DNA of 64,000 bases from contig JAIMKR010000005.1 in the NCBI GenBank assembly GCA_020692325.1, positions 38,958-102,957 on the forward strand, read 5' to 3'. The notes beneath the pieces were generated by a model. It worked only from the letters and a program-made list of their open reading frames with translations. It searched no databases and was not told the DNA's origin. Position numbers and translations under genes: made by a program. This stretch comes from Desulfocurvus sp. (GTDB lineage: Bacteria; Desulfobacterota; Desulfovibrionia; Desulfovibrionales; Desulfovibrionaceae). Of the stretch, positions 1 through 64,000 are shown one piece after another (within the stretch, counting starts at the first letter, position 1; every line of letters begins with the position of its first letter).

Positions 1-3000
1 TGCGGATGTGCCTCACGCGGCTGGCCGCGGCCACCGAGACCCTGGGCGCGACCCTGGCTGAACTGGGCGACACACCGGACAACGAACTTGACTGGTGGGC
101 GCGCGTGCTGGCTGAGCAGTGCCGCGACGCCCTGGGCGAGCTGGATCTGTTCGCGCCGTGGGTGGTGGCCGAGGCCCGGCTTGGCGGTCTGGTGAACATT
201 CCGGCCCTGCAATGCATGCCTACCCTGCGTGGGTTGGCGGCGCTGGAGCCGGAGCGGCTGGCGGCCCAGACGCTGGGGCTCGCTCCCTCCACGCCTTTCG
301 ACGCCGAACCCACCCTGGCGGTCCTGCTGGCCTCGGCCAAGGCGCGCGCGCAGACGCGAGCCGCGGCCCTGGAAGCGCTCGCCGCGCAGTGTGGCGAGCT
401 TGCCCACATGGACTACAATTTCCTGTACGATGAGAAGCGGCGTTTGCTCACCATCGGCTACAACGTGGACGAACAGCGGCGCGACTTGAGCTGTTATGAT
501 CTGCTGGCATCGGAATCGCGGCTGGCCACCTTCGTGGCCATAGCCCAGGGGCAGCTGCCGCAGGAAAGCTGGTTCGCCCTGAGTCGTCTGCTCACCACGG
601 CGGGAGGGGACCCTATCCTCCTTTCCTGGAGCGGCTCCATGTTCGAGTACCTCATGCCCATGCTGGTGATGCCGAGCTATGAGCACACGCTGCTCGACCA
701 GACCTGCGTCGCGGCCGTGGCCCGGCAGGTGGACTACGGCAGGAAGCGCGGCGTGCCCTGGGGCATTTCCGAGTGCGGCTATAACGCCATCGACATGAAC
801 CGCAACTATCAGTATCGGGCCTTTGGCGTGCCGGGCCTTGGGCTCAAGCGCGGCCTGGCCGAGGACCTGGTCATCGCGCCCTACGCCACGGTCATGGCGC
901 TCATGGTGGCGCCCCGGGAGGCCTGCCAGAACCTGCTGCGCCTGGCCGCGGACGGCTTTGAGGCCCGGTTCGGCTTTTATGAGGCCATCGACTTCACCCC
1001 ATCGCGCCTGCCGCGCGGGCAGTCGAGCGCCGTGGTGCGCTCGTTCATGGTCCACCACCAGGGCATGAGTTTGCTTTCCCTGACCAGCCAGCTTCTGAAC
1101 CGGCCCATGCAGCGGCGTTTCGAGGTCGATCCCCAGCTTCAGGCCACCTTGCCGTTATTGCAGGAGCGCATCCCCCAAGACGGGGCGTCGTTTGCGCACA
1201 CCACTGAACTCTCGGAAGGCCAGCTGGTTTCCAGCCTCCACGAAACACCCCAGCGCGTGTACAACACTCCGCAAACGCCAAGCCCGGAGGTGCAGCTGCT
1301 TTCCAACGGCAGGTACCACGTGATGGTGACCAACTCCGGCGGCGGCTACAGCCGCTGGAAGGATTTGGCCGTGACCCGCTGGCGCGAGGACGCGACATGT
1401 GATGGCTGGGGTTCGTTCTGCTATCTGCGCGACGTGGCCACCCGGGAGTTCTGGTCCACGGCCCATCAGCCCACGCTGAGGCCGTCCGAGCACTACGAGG
1501 CCATCTTCTTGGAGGACCGCGTCGAGTTCCACCGCCGCGACAACGACTACGACACCCGCCTGGAGATCGCCGTCTCGCCGGAGGACGATATCGAACTGCG
1601 CCGGCTGCGCATCACCAACCGGGCGCGCACGCGCCGGGCCATTGACGTGACCAGCTACGCCGAGGTGGCCCTTGCCCCGCAGGCGGCCGACACGCTGCAC
1701 CCGGCCTTCGGCAATCTCTTTGTGCAGACGGAGATACTTGGCCCGCAGCGGGCCATCCTGTGCGTCCGCCGCCCGCGCTCCCAGGGGGAGGCCGCGCCCT
1801 GTCTGCTGCACCTTATGGCCGTGCGTGGCGGCAAGGCCACGCATGCGTCCTATGAGACGGACCGCATGCGGTTCATCGGCCGGGGCAACACTGCCGCCAA
1901 TCCTTTGGCTCTGCGCGCGAACGCCGCGGACTACGCCGTTTCCCTTTCCGACACGCAGGGTTCGGTTCTCGACCCCATCGTGGCCATACGCCAGCGCATC
2001 TCCCTGGAACCCGGCGAATTGGTGACGGTGGACATGGTCACCGGCATGGCCGAGACCCGCGAGGCCGCGATGTCGCTGGTGGAGAGGTACCAGGACCGCC
2101 GCTTGGCCGACCGTGTTTTCGATCTGGCCTGGACGCACAACCAGGTGCTGCTGCGTCAGCTCAACGCCAGCGAGGCGGAGGCCCAGTCCTACGGCCGGCT
2201 GGCCGGGGCCGTTCTCTACGCCGGGGCGGCGCTGCGCGCCGAGCCGGGCGTGCTCATCAAGAATCACCGGGGCCAGTCTGGGCTCTGGGGCTATTCCATC
2301 TCCGGCGATCTGCCCATCGTGCTGCTCAAGATCGAGGATGGGGCCAACATCGAGCTGGCGCGTCAGCTGGTGCAGGCCCACGCCTACTGGCGGCTCAAAG
2401 GCCTGGCCGTGGACCTTGTCATCTGGAACGAGGACAACGCGGGCTACCGGCAGCTCCTGCACGACCAGATCATGGGGCTCATCGGCGCGGGCACCGAGGC
2501 AAACCTCACCGACCGACCCGGCGGCATCTTCGTCCGCTCGGCGGACCGCATCGCGGAAGAGGATCGCATCCTGTTCCAAAGCGTGGCCCGGGTCATCTTG
2601 GCCGACGGTTGGGGAACCCTGGCCGAGCAGCTCGGAGGACGAATCATTGCGGGGGCGCTTCCTCCGTCGCTGAAGCCCATGCGGGAACCTCGGGCCAGTC
2701 CCCTGGCCGAGGTGCCGCAGCCCCGCCCCGACCTGACCTTTTTCAACGGTCTGGGCGGCTTCACGCCAGACGGCCGCGAATACGTCATCACCACGGCCCA
2801 GGCGCAACAGACGCCCACCCCCTGGGTCAACGTGCTGGCCAATCCCACCTTCGGCAGCGTGGTTTCCGAAAGCGGCCTGGCCTGCACCTGGAGCGAGAAC
2901 GCGCACGAGTTCCGCCTTACGCCATGGAGCAACGATCCGGTGGGCGATTCGCGAGGCGAGGCTTTCTACATCCGCGACGAGGAACGCGGGCACTTCTGGT

Positions 3001-5171
3001 CGCCCACGCCTTTGCCCTGCCGCGGGGCCTCGCCATATGTCAGCAGGCATGGATTCGGCTACAGCGTGTTCGAGCACACGGAGCGCGGCATCGCCTCCGA
3101 ACTTTGGGTCTATGTGGCGCTCGACGCGCCCATCAAATTCGTCGTGCTCAAGTTGCGCAACGAGACCGAGCGGCCGCGTAAACTTTCGGCCACCGGATAC
3201 GTGGAATGGGTGCTGGGCGATTTGCGCGGCAAAACCGCCATGCACGTGGTGACGGGAATTTCCCCGTCCAGCGGGGCGCTCTTTGCGCGCAACGCCTATA
3301 GCGCCGAGTTTGGCGAACGCACGGCCTTCTTCGATGTGGACGACCCGGCGCGCACTGTGTGTGGCGACCGGGCGGAATTCCTGGGCCGCAACGGAACCCT
3401 GGCCGCACCCGCGGCTTTGATGCGGACGCGGCTTTCCGGCCGTGTGGGCGCGGGGTTGGACCCATGCGCCGCAATTCAGGTGGGTGTGGATCTAAAAGCC
3501 GGGGAGCAGCGCGAGATCGTGTTCCGTCTTGGTGTGGGCCGCGATGTCGAGGACGCCAGAATGCTGGTCAAACGCTTCCGGGGCGTGGCCTCCGCGCGTT
3601 TAGCCATCGACAAGGTGTGGCAACACTGGACGCACACCCTGGGCGCGGTGCATGTGGAGACGCCCGATCCGGCCTTCAACGTGCTGGCCAACGGCTGGCT
3701 GCTCTATCAGACCGTGGCCTGCCGCCTGTGGGCGCGCTGCGCCACGTATCAGTCCGGCGGGGCCTTCGGTTTCCGCGATCAGTTGCAGGACGTCATGGCG
3801 CTTGTTCACGCTAGGCCCGGGTTGGTGCGCGAACATTTGCTGCTGTGCGCCAGCCGCCAGTTCCCGGAGGGCGACGTGCAGCACTGGTGGCACCCGCCGC
3901 TGGGCCGTGGCGTGCGCACTCATTGCTCCGACGACTACCTGTGGCTGCCGCTGGCCGTGTGCCGCTACGTGCGCACCACCGGCGACACCGGCGTGCTGGA
4001 GGAGCCTGTCCCCTTCCTGACCGGCCGTGCGGTGAAGGAGAATGAGGATTCCTATTACGACCTGCCTGGCCGCTCCGAGGAGACAGCCAGCCTGTACGCG
4101 CACTGTGTGCGGGCCATCGCGCACGGCCTGAGGTTCGGGGAGCGTGGTCTCCCGCTCATGGGCACGGGCGACTGGAACGACGGCATGGATCTGGTGGGGC
4201 GACAGGGCCGGGGCGAAAGCGTGTGGCTGGGCTTTTTCCTTTTTGACGTGCTGATGGCGTTCGCCCCTGTGGCCCGCGTCCACGACGACAAGGTCTTTGC
4301 CGAACGCTGCGAGGGCGAGGCTGCGAGCTTGCGTCGGAATCTGGAATTGCACGGCTGGGACGGGCAGTGGTACCGCAGGGCCTACTTCGACGATGGCACC
4401 CCGCTGGGCTCCGCCTCCAACGCGGAGTGCCAGATCGACTCCATCTCCCAGAGCTGGTCCGTACTCTCCGGCGCGGGGGAGCCTGCGCGCGCGCGCCAGG
4501 CCATGAACGCCCTGGACAAACGCCTGGTGAACCGCGAGGCCAAACTCGTCCAGCTCCTTGATCCGCCCTTTGACGCCTCGGTTTTGAATCCCGGCTACAT
4601 CAAAGGTTACGCCCCCGGCGTGCGGGAAAACGGCGGGCAGTACACCCACGCCGCCGTATGGGCGGCCATGGCCTTCGCCCGCCAGGGCGACGGCGTTCGC
4701 GCCTGGGAGCTTTTCGATCTCATCAACCCGGTGAACCACGCGCGCACGGCGGAGGAAGCGGCCGTGTACAAGGTGGAGCCTTACGTGACGGCGGCGGACG
4801 TATACGCCGTGGCCCCGCATATTGGGCGCGGCGGTTGGACCTGGTACACGGGTTCGGCCGCGTGGTTGTACCGGCTCATGGTGGAGTCGCTTTTGGGCCT
4901 GCGGCTGGAGGTGGACCACCTGCGCTTTGCACCATGCCTGCCCGCGCAGTGGCGGGGATTCGTCATGCACTACCGGTATCAGGAGACGGTCTACCACATC
5001 ACTGTGACGCAGACGCCCGCCGGAAGCGGCATGCTCGTGAGCCTGGACGGCGTGCGGCAGCCGGACGGCCGCATTCCCCTGACGGATGACCGTCAGGAGC
5101 ACTGGGCCGAGGTGCAGGCGCCCGCGTCGGAAAAACAAGGTGTTTTCGCGGCGGAGGGACGCGAGGCTTAG
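1..5171 (+). CDS. Cyclic beta-1,2-glucan synthase-like protein (NdvB type), C-terminal part, 5' end outside window
   Basis: The reading frame is open to the window edge and the first ATG (position 6) has no ribosome binding site, so this is the last ~1720 residues of a larger protein. Family members of about 2800 aa carry an N-terminal membrane glucosyltransferase, a glycoamylase-like domain and a C-terminal GH94 phosphorylase domain. Visible here are the glycoamylase-like segment with [10 protein letters not shown] near visible residue 350, repeated carbohydrate-binding beta domains, and the GH94 catalytic signature [13 protein letters not shown] near residue 1386, where the second Asp is the expected general acid. 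The C-terminal all-beta segment is also typical. In the family, the enzyme makes, length-controls and cyclises periplasmic beta-1,2-glucan at the inner membrane. The glucosyltransferase part cannot be seen, so a stand-alone GH94-type enzyme remains possible. Confidence 0.85.
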
Positions 5172-5418
5172 TTTTTTTGAAAGCCGGGGTCGCCAGCGGC
5201 GGAGTCCCCGCCAGCGGTCCGGAATGAACTCCCGCTTCTCTCTGAGAGTACGGCCTCCCGGCAGGCGCCTTTTCTCTTTCGTCTTGGTGCTTCCTCATGC
5301 CCGGGCAGAGACTTTTCGCGCCGCCTGTCTTGCACTGATATGTGTGCTAGCGTACAGATGCCGCAAGGAATCAGGCCTATGCTCCTGATTCCCTTTCCTC
5401 CCAACACAGGAGGTTGCA

Positions 5419-6147
5419 ATGTCCAAGGCGCAGCTGCCATTGGATAATCATCTCTTGGCCGCCCTCCCTGCGGCGGTGCAGCAGCGTCTGCTGCCTTTTC
5501 TCGAACTCGTGTCCATGCCGCTCGGCCACGTTCTCTATGAGTCTGGCGTCACCATGCGCCATGTGTATTTCCCCATTGATTGCATCATCTCGTTGCTCTA
5601 CGTGATGGAGGACGGCGCATCGGCGGAGATCTCCGTTGTGGGCAACGAGGGGCTCATCGGCGTGGCCTTGTTCATGGGGGGGCTCAGCACCCCCAGCCGG
5701 GCCCTGGTGCAAAGCGCCGGTTCCGCCTACCAGATGGCCGGACAGCGGCTCACGGAGGAATTCAACCGCCATAGCGATCTGATGCTGCTTCTGCTGCGCT
5801 ACACCCAGGCGCTCATCACACAGATGGCCCAGACGGCGGTGTGCAACCGTCACCACAACATCGACCAGCAGCTGTGCCGCTGGTTGCTGCTCTCGTTGGA
5901 CCGCCTGCCCAGCAGCAAGCTGATCATGACGCAGGAACTCATCGCCAACATGCTTGGCGTGCGGCGCGAGGGCGTCACCGAGGCTGCGGGCAAGCTGCAG
6001 AAGCTCGGCGTCATAGAGTACAGCCGGGGGCACATCACTGTTCTGGACCGGCCCAGGCTCGAGGCGCTTTGCTGCGAGTGCTACGCCGTGGTCCAAAGGG
6101 AGACCGCCCGCCTGCTGCCGTATCTGCCCACGCGCCCAAAGGGCTGA
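5419..6147 (+). CDS. Crp/Fnr-family transcriptional regulator, paralogue A
   Basis: A 242-aa regulator with an N-terminal cyclic-nucleotide-binding-like beta-roll (roughly residues 15-125) and a C-terminal winged helix (HTH about residues 170-215, around ELIANMLGVRREGVTEAA). A good Shine-Dalgarno AGGAGG lies 6 nt before the ATG. It lacks the Fnr N-terminal cysteine cluster, so it is not an obvious [4Fe-4S] O2 sensor. The effector is unknown. It is strikingly similar, including long DNA tracts, to the regulator at 10822-11550, and more distantly related to 6344-7054. It sits next to envelope and stress genes, which are plausible but unproven targets. Confidence 0.88.
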   Translation: MSKAQLPLDNHLLAALPAAVQQRLLPFLELVSMPLGHVLYESGVTMRHVYFPIDCIISLLYVMEDGASAEISVVGNEGLIGVALFMGGLSTPSRALVQSAGSAYQMAGQRLTEEFNRHSDLMLLLLRYTQALITQMAQTAVCNRHHNIDQQLCRWLLLSLDRLPSSKLIMTQELIANMLGVRREGVTEAAGKLQKLGVIEYSRGHITVLDRPRLEALCCECYAVVQRETARLLPYLPTRPKG

Positions 6148-6343
6148 CGGGGCCACGTTCAGTCGATGGCCGCGGCGTCGCCTTGCGGTCTGGGCGTGCT
6201 TCACCCCCGGCGGTAATCCTCCTTGCGTGTCGTGGCGAACAGACAATGCGCCCAGCCAAAGCCTATGGCTGCCCTATCGGGACAGATCGGCACATTTCCC
6301 GCTCCAATCCTTGGCCTCCTTCGTGCTCCAGGACGGCATAGCC

Positions 6344-7054
6344 ATGTCGGAATCTTCGGTTGCGCCTGCCGTTGTCAACCTTCTGCTGGCCAGTCTCCCA
6401 ACGGAAGAAGCGGAGAGGGTTTTCGGATGTTGCGAACGCGTGGACTTGGCCTTTGGCGACATTTTGTGCGAACCGGATCAGCCCCTTCTGCACGTGTATT
6501 TCCCGCTGACGGGTTTTGTGTCGCGCGTCACGGCGCTGGCCGGACATCCGGCGCTGGAGATGGGCCTTGTGGGCAACGAGGGAATGCTCGGCGCGACCTT
6601 GTCCCTTGGGGTCAACGGCGCGCCCATGCGCACGGTGGTGCAGGGCGCGGGTCTGGCGCTTAAAATGACCGCCTCGCAATTGCGCCGCGAATTGAGCTGT
6701 TGCCCGTGCTTGCGGCAGACGCTTAACCGCTATCTGTTCGTTCTGCTGGCGCAGCTGGCGCAAATAGCCGCCTGCACGCATTTCCACGAGATTGAGCCGA
6801 GGCTGGTGTGCTGGCTTTTGATGACCCACGACAGGGCCCACGTCGATCATTTCCACCTCACCCATGCCTTTCTGGCCGACATGCTCGGCGTGCGCAGGAG
6901 CGGCATCTCCATCGCCGCTGGCGCGTTGCAGCAGCGGGGCCTCATCCGTTATTCCCGCGGCGAGATACGCATCCTTGATCGCCAGGGTCTGGAGGCCGCA
7001 TCCTGTGAATGCTACGCGGCCCTGCTGCAGGACTATTCGCAATTGTTCGCCTAA
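6344..7054 (+). CDS. Crp/Fnr-family transcriptional regulator, paralogue B (diverged)
   Basis: A 236-aa protein in the Crp/Fnr fold. It has a sensory beta-roll containing the family phrases HVYFPLTGFVS and LVGNEGMLGAT, then a C-terminal winged helix around FLADMLGVRRSGISIAAGAL. The start was placed at the ATG at 6344 because the open frame upstream (from 6227) has no family similarity and a purine-rich CCAGGA precedes this ATG. It follows paralogue A by ~200 bp in the same orientation. It is much less similar to paralogues A and C than they are to each other, suggesting an older duplication. Effector and regulon are unknown. Confidence 0.85.
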   Translation: MSESSVAPAVVNLLLASLPTEEAERVFGCCERVDLAFGDILCEPDQPLLHVYFPLTGFVSRVTALAGHPALEMGLVGNEGMLGATLSLGVNGAPMRTVVQGAGLALKMTASQLRRELSCCPCLRQTLNRYLFVLLAQLAQIAACTHFHEIEPRLVCWLLMTHDRAHVDHFHLTHAFLADMLGVRRSGISIAAGALQQRGLIRYSRGEIRILDRQGLEAASCECYAALLQDYSQLFA

Positions 7055-7091
7055 GACGCCTCCCAGCAAAAACAGCCTGCCAGATCCAAGA

Positions 7092-7154
7092 CCGGCATGG
7101 CCCATCCGCCGCGCACGGCCTTTTGCCGTGCGCGGCGGATGGGGTACATGCCGG
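7092..7154. repeat. Long extragenic palindrome between convergent genes
   Basis: A perfect 18-bp inverted repeat (7102-7119 with 7125-7142, loop CTTTT) is enclosed by a second perfect 8-bp repeat, CCGGCATG / CATGCCGG (7092-7099 and 7147-7154). It lies between a + strand gene ending at 7054 and a - strand gene ending at 7309. It may act as a bidirectional terminator or RNA-stabilising stem, but no clear T-run follows on either strand. Confidence 0.6.
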
Positions 7155-7258
7155 AGGAAAAAAGGCGCTGCCCCGACACGAACCCGGACAACCGGCATTT
7201 CGTGCAAGGGCAGCAGGAGGTGGGATAAGAGAGGAAAAGACCATCTAGGCGGGGGAAA

Positions 7259-7291
7259 GGGACTGCGAAGCCACAGCGGCTTCGCAGTCCC
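7259..7291 (-). terminator. Hairpin terminator of the vWA-OmpA gene
   Basis: A perfect 14-bp stem (7259-7272 with 7278-7291, loop of 5) begins 18 nt past the stop codon of the - strand gene ending at 7309. On the - strand it is followed by a short CTTTCC tract, so the U-run is weak. Confidence 0.6.
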
Positions 7292-7308
7292 AAGCAAGGA
7301 GGGAAAGA

Positions 7309-8373
7309 CTAGTTGGTCGTGATCTCCACGCGACGGTTCAGGTGACGGCCGTCGTCGGTGGTGTTGTCGAACTTGGGCTCGCTCTTGCCCTTGCCCACGA
7401 TGTTCAGCTGGCCCGTGTAGCCCTTCTGGGCAATCCACTTGGCCACGGAATTGGCGCGGCGCTCGGAGAGCTTCTGATTGTACTGCACGGTGCCCACGCT
7501 GTCCGTGTGGCCGGTGATGTTGAAGCTCTGGCAGCTGGAGTTCTTGAGGAGGGCGAAGGCCTGCTCAAGGGCGGGTTCCATGTCCTTGGTGATCTTGAAC
7601 TTGTCGAAGGCGAAGTTCAGGTTGCCGAAGGTGATGGATTCACATGCGCCGCCGGCGACGGCAGCGACCGGAGCCATGGCGCGGGGAGCGGGGGATTCGT
7701 CGGGCACCACGGTGTAGAACACGTCGCGCACGAACTGCTTCATGCCCGCGTCACTATCCATGACCTTGGGGTCGCCCACGACGCTGCAACTCTTGAGCGC
7801 GCGGATTCGGGACACGACTTCCTTGCCGTGGGCCTTGTCGGCATAGCTGACGATATGAATGCACAGGTCGGGGTACTTGCTGTACAGGGCCTGGGCCTCG
7901 GCCACGGGGTCGTTGCCGTAGTTGGAGTTGCCGTCGGTGAACAGGATCAGTGCGGTGCGGCCGTTCAGCGAGGCCAGCACGGGGTCTATCTTGTCCAGGC
8001 CAAAGCCCAGGGGGGTGATGCGGCCGTAAGGGTCGTACTTGGTGTCGATGGACTCGATGGCGGAGACCACGTCGGCCCGGTTGAAGGTTGTGGAATCCAG
8101 CTGGGTGGCCGAGGGCGCAAAGGTGTTCACGCCGCTCTTGTAGCCCAGTTCAGGAATCTCGGCGGCCATTTTGACACCGAGTTCCTTGGCCATCTTGAGC
8201 TTCAGTTCGCTCCAGTCCGGGCTGGTGAGGACCATGGAGCCGGAGTGGTCGAAGAGCAGGATGAAGTTGTCGACCTTGGGACGCAGGGTCTCGGCCTGGG
8301 ACGGCCCGGCCACGGCCAGCACGGCGAAGGCGGCCAGCAGCAGGGTGGAAAGAAGGCTTTTGCGCATACTCAT
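7309..8373 (-). CDS. von Willebrand factor A domain / OmpA C-terminal domain protein
   Basis: A 354-aa exported protein with a signal peptide (about residues 1-27, ending PSQA-E). A vWA domain has the MIDAS motif DHSGS at residues 42-46 and ILFTDGNSN further on. A C-terminal OmpA-like peptidoglycan-binding domain contains ITGHTDSVG and LSERRANSVAKW. The ATG at 8373 was chosen because AGGAG lies 7 nt upstream; an in-frame TTG two codons earlier is less likely. By family knowledge the vWA domain binds metal and partner proteins, and the OmpA domain anchors to the cell wall. The arrangement suggests a periplasmic, wall-attached adhesion or scaffold protein. The gene is followed by its own terminator hairpin. 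Confidence 0.85.
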   Translation of the reverse strand: MSMRKSLLSTLLLAAFAVLAVAGPSQAETLRPKVDNFILLFDHSGSMVLTSPDWSELKLKMAKELGVKMAAEIPELGYKSGVNTFAPSATQLDSTTFNRADVVSAIESIDTKYDPYGRITPLGFGLDKIDPVLASLNGRTALILFTDGNSNYGNDPVAEAQALYSKYPDLCIHIVSYADKAHGKEVVSRIRALKSCSVVGDPKVMDSDAGMKQFVRDVFYTVVPDESPAPRAMAPVAAVAGGACESITFGNLNFAFDKFKITKDMEPALEQAFALLKNSSCQSFNITGHTDSVGTVQYNQKLSERRANSVAKWIAQKGYTGQLNIVGKGKSEPKFDNTTDDGRHLNRRVEITTN

Positions 8374-8474
8374 AAGCAATCTCCTGGAATTGTAGGGTGT
8401 TCAACCGTGGCCGCGTCGAGAGGAAAGTTGCGGCCGCCCAATGCCCTCAAAGCTCATCCGCATTTGATGCGGGC

Positions 8475-8912
8475 TTAATTCATGAGCATCATGCACGCGC
8501 CGGGGCCCATCGGCATGCGCACACCTGTTTCCCTGGTGATCCTGGTGTGCATTTCAATCAAGAGATCCCTTTCCCCAACCCGCAGCGTGGCGATTTCCCT
8601 GGAAACGGCCTTGGCGGCTATGGCGTCGGGCTGGGCCTGGAGCATGATGGAGTTCAGCGCCGCGGCCTTGGCGTAGATATCCTGGCGCAGTCGGAACAGC
8701 CTGTCTCTGTAGTCGTCCTGGATCAGGCGGATGGCCTCGCGCTTTTGCGGCGAGACCCCGAGCCGCCGCATTCCGCTGTCGTGGCTTTCCTGCATCTGGT
8801 TTTGGGCCATTGCGTTCGAACCGGGGTCAGACATCTGCTGGCCGAAGGCCAAAGAGGCGAAAAGGAGGAGCGTGGCCGCCGTTGCCGCCATAAGGGGAAT
8901 TGTGCGTTTCAT
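8475..8912 (-). CDS. Periplasmic ZraP/CpxP-like heavy-metal resistance or stress chaperone
   Basis: A 145-aa protein with a clear signal peptide (residues 1-24, ending AFG-QQ) and an all-helical, charged, Gln/Met-rich body. The central helix contains SPQKREAIRLIQDDYRDRL, matching the zinc-resistance-associated / Spy-CpxP pattern of a two-helix periplasmic chaperone. The C-terminus is Met- and Cys-rich (MGPGACMMLMN), which could bind metal. It is transcribed in the same direction as the vWA-OmpA gene, about 100 bp upstream of it. Assignment rests on architecture and a weak family pattern, so exact membership is uncertain. Confidence 0.65.
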   Translation of the reverse strand: MKRTIPLMAATAATLLLFASLAFGQQMSDPGSNAMAQNQMQESHDSGMRRLGVSPQKREAIRLIQDDYRDRLFRLRQDIYAKAAALNSIMLQAQPDAIAAKAVSREIATLRVGERDLLIEMHTRITRETGVRMPMGPGACMMLMN

Positions 8913-9082
8913 CTGTGTGCTCCGTGCGTTGTTGTTATGGCTAGTGCGCCAAGTTTCGACTGAGCCCAGGAAGGAAAAGAAGCCATGCCAAGGACGCTGA
9001 GGATGGTCGTTTATTGTATTGTCTTGTTCCGTTTTGTCCCTGGGCGATTTTTCCAGCCGCTTCGCGTGACTTCGCGGTCGTG

Positions 9083-9904
9083 CTAAAACGTATACCCTTG
9101 TGAATTGACGCTCCTGACGCCGCGCACATCCTGCGCAAGTTCAATGCCCAGGGCGCGTTCGGCACTGTTCTTGGCCTTGCCGGTCAAGGTCACATCGCCC
9201 CCAGTGGTGCTGACCGCGATGTTTGAAACGGAGGCGTTGGAGTAAAGGAGTGTGGACTTCACCTTGGCGGTGATCCAATTGTCGTCGGTCTGTCCCGGTG
9301 GGCGCGTTCCGCTGCCTTCAAGCGTGGAGAGGGGGCCGTTGGTGACGGTCAACTGGTTGTCCACCGCCGTGACGCCGCGGGTGGTCCCGGCCAAATGTCC
9401 CGCAAAGTCCTTGGCGGTTTGGCTGTCGGCCAAGCCACGCAGCCGCACCGTGCCGCGCTGGGTATCGACCAGGGCGCGTAGTGCGCCGCTGGACTTGCTC
9501 CAGGCGATCTTCGACTTGACCTCGGAGGTGACTCCGGCGTCGTCGATGACTTCACCGTAGCTGCGTTCTCCGTCCTTTGGGGTGGGCACATAGCCGGACC
9601 GTACGATGATCTGGTCGTTCACTTCATGTATTCCACCGACCGCGAGGGCTATTTCCGTGGCGAGGTCCCGCTGGGCCTCCTCGGCGACGGTGCCCGTCAG
9701 CCGAACGCGTCCGTTTTGCACCAGCACGGTGAGGTTGTTGGCGCGCAGGTAGGGACTCAACGCATAGGTCGTCCAAATTTGGCGTTCCTGCCGGGCGTCG
9801 ATCAGGCTTTGCGAAACCGGATCCGCCAAGGCCGAGTTGCCACATGCGGCGAGCAACAGCGTGAGCCCAGCCCCGAGCGTCAGTCTCCGAATCAATACGA
9901 ACAT
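9083..9904 (-). CDS. Lipoprotein with three BON domains (OsmY-like)
   Basis: A 273-aa envelope protein. The start was set at the ATG at 9904, where the lipoprotein signal begins: Arg-Arg, a hydrophobic core and the lipobox LAAC with Cys21. The frame upstream of it is not signal-like. Three BON repeats follow, at about residues 35-95, 110-180 and 200-270, each with the pattern of conserved Gly and a V-L-x-G strand (RVRLTGTV, TVRLRGLA, DVTLTGKA). BON domains are associated with phospholipid or envelope binding and osmotic-shock protection. The neighbouring CsbD and GlsB genes fit a general envelope-stress role. Confidence 0.85.
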   Translation of the reverse strand: MFVLIRRLTLGAGLTLLLAACGNSALADPVSQSLIDARQERQIWTTYALSPYLRANNLTVLVQNGRVRLTGTVAEEAQRDLATEIALAVGGIHEVNDQIIVRSGYVPTPKDGERSYGEVIDDAGVTSEVKSKIAWSKSSGALRALVDTQRGTVRLRGLADSQTAKDFAGHLAGTTRGVTAVDNQLTVTNGPLSTLEGSGTRPPGQTDDNWITAKVKSTLLYSNASVSNIAVSTTGGDVTLTGKAKNSAERALGIELAQDVRGVRSVNSQGYTF

Positions 9905-10029
9905 GGTGTTTCTCCGCTGAGGAAGTTGGTGCGCTCCCGGCTGCGCCGGCCGTTGATGGAAGGCGGAAAGGCTTGTCGGGACCGCCTGCCGCCCGGGGGC
10001 GCGGCGGCAAGCGGGTGAACCCAAGGTGG

Positions 10030-10239
10030 TTACGCTTTCGGTTCACCGGAAGCCTTGGCCGTGTTCTCCGCTTCGCCGTGGGCATGTTCTCCGCGTTCCT
10101 GGGCGCGGCCGGCCGAAACCTCCGCATGCCCCTCGGCCTTCAGCCGGTCGTCGTTGACCCATTGGCCCCAGGCGACCTTGGCCGCGCCGAGGTACTGCCT
10201 GCTTCTGCCCTGGATTTCCTCGACGAGGGAATTGGTCAT
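10030..10239 (-). CDS. CsbD-like small stress protein
   Basis: A 69-aa hydrophilic protein whose middle (QYLGAAKVAWGQWVNDDRL, then KAEGHAEVSAG) follows the CsbD family pattern of a short helix, a DD-x-LKAEG motif and a second helix. The ATG at 10239 is preceded by GGGAGC at a suitable distance. It starts 1 nt after the TGA of the 86-aa gene upstream, so the two are almost certainly co-translated. CsbD/YjbJ proteins are abundant stationary-phase and stress proteins of unknown biochemical role. The C-terminal tail (GRAQERGEHAHGEAENTAK) is longer and more charged than in typical members. Confidence 0.65.
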   Translation of the reverse strand: MTNSLVEEIQGRSRQYLGAAKVAWGQWVNDDRLKAEGHAEVSAGRAQERGEHAHGEAENTAKASGEPKA

Positions 10240-10240
10240 G

Positions 10241-10501
10241 TCAGTTGTGCTCCCGGCCATGCGTGGTGTCCGCCCGGCAGGCGTCCATGCTCGCCGTGGC
10301 TTCACCACAGACGGTATGCGGCGGACGGGCCGGGATCATGGGTACGTTGCTCATGGTGGATCGTTTGCCCTTATGCTTCTTGTCCTGCGGAGCGCGGTCT
10401 GGTCTGGCTTCAGGCGTTGTTCCGGCTACGGGTGCCCGGGGCTGTTTGTCCGCAGGCTTTTTAGCGAGGCCGCTCGTGGATTTCTTGTCAAAGGGCTTCA
10501 T
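10241..10501 (-). CDS. Small basic hypothetical protein, first gene of a CsbD operon
   Basis: An 86-aa protein rich in Lys, Pro and Ala, starting MKPFDKKSTSGLAKKPADK, with no recognised domain. The start is supported by TTCGGAGG five nt before the ATG at 10501. Its stop lies 1 nt before the CsbD start. The whole 100-nt upstream leader, including the ribosome binding site, resembles the leader of the 84-aa gene at 11835-12089. The low-complexity N-terminus suggests a disordered protein. No function is assigned. Confidence 0.5.
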   Translation of the reverse strand: MKPFDKKSTSGLAKKPADKQPRAPVAGTTPEARPDRAPQDKKHKGKRSTMSNVPMIPARPPHTVCGEATASMDACRADTTHGREHN

Positions 10502-10601
10502 ACTGACCTCCGAATGCATCTTTGCCTCGCGGTATTGCGAGGGCTTGGTATGGTCACAATGGCAGGGGCGCAGTGCCGCGTCGGTGCGCTGCCGCGCATA
10601 G
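10499..10601 (-). promoter_or_regulatory. Shared leader element, copy 1
   Basis: About 100 nt reading into the start of the 10501 gene. It begins with a 25-bp stretch (10577-10601) identical, in inverse orientation, to 12250-12274. It then aligns with the leader of the 12089 gene through CAGCGCACCGACGC, CATACC and TGCATTCGGAGG. It could be a regulatory 5' UTR or a vestigial coding stretch; the frame encodes QRTDA and C-H-x-x-H-T in both - strand copies. Confidence 0.45.
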
Positions 10602-10821
10602 ACCGGAAGCTCTTTTGGGGGGGCGTGTCTTTGTCGGACGAAAGATGAAGACGGACGGGCGGCGCAACGGATCGGAACGCGCCGGAGCCGCCTTTGCTCG
10701 GCACTTTCCGGCGCGTGCCTGCTCTCCCTTTTTGCCGGTGTGCGGTAACGCACAGACTGGGGCGCAAAACCGATTAAAGTCTAATGAGTTGTGAGTTTTT
10801 ATTAATCCAAGGATGCTCTCG

Positions 10822-11550
10822 ATGACCGAGCCCCCAACGCCAAAGCAGAACCATCTTCTGGCGGCCCTGCCAGCGGAAGTTTTTAACCGTCTGTCGCGGA
10901 AGCTTGAACTGGTGCCCATGCCCCTTGGCATGGTGCTGTACGAATCCGGCGACACCATGCGCCATGTCTACTTCCCTACGGATTCCATCGTCTCGCTGTT
11001 ATACGTCATGGAGAACGGCTCTTCTGCGGAAATTTCCGTGGTGGGCAACGAGGGCGTCATCGGCGTGGCCTTGTTCATGGGGGGAGAGAGCACGTCGAGC
11101 CGGGCCATAGTGCAGAGCGCAGGGCACGCCTACCGATTGCTCGGCCAGATCTTCAAGGACGAGTGCAGCCGCCACACCGGACTGCTGCTTTTGATGCTGC
11201 GCTACACCCAGGCGCTCATCACGCAGATGGCCCAGACGGCGGTATGCAACCGGCACCACAGCATCGACCAGCAGTTGTGCCGCTGGCTGCTGCTTTCGTT
11301 GGACCGCTTGTCGGATAACCAGTTGAGCATGACGCAGGAGCTCATCGCCAATATGCTCGGCGTGCGGCGTGAAGGCGTCACCGAGGCCGCGGGCAAGCTG
11401 CAGAAACTCGGCGTCATAGAGTACAGCCGGGGGCACATCACCGTGCTTAACCGGCCCAGGCTCGAAGCGCTCTGTTGTGAGTGCTACGCCGTGGTCAAAA
11501 GGGAAACCGACCGGTTGCTGCCGTATCTGCCCACCGCTCCAGAGGTGTAA
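10822..11550 (+). CDS. Crp/Fnr-family transcriptional regulator, paralogue C
   Basis: A 242-aa close paralogue of the regulator at 5419-6147, with the same beta-roll (MRHVYFPTDSIVSLLYVME) and winged helix (SMTQELIANMLGVRREG), and long stretches of near-identical DNA. The ATG at 10822 is preferred over the in-frame ATG at 10813 because AAGGA (10809-10813) is then 8 nt away. It is divergent from the CsbD operon across a ~320-bp region that holds leader element copy 1 and an AT-rich stretch just before the gene. Sensory ligand unknown; no Fnr-type cysteine cluster. Confidence 0.87.
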   Translation: MTEPPTPKQNHLLAALPAEVFNRLSRKLELVPMPLGMVLYESGDTMRHVYFPTDSIVSLLYVMENGSSAEISVVGNEGVIGVALFMGGESTSSRAIVQSAGHAYRLLGQIFKDECSRHTGLLLLMLRYTQALITQMAQTAVCNRHHSIDQQLCRWLLLSLDRLSDNQLSMTQELIANMLGVRREGVTEAAGKLQKLGVIEYSRGHITVLNRPRLEALCCECYAVVKRETDRLLPYLPTAPEV

Positions 11551-11581
11551 CGCGCTCGGAGAGGGGGGGGCGCAAAAGCGT

Positions 11582-11695
11582 CTATTCCCGCTCGTCCTTC
11601 TCTTCGTCCGCCTTGTCGGCGGCTTCCGTGGGTTTTGCGCGTACGACGGCGACAACCAGCAGCAGCCCGGCCAGCATGGCCGTAATCAAGTCCAT
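11582..11695 (-). CDS. 37-aa single-span membrane protein
   Basis: A very small gene. The ATG at 11695 is preceded by GGGAGG at 8 nt. The product has a hydrophobic helix (LITAMLAGLLLVVAVVRA, about residues 3-20) and a strongly charged tail (ADKADEEKDERE). The ribosome binding site, membrane segment and charge bias favour a real small membrane protein. It is convergent with paralogue C, whose stop is 32 nt away. No family recognised. Confidence 0.5.
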   Translation of the reverse strand: MDLITAMLAGLLLVVAVVRAKPTEAADKADEEKDERE

Positions 11696-11834
11696 CCCGC
11701 GCGCCTCCCGGTGTTTAAATGATGCTGGCAGCGGAGCTTGCCGCGTTTTGTCCCGCCTGCCTTCTTCATTTCATCCGGCTCGCGCCAGCAGGATGCCTTC
11801 AGACGTCTTGTCCCGTCACCGGGCAGGGACAGCA

Positions 11835-12089
11835 TCACTTGTCCTTGCCGATGTCATCGTCCGCGCCATGGTCCGCATGGAGCGAGTCGTACCAGGCCTG
11901 CGGTATGGTGAGGATCTTGAAGGGCCCCTTGGGTACTCTCGCCAAGGCCGTGTCCCGTATCGTCGGGCTGGGAAGCCCCTTCCCCACTGTTTCGGCATTG
12001 TTCGCCGCGTCATCGGAAGTTTCCGGGCGGGGCCCAAGGGAACAATGTGTGGGGACGTTCTTAACCTTTGGTTCCATGGGTGTGCTCAT
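11835..12089 (-). CDS. Small hypothetical protein (84 aa) behind a conserved leader
   Basis: The start at 12089 is well supported by TTCGGAGG five nt upstream, embedded in leader element copy 2. The product is hydrophilic with a C-terminal stretch KGPFKILTIPQAWYDSLHAD followed by an acidic tail. It resembles no family I recognise. The leader shared with the 86-aa/CsbD operon suggests common control and perhaps a common stress role. Confidence 0.5.
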   Translation of the reverse strand: MSTPMEPKVKNVPTHCSLGPRPETSDDAANNAETVGKGLPSPTIRDTALARVPKGPFKILTIPQAWYDSLHADHGADDDIGKDK

Positions 12090-12188
12090 GTGGGCCTCCG
12101 AATGCAGCCGGGACTCGCAGGATGGCGGGACCTCGGTATGCGAACCATGACAGGGATCCGGCGTGGCGTCGGTGCGCTGTCCCGCTTA
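12089..12188 (-). promoter_or_regulatory. Shared leader element, copy 2
   Basis: The upstream 100 nt of the 12089 gene align with copy 1 (10499-10601) from CAGCGCACCGACGC (12166-12179, - strand) down to TGCATTCGGAGG and the start codon. An in-frame stop near its upstream end argues that it is not part of a longer gene here. Confidence 0.45.
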
Positions 12189-12241
12189 CTCCGTCCCGCT
12201 TGCCCCGACCTGATCCGTTTTCCCCGCTTCTTTTGAAAGAC

Positions 12242-12436
12242 ATGCCGACCTATGCGCGGCAGCGCACCGACGCGCTGCACATCTTCAGCCATCCTCCTGA
12301 CCATGGCTTCTCCCTTTTTGAGGGCGCTGGCTTTGCCGGCGTGACGGAGCAGGTGGCTTCATCACGCCAGGCGATTCCCGCCACATCGGACCGGAGTTTG
12401 TACGGTCGGCCCAACCTCGCAGGAGGAACGACATGA
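12242..12436 (+). promoter_or_regulatory. Shared leader element, copy 3, with a possible 64-aa leader ORF
   Basis: 12250-12274 is identical to the reverse complement of 10577-10601. Here it faces right, towards the HEAT-repeat gene. An ATG at 12242 opens a 64-codon frame (MPTYARQRTDALHIF...) whose TGA overlaps the ATG of the HEAT gene, so it could be a translated, coupled leader peptide. The ribosome binding site for it is poor. Copies 2 and 3 lie back to back in one divergent intergenic region. Confidence 0.35.
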
Positions 12437-12942
12437 GCAGACGAGCCCACGCACGCATGACGCTGGACACCCACATGAGGGCGCTCGAAAGCCCCGACGG
12501 CATGCTTCGCCAGAGCGCAAGGGAAGGGCTGATCGCCCTGGGGGGGGCAGCGGTTACGCCGTTGATGCTGGCCTTGGGCAACGCCAAGGAGGCGCAGGTC
12601 CGCTGGGAGGCCGCCAAGGCGCTTGGCGCCATAGGCGAAGTCCGAGCCATTCCGGCTCTGGTGTCGGCCCTGGAGGACAGCGATTCGGATGTCATCTGGC
12701 TGGCTGCCGAGGCTTTGAGCCAGTTCGGCAGCGTGGCCTGGCCCGGGCTTCTGGCGGCCCTGGTCGCCGAGGGAACCGAGTCCGCGATTTTGCGCAAGGG
12801 CGCGCACCACGTTTTCGCCAGCCAGAAGGAAAGCGGCAACGGCGGCATGCTGGCTGTCCTGCAGACGGCGCTGGAAGCTGGGGCCTTGCCCGAAGCCGCG
12901 CCAATGGAGGCAAGCGAGATTCTGAAGTGGCTGAATGCGTAG
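12433..12942 (+). CDS. HEAT-repeat (PBS-lyase type) protein
   Basis: A 169-aa, all-helical protein with at least three HEAT-like repeats, e.g. VRWEAAKALGAIGEVRAI and VIWLAAEALSQFGSVAW. The alternating A/L positions and the G-x-x-A/V-P-x-L linker match the PBS-lyase HEAT subfamily. AGGAGG is placed 6 nt before the ATG at 12433. HEAT repeats mediate protein-protein contacts; no catalytic residues are expected. It lies in the stress gene cluster, directly after leader element copy 3. Confidence 0.75.
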   Translation: MSRRAHARMTLDTHMRALESPDGMLRQSAREGLIALGGAAVTPLMLALGNAKEAQVRWEAAKALGAIGEVRAIPALVSALEDSDSDVIWLAAEALSQFGSVAWPGLLAALVAEGTESAILRKGAHHVFASQKESGNGGMLAVLQTALEAGALPEAAPMEASEILKWLNA

Positions 12943-13018
12943 ACCGAGCGCGCCACGCGCGCGGCTAAGGCTGGCGCTTCATCTTTCAACGGTCTGAGGC
13001 AACGAACTGGAGCATGGA

Positions 13019-13264
13019 ATGGAAGCGATTCTTCTATTCATCGTGATTGGACTCATCGCGGGCTGGTTGGCCGGGATTTTGGTGAAGGGCGGCGGTTTCG
13101 GCGTTCTGGGCGACATCGTGGTGGGCATTCTGGGCGCGGTCATCGGCGGCTACCTCTTTGGAGCTTTCGGCATTGGCGGCCGGGGCCTGCTCGGCGGAGT
13201 GCTCGTCGCCACTGTTGGAGCAATACTTTTGATTTTCGTCTTGCGGCTGATCAAAAGGGTGTAA
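13019..13264 (+). CDS. GlsB/YeaQ/YmgE-family stress membrane protein, copy 1
   Basis: An 81-aa integral membrane protein with three hydrophobic segments (about residues 4-24, 30-52 and 57-77) and Gly-rich helices. It has the family phrases GLIAGWLAG and GDIVVGILGAVIGGYLF, and ends LRLIKRV as typical members do. GGAG lies 6 nt upstream of the ATG. Members are induced by acid or stationary-phase stress; the molecular role is unknown. With the next gene (a BON lipoprotein) it forms a module repeated at 14035-15061. Confidence 0.85.
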   Translation: MEAILLFIVIGLIAGWLAGILVKGGGFGVLGDIVVGILGAVIGGYLFGAFGIGGRGLLGGVLVATVGAILLIFVLRLIKRV

Positions 13265-13404
13265 CCGCGCCAAGAACGGACCAGCCGCCTCCGTCCGGGC
13301 CTGCGCTACACCGGCGAATACGTGTTCAGAAGCGGGCCGCAGCCTCGCGAGTATGCCGGGCCAGCGACAACCTCCTTTGACCTTTAACCAGTTAGGAGCA
13401 CCGA

Positions 13405-13725
13405 ATGACTCTCTACAAGCGAATTATCCTGTTGTGCCTCAGCGTGATGCTGGCCTTCGCCCTTGGCTGCGCCGCCACCTCCACTCATGAGGGAACCGGC
13501 GGCTACATCGACGACTCCGCTATCACTGCCAAGGTGAAGTCTGGCCTTCTGGGCGAACCCGGCATGAATTCCAATGACATCCAGGTGGAGACCTTCAAGG
13601 GCGTTGTGCAGCTTTCCGGCTTTGTCACTTCCGCCGCGCAGATCAACACCGCTGTCGCCATAACGCGCAAGGTCCAGGGCGTGAAGGATGTGCGCAGCAA
13701 TATGGTCGTCAAGGGTCAGCAGTAA
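13405..13725 (+). CDS. BON-domain lipoprotein (single domain)
   Basis: A 106-aa precursor with a lipoprotein signal (lipobox ALGC, Cys22) and one BON domain (about residues 35-103) containing ITAKVKSGLLGE, ETFKGVVQLSGFV and KVQGVKDVRSNM. TTAGGAG precedes the ATG by about 8 nt. It is the single-domain relative of the two-domain lipoprotein at 14495-15061, sharing nearly the same ETFKGVVQLSGFV strand. Expected outer-membrane-attached envelope-stress protein of OsmY type. Confidence 0.85.
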   Translation: MTLYKRIILLCLSVMLAFALGCAATSTHEGTGGYIDDSAITAKVKSGLLGEPGMNSNDIQVETFKGVVQLSGFVTSAAQINTAVAITRKVQGVKDVRSNMVVKGQQ

Positions 13726-14034
13726 AGTTTTCCGCCTCGGCCTCTGCGCCGCCCTGGCTGTTGTCCTCCTCTAACGCGGCTTGGCCCGGCGGGGCCGCCT
13801 CCCTCTCGCAAGCAGGGGGGGAGGCGGCGAACAAAGGTTCGCCCCCCCGCCCGGGTTTCTTGGCCGTCTCGCACAGTCCATGTGGAGAGTGTGGCCTTCT
13901 CTGTCCCTTGCCGCCGCACGGCGCGCGCGAACCTTGGCCCCCGCGGGGAGAAGTGGAGAGGTGGATGGGATCTTCGGACATAAGGAGCGGTGCAGACGGT
14001 TACGCGCCTCAGCGGTGGCAAGGAGGGAAGACGA
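13726..14034. other. Intergenic region with a GC-rich hairpin
   Basis: About 310 bp without a credible gene. It holds a hairpin of roughly 9-10 bp (CCGCCTCCC at 13795-13803 with GGGAGGCGG near 13818-13826). This may terminate the BON transcript, although no clean T-run follows it. The ribosome binding site AAGGAGGG of the next gene is at its right end. Confidence 0.4.
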
Positions 14035-14409
14035 ATGAGAGACTTCATCTGGTACGCATTGATCGGTTTGGCCACGGGCCTTTTGGCGCGCGCAGTGAAC
14101 CGCGGCGGGCGCTTCGGCGCCATTGGGGACGGCGGAGTCGGCGTCCTTGGCGCGGTGCTCGCCGTGCTGCTGTACCACTTCGCCCTTGAGGGCAGCGGAA
14201 TTTTGAGTTCGGCCGCTGTGGCCGCCGTAGGAGCGGCCCTTCTGGTTCTCGATTTGCGGCTGATCCAAAGAGCTTTTGAGGAACGCAGCATGTCGCGGAC
14301 CTTTAGGAGGCGCAGCTCCTCTCTCTTCAAGCACATTCCCTTTCCGCCAAGGCCGCGGAATGAAAGCATTGAGGCCTGCCGCGTATGCGGACGGAGGCAC
14401 CTCCGCTAG
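14035..14409 (+). CDS. GlsB/YeaQ-like membrane protein, copy 2, with C-terminal extension
   Basis: A 124-aa protein. Its first ~80 residues align with the GlsB-type gene at 13019 (WYALIGLATGLLARAVNRG, then GDGGVGVLGAVLAVLLY, and LVLDLRLIQRAF). The start at 14035 follows AAGGAGGG by 8 nt; the longer frame upstream has no ribosome binding site. Unlike copy 1 it does not stop after LRLI-x-R. It continues for about 45 residues that are Arg- and Ser-rich (RTFRRRSSSLFKH) with a late Cys-x-x-Cys-like pattern (ACRVCGRR). This looks like readthrough after loss of the ancestral stop. Confidence 0.75.
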   Translation: MRDFIWYALIGLATGLLARAVNRGGRFGAIGDGGVGVLGAVLAVLLYHFALEGSGILSSAAVAAVGAALLVLDLRLIQRAFEERSMSRTFRRRSSSLFKHIPFPPRPRNESIEACRVCGRRHLR

Positions 14410-14494
14410 GCGCCGCCGGCGCATGTGTCTGAGATCTTACGGACCTTGTAACGTGCACCATGAACCACCCTGCCACCCTCCAAGGAGCGATCGG

Positions 14495-15061
14495 ATGACC
14501 TTGCGGAAACAACTCTCCCTGTTGAGCCTTGCCACGCTTTTGGCTTTGATCTTCGGCTGTTCCTCCACTCCCAACAAGGAGGGGACCGGGGGATATGTAG
14601 ATGACGCGGCCGTCACCGCCAAGGTCAAGGCCGAGATCCTCCAGGCTCCCTCACTGAAGTCCGCCGAAATCAACGTGGAAACCTTCAAGGGCGTTGTGCA
14701 ACTCTCCGGATTTGTCGGCTCCCAGGCCGAGATAGCCACTGCGGCCGAAACGGCGCGCAAGGTCCAGGGCGTCACCACGGTGCGCAACAATGTACAGATC
14801 AAGGGCGCCAGCAACGCCACCCAGGAAGGCGCGGGAGAGTTTGTGGACAACGCCGCCATCACCGCCAAGGTCAAGGCCGCCCTGCTCAGGGATGCCAGTC
14901 TGAAGTCCGCCGAGATCAGTGTGGAGACCTTCAATGGTGTTGTGCAGCTGACCGGCTTCGTCGGCTACCAGAACGAAGCCGACACCGCGGCCAAGCTTGC
15001 GGCCAAGGTCAAGGGCGTGAAGAGCGTGACGAACGACATCCGCATCAAGGGCAGGCAGTAG
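14495..15061 (+). CDS. BON-domain lipoprotein with two tandem BON domains
   Basis: A 188-aa precursor with lipobox IFGC (Cys22) and two BON domains (about residues 33-103 and 115-187) that are near copies of each other: SAEINVETFKGVVQLSGFV and SAEISVETFNGVVQLTGFV. The start at 14495 is set by AAGGAG 7 nt upstream and the lipoprotein signal; the longer frame from 14276 overlaps the previous gene. The internal duplication and the similarity to 13405-13725 show recent expansion. A hairpin at 15074-15110 (GGACCGCG/CGCGGTCC) follows the stop. Confidence 0.87.
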   Translation: MTLRKQLSLLSLATLLALIFGCSSTPNKEGTGGYVDDAAVTAKVKAEILQAPSLKSAEINVETFKGVVQLSGFVGSQAEIATAAETARKVQGVTTVRNNVQIKGASNATQEGAGEFVDNAAITAKVKAALLRDASLKSAEISVETFNGVVQLTGFVGYQNEADTAAKLAAKVKGVKSVTNDIRIKGRQ

Positions 15062-15161
15062 GCAGATTGGAAGGGACCGCGTGGGGATGTCTGATCCCCT
15101 GGCGCGGTCCAGCGCACAGCAAGAATCAAGAATCGCGCCCCCGTAAAAGGAGGCCACGGCC

Positions 15162-15315
15162 ATGCCTTTCGGCACCTTCCCTCATTGTTCTGGTCCCCGC
15201 CTTTCTGGGGGGCCGCCCCGTGTGGCCGCACAATTGCCCCGGGGGCTACGGCCCAAGCCGCGGCTTCGGGTCCCTCGTCCTTATTCCGGTGATCTTACTT
15301 AGCGGCAGGCTGTAG
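15162..15315 (+). pseudogene. DUF3309-family small membrane protein, frameshifted
   Basis: AAAGGAGG 8 nt before the ATG at 15162 begins a reading MPFGTF. A single-base shift at the CCC run 15179-15181 is then needed to continue as LIVLVPAFLGGRPVWPH and GGYGPSRGFGSLVLIPV, ending at 15315. This matches the DUF3309 pattern (hydrophobic start, P-x-WPH, GYGPSGGLG, hydrophobic end). It is either a recent frameshift or a sequencing error. The family is a ~50-aa membrane protein of unknown role. Confidence 0.55.
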
Positions 15316-15357
15316 CCCAAATGATCCGAACACCCCCAACAGCACAGGAGAAATATC

Positions 15358-15537
15358 ATGAAGTCGAGCACCAAGGACCAGGTCAAAGGCAAGATGCATC
15401 AGGTTTCCGGCAAGGTGAAGGAAGTTGTCGGCAAGGTCATGGACAACAAAGAGCTGGAAGCCAAGGGCAAGGCCGAGAACGCGACCGGCAAGATCCAGCA
15501 GAAGGCTGGCGGCATTAAAAAGGTTACAGGAGAATAG
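15358..15537 (+). CDS. CsbD/YjbJ-family stress protein
   Basis: A 59-aa protein typical of CsbD in sequence and size: KDQVKGKMHQVSGKVKEVVG, then NKELEAKGKAENATGKIQQ. AGGAG lies 8 nt before the ATG at 15358. CsbD proteins are small, highly charged helical hairpins induced by general stress; their biochemical role is unknown. It is the first of three small genes (15358, 15609, 16001) in one direction that end at a strong terminator. Confidence 0.85.
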   Translation: MKSSTKDQVKGKMHQVSGKVKEVVGKVMDNKELEAKGKAENATGKIQQKAGGIKKVTGE

Positions 15538-15608
15538 CGTGGTTGCGGCGACCCTTTCGCCGCAAAGCGTTGATGCCCGTCCGACAACATGTAGCACATG
15601 AGGTAATA

Positions 15609-15998
15609 ATGAAAAAGAATAAGCGGTTTTCGGTATTTGTGCTTTTGGGCCTGCTGCTCTTGGGCGTGAGTTCCGCCTGCGCCCAAGGTGCCATGAAGAG
15701 CTCCGATCCGGACATCGACGGCATGGTCTGGACGCATTCGACGGATTCCGACAAACGGGCGTTCATGCTCGGCGTCAGCAACGCCGTCGTTCTTGAATAT
15801 CACCTGCGCACCAAGCATTCCGAGGAGCCTTCCCGGTTCGTCAAGGGCTGGCTCGCCGCCTTCAAAGACTCCAGCTGGTCCAGCATGGTCAGCAGGGTCG
15901 ATGCCTACTATGCGAACAACCCCACCAAGCTGCACAGAAATGTGCTCGACGTGGTCTGGCACGAGATGATCGTGCCCAACTGGAAGAACGAGAGGTAA
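15609..15998 (+). CDS. Secreted hypothetical protein, Rap1a/Tai-like pattern
   Basis: A 129-aa precursor with a signal peptide (residues 1-25, ending ACA-QG). The mature part has GMVWTHSTDSDKRAFMLGVS and RVDAYYANNPTKLHRNVLDV. This faintly resembles the layout of small periplasmic Rap1a-type proteins (a short helix, G-x-x-x-G-turn, Y-x-x-NP motif), but that is a weak impression. The start at 15609 follows a short AGG and begins a good signal sequence. Function unknown. Confidence 0.6.
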   Translation: MKKNKRFSVFVLLGLLLLGVSSACAQGAMKSSDPDIDGMVWTHSTDSDKRAFMLGVSNAVVLEYHLRTKHSEEPSRFVKGWLAAFKDSSWSSMVSRVDAYYANNPTKLHRNVLDVVWHEMIVPNWKNER

Positions 15999-16000
15999 TT

Positions 16001-16234
16001 ATGAGAACAACATTCATCGCGGCGGCCCTGGTTCTTTGCCTGGGTCTTGCCTCCTGCACGCAGATGACCAAGACCCAGCAGGGAGCCTTGTCCGGCGGCG
16101 CCATTGGCGCTGGCGCTGGGCTCGGCATCAGCGCTCTGACCGGCGGTTCGCTCGGTGTCGGCGCGCTCATCGGCGGCGGTCTGGGGGCGGTGGCCGGCGG
16201 TCTGTACGGCAACCAGAAGACCGGCCACAAGTAG
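16001..16234 (+). CDS. Glycine-zipper lipoprotein
   Basis: A 77-aa precursor with lipobox LASC (Cys19), followed by repeated Gly-x-x-x-Gly helices (GGAIGAGAGLGISALTGG, then GALIGGGLGAVAGGLYG). This is the glycine-zipper pattern of small outer-membrane lipoproteins such as the OsmB / YMGG group. It begins 2 nt after the stop of the secreted protein gene, so the two are co-transcribed. A terminator follows. Confidence 0.8.
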   Translation: MRTTFIAAALVLCLGLASCTQMTKTQQGALSGGAIGAGAGLGISALTGGSLGVGALIGGGLGAVAGGLYGNQKTGHK

Positions 16235-16259
16235 ACAGAGCAGCCGGCATTCTCTCAGT

Positions 16260-16290
16260 GGGCAGGGCCAACCGGCCCTGCCCGTTTTGT
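16260..16290 (+). terminator. Rho-independent terminator
   Basis: A perfect 10-bp stem GGGCAGGGCC / GGCCCTGCCC (16260-16269 and 16274-16283, loop AACC) is followed by GTTTTG. It ends the CsbD / secreted protein / glycine-zipper unit. Confidence 0.85.
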
Positions 16291-16363
16291 GTGTTTTGTG
16301 CCGGGCGGCGTGTGCGGCGTTGCTCACCCTCCAGACCTTCCCAACAAGAGCAGGGGACTGCGG

Positions 16364-17419
16364 ATGCGCCATGATTTTCTTTTTCTTGTGTTTGCCGCGG
16401 CGCTGCTGCTGGCGTTACCTGTCCGCCTTGGGCACGCCGCCGAGGCCACACCGCCGGCCCAAACGGCGTCGACCCTCATTCTCACGGAGGAAAACGACTA
16501 TTTCGCCGGTACGGACGATCATTACACCAACGGCATCAAGCTTTCCTGGGTCTCCGGCGATCTCAAAAAATACGCTGAGGACGAACGCCTGCCGGAATTC
16601 GTGTTGCCGTATCTGCGCGTTCTGCCCTTTGTGAACGAACCGGGGCAGCAGTACAACGTGGCGCTTTCCCTGGGGCAGAACATGTACGTCCCCAGAGATA
16701 CGCACAGCGGTATCGCGCAACCCGAGGACAGGCCTTTCGCCGGTTGGAGCTACATTTCCCTGGCCCTGCACGCCAAGACCGCAAGCCAGCTCGACACCTT
16801 TGAGACAAGCATCGGCGTTGTCGGTCCCTCGGCCCTGGCCGAGGAGACCCAGAACAATTACCATGCGCTTATGGGCTTTGAACGGGTTCGGGGCTGGGGC
16901 CGCCAACTGCACGACGAGCCGGGTATCGTGCTTTCCTGGCAGCGCACCCTGCGCGCAGCACGGCTGGACCTGGGCCATGACATGGCCTGGGACCTGCTGC
17001 CCCACGTCCGGGGCACGGTGGGCAATGTGCAGACTCACGCCGCCGTCGGTTTCGAGACGCGCCTGGGCTACCGTCTGCCGTGGGATTTCGGCACCTCCCT
17101 CATCCAGCCCGGTGGCGGGGTGAGCGCGCCGGTCAATGCCGACGACCCCCGCCTGCGGAGGGACACGGATTTCGGTCTGCACCTCTTTGCCGGAGCCGAG
17201 GGCCGCGCTGTGGCGCGCAACATCTTCCTTGATGGCAATACCTGGGAAAACAGCCCCAGCGTGTCGAAAAGGGTCTTCGTGGCCGACCTTATGGGAGGCG
17301 TCGGCCTTGTATTGGGGCGGGCCAAGTTGACCTACACGCACGTGTACCGCACAGAGGAATTTTACGGGCAGAATGGTGGACAGTTGTTCGGATCAGTCAG
17401 CCTGTCCATTACGTTTTAG
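16364..17419 (+). CDS. LpxR-family lipid A deacylase (DUF2219)
   Basis: A 351-aa outer-membrane protein with a signal peptide (residues 1-24, ending GHA-AE). The body shows the LpxR pattern: LTEENDYFAGTDDHYTNGIK near the N-terminus, DRPFAGWSYISLAL in the middle, and a C-terminal beta strand ending in Phe (SVSLSITF). The N-D-x-x-x-x-T-D-x-x-Y-T-N-G segment carries the catalytic and Ca2+-binding region of the family, which removes the 3'-acyloxyacyl chain of lipid A. The start at 16364 begins the signal peptide; the upstream open frame overlaps the terminator region. Confidence 0.8.
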   Translation: MRHDFLFLVFAAALLLALPVRLGHAAEATPPAQTASTLILTEENDYFAGTDDHYTNGIKLSWVSGDLKKYAEDERLPEFVLPYLRVLPFVNEPGQQYNVALSLGQNMYVPRDTHSGIAQPEDRPFAGWSYISLALHAKTASQLDTFETSIGVVGPSALAEETQNNYHALMGFERVRGWGRQLHDEPGIVLSWQRTLRAARLDLGHDMAWDLLPHVRGTVGNVQTHAAVGFETRLGYRLPWDFGTSLIQPGGGVSAPVNADDPRLRRDTDFGLHLFAGAEGRAVARNIFLDGNTWENSPSVSKRVFVADLMGGVGLVLGRAKLTYTHVYRTEEFYGQNGGQLFGSVSLSITF

Positions 17420-17821
17420 GCCTGATCGCCGCGCGCCACGTCCTTCCGTCGGATGACGCAGAGGTTGCCGCTCCGTCGCCATACGTCGCGTTGCTTGGCG
17501 GCATTCGCCGGTTCGGCTTCGACACGATCCGCCTATGTGACGTCTGGGCCCCGGGTAGGAGTGACTCGCGGGCTTTCAGCGTGCACGGGAATCCCGTTGT
17601 CTGGAATCTGTGGGAGGAACGGCCTCACCGCTTCGGGACAAGGTGCTTTCGCGCTGGGCGTTGGAGCTTCAGGAACAAGACATCGGATGCGGGCTTGTCG
17701 AACGCTACGTTCCGCAGCAACCGCGCCTCTCCGTCTCCGTGTCATGTGGCGCGAATTTGAGACCGGCGACAAGGCCGACCAGCTGCAATCGTAGCACTCC
17801 CGCTCGCCCCTGATTTCCTCA
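17420..17821. other. Intergenic region without a recognisable gene
   Basis: About 400 bp between two convergent genes. Several short open frames exist but have no ribosome binding site, no family signal and Arg/Ser-rich products typical of non-coding GC-rich DNA. I see no repeat or clear terminator. Confidence 0.4.
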
Positions 17822-19084
17822 TCAGCTCTTGTGCTTGGTCTTGTGCGCGGCCGGTTTCTTGGCCGGCGTGTTTTTCTTGGCCTTGGCGGTGTTTTTTTTG
17901 CCGCTGGTTTTGGCGGGAGCTTTCGCTGCTTTTGGGGGCTGTCCGCCTTTTTGCACCTTGGCGGGCGCTTTGACCGGAGTCTTGGACGGCGTCTTGGCCG
18001 GCTCTGGAGCGGGCGCCGGCTTGACGGCGGGAGTCGCGGGCATGTCCGGTGCGGCGGGCCCGCCGAGGGTGGAACGGTAGTTGGCCCCGCGGTGCAGCTG
18101 GTAGAAGGCCACGGCGCGGTTGTGCTCCTCCAGTGTGCTGCTGAACTCGTGAGTGCCGTCGCCCTTGGCCACGAAGTAGAGGAAGTCGCTGCGTTCCGGG
18201 TTGAGGGCGGCCTTGAGGGAGGCGAGCCCGGGCGAGCAGATCGGGCCCGGCGGCAGACCCGCGCGGGTGTAAGTGTTGTAGGGGTTGTCTGCGTTCTCCA
18301 GGTCGGCGCGGGTGATCTTGCCATTGAAGGCCGGCCCCATGCCGTAGATGGTGGTGGGGTCGCACTGCAGACGCATTCCCATACGCAGGCGGTTGGCGAA
18401 CACGCCGGCGATGCGCGGGCGTTCCTCGGGCGCGCCGGTTTCGCGCTCCACAAGCGAGGCCAGGATGACGACGCGCAGCAGCTCGGCCGGCGGCGGCGGT
18501 CCCTTGGGCCACAGCTTTTTGGCCGCGCGGTCGAAGGCCTTGAGCATAGTCTCGACGGCGGCGACGCCGGTTTCCGGGCCGCGGGGCAGCTGGTACGTGT
18601 CGGGGAAGAGGAATCCCTCGGCGTTTTTGGTCGGCACGCCGTATTTGCGCAGCAGGGTGGCGTTCTCCATGGCCTGCTCGAAATCGGTCTGATTGGAGAG
18701 GCCTTCGGCGGCGAAAAGTTTGGCGGTTTCCCACCAGGGCAACCCTTCGCGCACGACGACGCGGTGCTGAATACCCTTGGTGGTGGCCAGCACGCGCAGA
18801 ATGCGCATGGGCGTCCAACCGGTGTTGAGGAGGAACTCGCCGGCGCGGGGCGCGCCCTGGCCGGACTCGATACGGGCGAGGAGGGTGAAGACCTCGGCGC
18901 TGCGGATGAGTCCCTTCTCCTCCAGCTCGCGGCCGATGGCCGGGGCGGCGAGACCGGGGCGGATGAGCACGATGACGTCGCGGCCGGGCACTTCCGCCGG
19001 TCCCAGACAAAACGCCACGAGGGCGGCCAGCACGACGACCAGGGCCGGGGCCGCACCCATGAACAGCCAGTGGCGGTTGTTCAC
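17822..19084 (-). CDS. mltG: Endolytic murein transglycosylase MltG (YceG-like)
   Basis: About 420 aa. It has one N-terminal membrane segment (WLFMGAAPALVVVLAALVAF) and a LysM-like region. The YceG catalytic domain has the conserved stretches EGFLFPDTY, SLVERETG (catalytic Glu), LQCDPTTIYG, YNTYTRAGLPPGPICSPG and FVAKGDGTHEF. MltG cleaves nascent glycan strands at the inner membrane and sets glycan length. The start is given at the GTG overlapping the ruvX stop (GTGA). An in-frame GTG at 19165 with AAGGAGG upstream is possible and would add 27 residues. After about residue 330 there is an unusual ~90-aa tail very rich in Lys, Ala and Pro, not found in the E. coli protein. Confidence 0.9.
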   Translation of the reverse strand: MNNRHWLFMGAAPALVVVLAALVAFCLGPAEVPGRDVIVLIRPGLAAPAIGRELEEKGLIRSAEVFTLLARIESGQGAPRAGEFLLNTGWTPMRILRVLATTKGIQHRVVVREGLPWWETAKLFAAEGLSNQTDFEQAMENATLLRKYGVPTKNAEGFLFPDTYQLPRGPETGVAAVETMLKAFDRAAKKLWPKGPPPPAELLRVVILASLVERETGAPEERPRIAGVFANRLRMGMRLQCDPTTIYGMGPAFNGKITRADLENADNPYNTYTRAGLPPGPICSPGLASLKAALNPERSDFLYFVAKGDGTHEFSSTLEEHNRAVAFYQLHRGANYRSTLGGPAAPDMPATPAVKPAPAPEPAKTPSKTPVKAPAKVQKGGQPPKAAKAPAKTSGKKNTAKAKKNTPAKKPAAHKTKHKS

Positions 19085-19494
19085 GGGCGGTTTTGGTTCA
19101 GCCACGACTCCAGGATCAGCGTCGCCGCCTGGCTGTCCAGCCTGCTTTTCATCTTCCGGCTGCACAGGCCGGCCTCCTTGAGTTGCTCTTCCGCCTCGGC
19201 GGAGCTGAGCCGTTCGTCCATGAGATGCACGGGCGCGTTGATGCGCCGGGCCAGACTTTCCGCGAAGTTTCGGGCCTGCCGGGTGGTGAGGGAGTCCCCT
19301 CCGTCGAGCGTCAGCGGCAGGCCCACCACCACGGCCTCCACGTTCTCGGCCTCGACGAGCGAGACCAGCGCGGCGAACAGGGCGTCGCGGGTGGTCTTTT
19401 TGATGGCCGGACGGGGAAAGACCATGCGCCCCTCGGGGTCGCTCATGGCCAACCCCACCCGCGCCTGGCCGTAGTCGATGCCGAGCACGCGCAT
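19081..19494 (-). CDS. ruvX: Putative pre-16S rRNA nuclease YqgF/RuvX
   Basis: A 137-aa RNase H-fold protein with the family landmarks MRVLGIDYGQARVGLAMSD (first catalytic Asp), VVVGLPLTLDGGDS, HLMDERLSSAEAEEQL and the C-terminal DSQAATLILESWL (last catalytic Asp). The start was moved to 19494, where the family N-terminus begins and AAGGAA lies 7 nt upstream. It matures the 16S rRNA 5' end. It overlaps mltG by 4 nt, a common pairing. Confidence 0.93.
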   Translation of the reverse strand: MRVLGIDYGQARVGLAMSDPEGRMVFPRPAIKKTTRDALFAALVSLVEAENVEAVVVGLPLTLDGGDSLTTRQARNFAESLARRINAPVHLMDERLSSAEAEEQLKEAGLCSRKMKSRLDSQAATLILESWLNQNRP

Positions 19495-19646
19495 GGTGGT
19501 GTTCCTTGGGTTCGCGTGGGGGCGAAAACCCGCCACGGGAGCGGGCGGAGTTTGGGCCAAGGCCGCCGCGCTGTCAAGAGCGCGCCCCCCCTTTGCAGCG
19601 CCGGCGCGCTCTGGTAGAAGGCACACAGCACATCAGCGAGGCGCAC

Positions 19647-20513
19647 ATGCATCTGAACGTCCCGCCGCGGCGTTTCGGCTCCAAAGCCGGCGCCGCCCCA
19701 GAACCATCCCGCCCGCGCAAGCCGTGGCTTGCCGCATCGCTCTCCCTTCTTTGGCCCGGATTGGGCCAGATCTACAATGGCCGTTTCCGCAAGGGCGTGG
19801 TCCTGATGTGCGTGGCCGCCGCGTGGCAGGTGCTCGGCATTGGCGCGGTGGAGAGCTTCCAGCGCTGGATGTGGTCGCTGGCGGGGACGCTGATCCTCTC
19901 GGTCTGCGCCGCGTGGGAGGCTGGCCGCCAGGCGCGGGGGCTGGACGAATATCTGCCCGGGCCGAGGAATTCGCTGTCGGTGTATCTGGGCGTCATCGCG
20001 CTCATGGCCACGGTGAGCCTGTTGTCCGGCCAGGCGGAGCGCCGGGCCTATCCGATATTCGTGGTGGCGCAGACGTCCATGCGGCCCACGCTGCGCCCCG
20101 GCGACCGCCTGCGCTGCCAGACCATCGGCCCGCGCGACATCATCCGTCGCGGCCAGCTGGTGGTCTTCGCGTATCCCACCGGCCGGGACCTCTACTTCGT
20201 GAAGCGCGTGGTGGGCCTGCCGGGCGAGGTGGTGGAGGTGTCCGACGGGCTGGTCTACATCAACGGCGATCCCATCGACGAGGGGTATTACGCCTCGCGG
20301 GTGCCGGGTTTCAACAGCCTGGACATGTCGCCGGCGCGGCTGGCTCCGGGCGAGTACTACCTGATGGGCGACAACCGCCATGCCAATTTCGATTCGCGCA
20401 GCTTCGGCCCCGTGAACCGGGCGCGCATGGTGGCCCGGCCGCTCTACATCATCTATTCCGAAAGCGCGCGCGGCGAGATGTTCTGGGACCGCGTGGGCCT
20501 GCCAGCCCGCTAG
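19647..20513 (+). CDS. lepB: Signal peptidase I with an extra N-terminal membrane domain
   Basis: 288 aa. The C-terminal half is a canonical signal peptidase I: the catalytic Ser144 in QTSMRPTLRPGDRL, catalytic Lys186 in YFVKRVVGLPGE, and the box E motif MGDNRHANFDSRSFG. Before it lies an additional ~100-aa part with three or so membrane segments (WLAASLSLLWPGLGQIYNGR and following). That part resembles the TM2-like / DUF5683-type motif seen in other membrane proteins. The enzyme removes signal peptides outside the inner membrane. The start at 19647 follows GCGAGG. Confidence 0.93.
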   Translation: MHLNVPPRRFGSKAGAAPEPSRPRKPWLAASLSLLWPGLGQIYNGRFRKGVVLMCVAAAWQVLGIGAVESFQRWMWSLAGTLILSVCAAWEAGRQARGLDEYLPGPRNSLSVYLGVIALMATVSLLSGQAERRAYPIFVVAQTSMRPTLRPGDRLRCQTIGPRDIIRRGQLVVFAYPTGRDLYFVKRVVGLPGEVVEVSDGLVYINGDPIDEGYYASRVPGFNSLDMSPARLAPGEYYLMGDNRHANFDSRSFGPVNRARMVARPLYIIYSESARGEMFWDRVGLPAR

Positions 20514-20530
20514 GCGGGACAGTCCGGGCG
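20493..20530. repeat. Direct repeat, copy 1, over the end of lepB
   Basis: A 38-bp stretch ending ~17 bp past the lepB stop, matched by 20703-20739 with one gap and one mismatch. It includes the last codons of lepB and a short palindrome around GCCCGCTAGGCGGG. Confidence 0.7.
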
Positions 20531-20581
20531 CGTCTTTCCGCATCGCCCCATCGGTGAACGGCCGTTTGCCGTCTTGCTCTG

Positions 20582-20605
20582 TCCCGTCTCCCCTGGGGGA
20601 CGGGA
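20582..20605. terminator. GC-rich hairpin between convergent genes
   Basis: TCCCGTC...GACGGGA stem in the 200 bp between lepB and the histidine kinase gene. It is well placed as a shared terminator but has no T-run. Confidence 0.35.
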
Positions 20606-20716
20606 ATGGTCCATTCTCCCTCGGCGTATGTTTCGATCGTTGGGCGAGGGGGGGCGTGCGGGGGGAAACGACGAGCTTTGATTTTCGGCGGCTTCGATCC
20701 TCGGGCCTGCCAGCCC

Positions 20717-22624
<1,908 letters not shown>

Positions 22625-22718
22625 GGGGCACCTCGCGAGGACGCGCGCCGTAAGGGCGCGATGAAGGGGGCTATATGAGCATACCCTTTCGTTCGCGAAT
22701 GCACAACCGCAAGGCGTG

Positions 22719-22750
22719 AAAAAGGCCGGAGCCCTTGCGGACCCCGGCCT
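22719..22750 (-). terminator. Rho-independent terminator of groESL
   Basis: On the - strand a stem AGGCCGG / CCGGCCT is followed by TTTTT (complement of 22719-22723). It begins about 30 nt after the groEL stop. Confidence 0.85.
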
Positions 22751-22782
22751 CGTTCGGAAGCGGATGTTTGCGCGGAAGCGGT

Positions 22783-24516
<1,734 letters not shown>

Positions 24517-24807
24517 CTATTTCTCGACGATGGCGAGGATGTCCTCCTCGCGCAGGACCAAGTGCTCCTCGCCGTCGATCTTGATCTCGGTGCCCGCGTA
24601 CTTGGTGAACAGCACCACGTCACCGGCCTTGACGGCCATCTTCACGAGCTCGCCCTTCTCGTCGAGCTTGCCGGGGCCGGCGGCCACGACCTTGCCCTTC
24701 TGCGGCTTCTCCTTGGCGCTGTCGGGGATGATGATGCCGCCGGCGGTCACTTCCTCGGACTCCAGGCGTTTCACCAGAACACGGTCATTGAGCGGCTTCA
24801 ACTTCAT
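24517..24807 (-). CDS. groES: 10-kDa co-chaperonin GroES
   Basis: 96 aa, with [14 protein letters not shown], the mobile loop [18 protein letters not shown], and [20 protein letters not shown] at the C-terminus. The ATG at 24807 follows GGAGGA. It is the lid of the GroEL chamber. It is transcribed first from a promoter carrying a palindrome (24955-24982) and a stem-loop in the leader. Confidence 0.98.
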
Positions 24808-24919
24808 TGCGGATCCTCCAGGGAATTTTGTGTGACGTTCGCGGCGCGTCTCTTCCCGTCCTGGCGTTCGCGCGCGGGACGTTGGCGACTGGACGCGTCG
24901 GTTCTTTTCTCGTTGAAGA

Positions 24920-24940
24920 GCCCCGCCACGGGCGCGGGGC
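24920..24940 (-). promoter_or_regulatory. Stem-loop at the 5' end of the groES leader
   Basis: GCCCCGC and GCGGGGC (24920-24926, 24934-24940) form a 7-bp GC stem with a 7-nt loop. With the promoter at 24955-24982 it would lie at the very 5' end of the mRNA, a position typical of transcript-stabilising stems. A thermosensor role is possible but the ribosome binding site is not part of the stem. Confidence 0.45.
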
Positions 24941-24954
24941 CTCTGCACGTGCCA

Positions 24955-24982
24955 TACATAAACACGCGTCGTCGCGTGTCAA
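24955..24982 (-). promoter_or_regulatory. groESL promoter with a perfect palindromic operator candidate
   Basis: On the - strand a perfect -35 TTGACA (24977-24982) is separated by 16 bp from TATGTA (24955-24960). Inside the spacer and touching the -35 is a perfect inverted repeat ACACGCG-ACGA-CGCGTGT (24962-24979). No CIRCE element (TTAGCACTC-N9-GAGTGCTAA) is present, so regulation by HrcA at a standard CIRCE is unlikely. The palindrome may bind another repressor. Confidence 0.55.
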
Positions 24983-25141
24983 CACGGGTGCGCGCAAAAA
25001 ATGCGCCCTTGGGGATGTCGAATCAAATGGGACGTCCCGGCCCGCAGCGCTCGGATCCTCGCCGGTGGCTCTTTTCGGCCGGTGGACGCGGAAATCGCGC
25101 GGCGACTGGCCGGGTGGGCCGGGCTGCGGTCCACCCCGCGT

Positions 25142-26761
25142 TCAGCCCCGGCCGGGGCACGCGGCGTCCGTGGACGAGGGGGGGACGTCCGCCGTTTCCT
25201 CATTTTGCGCCGGAGCGGCCGGCGCGGGATCGCAGCGGTCGAAGAGTTCGCAGGCGGAGCGTAGACGTTCGGCCAGGGCGCGGCCCCGGCCCTCCAGGCG
25301 CAGGGCGCCCTCCGGCGCGCGCCAGCCCCAGTTGCCTCTGGCCCGGCCGGGCACGTTCATTCGCGCCTCGTCGCCCAGGTCCAGCAGGTCCTGCGCGGGG
25401 ATGACCGCGTGCCGCGCCGGGCTGGCCAGGGCCATGCGGATGAACTCGCGCGTCACGGTGTCCTCGGTGAGCTCGTGTCCCAGATACCGGGTGAGCACGC
25501 GGCGCAGGGAGGCGTCGGCCTCGGCGTGGAACCAGCCGCGCGTGGTGTTGTTGTCGTGGGTGCCTGTGTAGACCACGCAGTTTCGCTCGTGGTTGTGCGG
25601 GGCGTCCGGGCTGGTGGGCGTGTGCGGGCCGAAGGCGAACTGCAGCACCCTCATGCCCGGCAGGCCGAGCCGTTCCCTCAGCTCCACCACGTCCGGCGTG
25701 ATGACGCCAAGGTCCTCGGCGATGAACGGAAGCGATCCGTGCGCCTTGCGCAGGGCGTCGAAGAGCGTCGCACCCGGGCCGGGGACCCAACAGCCCTTGA
25801 TGGCGGTCTTCTCCGCCGCGTCGATCTCCCAATAGGCGAGGAAGCCCCGGAAGTGGTCCAGCCGCACAAGGTCGAACAGCCCCAGGTTGTGCCGCAGCCG
25901 GCTGATCCACCAGGCGTGCCCCTCGCGGGCGGAGGCGTCCCAGTCGTACACGGGATTGCCCCAACGCTGGCCGGTCTTGCTGAAATAATCCGGCGGCACC
26001 CCGGCCACGCACAACTGCCGGCCGGCCGCGTCCAGCTTGAACAGGCGGCGGTTGGCCCACACGTCGGCGGAGTCGTGGGTCACGTAGATGGGCACGTCGC
26101 CCACCAGCTCCACGTCGAGCTTGCCCAGCTTCCACTTGAGCCGGCCCCACTGGCGGAAGAACAACCACTGGCAGAACTGGTGGAACAGAATCTCGCGGTG
26201 CAGCTCCTCGCCGTACCTGCGCAGGGCCGGTTCGGTCCGGTCGCGGATGTCCTCAGGCCATTCGGTCCAGGCCGCACCGCCGAAACGTGATTTGAGCGCT
26301 ATGAACAGGGCGAAGTCCGCCAGCCAGGTGACGTTTTGTTCCCGAAAGGCCGCGAAGGTCGGGTCGTTCTCCAGTCTCCCCCCAGCGTGTCCGGCGAGCC
26401 GGTCGAACACGCCGCGCAAAAATGCCTCGCGGGCGGCCTCCACGGCCGGAAAGTCAACCTTGGGGCCGGGCGGGGTCTTTTGCGCCTCCACCTCCACGCG
26501 GGTGGCGAGGCCGTCCTCGAACAGCCGCTCCGGACTGATCCACAGCGTGTTGCCGGCGAAGGCGGAAAAGCCGGAGTAGGGCGAGCTGCCGTGACTGGCG
26601 GCGGTGGGGCCGAAGGGCAGCATCTGCCAGCGGCGTTGCCCGGAGAGCGTTAGAAATTCGCCGAAGCGCACGGCCTCGGGACCGAGGTCGCCCACGCCGC
26701 AGGCCGAGGGCAGGGAGGTGAGGTGCAGCAGCACGCCGCAGGTTCGCCGGGAATCGGTCAT
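25142..26761 (-). CDS. malQ: 4-alpha-glucanotransferase (amylomaltase)
   Basis: 539 aa, GH77. Visible motifs: GVLLHLTSLPSACGVGDLG at the start, LVGDVPIYVTHDSADVW (about 220), the nucleophile region VRLDHFRGF (Asp about residue 298), acid/base FIAEDLG (about 349) and THDNNTTRGW (about 402). AAGGAGG before the ATG at 26761 decides the start; the frame extends further upstream but without family similarity. The enzyme moves alpha-1,4-glucan segments between chains. With the CBM48 protein and glgA nearby it fits glycogen metabolism. The last ~30 residues are Pro/Ala-rich and beyond the domain. Confidence 0.95.
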   Translation of the reverse strand: MTDSRRTCGVLLHLTSLPSACGVGDLGPEAVRFGEFLTLSGQRRWQMLPFGPTAASHGSSPYSGFSAFAGNTLWISPERLFEDGLATRVEVEAQKTPPGPKVDFPAVEAAREAFLRGVFDRLAGHAGGRLENDPTFAAFREQNVTWLADFALFIALKSRFGGAAWTEWPEDIRDRTEPALRRYGEELHREILFHQFCQWLFFRQWGRLKWKLGKLDVELVGDVPIYVTHDSADVWANRRLFKLDAAGRQLCVAGVPPDYFSKTGQRWGNPVYDWDASAREGHAWWISRLRHNLGLFDLVRLDHFRGFLAYWEIDAAEKTAIKGCWVPGPGATLFDALRKAHGSLPFIAEDLGVITPDVVELRERLGLPGMRVLQFAFGPHTPTSPDAPHNHERNCVVYTGTHDNNTTRGWFHAEADASLRRVLTRYLGHELTEDTVTREFIRMALASPARHAVIPAQDLLDLGDEARMNVPGRARGNWGWRAPEGALRLEGRGRALAERLRSACELFDRCDPAPAAPAQNEETADVPPSSTDAACPGRG

Positions 26762-27003
26762 GTGGCCTCCTTGCGGCCCGGATGGGCCGGTCGCCAGTGT
26801 ATCCGGCCATGCGTCGTGGCGTAAAGTCCCGCCACGTGTCCTGTCCGGGGGACTTTCTCCGCCGACGGCGCGGAAAGAATATGAAGACCGGTCGACGGCT
26901 TGGAAGGCCGTTGACCGATGCGCGTTGTCCGGGTTCCTGGCGCGCAAGTTGCAAACTCTCCCCCGTCGCGGCGGAATTCCGTCGCGGCGTCGAGGAGGCC
27001 GCC

Positions 27004-27348
27004 ATGCGAAACCCGACCCGCGTTTTTTCCACTCCCGCGCCGGAGCGACAGACCCCGCCCACGCGCGAGGAAGCCCTGCACGCCCTGGACTACGAGGATC
27101 TGACCCTGTCCGAGCAGGGGCTCAGGCTGGTGCGGCGCGCCGCGGTGAACGTGATGCGCCGTTTCTCCAGCGTGGAGGCGTCGCGGCTGTCCCCGTCCGG
27201 GGCGCTGGCCCTGTTTCTGGACCGCGTGTTTTGGGACGAGCGCACCGGCGGGTTGCTGCTGTGCGCGGACTTTCCCGGATGCAGCTTCTGCCTGCCCATT
27301 CCGCGCGGGCTGTGGGGCCTGCGCCGTCGCGCCGTCTACGCGCAGTAG
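27004..27348 (+). CDS. Conserved-looking hypothetical protein (114 aa)
   Basis: GAGGAGG lies 6 nt before the ATG at 27004. The product is soluble with no signal peptide. Features: PTREEALHALDYEDLTLSEQ, a helix GLRLVRRAAVNVMRRFSS, and a C-terminal hydrophobic/Cys-containing part LLLCADFPGCSFCLPIPRG. No family recognised. It is convergent with the CBM48 gene, whose stop is 2 nt away, and divergent from malQ. Real-gene status is supported by the ribosome binding site and codon pattern. Confidence 0.55.
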   Translation: MRNPTRVFSTPAPERQTPPTREEALHALDYEDLTLSEQGLRLVRRAAVNVMRRFSSVEASRLSPSGALALFLDRVFWDERTGGLLLCADFPGCSFCLPIPRGLWGLRRRAVYAQ

Positions 27349-27350
27349 AT

Positions 27351-27650
27351 CTACAACGTCACCACGGAGTTGTCCTCGCCGGCGAAGCTGTTGAAGACGT
27401 AACAGTCGGCGTCGGTGTCGTTGATCCAGCGGCCGCCCTCGGTGACGAAGTGGTACTGGTAGCTGGCCCTGGCGGGCAGATCCACGCTGAGGCGGAAAAC
27501 ACCCTTGTTTTTGCGCATGGGCGCGGGCTTCCAGTTGTTGAACTCTCCGGCCAGCGCGAGCTTCTTGGCCTCGCCGGCGCTTTCTGCCGGCAGGGTGAAG
27601 CCGACCTTGCACACGGTCCCGTCCTTGGAGAACTTCTTGGTGAGCGGCAT
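27351..27650 (-). CDS. Stand-alone CBM48 (glycogen-binding, isoamylase N-terminal-like) protein
   Basis: 99 aa forming a single carbohydrate-binding module 48: VGFTLPAESAGEAKKLALAG, EFNNWKPAPM (conserved Asn-Trp), and YQYHFVTEGGRWINDTDAD. The start at 27650 follows AAGGAGG. In branching and debranching enzymes this module binds alpha-glucan; here it has no catalytic domain. It lies directly downstream of glgA (71 nt) in the same direction, so it may target or modulate the synthase on glycogen, comparable to the AMPK beta-subunit module. That role is inference. Confidence 0.85.
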   Translation of the reverse strand: MPLTKKFSKDGTVCKVGFTLPAESAGEAKKLALAGEFNNWKPAPMRKNKGVFRLSVDLPARASYQYHFVTEGGRWINDTDADCYVFNSFAGEDNSVVTL

Positions 27651-27721
27651 TGCCGTAACCTCCTTCCGTTTTCCTCTGCGCTGCGGTTTGGCGTGTTCGG
27701 CCGGGGCGGGTGGAATGCGCG

Positions 27722-29182
27722 CTACAGGCGCGCCCCCAGCGACCGGTACAGTTCGATGTATTCGCCCGCGGAGCGTTCCCAGCTGAAGCTCTGGGCCATG
27801 GCGCGGTCCATCATGCCCCGCCAGGCGGGCTTGTCGTTGCGCCATAAATCCAGCGCCCGGCACAGAGTCTGGTAGAGGGCGTCCGCGTCGGGCTCGGCGA
27901 AGGTGAAGCCCGTGGCGCGCGGGTCCGGCCAGGGAACGATGGTGTCCTTGAGGCCGCCCACGGCCGTGGCCACCGGCGGCGTGCCGAAGCGCAGGGCGTA
28001 CATCTGCGTCAGCCCGCAGGGCTCGTAGCGCGAGGGCATGAGGAAGATGTCCGAGCCCGCCTGAATGCGGTGCGCCAGGTCCTCGGAGTAGCCCACGAGC
28101 ACGCGCAGACGGTCCTGGTGGGTCTCGGCCAGCTCCTGCAGGCGCGCCTCGTACTCCAGCTTGCCCTCGCCCAGCACGATGAGTCCGACCTCCTGCTCCA
28201 TCAGCTTCGGGATGATGTCGATGAGCAGGTCCATGCCCTTCTGGCCCCGGAAGCGGCCGATGAAGCTGAGCACCGGCTTGTCCTCCAGCTGGTCGGGCAG
28301 GTGCATTTCGCGCAGCAGCGCGTTCTTGCATTCCTGCTTGCCCTCGGGACAGTCGTGTTTGTAGATGCAGGGCAGGTACTTGTCGTCCTGCGGATCCCAC
28401 ACGGTGTAGTCGGCCCCGTTGAGGATGCCGCGCAGCGCGCCGCGCCGCCGGCCCAGAATGCCCTCCAGCCCGCAGCCGAAACGGGAGGTGAGGATTTCAT
28501 CGGCGTAGGACGGGCTCACGGTGGTCACGGCGTCGGCGTAGGCGATGCCGGCCTTGAGCAGGTTGAAGTCGCCGTAGAACTCCGCCCCGTTCATGTTCCA
28601 GGCCTCGCTCGGCAGGCCGGATTCGAAGAACAGGCGCGAGGCGAAGCGTCCTTGGAAGGCCAGGTTGTGGATGGTGAGCACCGTCTTGGTGTCCTTCCAG
28701 TAGGGATCGGCGCGCCGCCAGAAGTGCAGATAGGCGGGCACCAGCGCGCTCTGCCAGTCGTGGGCGTGGATGACGGCCGGGGCCCAGTCGAGCCGGCGGG
28801 CCCATTCCAGCGTGGCGCGACAGAAGAAGTTGAAGCGCTCGCAGTTGTCGAAGTAATCGCCGGCGTGGGTGTTGTAGAGATTGCGGCGGTCGAAGTATTC
28901 GCCGCGACCCACGAAGTACACGGGCATCCCGTAGTACTCGGCCTGGTAGATCTCGGCCGTGATGGGCGCCCAGGGATAGCCCACGGGGCAGCGCTCCGTG
29001 AGCAGGCGCAGGCCGAAGCCGGCGGTGTTGATGCGTCCGTACAGCGGGGTGACGACCGCCGTGTTCACGCCCATGCGGTACAGGGTGAGGGGCAGCGCCC
29101 CAAGCACGTCCGCCAGACCGCCGGTTTTGGAGAATGGATACATCTCCGAGGTCATGAACAGGACGAGCGGCTTGTTGCCCAT
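27722..29182 (-). CDS. glgA: Glycogen synthase (ADP-glucose or UDP-glucose dependent)
   Basis: 486 aa, GT5. The nucleotide-sugar loop [13 protein letters not shown] is at residues 19-31; [22 protein letters not shown] and [10 protein letters not shown] are typical; the retaining-enzyme motif is [18 protein letters not shown] with VGGLKDTI after it. It extends alpha-1,4-glucan chains. The next gene downstream is the CBM48 protein, and malQ follows further on, forming a small glycogen cluster. The start at 29182 gives the family N-terminus. Confidence 0.96.
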
Positions 29183-29248
29183 GCGTTCCCCCCCTCTCGA
29201 GAAGGCCGCGCGGAATTCTCCGTCGCGGGTCGTCGAAGCCCCAGCCGG

Positions 29249-29674
29249 TTACGGACGCAGCCGTGAAAGCCCGGCGGTGAAGTCCCTCACGATTCGCCCG
29301 TGGTCAAAGGCCAGGGGCGGCAGAGCGTCCAGATCGTGGAAAACGGCGCGGCCCGCGTCGTCGCCGGCGGCGAGCCGGCTGAGGTCCAGCGCCTGCGCGC
29401 TGTAGACGACGCTCATGGTGTGGCCGCGTGGATCGCGCGCGGGATCGGAGTACACGCCGACGAGTCCGGTGAGCACCACGTCGAGCCCGGTTTCCTCCCT
29501 GGCTTCGCGCACGGCGGCTGCCTCGCAGCTCTCGCCGTATTCCACGAAGCCGCCCGGCAGCGCCCAGCCGAACGGGGGATTCTTCCGTTCCACCAGCACG
29601 ATGCCGCGTCCAGGCGCGTAAATGATGATGTCCACGGTGGGGGCGGGATTTCTCGGGTGCGTGGCGGGGGGCAT
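29249..29674 (-). CDS. Nudix hydrolase
   Basis: 141 aa with a complete Nudix box: G-F-V-E-Y-G-E-S-C-E ... REAREETGLDV, matching GX5EX7REUXEEXGU. The surrounding sequence (FGWALPGG before and VYSDPARDPRGHTMS after) resembles the ADP-ribose / MutT-like group. The start at 29674 is preferred because the family N-terminus begins there and AGGA lies upstream; an upstream start at 29716 would add a basic stretch. It hydrolyses a nucleoside diphosphate linked to another group; substrate unknown. It precedes glgA in the same direction. Confidence 0.9.
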   Translation of the reverse strand: MPPATHPRNPAPTVDIIIYAPGRGIVLVERKNPPFGWALPGGFVEYGESCEAAAVREAREETGLDVVLTGLVGVYSDPARDPRGHTMSVVYSAQALDLSRLAAGDDAGRAVFHDLDALPPLAFDHGRIVRDFTAGLSRLRP

Positions 29675-29716
29675 CTTTACGTTCCTGCGTGTCGTTCCAG
29701 CGGTTTTGTGCTGCAA

Positions 29717-31252
29717 ATTGTCACAACTTCTATGAAGTAGTGCATAACAATCCGGCTGACAAGCACAAAAGCGGGCCGCGTCCGTGACCGTTGCCGCACG
29801 GCTGGCGGACCGGAAGCGTCGGCCTGCCGTGTGTTCGGGCGTTTCTTCCCTTTCCCCATGTCGTCCGGGTGCGGGCCTAGCGAATGGCTGTGGCCGATGG
29901 GACGTATCGGCGGAGACGATCGGCCTCCCGTTCCTTCGTTGTGCCCCCCATCCACGGCGTCGCGTCCATTCCGCCTTTCGAGACGGGACGCGCGGCTGGA
30001 GCCGGTCGTTTCAACCTCTGCTGCGCACAGTGTTCGGGAAGGACGCTTGGGGGCGCCTCGTTTCTCTTCCCCCCATGAGCGTGGTGAAGGCCTGCGGCCG
30101 ATGCCTCATGGTGGCGCGCGTTTGGGTTTGCGGACAGTCGGGGTTGCCAGCGTGCGATTTGCTTGGTCGGGCCTTGGGAGGGGCCGGACTGGATGGATTG
30201 AGTCCGGGGCGCGGTGTTCGAAGTGGGCGACGCGCATTCGGCCCGGCCGGGCATTGGACGTGGCGCATCGGCTTCGGCGTTTTGAACCCGGGGCGTGGCG
30301 CGTGTTCGATGTGAGAGCGTTCCTCCGGCGGCGGCTCCGCCAGGCACCACTGCGGTCAGCTTCGCCTGCTCAAACCAAAGCGCCAGGGAGGCGTTCCACG
30401 CGGAAAGCCTCCGCCGGGCGCGTTCGTGCAATGGGACAACGTTCGGCAGGTCGAAGCGGACGCCGGAGGAACAATGCCCGGCGATTCGGGGGACTGGTCC
30501 GGTCGGAAGGAGGGCGCAATGCCCCGGTAAAAGTCTTTGCACTGACCACGCGACCGGTTTCGCCTCGATTTTTCCCGCTTCCGGCGTCGCGCGTCGTCCG
30601 TGAAACCTGTCCCGGTGGCGTGGCCGTGTGGTGGGAAACGGCGGAATCTAAAAACGTATCAATCTGATATTACAGAAGCATTGCGGTGGGGTCAGCGGAA
30701 TGCGCGTGGAGGGGAAAATTCGCGGAGGCACAAACGAAATCGGCTTCCCATGGGACCGTCCCAGGGGAAGCCGCTTTCAGCAAAGGAAGGAAGGATGATC
30801 AGGATAGAGCAAGAGCCGGGCCAAAGTCCGCGATGTGATGATTATATTTTAAAAGTTTAATTATAACAGAATGTTAGAATGAAATGGTCGAATAGCATCT
30901 TCGACCAGCGACCCGATTTGGCCTGAAATCGGTTAAAGTTTTTAAACCGGATTCCCGCTTATGGCCGGATGCCGGCCTTCGCCGGTTCAAGGATTTATAC
31001 GGGGTGCGACGCCCCTCCCCGGAGGCGGATCGCATGGCCTGAAAAAAATGCATTCGCGTCCGGCCATGGGAAAAGTGAAGGGTGGTCGACGGGCGTGCAT
31101 AGCGTCTCCGGCCGGAGCGTGTCGTCGCCTGTGCAGGGACGCCGAAAGGGAAACGGCTTTGGACGACGATAGCGTGAAACGGCTGGCTGCGACGTCGGGG
31201 ATGGACTCCCCAGCAAGGAGCGCGTGGGAAAGGGCGGTCGTCGGACTCGGAC
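29717..31252. other. 1.5-kb region without a convincing gene
   Basis: Long open frames here lack ribosome binding sites, family similarity and consistent third-position bias, and are Arg-rich in several frames at once. Composition shifts from GC-rich (29780-30650) to AT-rich (30830-30960). One clear structure is the stem at 30741-30773 (CGGCTTCCC ... GGGAAGCCG), without a T-run. I found no tRNA here. Confidence 0.4.
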
Positions 31253-31274
31253 CTATGCGTTGCGAACGCATCGT
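31253..31274. repeat. Left attachment site core (attL)
   Basis: 22 bp identical to 60455-60476. Its centre, ATGCG-TTGCGAA-CGCAT, is an inverted repeat with a 7-nt spacer, the layout expected for a tyrosine-recombinase core in a tRNA anticodon arm. Confidence 0.85.
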
Positions 31275-31408
31275 TCTAGCCTTTTCGACAAAATCCTAAC
31301 CAATTTAATAACGCTTTGTTTTCTATTATTACACATATTAATTCGGAGCATTAAAGCGTCTTTAACCCATAGGTCGTTTACTCAAATTCAATCAAGTTTG
31401 ACCTGCGT

Positions 31409-31427
31409 GTTAGGAATAGGTTAGGAA
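31409..31427. repeat. Integrase arm-type repeat, left
   Basis: A 19-bp sequence containing two GTTAGGA units, identical to 60358-60376. An inverted unit (TCCTAACC) also lies at about 31293-31300. Such repeats near the ends and integrase gene are typical arm-binding sites. Confidence 0.6.
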
Positions 31428-31495
31428 TTTTGAGGGATGAAAACCTATGCGTTGCTTATGCAAACAGGCCAACGGGACACCAGAGGGAGGCGAAA

Positions 31496-32698
31496 ATGGC
31501 GACCAAATACCACGTGGTGGACTCCGGACGCTGGCCCGGCGTGTACAACTACGAAAGCTCTGAGAGGCGTTTCCAGGGCAAGCCTGACGTCTGCTATGTC
31601 GTCGCCTACCGGCTGGATCGCAAACTGCGCTGGGAAAAGGTCGGCTGGAAGTCCGAGGGCTACACACCTCAGGTGGCGGCGGAAATCCGCGCCGGCCGCA
31701 TGAAACAGATTCGCCATGGCGAAGAGGTTAAGACTTCCAAAGAGATCCAGCGCGAGAAGCGCCAAGCCAACCGGAGCATCGACGACATCGCCGCAGCCTA
31801 TTTCGAGTCAAAGAAGGGGCAACGCTGGCGGCGAATCGATGAAAACCGCTACAAGAAGCACATAGCTCCATTCCTTGGTCAGAAGACCGTCAAGACGCTC
31901 TGTAGCCTGGACGTGGCCAGAGTGAAACAGGATATGAAGGAGCTCTCCGCCGCGTCCATCTGGGGAGCTCTGGAGATACTGAGGCGTGTGGTGAACTATG
32001 GGGCCAAGGTCGGCATGTGCCCGCGCTTGGCCTTTGTCATTGAGATGCCCAAGAAGGATAACGAGGTGGTGGAATATCTAACGCCTGAAGAGGCTGCCCG
32101 CCTTCTCCACGTGCTTGAGTGCTGGCCCTCGCAAGATGTCGCGCGCATGCTCAAGCTCGCCATGTTCACCGGCATGCGCCGGGGTGAGATATTCAAGCTC
32201 CAGGACAGAGATCTAGACTTTCTTGCAGGCCTCATCACTATCCGGTCTCCGAAGGGTGGCAAGACTGTTTCAATTCCCTTGAACCCGGTCGCACGCGACA
32301 TTTTGGAAGCTCAGCAGGTTTGGCGCGACGAGCACTTCCCCGATAGTCCCTATCTCTTCCCTGGCAAAGGCGGAGAGCTGCGCACGGACTCCACCGCTGT
32401 GGACCGTATCAAGCTAGCGGCAGAATTGCCCAAGACCTTCCGAATATTCCACGGGCTACGACACCACTATGCCGTGACACTGGCCAACTCAGGCAAGGTC
32501 ACGCTCGATATGATCGGCGAACTCCTGACGCACAAGAGCGCGGCCATGACAAAGCGCTATGGACAATTTCTACCTGGCACGATCAAAGATGCCGGGAATC
32601 TTGCCGCGAAATTGATCCAGGCGGCTGCTCAAGTTCAAGCGACTCCGGTGATCAAGCGGCAGCAGACCACCGGACACGGGCATAATGACAAATACTAA
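31496..32698 (+). CDS. Site-specific tyrosine recombinase (phage-type integrase)
   Basis: 400 aa. N-terminal arm-binding-like region, SAM-like core-binding domain (SIDDIAAAYFESKKG ... LCSLDVARVKQDM), then the catalytic domain with Arg in FTGMRRGEIF (about 226), HGLRHH (about 319-324) and the nucleophile Tyr in TKRYGQF (about 354). GGGAGG before the ATG at 31496 decides the start. It lies 220 bp inside attL, as expected for the enzyme that integrated the island into a tRNA-type target. Confidence 0.95.
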   Translation: MATKYHVVDSGRWPGVYNYESSERRFQGKPDVCYVVAYRLDRKLRWEKVGWKSEGYTPQVAAEIRAGRMKQIRHGEEVKTSKEIQREKRQANRSIDDIAAAYFESKKGQRWRRIDENRYKKHIAPFLGQKTVKTLCSLDVARVKQDMKELSAASIWGALEILRRVVNYGAKVGMCPRLAFVIEMPKKDNEVVEYLTPEEAARLLHVLECWPSQDVARMLKLAMFTGMRRGEIFKLQDRDLDFLAGLITIRSPKGGKTVSIPLNPVARDILEAQQVWRDEHFPDSPYLFPGKGGELRTDSTAVDRIKLAAELPKTFRIFHGLRHHYAVTLANSGKVTLDMIGELLTHKSAAMTKRYGQFLPGTIKDAGNLAAKLIQAAAQVQATPVIKRQQTTGHGHNDKY

Positions 32699-32749
32699 GA
32701 TCAGCGCAATGGGCATATTCTAACCAGATGATATCACACAGGGGAATTC

Positions 32750-33649
32750 ATGAGTCGCAGCGATGATGACGACAATGTGTGTGAAATAAGAAATTCTAAA
32801 ATTATGTCGTTTTACGAGTTCTGGTCATGGCAATACAGCAGAAGAAATCATCATGTCATCACGTTGTGTAATAAATTACAAGAGTTAATCAGAAACAAAG
32901 AGGCAAAGGCAAAGGATACGACCATCGGTCATGAATCGGATCAAAGTAGATTATCATATGAGATATTCCGTTTATCTAGTAAAATTTTTGACATCGCGCA
33001 CTACACTTGGCAGGACTTGCTCGACGTTGATGCACCGAGCGATCGCGTATTGCACGATATTTGCACAGGCGAAGATTACGCAGGCGAAGTTCTGAGGCAA
33101 CTCAATGGCACTCGTCTTTACAGTACAACGGCTGTCTTTGATAAGGGTATTGTCACGCAACATGTCGTCCGCAGATGCTTTGAATTCTTCACGGATCTGA
33201 ACGACGTCGGGAGGCAGTGCATAACGTTTGATCCACTGAGCCCAGTGGACGAATTAGTCAATGACTTTCGACGAATCGCATGCCTCGCCAAGTGCAGGGC
33301 TTTGGGGAAACATCCCTTTTCAGGCTGCCGGGCGACATGCGAGAATGGCGCAACCTGCCAATACGAGGGCGATCCCGGTGCGGACAAAATCGTTGGACAA
33401 ATCATGGCCAACGAAAACGTCGCGTTCGATCCAGATAAACCCCAACCGCGGGCGGTCGGCGTGTGGTTATGGGAGTATGCAGACGCAAACGCCTGCCCCA
33501 TCGCGGAAGCGATTCGCGCACTGAAAGCAACACATGGCGAGACGCTACGCCACCTGGGATATGCCCGAACCGACGACCGCGTCTTTCGTAGTTTTTACCG
33601 GCACACCGCCGCGTGTATCGCCGCCTGTGAAGTCTTGAGCTTCAAATAG
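32750..33649 (+). CDS. Hypothetical protein of the island (299 aa), Cys-rich C-terminal half
   Basis: AGGGGAA lies before the ATG at 32750. The N-terminal third is AT-rich and charged, the rest closer to host composition. Notable features: several helices (RLSYEIFRLSSKIFDIAHY), a Cys cluster CLAKCRALGKHPFSGC followed by CENGATCQ that could bind a metal, and a helical C-terminus. I recognise no family. It follows the integrase by 50 bp in the same direction, a position often taken by accessory or defence genes in islands. Confidence 0.6.
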   Translation: MSRSDDDDNVCEIRNSKIMSFYEFWSWQYSRRNHHVITLCNKLQELIRNKEAKAKDTTIGHESDQSRLSYEIFRLSSKIFDIAHYTWQDLLDVDAPSDRVLHDICTGEDYAGEVLRQLNGTRLYSTTAVFDKGIVTQHVVRRCFEFFTDLNDVGRQCITFDPLSPVDELVNDFRRIACLAKCRALGKHPFSGCRATCENGATCQYEGDPGADKIVGQIMANENVAFDPDKPQPRAVGVWLWEYADANACPIAEAIRALKATHGETLRHLGYARTDDRVFRSFYRHTAACIAACEVLSFK

Positions 33650-33816
33650 ACTTCCATCCCGCCCGCCCCCTCACGGCGAGTCGGACCAGGACATCCCCCC
33701 GCTTCCGAGCGGATGCCGGACTTGCGTTTTGTGGCATCCGTGACGGCCCGCCGCTCCTATCCTATTCAAAGCGGAAATCCCATTACGCCCCAGCAAGGGG
33801 CTTAGGAGTTCCGCCA

Positions 33817-33928
33817 ATGACCAAGACGCTTAATACCCACGAGGCTGCGGCCTTCCTCAATCTTTCCGCAGGAACCCTTGAAGTCTGGCGCTGCACCGGG
33901 CGAGGTCCGAGGTACGCCAAGCCCGGTC
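33817..33928 (+). pseudogene. AlpA/excisionase-like HTH gene, truncated stub
   Basis: AGGAG 8 nt before the ATG at 33817 starts MTKTLNTHEAAAFLNLSAGT and continues LEVWRCTGRGPRYAKPG. This is the first half of the HTH_17/AlpA-type DNA-binding domain. Family similarity stops at about residue 37, just before the expected RRVRY stretch. The frame then runs into unrelated sequence because a phage gene fragment is joined here. Confidence 0.6.
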
Positions 33929-34357
33929 ATGCGCGTCATTCAGGGCGACATGGAGCGGGCGGTGGAGAAGAATTTCCAAAGCGAGGGGCGGCCGGCCTGG
34001 CTGGGGCTCGCGCCTGGAACCATCGCCGGCCGCGTGGCCGAGGGCACCTGGCCGGGCAAGATACTCCAGCGCAGCGGCCAGCTGGCCAGTAGCATAGAGG
34101 GCCGGTCCGACGCCACCAGCGCCACGGTGGGCACCAATTTAAAGTACGCCGCCATCCAGCAGCTGGGCGGCAAGACCAAGGCCCACACCATTACCGCGCG
34201 CAAGGCCAAGTTCCTGCACTTCGGTGGCGTGTTCCGCCGCTCGGTCCACCACCCCGGCTCCAAGATTCCCGCCCGGCCCTTCCTCGCGCTGGACCATGAC
34301 GACGAAAGACAGATCCAAGAGGACGTGCTGGCGTTTCTAACCGGGCGGCTGGGCTGA
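33929..34357 (+). pseudogene. Phage virion morphogenesis protein (Mu gpG-like), N-terminally truncated
   Basis: The frame from 33929 shows the C-terminal part of the gpG / tail-completion family: GRPAWLGLAPGTIAGRV, ILQRSGQLASSI, TVGTNLKYAAIQQLGG and the end IPARPFLALDHDDE. The N-terminal part, including the usual domain start, is missing. It is joined out of frame to the AlpA-like stub, which indicates a deletion between two prophage genes. Confidence 0.7.
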
Positions 34358-34540
34358 GCCTTTAGGCTGCCCCGTTGCTTTTTCAGCCAATTTGCCGCAG
34401 GAATAACGATATGTTCGCGCCAATTTCCAGGCGCACAATCGTGACGTTTCGAGGTCCGCGATGCACTGTTGCAAATGCGAAAAGTACAAATGGAATGATC
34501 CGCAACCTGTCGAGTATGTGGACGAGGGAGGTTATAAAAT

Positions 34541-35659
34541 ATGATTTGCAACAAATGCATAGAACTTCACTGGCCTATAAGGCAAAAAGCGTTAAACGAT
34601 GGCCTATGCATATTCCATACTAGTAGAGAAAATAAAGCATGCGATGTCAAAACATTCAATGCAAAATTTTTTGATTTATTTTCTGCATATGTTTCCGGTG
34701 GTGTGAGAGGCAAGACGTATAGACAATATAATTTTGATGGCATAATATTCCCTGGTGATATTGTATTCTTTGCATATTTTCAAAAAGTCGCAAGAAAACC
34801 GCAGATATCATTTAAACACTGTATATATTATGGATTTTCAGATTTTTCAAACGTTGTATTCCACAATAGTGTAATGTTTACAGGATCAAAGTTTTATTCT
34901 GCATCATACTTTACGAACGCGGTTTTTTTGGAAAATGCTAATTTTTTTGACTGCAAATTTAATGATGTTGCATTATTTAAAAACACAATTGTCAATAAAA
35001 AACTAAACTTGGCAAGAATACATGCAAAGAGAAACATGGTGCATATTGACGGTATCGACGAGGATTCAGTTTCAAAAATCATGTTTGACCCTAGTGAGGT
35101 GGATGCAATACAATTTTCTATTCAGAAATGGCCTGAAAATCTTTACGTTGAGCGTAGAGCAAAAGATTATTTTATAAAATCTGAAACATTATACAGATGC
35201 CTGAAACAAAAAGCTGCAACTGAGCACGATCAACGCATGGTTTCGCATTGGCATTACCGCGAGAAGATGATGGCCCTGGCGCAGTTGCAGGGGGGGGCGG
35301 TGTGGAAGCCGTGGAAAAGTATCACATGGTGGTACTACTGTTGCAGTGGTTTTGGGGAAGACCCTAAGCGAGCCATTAAGTTTTTTGCGGGCATATTTTT
35401 TGCCGCGTTCCTAGTTCTTTGCGGCTTCAAACTTTGGGAGACCGGATGGAGTCCGTACCCAGACTGGAACAAATTTTTTGAGATTTTTGCTGAGACGCTC
35501 GCCCTCATTCCTTTGGTTAAGTCCGGGGCCGTCGCCGATCCGAGTAAAGTCAGCCTAATTGTCCCCATCAAGAGATTCGTTGTCAGCCTCATGCAAATCC
35601 CCGTCTCCGTCCAAATCGCCCTTTTCGCCTTCGCCCTGCGCAACCGCTTCAGGCGCTAA
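34541..35659 (+). CDS. Pentapeptide-repeat-like protein with C-terminal membrane domain
   Basis: 372 aa. The N-terminus has C-N-K-C ... C-I-F-H, a possible zinc site. Residues about 85-150 contain degenerate pentapeptide repeats with Phe at every fifth position (FSDFSNVVFHNSVMF, GSKFYSASYFTNAVF, LENANFFDCKF). A helical linker follows (RAKDYFIKSETLYRCLKQKA) and then membrane segments at about 283-303 and 345-365. GGGAGG lies 9 nt before the ATG. The first two thirds are strongly AT-rich, the last third GC-rich, which signals a composite or recently acquired gene. It resembles orphan pentapeptide membrane proteins of islands; a membrane-acting effector role is a guess. Confidence 0.7.
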   Translation: MICNKCIELHWPIRQKALNDGLCIFHTSRENKACDVKTFNAKFFDLFSAYVSGGVRGKTYRQYNFDGIIFPGDIVFFAYFQKVARKPQISFKHCIYYGFSDFSNVVFHNSVMFTGSKFYSASYFTNAVFLENANFFDCKFNDVALFKNTIVNKKLNLARIHAKRNMVHIDGIDEDSVSKIMFDPSEVDAIQFSIQKWPENLYVERRAKDYFIKSETLYRCLKQKAATEHDQRMVSHWHYREKMMALAQLQGGAVWKPWKSITWWYYCCSGFGEDPKRAIKFFAGIFFAAFLVLCGFKLWETGWSPYPDWNKFFEIFAETLALIPLVKSGAVADPSKVSLIVPIKRFVVSLMQIPVSVQIALFAFALRNRFRR

Positions 35660-35899
35660 GGGCAGGCTTCCGGCCCATGGCTAGCTGAAAACCATTAAAC
35701 ACGCTGTTAAACGCTCCTGACGCATTTTTAACGCCCCTTGCGCGCTCGATCGCCTCCCAACAGGACGGGGCTTGCAACCCTTTCCGCTTTCGGCATAGGG
35801 TCGCCGCGCCCTCCCTCCGATAAGAAATTCCCCGGGAATCTTACTCCCCCGGACATTTGCCCGCGTTATGCCGCACCGTGCCATCGCGCATGATGCGGC

Positions 35900-36118
35900 C
35901 ATGAAGACACCCGCACCCATCCACATCTTCGGGCAGGCCGACACACGGACGTCAGTGGCAAGACGCTGTCGTTCGGCGAGGCAGACCTGGACGGCCGGGA
36001 GGCGGAGATCAGGACGCTGCTCGCCAAGCGCGTGAGCAAGGCCAGTCTGGCGCGTATTCTGGACGTCTCGCCGCCGACGCTCTCCCGCTTTATCAAGTCG
36101 CGCAAGATCGTGCTGTAG
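35900..36118 (+). pseudogene. Small HTH protein, frameshifted
   Basis: An ATG at 35900 starts MKTPAPIHIFGQAD. One base must be shifted around 35940 to continue as GKTLSFGEADLDGREAEIR and then KASLARILDVSPPTLSRFIK, ending at the TAG at 36118. The last part is a resolvase/Hin-type helix-turn-helix. It looks like a broken phage or recombinase-related regulator. Confidence 0.45.
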
Positions 36119-36220
36119 GCCGCCAAGGCGCGGGGAAGCTGATGCTCTCCCTAGAGCATCCCGATCGGTTGCGCCCGGCATGACGATTGGGCTTGGCGCG
36201 GGCGGCGCGCAGACATAAAA

Positions 36221-36292
36221 AAGGCTCCCCGAGGCTTGGCGACAGGTCCCGGCTGCAATTGCCGGGGGTGACCAAGGCGGGGAGCGCTGAGG
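36221..36292 (-). ncRNA. Structured RNA element ending in a T-run (candidate small RNA)
   Basis: On the - strand an outer stem GCTCCCCG/CGGGGAGC encloses CTTGG/CCAAG and an inner GC-rich hairpin around CCCCCGGC-AATTGCA-GCCGGG. It is followed immediately by TTTTTTAT. No gene lies upstream on that strand to be terminated, so this may be a small RNA or the terminator of one that starts in the 36292-36430 interval, antisense to the hsdM leader. It could also simply be a terminator left from a lost gene. Confidence 0.4.
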
Positions 36293-36439
36293 TGGAATTT
36301 ATATAGCCAACGTCCCCTGCACAGTCAAACACGCAGCCTGCGGTACTGCCCTCCCTCCCTTGAATCCCGCACGGAAAACCGATATCCTGAAGGCGGGACA
36401 GCCCATTCGTCCCCATCCCCCAAGATTTCAGGAAGTGCC

Positions 36440-38575
36440 ATGACCTCCGAGACCCACACCCAACTCGCCAACTTCATCTGGAGCATCTGCAACCTGCTGC
36501 GCGGCCCGTACAAGCGCAACGAGTACCGCAAGGTCATCCTGCCGCTGACCGTGCTGCGCCGCTTCGACTGTCTGCTGGCGCCCACGAAAAAAAACGTCCT
36601 CAAGGTGCACAAGACCAACAAGGAACGCCAGGAAAGCGTGTTGATTCCGATGCTGACTAACGCTTCCGGCTACTCCTTCTATAACCTTTCAAAACTCGAC
36701 TTTCCCCGCCTGCTTGACGACCCGAACCAGCTGGCCGCCAACCTCGTCAGCTACATAAACGCCTTTTCGCCCAACGTGCGCACCATTATGGAGCGGTTCA
36801 AAATCGAGGCCGAAATCGAGCGGATGGCGGAAAAGGACATCCTGTTCAACGTCATCAAGGAGTTCTGCGACCCGCGCCTGGACCTTTCGACCGAGCACGT
36901 GGACAACCTGCAAATGGGCTACGTGTTCGAGGAGCTCATCCGCATCGGGTCGGAGCAGGCCAACGAGGAGGCCGGCGAGCACTTCACCCCGCGCGAAGTC
37001 ATCAAGCTCATGGTGAACCTGTTGCTTTCGCCCGAGGAAGACCTGCACCGTCCCCACGTGGTCAAAAAAATTTATGACCCGGCCTGCGGCACCGGCGGCA
37101 TGCTCTCCGTGGCCGAGGGATTCATCCGCTCTCAGAACGCCGCCTCCCATCCCATCCTTTTCGGCCAGGACGTGAACGACGAGGCCTGGGCCGTGTGCAC
37201 ATCGGACATGCTCATCAAGGGTGAGAGCGCGGAGAACGTCCGCCTGGGCGACACGTTCACCCAGGACCGTTTCACCATCGACGAGCATGACCGCAAGTGG
37301 ACCTTCGACTACATGCTGGCCAACCCGCCCTTTGGCGTGGAGTGGAAGAATCAGCAGAAAGTCATCGAGGCTGAGCGCAAAAGCCTTGGATATGCCGGCC
37401 GCTTCGGCGCGGGCACCCCGCGCATCAACGACGGCGCGCTGCTCTTTCTGCAGCACATGCTTTCCAAAATGCAGCCCCCGGCGGACGGCGGCAGCCGCAT
37501 CGGCATCGTGTTCAACGGCTCGCCCCTGTTCACCGGTGACGCCGGCAGCGGCGAGAGCGAAATCCGCCGGTGGATTCTCGAAAACGACTGGCTGGAGGCC
37601 ATAGTGGCCCTGCCGGACCAGCTCTTCTACAACACCGGCATCTCCACCTACATCTGGGTGCTCACCAACCGCAAGGAGAAGCATCGCAAGGGCAGGGTCC
37701 AGCTCATCGACGCCCGGCGGTTCTTCATCAAGATGAAGAAGAGCCTGGGCAACAAGCGCAACAAAATCGCCGAGGGCGTGGACAACGAGCCCGACCACAT
37801 CGGCGACATCACCCGCATTTACGGCGAATTCCTGGACGACGCGACGCACACCTTCGAAAACGGAACGCGCCAGACGCTCGCCGTCGGCAAAATCTTCGAC
37901 AACGAGGACTTCGGCTACCGCAAGATCACGGTGGAGCGGCCCTTGCGCCTGCGTTTTTCCGTCACGCCGGAGAGCATCGCCCGGCTCGACCAGGAAAAGG
38001 CCTTCCAGGCCCTGGCCAGCAGCGGCAAGAAAAACGAGGCGGCCCGCCAGGCCGATATTGCGGAGGGCCGCAAGCGGCAGGAGGCGTTGCGCCAAGTGCT
38101 GCACGCCCTGTTGGCCGATCACAAGGCCGCGAGCGCCAACTCGGACGGCGATGAACACGAGCTGCGCTTCATGGACCGCGAGGCGTTCGTGCTGGCCCTG
38201 GCCGACGTCGCCGGACAGCTTGGCGACCGCCTCTGCGCCACGGAGAAAAAGATGTTCGTGGCGGCGCTGGGCGAGCGCGACGAGGCCGCGGAAATCTGCC
38301 GCAACCGCGACGGCAGCCCCGAGCCGGACCCGGAGTTGCGCGACACCGAGAACGTGCCGTTGAAGCAGGACGTGGAGGAGTACTTCGCGCGCGAGGTGCT
38401 GCCCCACGTGCCCGATGCCTGGATCGACCACAGCAAGACCAAGGTCGGCTACGAGATCCCCTTCAACAGGCACTTCTACCGCTACGAGCCCCCGCGCGAG
38501 CTGGCGGACATCGAGGCGGACATCAAGGGCCTTGAGAATGAGATCATGACCCTTCTGCGCGAGGTGACGGCATGA
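36440..38575 (+). CDS. hsdM: Type I restriction-modification DNA methyltransferase (HsdM)
   Basis: 711 aa. The N-terminal HsdM helical domain (ANFIWSICNLLRGPYKRNEY) is followed by the adenine methyltransferase domain: motif I DPACGTGGM (about residue 213), and the catalytic motif IV NPPFGVEW (about 295). The long C-terminal part is helical and charged, with coiled-coil content for subunit contact. With HsdS it methylates N6-adenine in a bipartite target. GGAAG precedes the ATG. Its stop overlaps the next start by 4 nt (ATGA), beginning a tightly coupled operon. Confidence 0.96.
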   Translation: MTSETHTQLANFIWSICNLLRGPYKRNEYRKVILPLTVLRRFDCLLAPTKKNVLKVHKTNKERQESVLIPMLTNASGYSFYNLSKLDFPRLLDDPNQLAANLVSYINAFSPNVRTIMERFKIEAEIERMAEKDILFNVIKEFCDPRLDLSTEHVDNLQMGYVFEELIRIGSEQANEEAGEHFTPREVIKLMVNLLLSPEEDLHRPHVVKKIYDPACGTGGMLSVAEGFIRSQNAASHPILFGQDVNDEAWAVCTSDMLIKGESAENVRLGDTFTQDRFTIDEHDRKWTFDYMLANPPFGVEWKNQQKVIEAERKSLGYAGRFGAGTPRINDGALLFLQHMLSKMQPPADGGSRIGIVFNGSPLFTGDAGSGESEIRRWILENDWLEAIVALPDQLFYNTGISTYIWVLTNRKEKHRKGRVQLIDARRFFIKMKKSLGNKRNKIAEGVDNEPDHIGDITRIYGEFLDDATHTFENGTRQTLAVGKIFDNEDFGYRKITVERPLRLRFSVTPESIARLDQEKAFQALASSGKKNEAARQADIAEGRKRQEALRQVLHALLADHKAASANSDGDEHELRFMDREAFVLALADVAGQLGDRLCATEKKMFVAALGERDEAAEICRNRDGSPEPDPELRDTENVPLKQDVEEYFAREVLPHVPDAWIDHSKTKVGYEIPFNRHFYRYEPPRELADIEADIKGLENEIMTLLREVTA

Positions 38576-39657
38576 GCACGGAATCGCTCCCCCCCGCTTC
38601 ACTGTCCGAGTTCGTCCTCTATACGGCGGAAGACGGTCGCAGCGTCATCCAGGTACGCTTGGAGGACGAAAGCCTCTGGCTATCCCAAAAGCAGATGGCC
38701 GAGCTGTTTCAAATCCGCGTCCCCACGATCAACGCCCACCTGAAAGGTATCTTCGCCGAGGGGGAGTTGTTGGAATCGGCAGTTATTAGGAATCATCTAA
38801 TAACTGCAACCGACGGGAAACACTACAAAACAAAGTTCTACAATCTGGATGTGGTGCTCGCCGTGGGCTACCGGGTGCGGTCGCCACGTGGCACCCAGTT
38901 CCGGCAGTGGGCCACGGAGCACCTGCGCGAGTTCCTCATCAAGGGCTTCGTCATGGATGACGCCAGGCTCAAGGAGGGCTCGCCGCGCGGCATCGACTAC
39001 TTCGACGAACTGCTTGAGCGCATCCGCGACATACGCAGTTCCGAGAAGGTCTTCTACCGCAAGGTGCGCGACATCTTTGCGCTCTCGGCCGACTATGGCG
39101 ACCATGCCCAGGATGCGCTGACCCGCTTTTTCCAAAAGGTGCAGAACAAGATGCACTGGGCGGCGACGGGCAAGACCGCAGCGGAACTCATCCGCAGTCG
39201 GGCCAGCGCAAGCAAGCCCAACATGGGCCTGTTCTCCTTTTCTGGCGACAAGGTGCGGCGCAAGGACGTGACCACGGCCAAGAACTACCTTGGCGCGGAA
39301 GAACTGGACACACTCAACCGCATCGTCAGCATGTTCCTTGAATATGCGGAAATGCAGGCCAAGCGCCGACAGATGATCTACATGGCGGAATGGGAGGAGC
39401 GGCTGGACGCGTTCCTCGCCTTCAACGAATTGCCTGTGCTGACCCACCCTGGCCGCATGCGTATGGACGTTGCCAAGGCCTATGCGCTGGACCAGTATGA
39501 GGCGTTCCATGCCGCCCGGTTGGAGCGCGCTCGCTTGGCGGAAGAGATGGAGGACGCGCGGGCGGACGGCGCGCTGGAGCAGGCGGCCAAAGCCATCGAG
39601 GCCGCTGCTTCAAGCCGCAAGGCAGCAGCCAAAGGGAAGGCCGGAGGCCACCAGTGA
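38572..39657 (+). CDS. rhuM: RhuM-family protein
   Basis: 361 aa. N-terminal wHTH-like region with SLWLSQKQMAELFQIRVPTI and the family phrase IRNHLITATDGKHYKTKFY, then YNLDVVLAVGYRVRSPRGTQFRQW, all typical of the RhuM (virulence protein) family. The C-terminus is a long coiled coil ending in Ala/Lys. RhuM genes are often found inside type I restriction operons; their function there is unknown, though DNA binding or regulation is plausible. It overlaps hsdM and hsdS by 4 nt each. Confidence 0.92.
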   Translation: MSTESLPPASLSEFVLYTAEDGRSVIQVRLEDESLWLSQKQMAELFQIRVPTINAHLKGIFAEGELLESAVIRNHLITATDGKHYKTKFYNLDVVLAVGYRVRSPRGTQFRQWATEHLREFLIKGFVMDDARLKEGSPRGIDYFDELLERIRDIRSSEKVFYRKVRDIFALSADYGDHAQDALTRFFQKVQNKMHWAATGKTAAELIRSRASASKPNMGLFSFSGDKVRRKDVTTAKNYLGAEELDTLNRIVSMFLEYAEMQAKRRQMIYMAEWEERLDAFLAFNELPVLTHPGRMRMDVAKAYALDQYEAFHAARLERARLAEEMEDARADGALEQAAKAIEAAASSRKAAAKGKAGGHQ

Positions 39658-40925
39658 ACCTGCCCCGCTACCCCAAGTACAAAAACAGCGGCGTGGACTG
39701 GCTGGGCGAGGTGCCGGAACATTGGGAGACCAGGAAGATCAGTCGCATCTTTAAGTCTGTAGGAAGTGGAACGACCCCTCCAGCAGGTGAACAAGAATGG
39801 TACGATGACGGCACGGTCCCCTGGGTAACAACTGGCGAACTACGCGAGAGTATAATTACAGACACCGCAAACAAAGTAACCGAGCAGGCTGTACGCAACT
39901 TCTCTGCACTTAAAATTCATCCAGCAGGATCATTGGCCATTGCGATGTATGGTGCAACAATTGGCCGCCTCGGAATTCTCGGAATTGCTGCTACGACAAA
40001 TCAAGCCTGCTGCGTTCTTTCTGGCTCCACAGTCGTCAGCACCATATTTTCATATTATTGGCTTCTTGCCTACAAAGACAGGCTGATTGACCTCTACGCA
40101 ACCGGAGGTGGACAGCCAAACATCAACCAAGACACAATCAAGGGCCTCCGAATCCCTGCGCCCCCCCTCCCCGAACAACGCGCCATCGCCGACTTCCTGG
40201 ACCGCGAAACCGGGCGCATCGACGCGCTGATCGCCAAGCAACGGGAACTCATCGACAGGCTCAAGGAGAAGCGCGCCGCCCTTATCACCCGCGCCGTCAC
40301 GCGCGGCCTCGACCCCGCTGCCAAGCTCAAGGACTCCGGCGTGGAGTGGCTGGGCATGGTGCCGGAGGGGTGGGAAGTCTTGCCACTCAAGCGCTTCGTG
40401 AACCTACGCAGCGGTGAGTCTATCACGTCCGAACAAATTGAGGAGGAAGGCGAATATCCTGTTTTTGGGGGCAATGGGCTACGGGGGTATACCAACAGAT
40501 ATACCCATGAGGGACACTTCGTTCTGGTTGGACGCCAAGGGGCGCTCTGCGGAAACGTGAACTATGCGCAGGGCAAATTTTGGGCTTCTGAACATGCTGT
40601 CGTCGCAACGCCAATCAGGCCGCTTGCTACGTCTTGGCTCGGTGAAGTAATGCGGGCCATGAACCTGAACCAATATTCAGTGTCAGCAGCGCAGCCGGGA
40701 CTGTCTGTAGACTTGATCGCGAACCTCCGAATCCCAGCCCCTCCCCTGCCCGAGCAACGCGCCATCGCCGAATATCTGGACCGCGAGACGGGGAAGCTGG
40801 ACCGCCTCACCGAGCGCATCACGACGGTCATCGAACGCTTGAAGGAGTACCGCGCCGCCCTCATCACCGCCGCCGTCACCGGCAAGATCGACGTGCGGAA
40901 AGAAGCCGCCAAGGAGACCGCATGA
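39654..40925 (+). CDS. hsdS: Type I restriction-modification specificity subunit (HsdS)
   Basis: 423 aa, two target-recognition domains and two conserved repeats. Each half starts with an SGV-x-WLG-x-VP-x-WE motif (KNSGVDWLGEVPEHWE; KDSGVEWLGMVPEGWE) and ends with IPAPPLPEQRAIA and a coiled coil (about residues 165-215 and 365-415). The recognition domains are lower in GC than the conserved parts, as expected for exchangeable modules. The start is a GTG overlapping the rhuM stop (GTGA). It determines the bipartite DNA target of the complex. Confidence 0.95.
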   Translation: MNLPRYPKYKNSGVDWLGEVPEHWETRKISRIFKSVGSGTTPPAGEQEWYDDGTVPWVTTGELRESIITDTANKVTEQAVRNFSALKIHPAGSLAIAMYGATIGRLGILGIAATTNQACCVLSGSTVVSTIFSYYWLLAYKDRLIDLYATGGGQPNINQDTIKGLRIPAPPLPEQRAIADFLDRETGRIDALIAKQRELIDRLKEKRAALITRAVTRGLDPAAKLKDSGVEWLGMVPEGWEVLPLKRFVNLRSGESITSEQIEEEGEYPVFGGNGLRGYTNRYTHEGHFVLVGRQGALCGNVNYAQGKFWASEHAVVATPIRPLATSWLGEVMRAMNLNQYSVSAAQPGLSVDLIANLRIPAPPLPEQRAIAEYLDRETGKLDRLTERITTVIERLKEYRAALITAAVTGKIDVRKEAAKETA

Positions 40926-42055
40926 AATTCGAGACGTTCAAGGCCGGAATTTGGCGGCAGCGCTACGAATACAAGAGCTTCGAGCCGACGCCGGTGAACC
41001 ACGAGTGGTCCTGGGAGGACGCGAGAATCAATGCGCTGCTGGAGCAGGCCAACCGCGCGCTGGGCGAGCTAAACGCCTTCTCGCTCATCGTGCCGGACAT
41101 CGATCTGTTCATCGAAATGCATGTGGTCAAGGAGGCGCAAACCTCCAGCCGTATTGAGGGGACGCAGACGGGCATCAACGAGGCACTCATGCCCGAGGAA
41201 CAGATCCAACCGGAAAAGCGCGATGACTGGCGCGAGGTGCGCAACTACATCGGTGCCGTGAACACGGCGATCAAGGAGCTGGAGACGCTGCCTCTCTCCA
41301 ACCGTCTGCTCAAGCGGACGCACGAGATTCTCCTGCGCGGCGTGCGCGGCGAGCGAAAACAGCCGGGTGAGTTCCGCACCAGCCAGAACTGGATAGGCGG
41401 CTCCAGTCTCATGGACGCCGTGTTCATCCCGCCGCACCCGGACGGTGTGCCCGATCTCATGGGCGACCTGGAGCTATTCTGGCACAACGAGACCATCACT
41501 GTGCCCCATTTGGTGCGCGTGGCCATCAGTCACTACCAATTCGAAACCATCCACCCGTTTCTGGATGGCAATGGCCGCATTGGGCGGCTGCTCATTCCAC
41601 TCTATCTTGTGGGTAATGGCCTTCTCGCCAAGCCCTCGCTCTACCTCTCCGACTTTTTCGAGCGCAACCGTGCCAGCTATTACGACGCGCTCATGCGCGT
41701 GCGCGCCTCCAACGACATGATCCACTGGATACGCTTTTTCCTAGCGGGTGTTGCGGAAACAGCCGCCAAGGGCCGCGATGTCTTCCGCAAGATTCTGTCC
41801 CTGCGCACAGATGTGGAGCATGCCGTACTCGGCCTGGGCAAACGTTCGCCCAACGCGCGCCTCGCCATCAATCTGCTGTACCGCAACCCCGTCGTCTCCG
41901 CGGCAGACGTCGAGCAAGGCCTTGGCGTCAGCACCCCCACCGCCAATAAGATCATCCGCGACTTGGTGGGACTGAACATCCTCACGGAAACGACGGGGCA
42001 GCAAAGAGGGCGTTTGTACTCGTTTGATCGTTACCTTGGGCTATTCATTAGTTAA
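40922..42055 (+). CDS. Fic-family protein
   Basis: 377 aa. The full Fic active-site motif HPFLDGNGRIGR starts at about residue 211, with catalytic His and the anion hole Gly-Asn-Gly-Arg. An N-terminal inhibitory motif [S/T]-x-x-x-E-[G/N] is present as SSRIEGT at about residue 73, so this is a class II (N-terminally autoinhibited) Fic protein. The C-terminus has a winged helix (VSAADVEQGLGVSTPTANKI). Fic proteins transfer AMP or another nucleotide to protein hydroxyls. It overlaps hsdS by 4 nt, so it is co-translated with the restriction operon. Confidence 0.94.
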   Translation: MKFETFKAGIWRQRYEYKSFEPTPVNHEWSWEDARINALLEQANRALGELNAFSLIVPDIDLFIEMHVVKEAQTSSRIEGTQTGINEALMPEEQIQPEKRDDWREVRNYIGAVNTAIKELETLPLSNRLLKRTHEILLRGVRGERKQPGEFRTSQNWIGGSSLMDAVFIPPHPDGVPDLMGDLELFWHNETITVPHLVRVAISHYQFETIHPFLDGNGRIGRLLIPLYLVGNGLLAKPSLYLSDFFERNRASYYDALMRVRASNDMIHWIRFFLAGVAETAAKGRDVFRKILSLRTDVEHAVLGLGKRSPNARLAINLLYRNPVVSAADVEQGLGVSTPTANKIIRDLVGLNILTETTGQQRGRLYSFDRYLGLFIS

Positions 42056-42157
42056 CGGAAACGACATTCCGTTAACTTAAATTTACCCCAAGGAAAGGAA
42101 GCCGGGAAATTCTCGGCGGCGCGCCAATCAAGGCATAAGGGAAGAGGGAAGGAGACC

Positions 42158-43075
42158 ATGAGCGACATCAAACTGTTCCGCACCGGCCCCCAGGGCGTGG
42201 CCGAACTCAAAAGCCATTCCGTGGCGCTGGAGCGCTCGCTTCAGGCGCTGATGGAACGGAATCTGGAAACGCTTCTGGGCGTGCGCTTCCTGGCCTCGGA
42301 GTATTCCACCGGCCCCAAGCACAAGGGCCGCATCGACACCCTGGGGCTTGACGAGAACGGCTGCCCGGTCATCATCGAGTACAAGCGCGCCACCAACGAG
42401 AACGTCATCAACCAGGGGCTGTTCTACCTGGATTGGCTGCTCGACCATCAGGCGGAATTCAAGCTGCTGGCGCTGGAGCGGCTTGGGCAGGAGGCGGCGG
42501 ACGCCATCGACTGGTTCGGGCCGCGCCTGCTGTGTATCGCGGGCGACTTCACACGCTACGACGACCATGCCGTGCTGCAAATGAACCGCAACATCGAGCT
42601 CATCCGCTACCGGCACTACCCGGAAGGCTTCCTGCTCCTGGAGATGGTCAACACCGTGAACACGGAGGCCCAGGCCGCCGCCGGCTGCGCCGCGCCAACC
42701 AACGGGACCAGACATCCGGTCAAGACCGTCTCGGAATATCTGGCCCAGGCGTCCGAGCCATTGCGGGAGCTGTATCAGGCCCTGGAGGACATCCTTCTGT
42801 CCATGGGCGACGACGTGGAAAAGAAGGTGCTCAAGCACTACATCGCCTTCAAGCGCATCAAGAACTTCGCCTGCGTCGAGGTCAAAACGCAGAACAAGTG
42901 CCTCATCGTCAACGTGAAATGCCCACCGACCGGGGAAAATCTCATCCCCGGCTTCACGGCGGACGTGACCAACGTGGGCCACCTGGGCACGGGCAATCTG
43001 GAAATCACCATCCGCGGCATGGACGACCTGGCGCGCGCGCAGCGCCTGTTGGAAATGAGCTACCAGTTGAGCTGA
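42158..43075 (+). CDS. DUF5655 / NucS-like nuclease-fold protein
   Basis: 305 aa. The N-terminal half shows a PD-(D/E)XK nuclease core: RIDTLGLDENGCPVIIEYKR (Asp ... Glu-x-Lys at about residues 51-69), followed by a helix NVINQGLFYLDWL. The C-terminal ~100 residues match DUF5655: DDVEKKVLKHYIAFKRIKNF, CVEVKTQNKCLIVNVK and a final helix. It stands between fic and hsdR, 13 nt before hsdR, so it is probably translated with the endonuclease subunit. A DNA- or RNA-cleaving accessory role is an inference. Confidence 0.8.
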   Translation: MSDIKLFRTGPQGVAELKSHSVALERSLQALMERNLETLLGVRFLASEYSTGPKHKGRIDTLGLDENGCPVIIEYKRATNENVINQGLFYLDWLLDHQAEFKLLALERLGQEAADAIDWFGPRLLCIAGDFTRYDDHAVLQMNRNIELIRYRHYPEGFLLLEMVNTVNTEAQAAAGCAAPTNGTRHPVKTVSEYLAQASEPLRELYQALEDILLSMGDDVEKKVLKHYIAFKRIKNFACVEVKTQNKCLIVNVKCPPTGENLIPGFTADVTNVGHLGTGNLEITIRGMDDLARAQRLLEMSYQLS

Positions 43076-43088
43076 ATGGAGTTCCCCC

Positions 43089-46000
43089 ATGAGTCAGACC
43101 GATGAGCACGCCTTCGAATCCTGTGTGACCGCCATGCTGACCAAGGCCGGCTGGCGTGGCGGCGATGTGGCCGACTGGGACAAAAAGCAGGCCTTGTTCC
43201 CAGCGCATGTGATTGGGTTCATCCAGGCCACGCAACCCAAGCTCTGGGACGACATGGCGAAGCTACACGGCCAGAGCCTGCCCGCCATGCTCGTGGCCGC
43301 GTTGGTGAAGGAACTGGACGCCAAGGGCTCGCTGCACGTGCTGCGGCACGGATTCAAATTCTTCGGCAAAACGTTCCGCCTGGCCTACTTCAAGCCGGCC
43401 CACAACCTTTCGCCGGATGTCCAGGCGCTCTACGCCGGCAACGACCTCACCGTCACCCGGCAGGTGCCGTGTCACCCGGACAAGATCGACACAGCCGACA
43501 TGGTTTTCGCGATCAACGGCCTGCCCGTGGCCACCTGCGAGCTCAAGAACCCGTGCACCGGCCAGACCTGGCGCGATGCCGTCGTTCAGTACAAGGAAGA
43601 CCGCGACCCGCGCACGCCCCTGTTCCGGTTCAAGTCGCGCGCGCTGGTCCACTTCGCCGCAGACCCGGACGAGGTGCACATGTGCACGCGTCTGGCGGGC
43701 GAGGGATCCGTCTTTTTGCCCTTCAACCGGGGCAGCCACCCGGGCCAGACCCGGTGCGGCAAAGGCAACCCACCGCACCCCTCTGGGTACCGCACCGGTT
43801 ATTTCTGGTCGGAGGTGCTTGAGCGCGATGCCTTCCTTGGCATTCTCGGCAACTACATGTTTCTTGACCGGAAGACGGAGAAGGTGGCCGACGAGCACGG
43901 GGAACGCCATGTCACCAGGGAGAAGCTGATCTTTCCGCGCTACCACCAGCTGGACGCCGTGACGCGGCTGATCGCCGCCAGCCGGGAGCAGGGACCCGGC
44001 CACAACTATCTGATCCAGCACTCCGCCGGAAGCGGCAAGACGAACAGCATCTCCTGGCTCTCGCACAGCCTCTCAAGCCTGCACGACGCCAAGGACAACA
44101 AGCTTTTCGACTGCGTCGTCGTCATAACCGACCGCAAGGTGCTGGACCGGCAGCTGCAAGACGCCATCTACCAGATCGAGCACGCCCAGGGCGTAGTGAA
44201 GGCCATCGACCAAGACGCGCGGCAGCTCGCCGAAGCGCTGGTGGATGGTACCAAGATCGTCATCACCACCCTGCAGAAATTCCCCTTCGTGCTGCGTGGG
44301 CTGCTGCACGTGGCCGGGGCGGCCGGCCTGGAGCAGGCGACCGAGGGCGAGCGTAAGCAGGCCAAGGACTGGGAAGAGGCCATCGCCCACCGCAAGTACG
44401 CGGTCATCGTGGACGAGGCGCATTCCAGCCAGACGGGCGAAAGCGCCCGCGAGCTTAAGTTCATTCTCGGGGCTGGCGCCGCGGCGTCCGGTGATGGGGA
44501 TGACGACGAATCGCCCGCAGACTGGGAGGACGGGCTCAACCAAGTGATGCTGTCGCGGGGCAGGCAGCCCAACCTTTCATTCTACGCCTTTACCGCCACG
44601 CCCAAGGGCAAGACACTGGAGCTCTTCGGCCAGCCCGGTCCGGATGGCAAGCCGGCGCCTTTCCACATCTACAGCATGCGGCAGGCCATCGAGGAAGGCT
44701 TCATCCTGGACGTACTGTCCAACTACACCACCTATGCCACGTACTTCCAACTCATCAAGGCGGCAGCGGACGATCCCGCCTTGCCGAAAAAAAAGGCAGT
44801 GAAGGAGCTGGTGAAGTTTTTGTCCCTGCATCCCTACAACCTCGAACAGAAGACCGAGGTGATGGTGGAGCACTTTCGGCGCAGTGTGCGCCACCGGCTC
44901 GGCGGCAAGGCCAAGGCCATGGTCGTCACGGGCTCGCGTCTGCACGCCGTGCGCTACATGCGGACTCTTACCCGCTACATCGAGGAGAAGGGCTACACGG
45001 ACGTGCGGCCTCTGGTGGCCTTCAGCGGAACAGTGAAAGACCCTGATACGGGCCAGGAGTTCACCGAGCCGGGCATGAACATCGACTGCGTCACCGGCAA
45101 GCCCATCGGCGAGGGACAGCTTCCCGAGCGCTTCGACAGCCCGGACTACAATGTGCTGCTTGTGGCCAACAAATATCAGACAGGGTTCGACCAGCCCTTG
45201 CTACACACCATGTACGTGGACAAACGCCTGGACGGGGTGCAGGCGGTGCAGACCCTCTCGCGGCTCAACCGCATGATTCCGGGCAAGGAAGCGCCCTTCG
45301 TGCTCGACTTCGTCAACAAGGCCGAGGACATCTACAGGGCCTTCAAGCCATACTACGACGCCACGAGCCTGCATGAGGCGGCCGACCCTGGCCAGCTGGA
45401 GAAGCTCAAACACGAGCTGGATCAGCTCCAAGTCTACCACGGCAGTGAGGTCGAGGCCTTCGCCAGGATCTTCTACAAGCCCGCGGCCAGCCAAACTCCC
45501 GCCGACCATGCGGCCATGGAGCGGCAACTTCAGCCTGCGGTGGATCGCTTCGAGGACCTGCCAGACGAGGACCAGCGCGGGGCATTTCGTGACAAGCTCG
45601 TCAGCTACGTGAACCTCTACGCCTTCCTCAGCCAGGTCATTCCCTATGGCGATCAAGACCTTGAGATGCTGTACACCTTCGGACGTTTTCTGCTGCCACA
45701 CCTGCCACATGGCGCGAATACAAGGCGCGTGCATCTGGGCGACGAGGTGGCCTTGCGCTATTACCGCATGGAGCGCCTCTCCACCGGGGCCATAGATCTT
45801 GATGCCGGAGATGCTCCCGGAGTCAAGAGCCCGACCGAAACCGGCACCGGTCAAACAGAGGAACAGCAGGCTCCCCTGTCGGAGATCATACAGACCCTCA
45901 ATGATCGCCTCGGCACGCAGTTCACGGAGGAGGACAGGCTCTTCTTCCAACAGATCAAGGAGCGCGCCTGTGCAAACGATCAGGTGGTCCAAACGGCACT

Positions 46001-46190
46001 AGCCAACCCGCTGGACAAATTCGCTTTGGGCGTCAAAAAGCTTCTTGCCGACTTGATGCTCGAGCGCATGGCTGAGAACGACAAGATCGTCACCCGATAC
46101 ATGTCGGACAAGGATTTCCGGGGCACAGCCTTCCCGATCCTCGCGCGGGAGATCTTCAACACCGTGAGAGCGGGCAGTCCAGTCCGGTGA
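43089..46190 (+). CDS. hsdR: Type I restriction endonuclease subunit R (HsdR)
   Basis: 1033 aa. N-terminal PD-(D/E)XK nuclease region (DTADMVFAINGLPVATCELK), then an SF2 translocase: Walker A QHSAGSGKTNSISW (about 310), DEAH box VIVDEAHSSQTG (about 442), FTATPKGKTLELFG, and motif VI region QAVQTLSRLNRM. The C-terminal helical domain joins the methylase core. It translocates DNA and cuts at a distance from unmethylated targets. It is the last gene of the operon; an IS3 remnant begins ~80 bp after it. Confidence 0.96.
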   Translation: MSQTDEHAFESCVTAMLTKAGWRGGDVADWDKKQALFPAHVIGFIQATQPKLWDDMAKLHGQSLPAMLVAALVKELDAKGSLHVLRHGFKFFGKTFRLAYFKPAHNLSPDVQALYAGNDLTVTRQVPCHPDKIDTADMVFAINGLPVATCELKNPCTGQTWRDAVVQYKEDRDPRTPLFRFKSRALVHFAADPDEVHMCTRLAGEGSVFLPFNRGSHPGQTRCGKGNPPHPSGYRTGYFWSEVLERDAFLGILGNYMFLDRKTEKVADEHGERHVTREKLIFPRYHQLDAVTRLIAASREQGPGHNYLIQHSAGSGKTNSISWLSHSLSSLHDAKDNKLFDCVVVITDRKVLDRQLQDAIYQIEHAQGVVKAIDQDARQLAEALVDGTKIVITTLQKFPFVLRGLLHVAGAAGLEQATEGERKQAKDWEEAIAHRKYAVIVDEAHSSQTGESARELKFILGAGAAASGDGDDDESPADWEDGLNQVMLSRGRQPNLSFYAFTATPKGKTLELFGQPGPDGKPAPFHIYSMRQAIEEGFILDVLSNYTTYATYFQLIKAAADDPALPKKKAVKELVKFLSLHPYNLEQKTEVMVEHFRRSVRHRLGGKAKAMVVTGSRLHAVRYMRTLTRYIEEKGYTDVRPLVAFSGTVKDPDTGQEFTEPGMNIDCVTGKPIGEGQLPERFDSPDYNVLLVANKYQTGFDQPLLHTMYVDKRLDGVQAVQTLSRLNRMIPGKEAPFVLDFVNKAEDIYRAFKPYYDATSLHEAADPGQLEKLKHELDQLQVYHGSEVEAFARIFYKPAASQTPADHAAMERQLQPAVDRFEDLPDEDQRGAFRDKLVSYVNLYAFLSQVIPYGDQDLEMLYTFGRFLLPHLPHGANTRRVHLGDEVALRYYRMERLSTGAIDLDAGDAPGVKSPTETGTGQTEEQQAPLSEIIQTLNDRLGTQFTEEDRLFFQQIKERACANDQVVQTALANPLDKFALGVKKLLADLMLERMAENDKIVTRYMSDKDFRGTAFPILAREIFNTVRAGSPVR

Positions 46191-46269
46191 TAACCCTCTT
46201 GAAGGCACCACAAATTTCAGGCCGGCTGTCGTAACTATCCCTGTGACCTGCCGGGATTCTTCGGACCAC

Positions 46270-46855
46270 TCAATTCTTGAGGGTGGCCTCCCAATTAGTG
46301 TTGGCCTGAGCAATGCGGCTGTAGGCCGCTGGTGTCATGTTGCCTAAGCTTGAGTGGGGCCGCACTTGTAGTGCTGCCGCCACTGTTCAATAACCACCTT
46401 CGCCTCTTGACGATTCCGAAACCACTCCATGGATAGGCACTCGTCGCGGAATTTGCCGTTGAGGCTCTCTGCCGTCCCGTTCTGCCACGGCTTGCCAGGG
46501 GCTATCAAGGCGATGTCGAGTGACTCGGCTACCGCCCAACGAAGCAATGCTTTGGACACGAACTCAGGGCCGTTGTCGGAACGCAGATGCTGCGGGGCTC
46601 CGCGCTCGCTGACCAGCCGCGACAGCACTTCAATCACACGTCCGGAGCGGATGCTCCCGGCAATGTCGATGGCCAGGCTCTCGCGGGTGAACTCATCGAC
46701 CACGGTGAGACACTTCACCTGCTGGCCGTTGGCGCAGGCATCAAACACGAAGTCGTATGCCCAGACCTCGTTGGCGAAACTCGGTGTCTTGGGCCTGGGC
46801 CGAGAGGCGGTGTAAAGTCCCCTGTTGTAGGGCCAGCTAGGAGTAGAGATTCTGG
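46270..46855 (-). pseudogene. IS3-family transposase (OrfB) remnant
   Basis: Contains the DDE integrase core: FANEVWAYDFVFDA and CLTVVDEFTRESLAID (first Asp), LRSDNGPEFVS (second Asp), and NGTAESLNGKFRDECLS (Glu). The N-terminal part is missing. A frameshift around 46360 separates it from its natural end, which continues in another frame as RPHSSLGNMTPAAYS and stops at 46270. No OrfA and no terminal inverted repeats were recognised. Confidence 0.8.
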
Positions 46856-47154
46856 GTTGGAGGTTTTGAGGTAGCCGGAGGGCAGGGGGTACCTCCTGCC
46901 CTCCGGGCGGCGAAGCGTTTGGCCGGCCGTTGCTGGTCCTCCAACTCGGCGTATATCCACGGGATGAAGCACATGTAGCGCACACGCCTCTGGATGGTGG
47001 AGGTGCCGGGGAAAAGCCGGTCGGCGATGGCGTCGCGGATGCCGCCGATGCCGAGTTCGTCTCGGGAGTCTTTCTCGCGGAACAACGCGAGCAGTTCCAT
47101 GACGCGTTCGTGAGCCACGCCGTCGTGGTCGAGCCAAATGATGGTTGACGTCAT
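46837..47154 (-). pseudogene. DUF6361-family gene, truncated
   Basis: The start at 47154 gives MTSTIIWLDHDGVAHERVME, then ELGIGGIRDAIADRLFPGTS and IQRRVRYMCFIPWIY, which is the N-terminal part of DUF6361 proteins. Similarity ends after about 80 residues, at a hairpin (46875-46906) and the IS3 remnant, so the greater part of the gene has been lost. The final ~25 codons read through unrelated sequence. Biochemical role of the family unknown to me. Confidence 0.6.
46875..46906. repeat. Near-perfect 32-nt palindrome
   Basis: CCGGAGGGCAGG (46875-46886) pairs perfectly with CCTGCCCTCCGG (46895-46906); the 8-nt centre itself contains GGTACC. It lies at the joint between the DUF6361 stub and the IS3 remnant and may be a dispersed extragenic palindrome. 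Confidence 0.6.
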
Positions 47155-47381
47155 GAATTGTTGTACCTTTGGGCAATTATATTGTCTGCGGAGATATGTT
47201 GATAAAATTGCAATCATGCAATGATGCTTGCGAGTGCGCGCTCAAACGGAGCGTTGCCTCTGGCAGCAGGCGCGCCATTGCCCTGCCGACCAGTGCATTT
47301 GCTACGGCCTCGCTCTAGTAGTGGAGACCAAGCATTTTCGCCTAAGGGATAATATGTGTATTTATGTAGGATAATTTATAA

Positions 47382-50300
47382 TTACTTCAGCACCAAGTTC
47401 TCGCCATCCCTCTCAATATCGGTAGCCAGCGCCAGCAGAGTCACGCCCTTCTGCATGTGCGCACGGACATTCTGCGCCACGCGTCTAAAGCCCAGGAGGT
47501 GGGCGGTTTCCTGCTCCAGAACATCGCGCGAGGCCGAGATGTATTGGCGGAGGATGTGGCGTGCTGCGTTGGCGATTTCCTCGGGCGGGATTTCACCGGA
47601 GGCGCGGTGGCTCTCCTCGCTGCCCCCCTGGATCCTGAATCCCGTGTAGGCATCTGGTGGTGTCTGCCTCTCCCAGAGGAACGTCTCGTCCTTGCCTCGC
47701 TGAACAAGGACGTCACTCGTGTTCTTGGCCACTCCGAGCACCCGCTCCTTGCACTTCTCCGTCGCCTTGGCGAAGCCCCAGCGCGCGCCGACGCGCCGCG
47801 TGAGCAGCGTCAGGCTCATGGGCGCCTCGCAAGCCAGAACCTCCTGTAGTGCCTGCCGTATCCGATAGGTGCTCTGCGGCAAGTAGTAGTCCTCCTGCGT
47901 GCCCAAAGAGGTTGTAATATAACTTGGCGCGTATTCTTCAAGCATCTCTTCCGGCTTTGCCGAATCCGTGGAGGGGGCGTTGGCGAACTGCTGCGCGCAG
48001 GCCTCGGGAGCAATAAAGGCCGGGGGAGGACAGGCCTCGGGGGCTTCCTCCTTTTCCGTCCGGTGGAGCATAGCCTTCTCGATGGCGGCCTCCACCTTGG
48101 ATAAGGCTGCCTGCGGGTTTTGCCACCAGTCCGTGGACCAGACACGGGCGATTTCCCAGCCCAGTCCGCGCAGCACCATCTCGCGCAGTCTGTCGCGGTC
48201 GCGGGCGTTGTGCGAGCGGTGGTAGTTGGCCCCGTCGCACTCGATGCCCAAAAGGTATCGGCCCGGACACTCCGGGTCCACAACGGCCAAGTCGATGCGA
48301 TAGCCGGAACAACCCACCTGGGCATGCACCATGTGTCCTTTGGAGCGCAGAGCTTCGCAAACCTGCTTCTCGAACGGCGAATCAAAATCCGCCGAGGGGT
48401 CGCGGGTGATGGACTCGTGTATGGCCGCCATGCCGCGCTGCGCATACTCCATGTAGCATTTCAAATCCTGCACGCCCCTGGCCCGCGTGCGCGCCAAGTC
48501 GATCTGCTCCGGCTTGAGGGAGGAGAACAGAACCACTTCCTTTCTCGCGCGGGTCACCGCCACGTTGAGCCGCCGCTCGCCGCCGTCGCGATTGAGCGGG
48601 CCAAAATTCATGCTCACCTTGCCTACGGCGTCCGGCCCGTAGCCCACGGAGAAAAAGATGGCGTCGCGTTCGTCGCCCTGGACATTCTCCAAATTCTTGA
48701 TGAACACCCGATCTGGATTCTCGGGGTCGAAGAAGCGTTCAATCTCCGGGTGGTTTCTGCGCTCCGCCTCCAGCAGGTCGGCGATGAGGTCGCGCTGCGC
48801 CTGGCTGAAGGTCACCACGCCAATGCTCGCCGACGAAAGCACGGGGTCGATCAGGCGTCGGATCATCTCGCTCACCAGCGCCTCGGCCTCGATGCGGTTG
48901 GTGCGGGACTTGGACTTATCATAAACGCCCGCCACGTGGCGGAAGCTCACCGCCTTTTCCAACTGCGGAGAAGGGAACGTCAGCAGGCTGTTGCCATAAT
49001 ACTGGTGGTTGCTGAAGGCGATGAGGCCCTCGTTACGGCTGCGGTAGTGCCAGCGCAGGTGCAGCTGCGGCAGGCTGGCCGCAAGGCATTCGTCCAGGAT
49101 GCTTTCCGCATCCTCCACGGTCTCCTCGTCCTCTTCGGTTTCGCCGTCCTCGCGCTGAAAGAAATTCGTGGGCGGCAGCTGCTTGGGGTCGCCCACGATG
49201 ATGGCCTGCCGTCCTCGGGCGATGGCGCCCACGGCGTCCCATACGGGAATCTGCGAAGCCTCGTCGAAGACCACGAGGTCGAAGGGAGTGTGCCCGGCGT
49301 CCATGTATTGGGCGATGGACATTGGGCTCATGAGCAGGCAGGGCTTGAGCCGGGGCAGGAGGTTGGGAATCTTCTGCACCAGGGCGCGGATGGACATGTG
49401 GCTGCGTTTCTTGTTGAGCTGTCGATTCAAAATGCCCATCTCGGAGTCGTCGTTGGCCTTGGCTCCGGCGATGGGCACACGGGCGGACAGACGCGCATAG
49501 ATCTCGTCGCGGGTCAGCTTGGTGTAACGTTCGTCGGTCTCGCGGAACTGCCGGATCTTGTCCTCGAAGCCCGAGCTGAAGAAGTTGCGCAGCACGGGCT
49601 CGGCGTGGACGATGCTCTCTACCCACCATTGGTAGTAGCCACGCCTAATGGTTGATTCGATTTCTTCGTCCTGGAGTTTCCCCTTCTCCAGAAGGGTGAC
49701 GATGGGTTTCAAACCGATGGACAAGGCCTCCCTGCGCGCACCCCGCCACTGGCACCAGCCTTTGAATCGCCCCAGCTCTTGCAACAGCGTTTCCGTCCCT
49801 TGTTCGAGGGCCGAGAGCGGCCCTTGCTCCTGTGCCTGCCTGAAGGCGTATGTTTCCGGGCCAAGAAGGGAACGGAGAGCCTCCTTCTGTTTTTGAATCC
49901 CTGCATGGGCAGCGAGAAATACCTCAGCGACCTCCTGAAGGCGTCCAATTCGACTCGAATGAAGCAGCGCGGCCCAGCCGTCCAGCAGCTCCTCCGCCCC
50001 TCGCGAACTCAGTTTGACGGCAGCAGGGATCTGCGTGCGAATGGCGTTGGCTCTGTCAAAGAGCGTGACAACACGCTCATCCGTGATGCGTCCGCCATTC
50101 CACTCATCCTCAAGCGCTCCCTGGCCATATGCATCTAGGGATTTCCAGCGTGCAAGGAGGGCGTTGTATTCCGTCGTTTGGTGGATGACCGAAGCGAGTT
50201 GTTCATGGGTGGAACGCTGGCCAAGGGCAGAGGCCGCGTACAAGGCATCGCGCCACCGCAACCAACGTCCCAGGTTCGCCTCTTCTGCCAGGAGCCCTTC

Positions 50301-53300
50301 GACACCCTGCTCCAGCATGTCCAACGCAGGGATGCCGCGCTCGATCTGCCACGGGGATTTTGGGAAACCGAGCGCGCGACATACCCACTCCAGCTGTTCC
50401 CAAAATCCGTTGGTGGCGGCGACAACAGCCTCCACACGGCTGGGAAGCAAGGCTCGGCGCGACCAGACCTCACGCACCCATATTGTGATGATCCCCGCCG
50501 TGTTGCGCCCCGCCATGGCGGCCACGGACTCCGCGCAGTGATGCAAACCCTCTCGGCGGGCCAGGAGTGACTCCACCGCCCTATCCGTCGCCTGCCCATC
50601 CGCCCAGGTCTGTCCAAGGAGTTGCTCTGCCTTGTCGCATATGGCGGCCCACTGGGCGTTCAATTCGCGAAGCTCGCGCGCTTGGGACAGGATCTCCTCA
50701 AGTCTCTGCGTTTCCGGAGCGTTGCCCGCCAAAGAGACTGTCCGAAGAGCCTTGCGGATGGTTCGATGCTTCAACCAACGCTTAGGGCCCCAGCTTGCCT
50801 TTGCCACATTCAGCATGGCGATAAGCGCGTCCAGATCAAGAGTGTGCAGATCCGGCGTGAATTCCGCCGAAAGAGTCTGCGACAAGGCGCGCCGTCTCCT
50901 GCTCTTTTCGAGCACGGCGGCGACTTCACGCTTTGCTGCGAGCCAATCCTGCGCCTGCATGAGAGCGGGCGTGGGGAAGGGATCGGCGCAAATACTCGCG
51001 GCGATATCCTGGTACTGGGAAATCTGCATGGGGTTCAGCGCATCCAGACCAAGACATGGCAACACCTCCCGGGCAGCTTTGCGCATAGCCCGGATGCGCT
51101 CGCCAAGGCCTTTGACAAGTCCCAGCGCCTCTCGTTCGAATTCCGACGACCACGAGGGGGCCTCCAGCCCGCCCCACGGTTGCAGGCCCGCAGTTCCTCC
51201 GCACGCGGCCGCAACTTTGGCGCCGATGGTCTCGAAGTTCAGATCCAAAAGCTCCCGTGGGAATAGGGCGCCAAGCCACTCCTGCAACTGGAAGAGTCTT
51301 TTCGCCTGAATCAGCACCGCGCCCAGCTCTGTGCGCAGAGTCTCAAGGTCTCCGGAACGAAGCAGAGGAGCCGGGGGCTCAGGCGTGGCGGACAGCGCCC
51401 CCACCAGCCCAGGGTATTGGGAAAGCCGTTCCTCGTCCAATGGCCCGAGGTTGAGTAACGGCAAAAGCTCCAGGGAGGAGGTGCGCAAGGCTTCAATGTT
51501 GTCGGAGAGCGTCTGAAGAGCATTCCCCACATCGCGTTGGAGCACGGGGCTCCAGACGTCACACTGGACGTCTCCCCATGGGTGGTTTTCCAGGTTCCCG
51601 CAATCCGCAACAGTCAGGTTCAAGTCGCGGGCGCTCTGCCACAGTTTGTCCAATTTGGTTTGGTCGAACTCCTCCGGAGCCTTCCAGAACAGGGCCACAT
51701 GTGGCACGTCCGTGAGCCCGATGAGCTTGGACAGGCCCTGGAAGGCGGTTTCGCCGGAACTCTGCACCTTGTGCAGGGTCTGCACGTATTCATCCAGCTC
51801 GGCGCGCAGGGTGGCCAGACGTTCGGCTTCCCGCCGCCAGTACTCGGAATCGAAGGTGGAGGCCCCGGTGAGGGGCTGGCCAAGCTGCTTGATGACCTCC
51901 TGCTTGCTGCTTTTGTTGGAGTGCAGCTCCAGACAGAAGTTTCCCAGCCCACACTGGGCTAGGCGGTCGCGCACCACAGTGAGCGCGGCCATTTTCTCCG
52001 ACACGAAGAGCACGGACTTGCCGCAGGCCAGGCAGTGGGCGATGAGATTGGTGATGGTCTGGGACTTGCCCGTGCCCGGGGGGCCATGCAGCACGAAGCT
52101 TTTGCCTTCCGCGGCGGCGTAGACCGCCGCCAATTGCGAGGAGTCGGTCAGTACCGGGCAGAAGGTTTCCAGAGGCGAGTGTGTGCGATCCAACTGCTGG
52201 GCGTCGGGGAAGCCCCCGGAGTCCGGGAAGGGAAGCTTGGGCGTGTTGACCAGATGCGACACGACGGGATTTTTGAGCAATTCGTCGGTGCGTTCCTCAA
52301 GGTCCCGCCACATGAGGAATTTGGCGAAGGAGAAGAATCCGAGGCAGGCGTCCTCCACAACCTCCCAGCGGTCGATCTTCTTCACCGCCTCGCGGAAGGT
52401 GCCCAGGATGAAGGGCACGTCAACACCGTGGTCGTCCTGGGGCACGGGGTCCATGCTGGGCAGGGAGAGTTCAAAGTCCTTGGCCAAAAGTTCCAGGAGA
52501 GTGGTGTTGATGCGCACCTCGTCATCGCGCTTGCGCAGGCGGAAACCCTCTAGGATCGAGCCGCGCAAAATTTCCACCGGCACGAGGATGAGCGGCGCGA
52601 GCAGGCGCCTCTGGCTGGCCGGCGTCTCGTACCAGGCCAGAAAGCCAAGGGCGAGGTACAGGGTGCTGGCCCCGCCCTCCTCCATTTGCAGGGTGGCTTC
52701 GCGGTAAATCTCCAGCATCTGGCGCGACAACTTGTCGCGCCCGGCCCCGGCGCGCAGGCGCTTGGCCTTGAACTCCTCCTGGAGCACGACCTTGCGGGCG
52801 TCGTCGCCCGTCCTGCGGCGGAACACCTCGGCGCTGCGCGGGTCGTCCTCGGCGAATTCGCTCGGATTGGCCAGCACCTCGAACTTGTCGCCGTCGGCCA
52901 GCGCGTCCTCAAGGCTCGCGATGTCCGGGCAGAGGATCTGCACGGCCTTGTTGGTGAACTTGAAGTTCAGCAACCTGTTGCGCAGGGAGAGGTCGAGCAG
53001 CTTGCGCTTCCAACGGTCCAGACGCGTTGCCGGCGTCTCCGGCTGTTCCTCAGGTTGCCCGTCGGGGCGCACCGCCCCTTCCACCAGCGAGAGGTCCGGG
53101 GGCAAAGCCGCCCCGTCTGCCGCCTGCCCGGAACTCGCGCGCTCCGTTCCGCCATGCTCGCCCCGCAGCGGCAAGGGACGGATGGCGGCCTTGCGGCATC
53201 TCGCCACGTCCACCACGCAGACGAAATCCTGCTCGTTTTCAAGTTTGGCTTTGCCCAACTGTACGGCGATATTGAAGTCGTTTGGCGGCGCGGAAGTGAG

Positions 53301-54152
53301 CGTCATCGCCTCCACGAGGCAGATTTCCGCCAGCTCGACACGTTTGTGCAGCCGCAGGACGTCATCGCCGACCACGTCGGAGAAGGTCTCCTCCACCAGC
53401 CAGAACCCGGCGGAGGCGTGCCCTTTGGTGAACACCACGAGGGGATGAAGCCCGGCCTGCTCGAAACAGGAGGCCAGGAACAGGGCCAGATCCAGGCATG
53501 TGCCCAGGCCGTTCTCCAGGATGCGCTCGGCCAGGCGCACCTTCTGCCCGGCCTGCTCGAAGCTTGCCGGCGGCGATATGTATTTGAGTCCACGGCGGCG
53601 AATGGCCTCGTAGATGGCCGCGCCCTGCCGGAGCGTGTCCTGCTTCTTTTTCGTCTGGTAGGCGCAGAGCGAGGCCCCGCGCTCCCAGCCGGTAAGAATA
53701 TCTGCCGCTTCGGCCAGGATGCCTTCCACCACCGGATGATTCGGGGTGACAAAGGCCGCCAGCACCTCGGGCAGGGAGCGCAGACCGCTCCATTCGTCGT
53801 AGGCCAGCACGTCGATGCGCGCGGTTTCTTGTTTCAGTTCCTGGCCGGAGGCGCTGATCGACACGGTGAGGGTTCCGGCCACGCGCTCGGTGAGTTCCGC
53901 CAGGAACTTGGGCGAAAGTTGCAAGGGCACATGGTCGAAGCCATATGAGGCCCCCGGCTCCAGGCTGGTGACGCGTCCCTCCCACGTGCTCGCGAAGTCC
54001 GGCTCGACCTCAATACGGACCAGCACATCCTTCAGGCACTTGTCGCCGGAATTGGTGATGCGAAGTTGCTTGATGACCGGGACGTCATTCTGCTGGAGAG
54101 CATAGTTGACCGTGGGGTCGTGGATGAGTTCAAGGGCAAGCGTTTCCGGCAT
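47382..54152 (-). CDS. DUF4011/UPF1-like helicase with C-terminal nuclease (MTES_1575-like) and DUF3320
   Basis: 2256 aa. Order: a beta-sandwich-like N-terminus; a transglutaminase-like segment (GTCLDLALFLASCFEQAG, GHASAGFW) at about 215-255; DUF4011 (KRKLLDLSLRNRLLNFKF, about 385); an SF1 helicase split by a long coiled-coil/helical insert, with Walker A LHGPPGTGKSQTITN (about 690), DExx VVFDEASQIP (about 1630), DPKQLPPTNFF, and motifs ENVQGDERDAIFFSVGYG and LNVAVTRARKEVV; a Vsr-like nuclease GIECDGANYHRSHNARDRDR with RVWSTDWW (about 1970-2015); and a C-terminal DUF3320 (about 2140-2240). AGGAG is 8 nt before the ATG. Proteins of this layout occur in defence islands. Divergent from the NTPase at 54343. 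Confidence 0.93.
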   Translation of the reverse strand: MPETLALELIHDPTVNYALQQNDVPVIKQLRITNSGDKCLKDVLVRIEVEPDFASTWEGRVTSLEPGASYGFDHVPLQLSPKFLAELTERVAGTLTVSISASGQELKQETARIDVLAYDEWSGLRSLPEVLAAFVTPNHPVVEGILAEAADILTGWERGASLCAYQTKKKQDTLRQGAAIYEAIRRRGLKYISPPASFEQAGQKVRLAERILENGLGTCLDLALFLASCFEQAGLHPLVVFTKGHASAGFWLVEETFSDVVGDDVLRLHKRVELAEICLVEAMTLTSAPPNDFNIAVQLGKAKLENEQDFVCVVDVARCRKAAIRPLPLRGEHGGTERASSGQAADGAALPPDLSLVEGAVRPDGQPEEQPETPATRLDRWKRKLLDLSLRNRLLNFKFTNKAVQILCPDIASLEDALADGDKFEVLANPSEFAEDDPRSAEVFRRRTGDDARKVVLQEEFKAKRLRAGAGRDKLSRQMLEIYREATLQMEEGGASTLYLALGFLAWYETPASQRRLLAPLILVPVEILRGSILEGFRLRKRDDEVRINTTLLELLAKDFELSLPSMDPVPQDDHGVDVPFILGTFREAVKKIDRWEVVEDACLGFFSFAKFLMWRDLEERTDELLKNPVVSHLVNTPKLPFPDSGGFPDAQQLDRTHSPLETFCPVLTDSSQLAAVYAAAEGKSFVLHGPPGTGKSQTITNLIAHCLACGKSVLFVSEKMAALTVVRDRLAQCGLGNFCLELHSNKSSKQEVIKQLGQPLTGASTFDSEYWRREAERLATLRAELDEYVQTLHKVQSSGETAFQGLSKLIGLTDVPHVALFWKAPEEFDQTKLDKLWQSARDLNLTVADCGNLENHPWGDVQCDVWSPVLQRDVGNALQTLSDNIEALRTSSLELLPLLNLGPLDEERLSQYPGLVGALSATPEPPAPLLRSGDLETLRTELGAVLIQAKRLFQLQEWLGALFPRELLDLNFETIGAKVAAACGGTAGLQPWGGLEAPSWSSEFEREALGLVKGLGERIRAMRKAAREVLPCLGLDALNPMQISQYQDIAASICADPFPTPALMQAQDWLAAKREVAAVLEKSRRRRALSQTLSAEFTPDLHTLDLDALIAMLNVAKASWGPKRWLKHRTIRKALRTVSLAGNAPETQRLEEILSQARELRELNAQWAAICDKAEQLLGQTWADGQATDRAVESLLARREGLHHCAESVAAMAGRNTAGIITIWVREVWSRRALLPSRVEAVVAATNGFWEQLEWVCRALGFPKSPWQIERGIPALDMLEQGVEGLLAEEANLGRWLRWRDALYAASALGQRSTHEQLASVIHQTTEYNALLARWKSLDAYGQGALEDEWNGGRITDERVVTLFDRANAIRTQIPAAVKLSSRGAEELLDGWAALLHSSRIGRLQEVAEVFLAAHAGIQKQKEALRSLLGPETYAFRQAQEQGPLSALEQGTETLLQELGRFKGWCQWRGARREALSIGLKPIVTLLEKGKLQDEEIESTIRRGYYQWWVESIVHAEPVLRNFFSSGFEDKIRQFRETDERYTKLTRDEIYARLSARVPIAGAKANDDSEMGILNRQLNKKRSHMSIRALVQKIPNLLPRLKPCLLMSPMSIAQYMDAGHTPFDLVVFDEASQIPVWDAVGAIARGRQAIIVGDPKQLPPTNFFQREDGETEEDEETVEDAESILDECLAASLPQLHLRWHYRSRNEGLIAFSNHQYYGNSLLTFPSPQLEKAVSFRHVAGVYDKSKSRTNRIEAEALVSEMIRRLIDPVLSSASIGVVTFSQAQRDLIADLLEAERRNHPEIERFFDPENPDRVFIKNLENVQGDERDAIFFSVGYGPDAVGKVSMNFGPLNRDGGERRLNVAVTRARKEVVLFSSLKPEQIDLARTRARGVQDLKCYMEYAQRGMAAIHESITRDPSADFDSPFEKQVCEALRSKGHMVHAQVGCSGYRIDLAVVDPECPGRYLLGIECDGANYHRSHNARDRDRLREMVLRGLGWEIARVWSTDWWQNPQAALSKVEAAIEKAMLHRTEKEEAPEACPPPAFIAPEACAQQFANAPSTDSAKPEEMLEEYAPSYITTSLGTQEDYYLPQSTYRIRQALQEVLACEAPMSLTLLTRRVGARWGFAKATEKCKERVLGVAKNTSDVLVQRGKDETFLWERQTPPDAYTGFRIQGGSEESHRASGEIPPEEIANAARHILRQYISASRDVLEQETAHLLGFRRVAQNVRAHMQKGVTLLALATDIERDGENLVLK

Positions 54153-54342
54153 GGCAGGCTCCTAGGGATTCGATAACGAAACGACTACGTACATGGCTCA
54201 ATCCACGCAATATGTCTAGTTGCGTGAAGAAAATTGGCTGGTTAGGTGTATTTGCATGGAATCATGGCAGGTTGTATCGCTTGGTAAATGTTTTGGCTGA
54301 CATCCTAGCCCAGGAACATGCGGCGCACGGAGGAGACGGAAG
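54153..54342. promoter_or_regulatory. Divergent promoter region of the helicase and NTPase genes
   Basis: 190 bp between two back-to-back large genes, AT-richer than either. It must hold both promoters. I see no confident -35/-10 pair or operator. GGAGGAGACGGAAG before the NTPase ATG is a good ribosome binding site. Confidence 0.5.
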
Positions 54343-57300
54343 ATGGTGACGGGACTGGAAGGCGAGCTGCTCAGAGGCGCGGCAAAGACATTCCTCGGTT
54401 TGCTCGCCAAGTGGGGTGGGAAGCTCCTGGCGAACGCTGCGGATAAGCAGCGCATTGAAGAGGCCCTCTGGGCCGCTCTCGATCAGTCCTTTGTGGCGTT
54501 CTCCACGCAATATCCAGCATTCAACACCGGAAAGATGGACAAAAATTTTCTCGACCGGGTGGTGGCGGCAGCCGCGCTAAAATTCCTTGCGCCAGGCGAG
54601 GCTCCTGATCCAGACCGCCTGGCGGCGGCTTATCATACGCTCAATCCGCACATCACCGTCGAAAGGGGCATTCCCGCATTTGAATGGCTCCTTCGGAAAA
54701 TCCATGAGGAATTGGCAAAGCAGCCGGATTTGGCGGAGCTGGTTCACCTGCAGCACGGTGCTGCGGCATGGCGAAACACGGAGGAGCTTCTCCCTCTTGG
54801 GGCAGACACAAATAGCACGGTCCAGGAAATCAGGCGGATGCTTGAACGGCCCGTTTTCTCGCCCGAAAACCTGCCGCACATTCGAGAAGTGCTCGGACGC
54901 AAATCCGCGGCGTTGCTCGCATGGCCGCAGTCCCTTTGCACCGGGGACTGGATTGATCGCCCCGAGGAGCAACAGCTGCATGGGCTCCTGACGGATGAGG
55001 CGACCAGCCTCGTGTTGCTGCTCGGGCCAGCGGGTTGCGGCAAGTCCGCACTCATGGCGCGTCTTGCCCACAAACTCCAGTCGCAGGGCACGACTTTTCT
55101 CGCCCTCAAGACGGACACCTTGCCGCGCGGCATCGGCAGCCTTCCTGAGCTACAGGCCCATCTTGAAATGCCAGAACCGCTGGCCGTCTGCTTGGAGCGA
55201 CTGGCGGATGAAGGGCCTGTCGTCCTGTTTGTGGATCAGCTGGATGCCTTATGCGAACTGATGGTGACCAAGCATTCGGAGCGGCTTTCCGTGTTGCTCA
55301 ACGTCATCCACGAAGCGTTTTTCCTGCGCCACCGTAATCTCAAGGTCATCGCCTCCACGCGCACCTTCGAGGCCCAGCACGACAGGCGGCTGCGCGACCT
55401 CATTGACTTTGCCGAGCGTGAGGAATCCCGCGAGGCAGTGGCCCGAGTTGAGTTGGGCGAGGTGGCATGGGAAGCCGTCGAGGCCGTCCTCACCCGGAGC
55501 GGGGTGGCGACACAAGGCTGGCCCGCAGAGCTTCGGCGCATGCTCACGACCCCGCAGCACTTGGACGTTTTCCTCAACTTCCTGAAGAATGCGCATGACG
55601 TCTCGGCATTGACGGCCTATCGCCCAATGCTTGAGGAGGTCTGGCGACGCCACATCGATGAGGCGGAAGACTCCGCAGACCGGCAGGATTTGGTCATCAC
55701 CCTTGCCAAGAAGCTTGCCGAAGATGAGGAGCTATGGGCACCGGAGCTTCAATACGCTTCAAGCTGGTCCGACGCCCTCAAAGGTCTCAAGTCCTCTGGC
55801 TTTCTGTGCACCGAAGGCTCCAGTGCGGTCCTCGGCTTCCGGCATCAGACACTGTTCGACTTCACACGCTCCAAAGCGTTCCTGCGGCGTGAGGATTCGC
55901 TCTCGAACTACGTGTTGGGCAAGCAGACCAGCCTCTTTGTTCGGCCCATCCTTTGGAGCGCGTTGGGGTACCTTCGGGAATTGTCGCCAAGGCGCTATCG
56001 CGAAGAGTTTCAGAAGCTATGGGACGGAGTGACGCGGAAGCATTTGCGTTTTCTGCTCTTGGAGTTTCTGGGGCGGCAGCAGGCCCCGATGCCCGAAGAG
56101 CGGAGCTGGCTGCTGCCCTGTCTCGATGATCCGGCGCTTCAGCCGAAGGCCATGCTCTCGATGGCGGGCAGCCATGGGTGGTTCGACGTCCTTGAGCCGG
56201 AGTTGCTGCCTCGCATGATGGCGGAAGGCGAAGCCAACGCTGGCCCCTGCCGCATGCTACTGTTCGCAGCGCTTTCCTTTGCCCAGGCCCGCGTCGTTGC
56301 ACAGATCCGCCGCATATGGCTTCCCCGGCAGGAGATGGACAACGAGACGCTCTGGACGCTTCGGAATGCTCCAGTATGGGACGAGGCAACCATCAGCGTG
56401 CTGGAAACCATTGTGGAGCGCAGAGATGTCGACGCATGGCTCGTGGAGGATATCGTCGGCAAAATTGCCAAGGTGGACCCTACTCGTGCGGCAGCGTTCC
56501 TGAAGACCCACTTGGACTTTGTCTTTGCGGAGATGGAACGTGCGGAGAAGCCGGAGTATTCGAAACTGCTGAAGGCGCGGGACGGCTACGCCATCGTCAA
56601 GACCGCCGCCGCGCACCCTGTGGAGTTTTGCCAAGTGCTCTTTCCCTGGTTCGTCCACGTTGTGGAACGTGAAGAGACGTATGAGGGGAAAAGCCAGAGA
56701 TACGCTTCAATTCATTCGTTGATAGCTGACGATGATGACGAAGATGACCTTCGTGATTTCCCGCTTTTCCATGCCGTTGTGGAAGCCCTCTCTGGATATG
56801 CGCGGAGCGATGCGGCTGGATTCCTGAAAGACCTCCAGAGCTGGAAGGGCAGTGACCGCATGGTCGTTCACCGCCTGCTTGGCCGCGGTCTCGAAATCGT
56901 CGCGCCTGACCATCCGCAGGAGGTGCTGGCATACCTCTTGGAGGATTCACGCAGGCTCGGTATAGGAACCGCTCTCATACCCAACAAGACAACTCAGCGG
57001 GTTACCCACCCGCTCGTTCCTGCATTGTCTCCCGCTGAGCAGCAAAAGCTCGAGCAAGCGATATGGGCTTGGGAGCTATATCCCGCCGAGGCCGATGATG
57101 ACGACGAATTGAAAGCGAAATGGCATGGCTGGAATGAGGAAAAGCAACTTAGGCTGCTCTGTGCATTCCCGGAGTCATCACGGAGTCCCGAGCTTCAACG
57201 TAAGATCGACGACATGCTAAAGGCTTATGGACCCGCGCGGGATGAAGACTCGTATACTCGCCTGGAGAGTATTGTCTCTCCTGTGAGCGCCGAGGAGATG

Positions 57301-58737
57301 TCAGCCCAGACGGATGACCAGATTGTCGACCTGTTCAAGCTCCTCCATGATGGCCAGGACCATCATCCTGAAGATTGGCTGAAGGGGGGCAGCGTCGAGG
57401 CCTCGCGCGAATTCGAAAAGTTTGCGGAGAAGCATCCAGAACGCGCGATGGCGATCATCGATCGATTCGAGCCCGGAAAGCAGGAGCGTCCTGCCGCGCA
57501 CGGTTTTGAGGGACTGCACAAGGGCGGACTGGACTCGGCGCACCTTCTGAATATGTTTCGTGAATTGCACCACAGGGGATTTGCTTCGGGCGATATCCGG
57601 CATGTGGCAGCTTCTGTCCTCATAAGCCGAGCGCAGAGCGAGAAAGGTCTGCCGGACGACATCTGTCACATTCTGCGTAGCTGGCTGGCCCAATATGAAG
57701 ATGTTCCAGAGCAGGAGTCGGCAGAGACCGCTGAACATGGCATCTTGTGGGACTCCATGCGGAGGGGGGACTTCACCACCAACAGCATGCTGCTGGATGC
57801 CGTGGCCCTTGGATACATCTACCGGGATAAGGCGGCATACCCAGAATGGCTCCTGGCGCTTGAGGAAGCCTTGGCCGGGCCGACGAATACACGAAGCTGG
57901 GTGGCTTCGGTCCGCTCGCTGCGTTACCTTGGCGGAGGGGACCGCGCGCAGGCGGCGACATTTGTCACAACCCTCCTGGCAAAACACCCCGCAATGAGGT
58001 GCAGCGTTGAAGGCGCGATACTGCTGGCCCATGCGCACTGGTGGGGAGACGACGGCGTTGTTGCCGGATGGTTTGCCGACATGCGCAATGCCTCCACCCC
58101 CTTCACCGACCAAGCCTTCGGCGAACTGGTTTCGCTCCGGTGCCTTGCCCAACCGGAAGACGGCTGGTGCGCTGAGCAGGTCCAGGCAATCCTCGATGGC
58201 AACGGCGTCGACCCCGAACGTTTGGCCCTGTGGCGGCTCGGCTGCGCCCATACCGCCGCCCATTGTTGGAAGGGTGAGGAGACGCGGCCTCGGGCCACGG
58301 AACTGCTGGAACAGCTTGGCCCGACTGCGGATGAGGCCACCGCCAAGGCGCTATTGACCATCTTTCGGGTGGCAGCCCCCCTGCCGCTGGACGCGTATTC
58401 GGAGAGGCTTTTTCAATTGCTTTTGGGGGCGCCTCACCTGTTGGAAAAGGGCCACGAACATTTCTTGGGGGAGGCGCTGTCCGCATCCGTTGAATGGCGT
58501 CCGGATCTGGTTTGGGGCATTTGCGACCGCATCGTGGCCATGGCCGGCACCCAGTTGGGAGACATCAGAACCCGTTGGCCGCTTGAGTCGGAGCAACTCG
58601 TCGGAATTGCGCTGACGTTGCACCGCCTCCCGGGCTATCAGGAGAAAGGACTCGCCCTCTACGAGCAAATGCTGGAGATGGATGCGTATGGGGCCAAGGA
58701 TGCCCTGCGGGACATTGATCGGCGTGTGCTGGCCTAG
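54343..58737 (+). CDS. Large STAND-like P-loop NTPase with helical C-terminal region
   Basis: 1464 aa. An N-terminal helical region (GAAKTFLGLLAKWGGKLLAN, residues 1-150) has no nuclease or TIR motif I recognise. A P-loop ATPase domain follows: Walker A LLGPAGCGKSALMARL (about 227), Walker B VVLFVDQLDALCE (about 293), sensor-like KVIASTRTFE (about 335), and a winged-helix-like end. The remaining ~900 residues are helical and repeat-like, as in the sensor half of STAND/Avs immune proteins. The family suggests a signal-dependent oligomerising ATPase that triggers an effector. It could also be another large AAA/NACHT-type protein. An IS481 remnant begins exactly at its stop codon, so the C-terminus may have been altered. 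Confidence 0.8.
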   Translation: MVTGLEGELLRGAAKTFLGLLAKWGGKLLANAADKQRIEEALWAALDQSFVAFSTQYPAFNTGKMDKNFLDRVVAAAALKFLAPGEAPDPDRLAAAYHTLNPHITVERGIPAFEWLLRKIHEELAKQPDLAELVHLQHGAAAWRNTEELLPLGADTNSTVQEIRRMLERPVFSPENLPHIREVLGRKSAALLAWPQSLCTGDWIDRPEEQQLHGLLTDEATSLVLLLGPAGCGKSALMARLAHKLQSQGTTFLALKTDTLPRGIGSLPELQAHLEMPEPLAVCLERLADEGPVVLFVDQLDALCELMVTKHSERLSVLLNVIHEAFFLRHRNLKVIASTRTFEAQHDRRLRDLIDFAEREESREAVARVELGEVAWEAVEAVLTRSGVATQGWPAELRRMLTTPQHLDVFLNFLKNAHDVSALTAYRPMLEEVWRRHIDEAEDSADRQDLVITLAKKLAEDEELWAPELQYASSWSDALKGLKSSGFLCTEGSSAVLGFRHQTLFDFTRSKAFLRREDSLSNYVLGKQTSLFVRPILWSALGYLRELSPRRYREEFQKLWDGVTRKHLRFLLLEFLGRQQAPMPEERSWLLPCLDDPALQPKAMLSMAGSHGWFDVLEPELLPRMMAEGEANAGPCRMLLFAALSFAQARVVAQIRRIWLPRQEMDNETLWTLRNAPVWDEATISVLETIVERRDVDAWLVEDIVGKIAKVDPTRAAAFLKTHLDFVFAEMERAEKPEYSKLLKARDGYAIVKTAAAHPVEFCQVLFPWFVHVVEREETYEGKSQRYASIHSLIADDDDEDDLRDFPLFHAVVEALSGYARSDAAGFLKDLQSWKGSDRMVVHRLLGRGLEIVAPDHPQEVLAYLLEDSRRLGIGTALIPNKTTQRVTHPLVPALSPAEQQKLEQAIWAWELYPAEADDDDELKAKWHGWNEEKQLRLLCAFPESSRSPELQRKIDDMLKAYGPARDEDSYTRLESIVSPVSAEEMSAQTDDQIVDLFKLLHDGQDHHPEDWLKGGSVEASREFEKFAEKHPERAMAIIDRFEPGKQERPAAHGFEGLHKGGLDSAHLLNMFRELHHRGFASGDIRHVAASVLISRAQSEKGLPDDICHILRSWLAQYEDVPEQESAETAEHGILWDSMRRGDFTTNSMLLDAVALGYIYRDKAAYPEWLLALEEALAGPTNTRSWVASVRSLRYLGGGDRAQAATFVTTLLAKHPAMRCSVEGAILLAHAHWWGDDGVVAGWFADMRNASTPFTDQAFGELVSLRCLAQPEDGWCAEQVQAILDGNGVDPERLALWRLGCAHTAAHCWKGEETRPRATELLEQLGPTADEATAKALLTIFRVAAPLPLDAYSERLFQLLLGAPHLLEKGHEHFLGEALSASVEWRPDLVWGICDRIVAMAGTQLGDIRTRWPLESEQLVGIALTLHRLPGYQEKGLALYEQMLEMDAYGAKDALRDIDRRVLA

Positions 58738-59596
58738 CTGTTGCGTTGCAAGACGTTGTTCACGGTCTTTCCGATCCGACTGATTGGGTTTATCCTGTAA
58801 CGCTGTGCGATTACGGTAGAGGTTGTATTCATGGAGCCAGCGCGGCGACTCGCTGGCTCTTTCGTTTGAGGATGGATAACTGGCGGCGTAGGCCCACTCC
58901 CGAAGCGCTGTTTGGATGAAGCGCTCGGCCTTGCCGTTGGTGCGCGGCGTGTATGGGCGGGTGCGGATGTGCTTAAGGCCCAGTTCCGCGCAGACATAGC
59001 GAAAAGCTTTGGAAACATAGCCGCTTCCGTTGTCCGTCATAACCCGCCGCACGATGATGCCCAGTTTTTTGTAAAACCGAAGAACCGACGAAAGGAAAGC
59101 CACGACGCTCTCCTTGCGCTCGTCGGTGAGGATTTGGGCGAAGGCGATGCGGCTGGCATCGTCGATAGCCACGTGCACGAACTCCCAGCCCGCGCCGGGA
59201 TTGTCCTGGCGACGATCGCCATGCGCGTGATGTCCAGGCCGTGCAAACCCGCCCCAGCTTTTTGATGTCGATGTGCAGCCCCCCCTGGATTTTCCCATTG
59301 ATCGCAGCGCGGAGGCAGCGGGACATCCAGACGCTCAAGCCGGTTCAGAGCTAGGCGGCGCAGCTCGGCGACACGGGCCATAATTTCTGGCGAAGGCGCA
59401 GCCGGCGAGCGCTTGGGACGCGAGGACTTGTCCAGCAAACCTTCGCCTTTTCTGTGACGCGACAGCCAGTTGTAAACCGTCCGCAGGGAGACGCCCAGGG
59501 CGAACGCCACGTCCCTTGGCCGTTCGCCCGCCGCCACTCGGCGCACCAACTCCTCTCGACGAACCACCGTCAATCTGGCATTGACATGGATGTTAA
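58734..59596 (-). pseudogene. IS481-family transposase, multiple frameshifts
   Basis: Pieces of one transposase are spread over three frames: N-terminal HTH (VNIHVNARLTVVRREELVRR, VAFALGVSLRTVYNWLSRH), LHIDIKKLGR, GAGWEFVHVAIDDASRIAF (Asp), VRRVMTDNGSGYVSKAF (Asp), RPYTPRTNGKAERFIQT (Glu), and the end INPISRIGKTVNNVLQRNS. At least two indels and loss of the central segment make it inactive. It is convergent with the NTPase gene and the two stop codons overlap (CTAG at 58734-58737). Confidence 0.8.
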
Positions 59597-59823
59597 CTTG
59601 GTCCTTCCTTCGGCAGTTGAGCTTTCGCAAACCCAATCTGACCGATTTGGACCGAGTGAACAACCTCCTATAACTTCACAGCTAGCATTCCACATGGGGT
59701 GCCAATTTGTGGTTAAAAGGTGAGAACCAATTTTAACCTTTCCCCAAACGTACAGCAAATTGTACAATAATAGTTTTTTAAATTAACAAATAATGGTATT
59801 TTACCATGTTAAAAATAAAATTC
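59597..59823. other. AT-rich non-coding region
   Basis: About 230 bp with strong AT bias between the IS481 remnant and a GC-rich stretch. No gene or clear terminal inverted repeat of the IS was identified. Confidence 0.3.
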
Positions 59824-59911
59824 GATTGACTACGCCGCGGGGGTAGTTCCCGCACGGCCTGCTGGGTGCTGGTCTGCATGACGTCTTCCCCGCCCGCGCG
59901 GGGGTAGCCAG
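59824..59911. CRISPR. Possible type I-E CRISPR relic (one good repeat, one half repeat)
   Basis: 59883-59909 has the form of a type I-E repeat: GTCTTCCCCGC-CCGC-GCGGGGGTAG with a CCCCGC/GCGGGG stem. A matching 3' half (CCGCGGGGGTAG) ends at 59846, exactly 61 bp before the corresponding base at 59907. That is the normal 29+32 repeat-spacer period. The 5' half of the first copy is not conserved and any third copy is very degenerate. No cas genes are present. Confidence 0.3.
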
Positions 59912-60028
59912 CCCCACCGGTGTCTCCGTCGCCATGCCGGGTTAGAGTCCCCGGATGGGTGTAAATTCTGCGGGTTGCGCTGGCGATCAAACATCGCATG
60001 ACGGGTGTCTCCCGGCATAGCGCGGGGC

Positions 60029-60230
60029 GGACAAGACAATGTCCATTCCACCGGCAAGCCCGAGCCCCTGCTGCGCGACCTGTTGGAGGAGGCGAGGCCC
60101 GGCGGCCTGGCGCTCGCCCCCTTCACGTGCAGCACCACCGGGTGGCCTGTCTCGCCACCGGCCGCCGCTTCGTCAGCGAACTGTCCGAGGAATACTACCG
60201 CATCACGGTCGAAAGGATTGCGGGGCGCCC
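60029..60230 (+). pseudogene. Phage-type DNA methyltransferase, C-terminal remnant, frameshifted
   Basis: One frame reads STGKPEPLLRDLLEEARPGG and LALAPFTCSTTG (degraded D-P-F-x-G-S-G-T-T motif). The next frame continues VACLATGRRFVSELSEEYYR and ITVERIAGR, which is the end of an N6/N4 DNA methyltransferase of the phage type. One frameshift and substituted motif residues (A for D, C for G) show it is dead. The N-terminal part is absent. Confidence 0.65.
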
Positions 60231-60244
60231 CCCGCATAGCCCAG

Positions 60245-60277
60245 ACCCCTGGTCCTCCCGCGTCGTGGCGACCAGGG
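60245..60277. terminator. Hairpin downstream of the methyltransferase remnant
   Basis: Perfect 9-bp stem CCCCTGGTC / GACCAGGGG (60245-60253, 60269-60277). No T-run; possibly an old terminator. Confidence 0.35.
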
Positions 60278-60357
60278 GCTCTAACGTTTCCGTGCCCAAT
60301 TGCGCGCCAATCGATGCCAACTCGCGCGCCGGTTTACTCTAATTGTTTCGCTTATAC

Positions 60358-60376
60358 GTTAGGAATAGGTTAGGAA
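60358..60376. repeat. Integrase arm-type repeat, right
   Basis: 19 bp identical to 31409-31427, about 80 bp inside the right attachment core. Confidence 0.6.
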
Positions 60377-60423
60377 AAAGGAAAGGGGCTCACGGATTTT
60401 ATTCCGCAAGCCAATGATTTCAT

Positions 60424-60473
60424 TGGTGGAGATGAGGAGGATTGAACTCCTGGACTATGCGTTGCGAACGCAT
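60424..60473 (-). pseudogene. 3' half of a tRNA-Ala (anticodon CGC)
   Basis: On the - strand the 50 nt fit tRNA positions 27-76 exactly: anticodon arm ATGCG-TTCGCAA-CGCAT (anticodon CGC), 5-nt variable loop, T arm AGGAG-TTCAATC-CTCCT, acceptor strand CATCTCC with U70, A73 and CCA. U70 and A73 are alanine identity features. No 5' half (acceptor GGGGATG, D arm) is present upstream on the - strand, where the sequence right of the core is unrelated. The fragment was probably carried by the element's attP. Confidence 0.75.
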
Positions 60474-60476
60474 CGT
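60455..60476. repeat. Right attachment site core (attR)
   Basis: 22 bp identical to 31253-31274; it coincides with the anticodon arm of the tRNA-Ala fragment. Confidence 0.85.
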
Positions 60477-60625
60477 CCGCCTTCCGGTCGCCCGCCAGCT
60501 TGCGACGCGGGGTGGAGGGGAGTCGCGTCGGATTGCCACCCCACCGGCCGCGAGACATTGCCGCCGGTCTCTCGTTTGGTGGGCCGGAAGGAACGCGCTC
60601 GACGGAAGGGGGGGAGCCCCGGGCC

Positions 60626-61246
60626 CTACACGACGGTGAACGTCCGCGCCAGCTCTTCGAGGGGGATGGCGCCCACGCGCAGCACGCTGACGCGCCCGCC
60701 GCCGAGCAGGCGGATGAGCGTGGAGGGCGCGCCGCCGCCGGGGAGGGGCGGGGAGAGCAGGGCGGCGTCGGCCCCGGCCAGCAGGTCGGGGTCCAGCTGG
60801 GCGGGATCGGATGTGGCGGCGCGGCCGCTTTTGTTGGCGCTGGTGGCCACCAGCGCCTGACCTACCAACCGGCAGAGTTCACGAGCGGTGGGATGCGGGC
60901 TGATGCGCACGGACGTGTAGCCGCGCGCGTCGCGCACGAATGCGGGCAGGTCCTCGCGCGTGCGGATCAGCACGGAGAGCGGACCGGGCCAGAAGCGCTC
61001 CACCAACGGCAAATCGGAGGGCAGTTCGGCCGCGATGCTCCGCAGCCCGTCCATGTCCGCCACGATGAGCGGAAAGGGCTTGTTCTCCGGCCGGCCCTTG
61101 AGGGCGGCCACGCGCGCGCAGGCATCGGCCGCGTCGGCCCGGCAGCCCAGGGCGTAGAGGGTCTCCGTGGGGTAGACCGCCACGCCGCCGCGCCGGACGG
61201 CATCGGCCGCGGCCATGAACTCGTCGTTTCGCTTGTCGCTTTTCAT
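60626..61246 (-). CDS. tsaC: Threonylcarbamoyl-AMP synthase (Sua5/YrdC/YwlC family)
   Basis: 206 aa. The fold signature is clear: GGVAVYPTETLYALGC at the N-terminus, ALKGRPENKPFPLIV (substrate-binding K-x-R ... K), FWPGPLSVLI, and ALVATSANKSG (S-x-N). It makes threonylcarbamoyl-adenylate from Thr, bicarbonate and ATP for t6A modification of tRNAs reading ANN codons. The start at 61246 gives the usual N-terminus. It lies 150 bp beyond the right attachment site and is intact. Divergent from the glycosyltransferase gene. Confidence 0.94.
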   Translation of the reverse strand: MKSDKRNDEFMAAADAVRRGGVAVYPTETLYALGCRADAADACARVAALKGRPENKPFPLIVADMDGLRSIAAELPSDLPLVERFWPGPLSVLIRTREDLPAFVRDARGYTSVRISPHPTARELCRLVGQALVATSANKSGRAATSDPAQLDPDLLAGADAALLSPPLPGGGAPSTLIRLLGGGRVSVLRVGAIPLEELARTFTVV

Positions 61247-61307
61247 CCGTGTCCATATCGCCTATATCTGGGCGGTCGTCATGCATTCTCCCGGAAAGCG
61301 AGGAACC

Positions 61308-62963
61308 ATGCCGCCGCACTTCGGCGTCCCTGTCCCGTCCATAGCCCCGGCCGCCCTGGCTGACAAGCTCCGCGCCCTGCCCCAGTGGGGCATGGGAATG
61401 GAGGAGCCCGGGCTGGCGCGTTACCTCTCCCTGGCCGCACTCGGTTCGGGCGATTCCGAGCTCACGGTCTGCGGCGCGGGGCTGGCCTGCTGGTCCTGGC
61501 AGCGCGCGCCTTTCGATCCGACGCGCGCGGCGCTCGTCGGCAACGCCATGCCGGGCTCGTCCGCCGCGGCCTTCTGCGCCGCGTTGGACCGGCGCATGGC
61601 CTGTCCTGTCGACGCCGAGGGCCTTTCGGCGTTGCTCGCCTGCGGCGACGCCTCGCTCATCGTCCGCGTGCTGTTGCCGCGCCTGCGCGAGCCCTCGGGC
61701 TGCCTCACCTGGATGGCGCAGGCCTGGGACGGTCTGCTGCGCCTGGGCTCGGCCGATCTTGCGCGCGCGGCGTTGGAGGCCTGCCGCTGGCCTTCCGCCA
61801 GGTCGGTCCTGCGCGCCCGCCTGACGGCGGAGGCCGAATTCCTCTACGGTTCGCCCGAGACGGCGCTCAAGGCCGTGGACGCCTTCATCGCCATCGACGC
61901 GGGCAAGGTCTTCGCCGCGTACGCAATGTACTTGCGCGCGCAGGTGTTGCTGCGCCTGGGCGAAAGACGGGCCGGGCTGTCCTTGCTGACCGAACTTTTC
62001 GCCGCCATGCCCTGGCACGTCAACCTGGGTCTCAAGCTGCACGCGCTCGCCGCGCCGCTTCCCGTGGCCCCGGCCGAGGCGGCCGGACGCGCCGTCATCC
62101 TCGTCTATTCATGGAACAAGGCGGAGCTTGCACGCCGCACCCTGGAGTCCCTGGCCGGCACGGACATGGCCGGCGCGCGCGTGCTGGCGCTGGACAACGG
62201 CAGCACGGACGGCACCGGCGCGGCCATGGAGTCCTGCCGCGGCCTCTTTTCCGAGGGGACCATGCGCGTGCTGCGCCTGCCGGTGAACATCGGCGCGCCG
62301 GCCGCGCGCAATTGGCTGCTGGCCCAGCCGGAGACGCTGGCCTCGGACTACGCCGTGTTCCTGGACGACGACGTGGTGTTGCCGGAGCGCTGGCTGCTGC
62401 GGTTGCTCGGCGCCTTGGAGGCCGATCCCGGCGCGGGTGCGGCGGGTTGCCGCATCGTCTCGGCCATGCCGCCGCCGTGCCTGCAATCGGCGGACTATCA
62501 GCTCTTCGCTCCGGCCGGGGAGCCGCGCACCTTCCGCGACCTGCCGGAAAACGTGGGCGTGTTCGACAACTGCGCCGGCGCGTTGGATATCGGCCTGTTC
62601 TCCTACGCGCGGCCGGCGACGCACGTCTCCGGCTGCTGCCACGCTCTGCGCACCGGCCTGGCGCGCTCCCTGGGCGGCTTCGACATCCGCTTCGGCCCCA
62701 CGCAGTTCGACGACCTGGACCGCGACCTGACCAGCGCCGCCGCTGGGCATCCGGCGGTCTACGCCGGCGACGTGGCCGTGGCCCACGTGCAGCACTCCAG
62801 CCTGGCCAGAGCCAAAAGCGCCGCCGCCACCGGCCAGGTGCTGGGCAACAAGATCAAGCTGGAGGGCAAGCACGGGGGTGGGGAGATGGCCCGCCTGCAC
62901 CACGCCGGACTGGCCGCCCTGTGGGACGACTTGGCCCGTAAGTGGCGCGAGCTTGGTTCGTGA
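61308..62963 (+). CDS. Family-2 glycosyltransferase with N-terminal helical extension
   Basis: 551 aa. The first ~265 residues are helical with a TPR-like stretch (ETALKAVDAFIAIDAGKVFA). Then comes a GT-A domain: VILVYSWNKAELARRTLESL, VLALDNGSTDGTG, PVNIGAPAARNWLL, and the D-x-D motif VFLDDDVVLPERW (about 352), followed by GCRIVSAM and GGFDIRFGPTQFDDLD. GAGGAA just before the ATG at 61308 decides the start; an ATG at 61281 is less well placed. It probably transfers a sugar from a nucleotide donor to a surface glycan; substrate unknown. Confidence 0.88.
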   Translation: MPPHFGVPVPSIAPAALADKLRALPQWGMGMEEPGLARYLSLAALGSGDSELTVCGAGLACWSWQRAPFDPTRAALVGNAMPGSSAAAFCAALDRRMACPVDAEGLSALLACGDASLIVRVLLPRLREPSGCLTWMAQAWDGLLRLGSADLARAALEACRWPSARSVLRARLTAEAEFLYGSPETALKAVDAFIAIDAGKVFAAYAMYLRAQVLLRLGERRAGLSLLTELFAAMPWHVNLGLKLHALAAPLPVAPAEAAGRAVILVYSWNKAELARRTLESLAGTDMAGARVLALDNGSTDGTGAAMESCRGLFSEGTMRVLRLPVNIGAPAARNWLLAQPETLASDYAVFLDDDVVLPERWLLRLLGALEADPGAGAAGCRIVSAMPPPCLQSADYQLFAPAGEPRTFRDLPENVGVFDNCAGALDIGLFSYARPATHVSGCCHALRTGLARSLGGFDIRFGPTQFDDLDRDLTSAAAGHPAVYAGDVAVAHVQHSSLARAKSAAATGQVLGNKIKLEGKHGGGEMARLHHAGLAALWDDLARKWRELGS

Positions 62964-63004
62964 CGTCATTTGCATCCTCCCGCGTTTGTGCTAGATGGCA
63001 AGTC

Positions 63005-63517
63005 ATGAGAAACAGAACGCGCGCCCTCGTCATCGTCCGCGTCGTCGTGTTGCCGCTCATGTGCGCGCTGCTCTGGGGTTGCGCGCAGACGCCGCTCACC
63101 GTGCGCCACCTCCCGCGTGATCCCTGGTCGCTGGAGGAGCCACACTCCCTGCACACGCGTTTCATGCGTTTCGACTACCAAGTGATTCCCGTGGGCGATC
63201 GCGCCGGGGTCAAGGGCTGGGCCTACCTCGACGTGGGCAAACTGCCGCCCTGGGCCAGCTGGGTCGAGTCCGTGAGTCTTTCCGCCTATCTCTGCGATCC
63301 CGGCGGCCGCGTGGTGGCGGAGGACTCGCGCACCTTCCTCCCGCGCGAGGTCCGCGCCGACGAGGGCATCGGCTTCGAGTTCTCCCTGCGGCCGGAGACC
63401 TGGGGGAAAAAGCCCCTGTTCATCGCCTTCGGCTACCGGCTCGTCATCACCGAGGGTCGTGAGGCCAAGGGCGGGCGGGCGCCATTCTTCGCCAGCGAAG
63501 ACGCGATGTCGAGGTGA
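63005..63517 (+). CDS. Lipoprotein of unknown function
   Basis: 170-aa precursor. Signal peptide with RTRALVIVRVVVLPLMCALL and lipobox LLWGC (Cys26). The mature part is mixed alpha/beta, with FDYQVIPVGDRAGVKGWAYL, an aromatic turn PPWASWVESVSLSAYL and GFEFSLRPETWGKKPLFIAF. I recognise no family. It begins 42 bp after the glycosyltransferase and may be transcribed with it. Confidence 0.7.
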   Translation: MRNRTRALVIVRVVVLPLMCALLWGCAQTPLTVRHLPRDPWSLEEPHSLHTRFMRFDYQVIPVGDRAGVKGWAYLDVGKLPPWASWVESVSLSAYLCDPGGRVVAEDSRTFLPREVRADEGIGFEFSLRPETWGKKPLFIAFGYRLVITEGREAKGGRAPFFASEDAMSR

Positions 63518-63850
63518 GCGCCGCTGGTGCGGTGAGCCCATCTTCCTCGGCAGGAAAAGCGCGGGCGTGATCCGCCTCGCAGGCGCGCGGCGTTTGTCTC
63601 GATGGCGGCGTGGCGGGACGATTCCCTCCGCCGGAAGCCCGATCGTTCCCCTCCATATTTGGTCGACCGCCCCTGCGGCCGGACCGGTGTTGGCGTTTTT
63701 CTCGTCCGTATAGATGGAAGATGCTCCGATGGCGCAAACTTATCGAAAAAAGCACACGGACGAGCTTGACACGCTGAACCCGGCGTCGGTAAAAATCGCC
63801 AGCGCGCCGCTGTGTCGCGTCGCGTCAACCAAATGGGAGAGGAGTCGGTC
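63518..63850. promoter_or_regulatory. Intergenic region with a promoter candidate
   Basis: About 330 bp without a gene. TTGACA (63766-63771) with an 18-bp spacer to TAAAAA (63790-63795) is a plausible sigma-70-type promoter for the gene at 63851. Confidence 0.35.
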
Positions 63851-64000
63851 ATGCAGTCGATTTTCAATTCGCGCGTGCTGCGCTGGACGGCGCTGGTGCT
63901 CGTCCTGACGTTCACCAATTGGATATCCTTCACGCCCAGGGCCGAGGCGGCGCTGGTGCCCACGGCCATGAGCATGGTCTCCGAAGCGCGCGCGTCCGAT
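63851..64000 (+). CDS. PA2779-family-like exported protein, N-terminus only (cut by window end)
   Basis: GAGAGGAG lies about 7 nt before the ATG. The visible 50 residues start MQSIFNSRVLRWTALVLVL and continue with a signal-like helix and RAEAALVPTAMSM. The start and the AALV-x-T-x-x-M stretch are reminiscent of PA2779-family proteins. Only a third or so of the gene is visible, so the assignment is tentative. Confidence 0.5.
   Translation, partial: MQSIFNSRVLRWTALVLVLTFTNWISFTPRAEAALVPTAMSMVSEARASD

Follow-up and report, generated by a model that had tools for sequence, protein, structure and literature searches.

A repeated leader in Desulfocurvus sp. is probably an activator-type promoter with an operator proper to one Crp/Fnr subfamily, in a mobile stress regulon

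What is the element that recurs in front of three small transcription units in the 64,000-nucleotide stretch of Desulfocurvus sp. DNA analysed here (the window)? A sequence-only reading had offered a regulatory RNA, a promoter module or a leader peptide. The 25-bp identity from which it started was confirmed: positions 10577–10601 on the minus strand equal 12250–12274 on the plus strand, in inverted orientation, and are spanned by an inverted repeat (I1) of 39 nt that is 87% complementary and identical over its inner 25 bp. Together with a degenerate third copy they make up the blocks A, B and C (Table 1), of which B and C are divergent, with 82 bp between their centres. The proposed leader of about 100 nt was borne out for A and B, which align over some 104 nt up to the start codon and both contain ATTCGGAGG. 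For the HEAT-repeat gene the proposal stood in part: block C lies about 160 nt before that gene, and it resembles A and B solely in the block and around the -10 close by. A fourth copy, D (G000:C20:22300), occurs elsewhere in the genome; the 336-aa ORF downstream of it may encode a phosphotransferase. Type I copies (A, B) are alike from the block through the start codon; type II copies (C, D) agree with A and B through the block and the -10 region after it and differ beyond. The search for further copies yielded D and, in related genomes, several more, so that the element is neither confined to this locus nor without conservation.

The block contains a 16-bp palindrome of Crp/Fnr length, TGTNCGnTAnCGNACA. 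The search pattern TGCGCGNCAGCGCACMGAC, derived from the blocks and related copies and used with up to three mismatches, gave five matches in the window (0.63 expected; five reached in 0 of 100 shuffles), namely A, A on the opposite strand, B, C and a site before the gene at 10813. The same palindrome is also found upstream of all three Crp/Fnr genes of the window (5419, 6344 and 10813), which the earlier reading did not include; before 5419 it reads TGTGTGCTAGCGTACA. As far as the letters of the DNA tell, the palindrome is placed before the regulator genes and before the three units.

Homologues of the 10813 protein, Crp1, at 77–94% identity were taken from named genomes; at least 80 exist and the best 80 loci were used. 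Among the matches listed most belong to Pseudomonas, and Aeromonas, Nitrosomonas, Vogesella, Chromobacterium and Desulfovibrio are also represented. Six loci (L126, L127, L135, L147, L184 and L189) were left out, since at each the crp gene equals one from a genome of the family Desulfovibrionaceae at 100% identity; L135, filed as 'Proteobacteria bacterium', matches the crp of G004 at 100% over 700 nt. A palindrome with at most three mismatches from TGTGCGnTAnCGCACA is present within 320 nt before the gene in 49 of the resulting 74 loci (of the best 80). The final symmetric matrix was built from 45 distinct sites before the crp1 homologues of these 74 loci, Desulfovibrionaceae excluded. A first matrix had included one Desulfovibrionaceae site (that of L135); the final one, without it, gives the same top five in the window. 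These score 26.6, 21.7, 15.7, 15.7 and 12.8 (the sixth, 5.9) and comprise blocks A and C and the site ahead of each of the three Crp genes, a ranking that is partly circular because the seed consensus was taken partly from window sites. Five window sites of at least 12 were obtained with 0 of 200 column-permuted matrices (mean 0.39, maximum 3), and 100 first-order simulated windows contained a mean of 0.28 such sites and at most 2, the highest single score being 20.4. The site orthologous to B in L018 scores 15.2 (first matrix).

Table 1. Features of the window that bear on the repeated block (scores from the final matrix)
Feature	Position	Strand	Evidence or remark
Operator A, 22-bp matrix window round the 16-bp palindrome	10580..10601	-	Score 15.7, rank 3–4 in window
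Predicted extended -10 of A, TGC-CATTGT	10556..10561	-	30–35 nt past operator centre
Post -10 sequence and predicted short 5' UTR of A, with ATTCGGAGG	10499..10555	-	Up to ATG of 86-aa gene
86-aa small protein gene, first in unit A	10241..10501	-	No Pfam match
CsbD-like gene (frame), second in unit A	10030..10308	-	PF05532 E=4.6e-9; 36.5 bits, under the Pfam cut-off of 40
Operator B, left half degenerate, right half intact	12168..12189	-	Score 2.9, rank 9–10
Predicted extended -10 of B, TGT-CATGGT	12144..12149	-	-10 alignment
84-aa small protein gene, downstream of B	11835..12089	-	No Pfam match
Operator C, upstream of HEAT-repeat gene, divergent from B	12250..12271	+	Score 15.7
Predicted -10 of C, CATCCT	12290..12295	+	-10 alignment
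HEAT-repeat protein gene	12433..12942	+	HEAT_2, PF13646 E=1.1e-13
Operator before Crp/Fnr gene 5419	5338..5359	+	Score 26.6, rank 1
Crp2, Crp/Fnr-type regulator gene	5419..6147	+	HTH_Crp_2 (PF13545) E=2.6e-15
Operator before third Crp/Fnr gene (6344)	6223..6244	+	Score 12.8, rank 5
Crp3, Crp/Fnr-type regulator gene	6344..7054	+	HTH_Crp_2 (PF13545) E=2.3e-14
Operator before Crp/Fnr gene 10813	10736..10757	+	Score 21.7, rank 2
Crp1, Crp/Fnr-type regulator gene, putative binder of the operators	10813..11550	+	HTH_Crp_2 (PF13545) E=1.7e-15

Site counts in the other bacteria are less circular than the window ranking. The 74 loci (of the best 80; 601,681 bases) hold 196 sites of at least 14, of which the regions before crp1 account for 60 and other places for 136; the same threshold gave 0–3 sites in 20 simulations of the whole set, and a mean of 2.0 (maximum 17) with 200 permuted matrices. 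Such a site lies within 250 nt before crp1 at 54 of the 74 loci, no site of that score being found in this interval for the other 20 homologues. This recurrence in other bacteria argues against a rival view in which the palindrome is the operator of a different regulator and its association with the Crp type reflects no more than joint transfer of the cluster. In favour of that view, the region encodes three Crp/Fnr proteins, any of which could bind; against it, the operator length and the TGT...ACA ends match Crp/Fnr sites.

At class II promoters of E. coli CRP, a 16-bp palindrome with TGT...ACA ends lies about 41.5 bp before the start of transcription and the -10 is weak. The Desulfocurvus element resembles these promoters in its palindrome ends, in the predicted spacing of the centre, in its weak -10 and in a regulator with cNMP-type and Crp HTH domains; it differs in the half-site, TGTNCG here as against the TGTGA of CRP, and in targets that include CsbD, BON, HEAT and small proteins. 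The 16-bp inverted repeat of a class II operator is present, in degenerate form in B. Eighteen Desulfovibrionaceae copies, related and not independent, were aligned over the 69 positions after the palindrome centre, and solely positions 1, 3–7, 9–11 and 31 and 35 are invariant. The first nine are the right half of the operator with its GAC flank, and the last two are the second and sixth bases, A and T, of a -10-like hexamer, found in 18/18 copies. The best -10 offset in these copies is 30, and all 18 have the hexamer about 30 nt from the centre; the 10813 promoter has no good -10 at offset 29–30. The TG of an extended -10 is seen in 11 of 12 type I copies and in none of six of type II. Before gene 5419, TATGCT at 5378–5383 occupies the class II position relative to the operator, and transcription of unit A is predicted to start near 10549.

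The spacing recurs outside the family. Among 37 distinct crp1 sites no more than 130 nt from the gene, 17 have a TATNNT-like hexamer at offset 29 and six have it at offset 30, while no other offset from 14 to 49 carries it in more than two; at 16 distinct sites more than 130 nt from crp1, offset 29 carries the hexamer in just one. A -10 score of at least 3 was reached by just 35 of 113 other sites (first matrix; offsets 28–31 alone tried, better-scoring strand taken). In Pseudomonas panipatensis (L179) the architecture of block A is found, TATGCGCGGTAGCGCACCGAC followed by TTGCCATTGT at equal spacing, before a small protein gene. An invariant operator half with a -10 at 30 nt is, in sequence terms, class II activator geometry, and of the three possibilities offered at the outset the promoter module, as an operator palindrome with a -10-like hexamer at apparently fixed spacing, is the one that held. 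At D a second palindrome just upstream of a TATAAT-like hexamer would suit repression; the -10 spacing of sites close to crp1, which is that of class II activation, counts against a repressor, and we regard a different regulator or a repressor site as improbable.

The products of 5419, 6344 and 10813 all carry a Crp-type HTH by Pfam. A cNMP-type domain was found in the 10813 protein with a modest score (cNMP_binding, PF00027 E=3.6e-8), fell just under the cut-off in 5419 and gave no Pfam match in 6344; Crp2 is 79% identical to the 10813 protein. The AlphaFold model of the latter (pLDDT 86) matches FNR, CRP, GlxR and NtcA structures, with Z of about 19–20 over some 215 residues for FNR, CRP and GlxR, and FNR of A. 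fischeri is among its best structural matches. In an alignment of 82 Crp1-type sequences (the best 80 loci plus two of the window), 8 of the 10 positions of VRREGVTEAA, a stretch of the recognition helix, do not vary, the exceptions being V189, present in 80, and position 191, which is E or D in 81. All 82 share VRREG in this helix, as well as C145, C156, C222 and C224. Crp3 has C145, H149, C222 and C224 and lacks H148; its position 156 is V, with a cysteine one place later, and Crp3-type proteins may share the operator. An FNR-type N-terminal cysteine cluster was not found in the 10813 protein, which has no cysteine in its first 100 residues. The conserved cysteines and histidines of Crp1 may serve as a sensor.

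The block is thus read, with a probability of about 0.86, as the operator of a Crp/Fnr-type regulator, the 'leader' being a predicted class II activator promoter with a short 5' UTR behind it. In this reading a Crp1-type dimer made from the neighbouring genes (10813, 5419 and perhaps 6344) would bind the palindrome, whose centre would lie about 41.5 bp before the transcription start; the bound regulator would help RNA polymerase at a weak, often extended -10, and the small stress-protein units A, B and C would be switched on together with the regulator's own genes. Binding by Crp1, activation in place of repression, the exact starts and stress as the signal are parts that we infer.

The leader of type I copies could instead act as an RNA in cis, as a riboswitch or thermosensor. 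These copies resemble one another over some 60 nt past the -10, a stretch with a CTCGC...GCGAG hairpin upstream of the ribosome binding site, the sole hairpin visible; C and D have the block and lack the hairpin part. The U-A pair of this hairpin is broken in 6 of 11 sequences, and the compensatory changes that the sequence-only reading had proposed to look for were seen in 0 of its 5 pairs. RNAalifold predicts six pairs, two with both-side changes, which are weak, and the consensus energy is just -3.5 kcal/mol. Fold z-scores over 12 copies run from +0.6 to -2.1 and are mostly near 0, L012 alone giving the -2.1, and Rfam returned no match at gathering scores. A cis-regulatory RNA was rejected, the leader matching no Rfam family at that threshold and its covariation amounting to those weak changes; we consider it highly improbable.

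The peptide-like pattern QRTDA...CHxxHT was indeed found in A and B, in frame and 90 nt before each ATG. In B this frame lacks a start codon and is closed by a stop just upstream; in L023 the orthologue of A contains an in-frame stop. A leader peptide (MRDSAPT...) might be translated and coupled to the downstream start codon: its frame ends in a TGA that overlaps the next ATG in A, B, L018 and L023, and the peptide looks similar across many copies. No ribosome binding site was seen before its ATG, B and L017 have lost the ATG itself, L079/L080 are thrown out of frame by a 2-nt length change, and in L019 and L017 the frame runs into the next gene. Changes at codon positions 1/2/3 favour the third in L014/L017 (1/3/5), L017/L039 (4/0/6) and D/L013 (0/0/3); in the synonymous check on four related type I pairs they are 15/15/17, contrary to the leader-peptide proposal. 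Both a leader peptide and an N-terminal extension in the QRTDA frame were rejected on account of lost starts, stops and broken frames, translation of such a peptide being about as improbable as the RNA, and the QRTDA pattern is conserved promoter DNA read in one frame.

In the Desulfovibrionaceae the leader co-occurs with the gene of its putative regulator. Within the genus copies are present in six of 15 genomes, and the same six carry the regulator; the other nine have neither. Three genera of the family (g36, g39 and g51) have more divergent copies; one g39 copy (L050) precedes the same gene as D, and the divergent copies L078 and L082 read GTGCGATAGCGCAC. A close Crp1 homologue (E≤1e-40) is encoded in 14 of 288 family genomes, and the ten with the leader (G000, G002, G004, G005, G007, G012, G065, G078, G079 and G292) are all among them, the leader model giving no match in the remaining four carriers (G031, G033, G090 and G227). 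The G292 match is weak alone (E=0.0024) and was counted because its operator scores 26.2 (first matrix) with AAATGT at offset 30. A first-matrix site of at least 14 is present within 260 nt upstream of 14 of 16 crp1 copies (12 of 14 genomes) and was not found in that interval for the copies of G227 and G033. Both the conservation across genera and the joint presence of leader and regulator gene are, like the palindrome and its spacing, apparent at the level of sequence.

R1 matches at E≤0.05 were obtained in 30 family genomes with strict filters that lose weak matches, and ten were counted as real. The remaining 20 genomes contribute 20 loci, none with a first-matrix site of at least 14, sequence having been inspected in five of them (L081, L084 and L093–L095). 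Thirty-eight control loci held five sites of at least 14 (first matrix), four of which are in real loci (two each in L050 and L082); the remaining one, in L051, looks like chance. The G043 match (L028) falls within another gene's apparent coding region, L106 is in an ORF-like stretch, and L042 is a half copy without operator.

What follows the sites in other bacteria was listed with the first matrix for all 80 best loci, giving 113 distinct ORFs after 139 sites; four come from the Desulfovibrionaceae loci L126, L127, L135 and L184, and some of the chosen ORFs are probably spurious. Pfam assigned Crp HTH to 13, BON to 8, DUF5670 to 7, DUF3309 to 5, CsbD and Ysc84 to 4 each and GGDEF to 3, with 42 families altogether, counts that describe what follows the sites and not an enrichment over neighbours, the loci being stress clusters by linkage.

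Several known systems invite comparison. FNR-type operators read TTGAT-N4-ATCAA. Crp1 belongs to the same protein superfamily as FNR, HcpR, DNR and NnrR; it differs from FNR in its cysteines, at 145, 156, 222 and 224, and its operator differs from that sequence. The general stress regulon of RpoS in E. coli includes CsbD-like, BON/OsmY and transglycosylase-associated families; the gene families here are similar, with the difference that a Crp/Fnr operator is linked to them. The class of regulator is a known one, as is the promoter logic; operator, regulon and spread seem to be undescribed in the literature searched. The operator motif may be listed in Matsui 2013, a Crp/Fnr motif survey that PMC8510549 cites. 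In a literature search that covered few subscription journals, no paper was found on the Crp1 regulon, nor one joining Crp, Fnr and CsbD. RedB is described in PMC9603854 as a broadly spread, formerly uncharacterised Crp/Fnr subgroup with an energy/redox regulon; the passage on its motif deals with non-palindromic, AT-rich recognition, and CsbD is nowhere mentioned in the paper. Crp1 is like RedB in belonging to a widely spread Crp/Fnr subgroup and unlike it in its putative palindromic operator. Matrices of known Crp/Fnr regulators are used in the relevant part of PMC8510549. Two hits were set aside: the one in PMC6446978 is a primer sequence, and PMC10778927 concerns Deinococcus and is unrelated.

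The element is probably a promoter module of the activator kind, built round an operator proper to one Crp/Fnr subfamily, and would belong to a mobile stress regulon. A wider proposal is tentative, and we would sooner bet against it than for it: Crp1 and TGTNCGnTAnCGNACA would form a general stress regulon horizontally shared among Gamma-, Beta- and Deltaproteobacteria, which in Desulfovibrionaceae would do part of the job of RpoS, with C145, H148, H149, C156, C222 and C224 as a metal or redox switch. The RpoS model gave no match over its cut-off in this genome. At the strength given above, an odd repeat becomes a concrete regulon, in which one Crp/Fnr subfamily and one operator would be joined to recurring, little-understood stress proteins (CsbD, BON, DUF3309, DUF5670 and Ysc84) in distant Proteobacteria. 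Such a shared regulator would offer a handle on when and why these stress proteins are made, including in organisms without RpoS.

In Crp1, the Crp/Fnr-type regulator encoded in the window, the four cysteines C145, C156, C222 and C224 are unchanged in all 82 Crp1-type sequences compared (the best 80 loci of a longer list and two of the window), and the neighbouring histidines H148 and H149 are kept in at least 97% of these. From their sequence, the six residues could possibly constitute a metal or redox sensor.

Two contigs not filed under the family carry crp genes identical over 700 nt (100%) to those of family members. The first, from the pair of loci L184 and L189, is filed as Phycisphaerales (UBA2266), has the gene of G065 and of Desulfovibrio sp. 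UBA4079, and is probably misbinned. The other, filed as 'Proteobacteria bacterium' (L135), has that of G004, a genome of the window's genus.

A search of the whole genome containing the window (G000) with the RpoS model gave nothing above the cut-off of 378.7; the top match, at 302 bits, is probably the housekeeping sigma factor.

The transglycosylase-associated-like and BON-type genes 3' of the HEAT-repeat gene, which recur there in alternating order, could be transcribed from predicted promoter C. Only half of the type I leader is present in L042, a copy that lacks the operator, possesses a long palindrome (CCGTGACA...TGTCACGG) and has a transporter-like gene downstream.

Locations of the features and first-matrix scores of the operator-like sites
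Feature	Location	Score
Crp1 gene (+)	window 10813-11550	
Transglycosylase-associated-like and BON-type genes	window 13019-15061	
Half leader (L042)	G002:C3:41272-41369	
Second site, D locus	L008:1696-1717	23.4
Further site	L107:1501 (G000:C20, about 2.7 kb)	18.8
Further site	L107:1909 (G000:C20, about 3.2 kb)	15.9

The locus of D, the fourth copy of the block in the genome, contains a second, strong operator-like site with a TATAAT-like hexamer immediately downstream; its adjoining genes lie on the opposite strand. Two more such sites, approximately 400 bp apart, occur on the same contig, the latter having on its side an integral-membrane ORF similar to a mechanosensitive channel. Judged by sequence, this pair may represent further members of the regulon.
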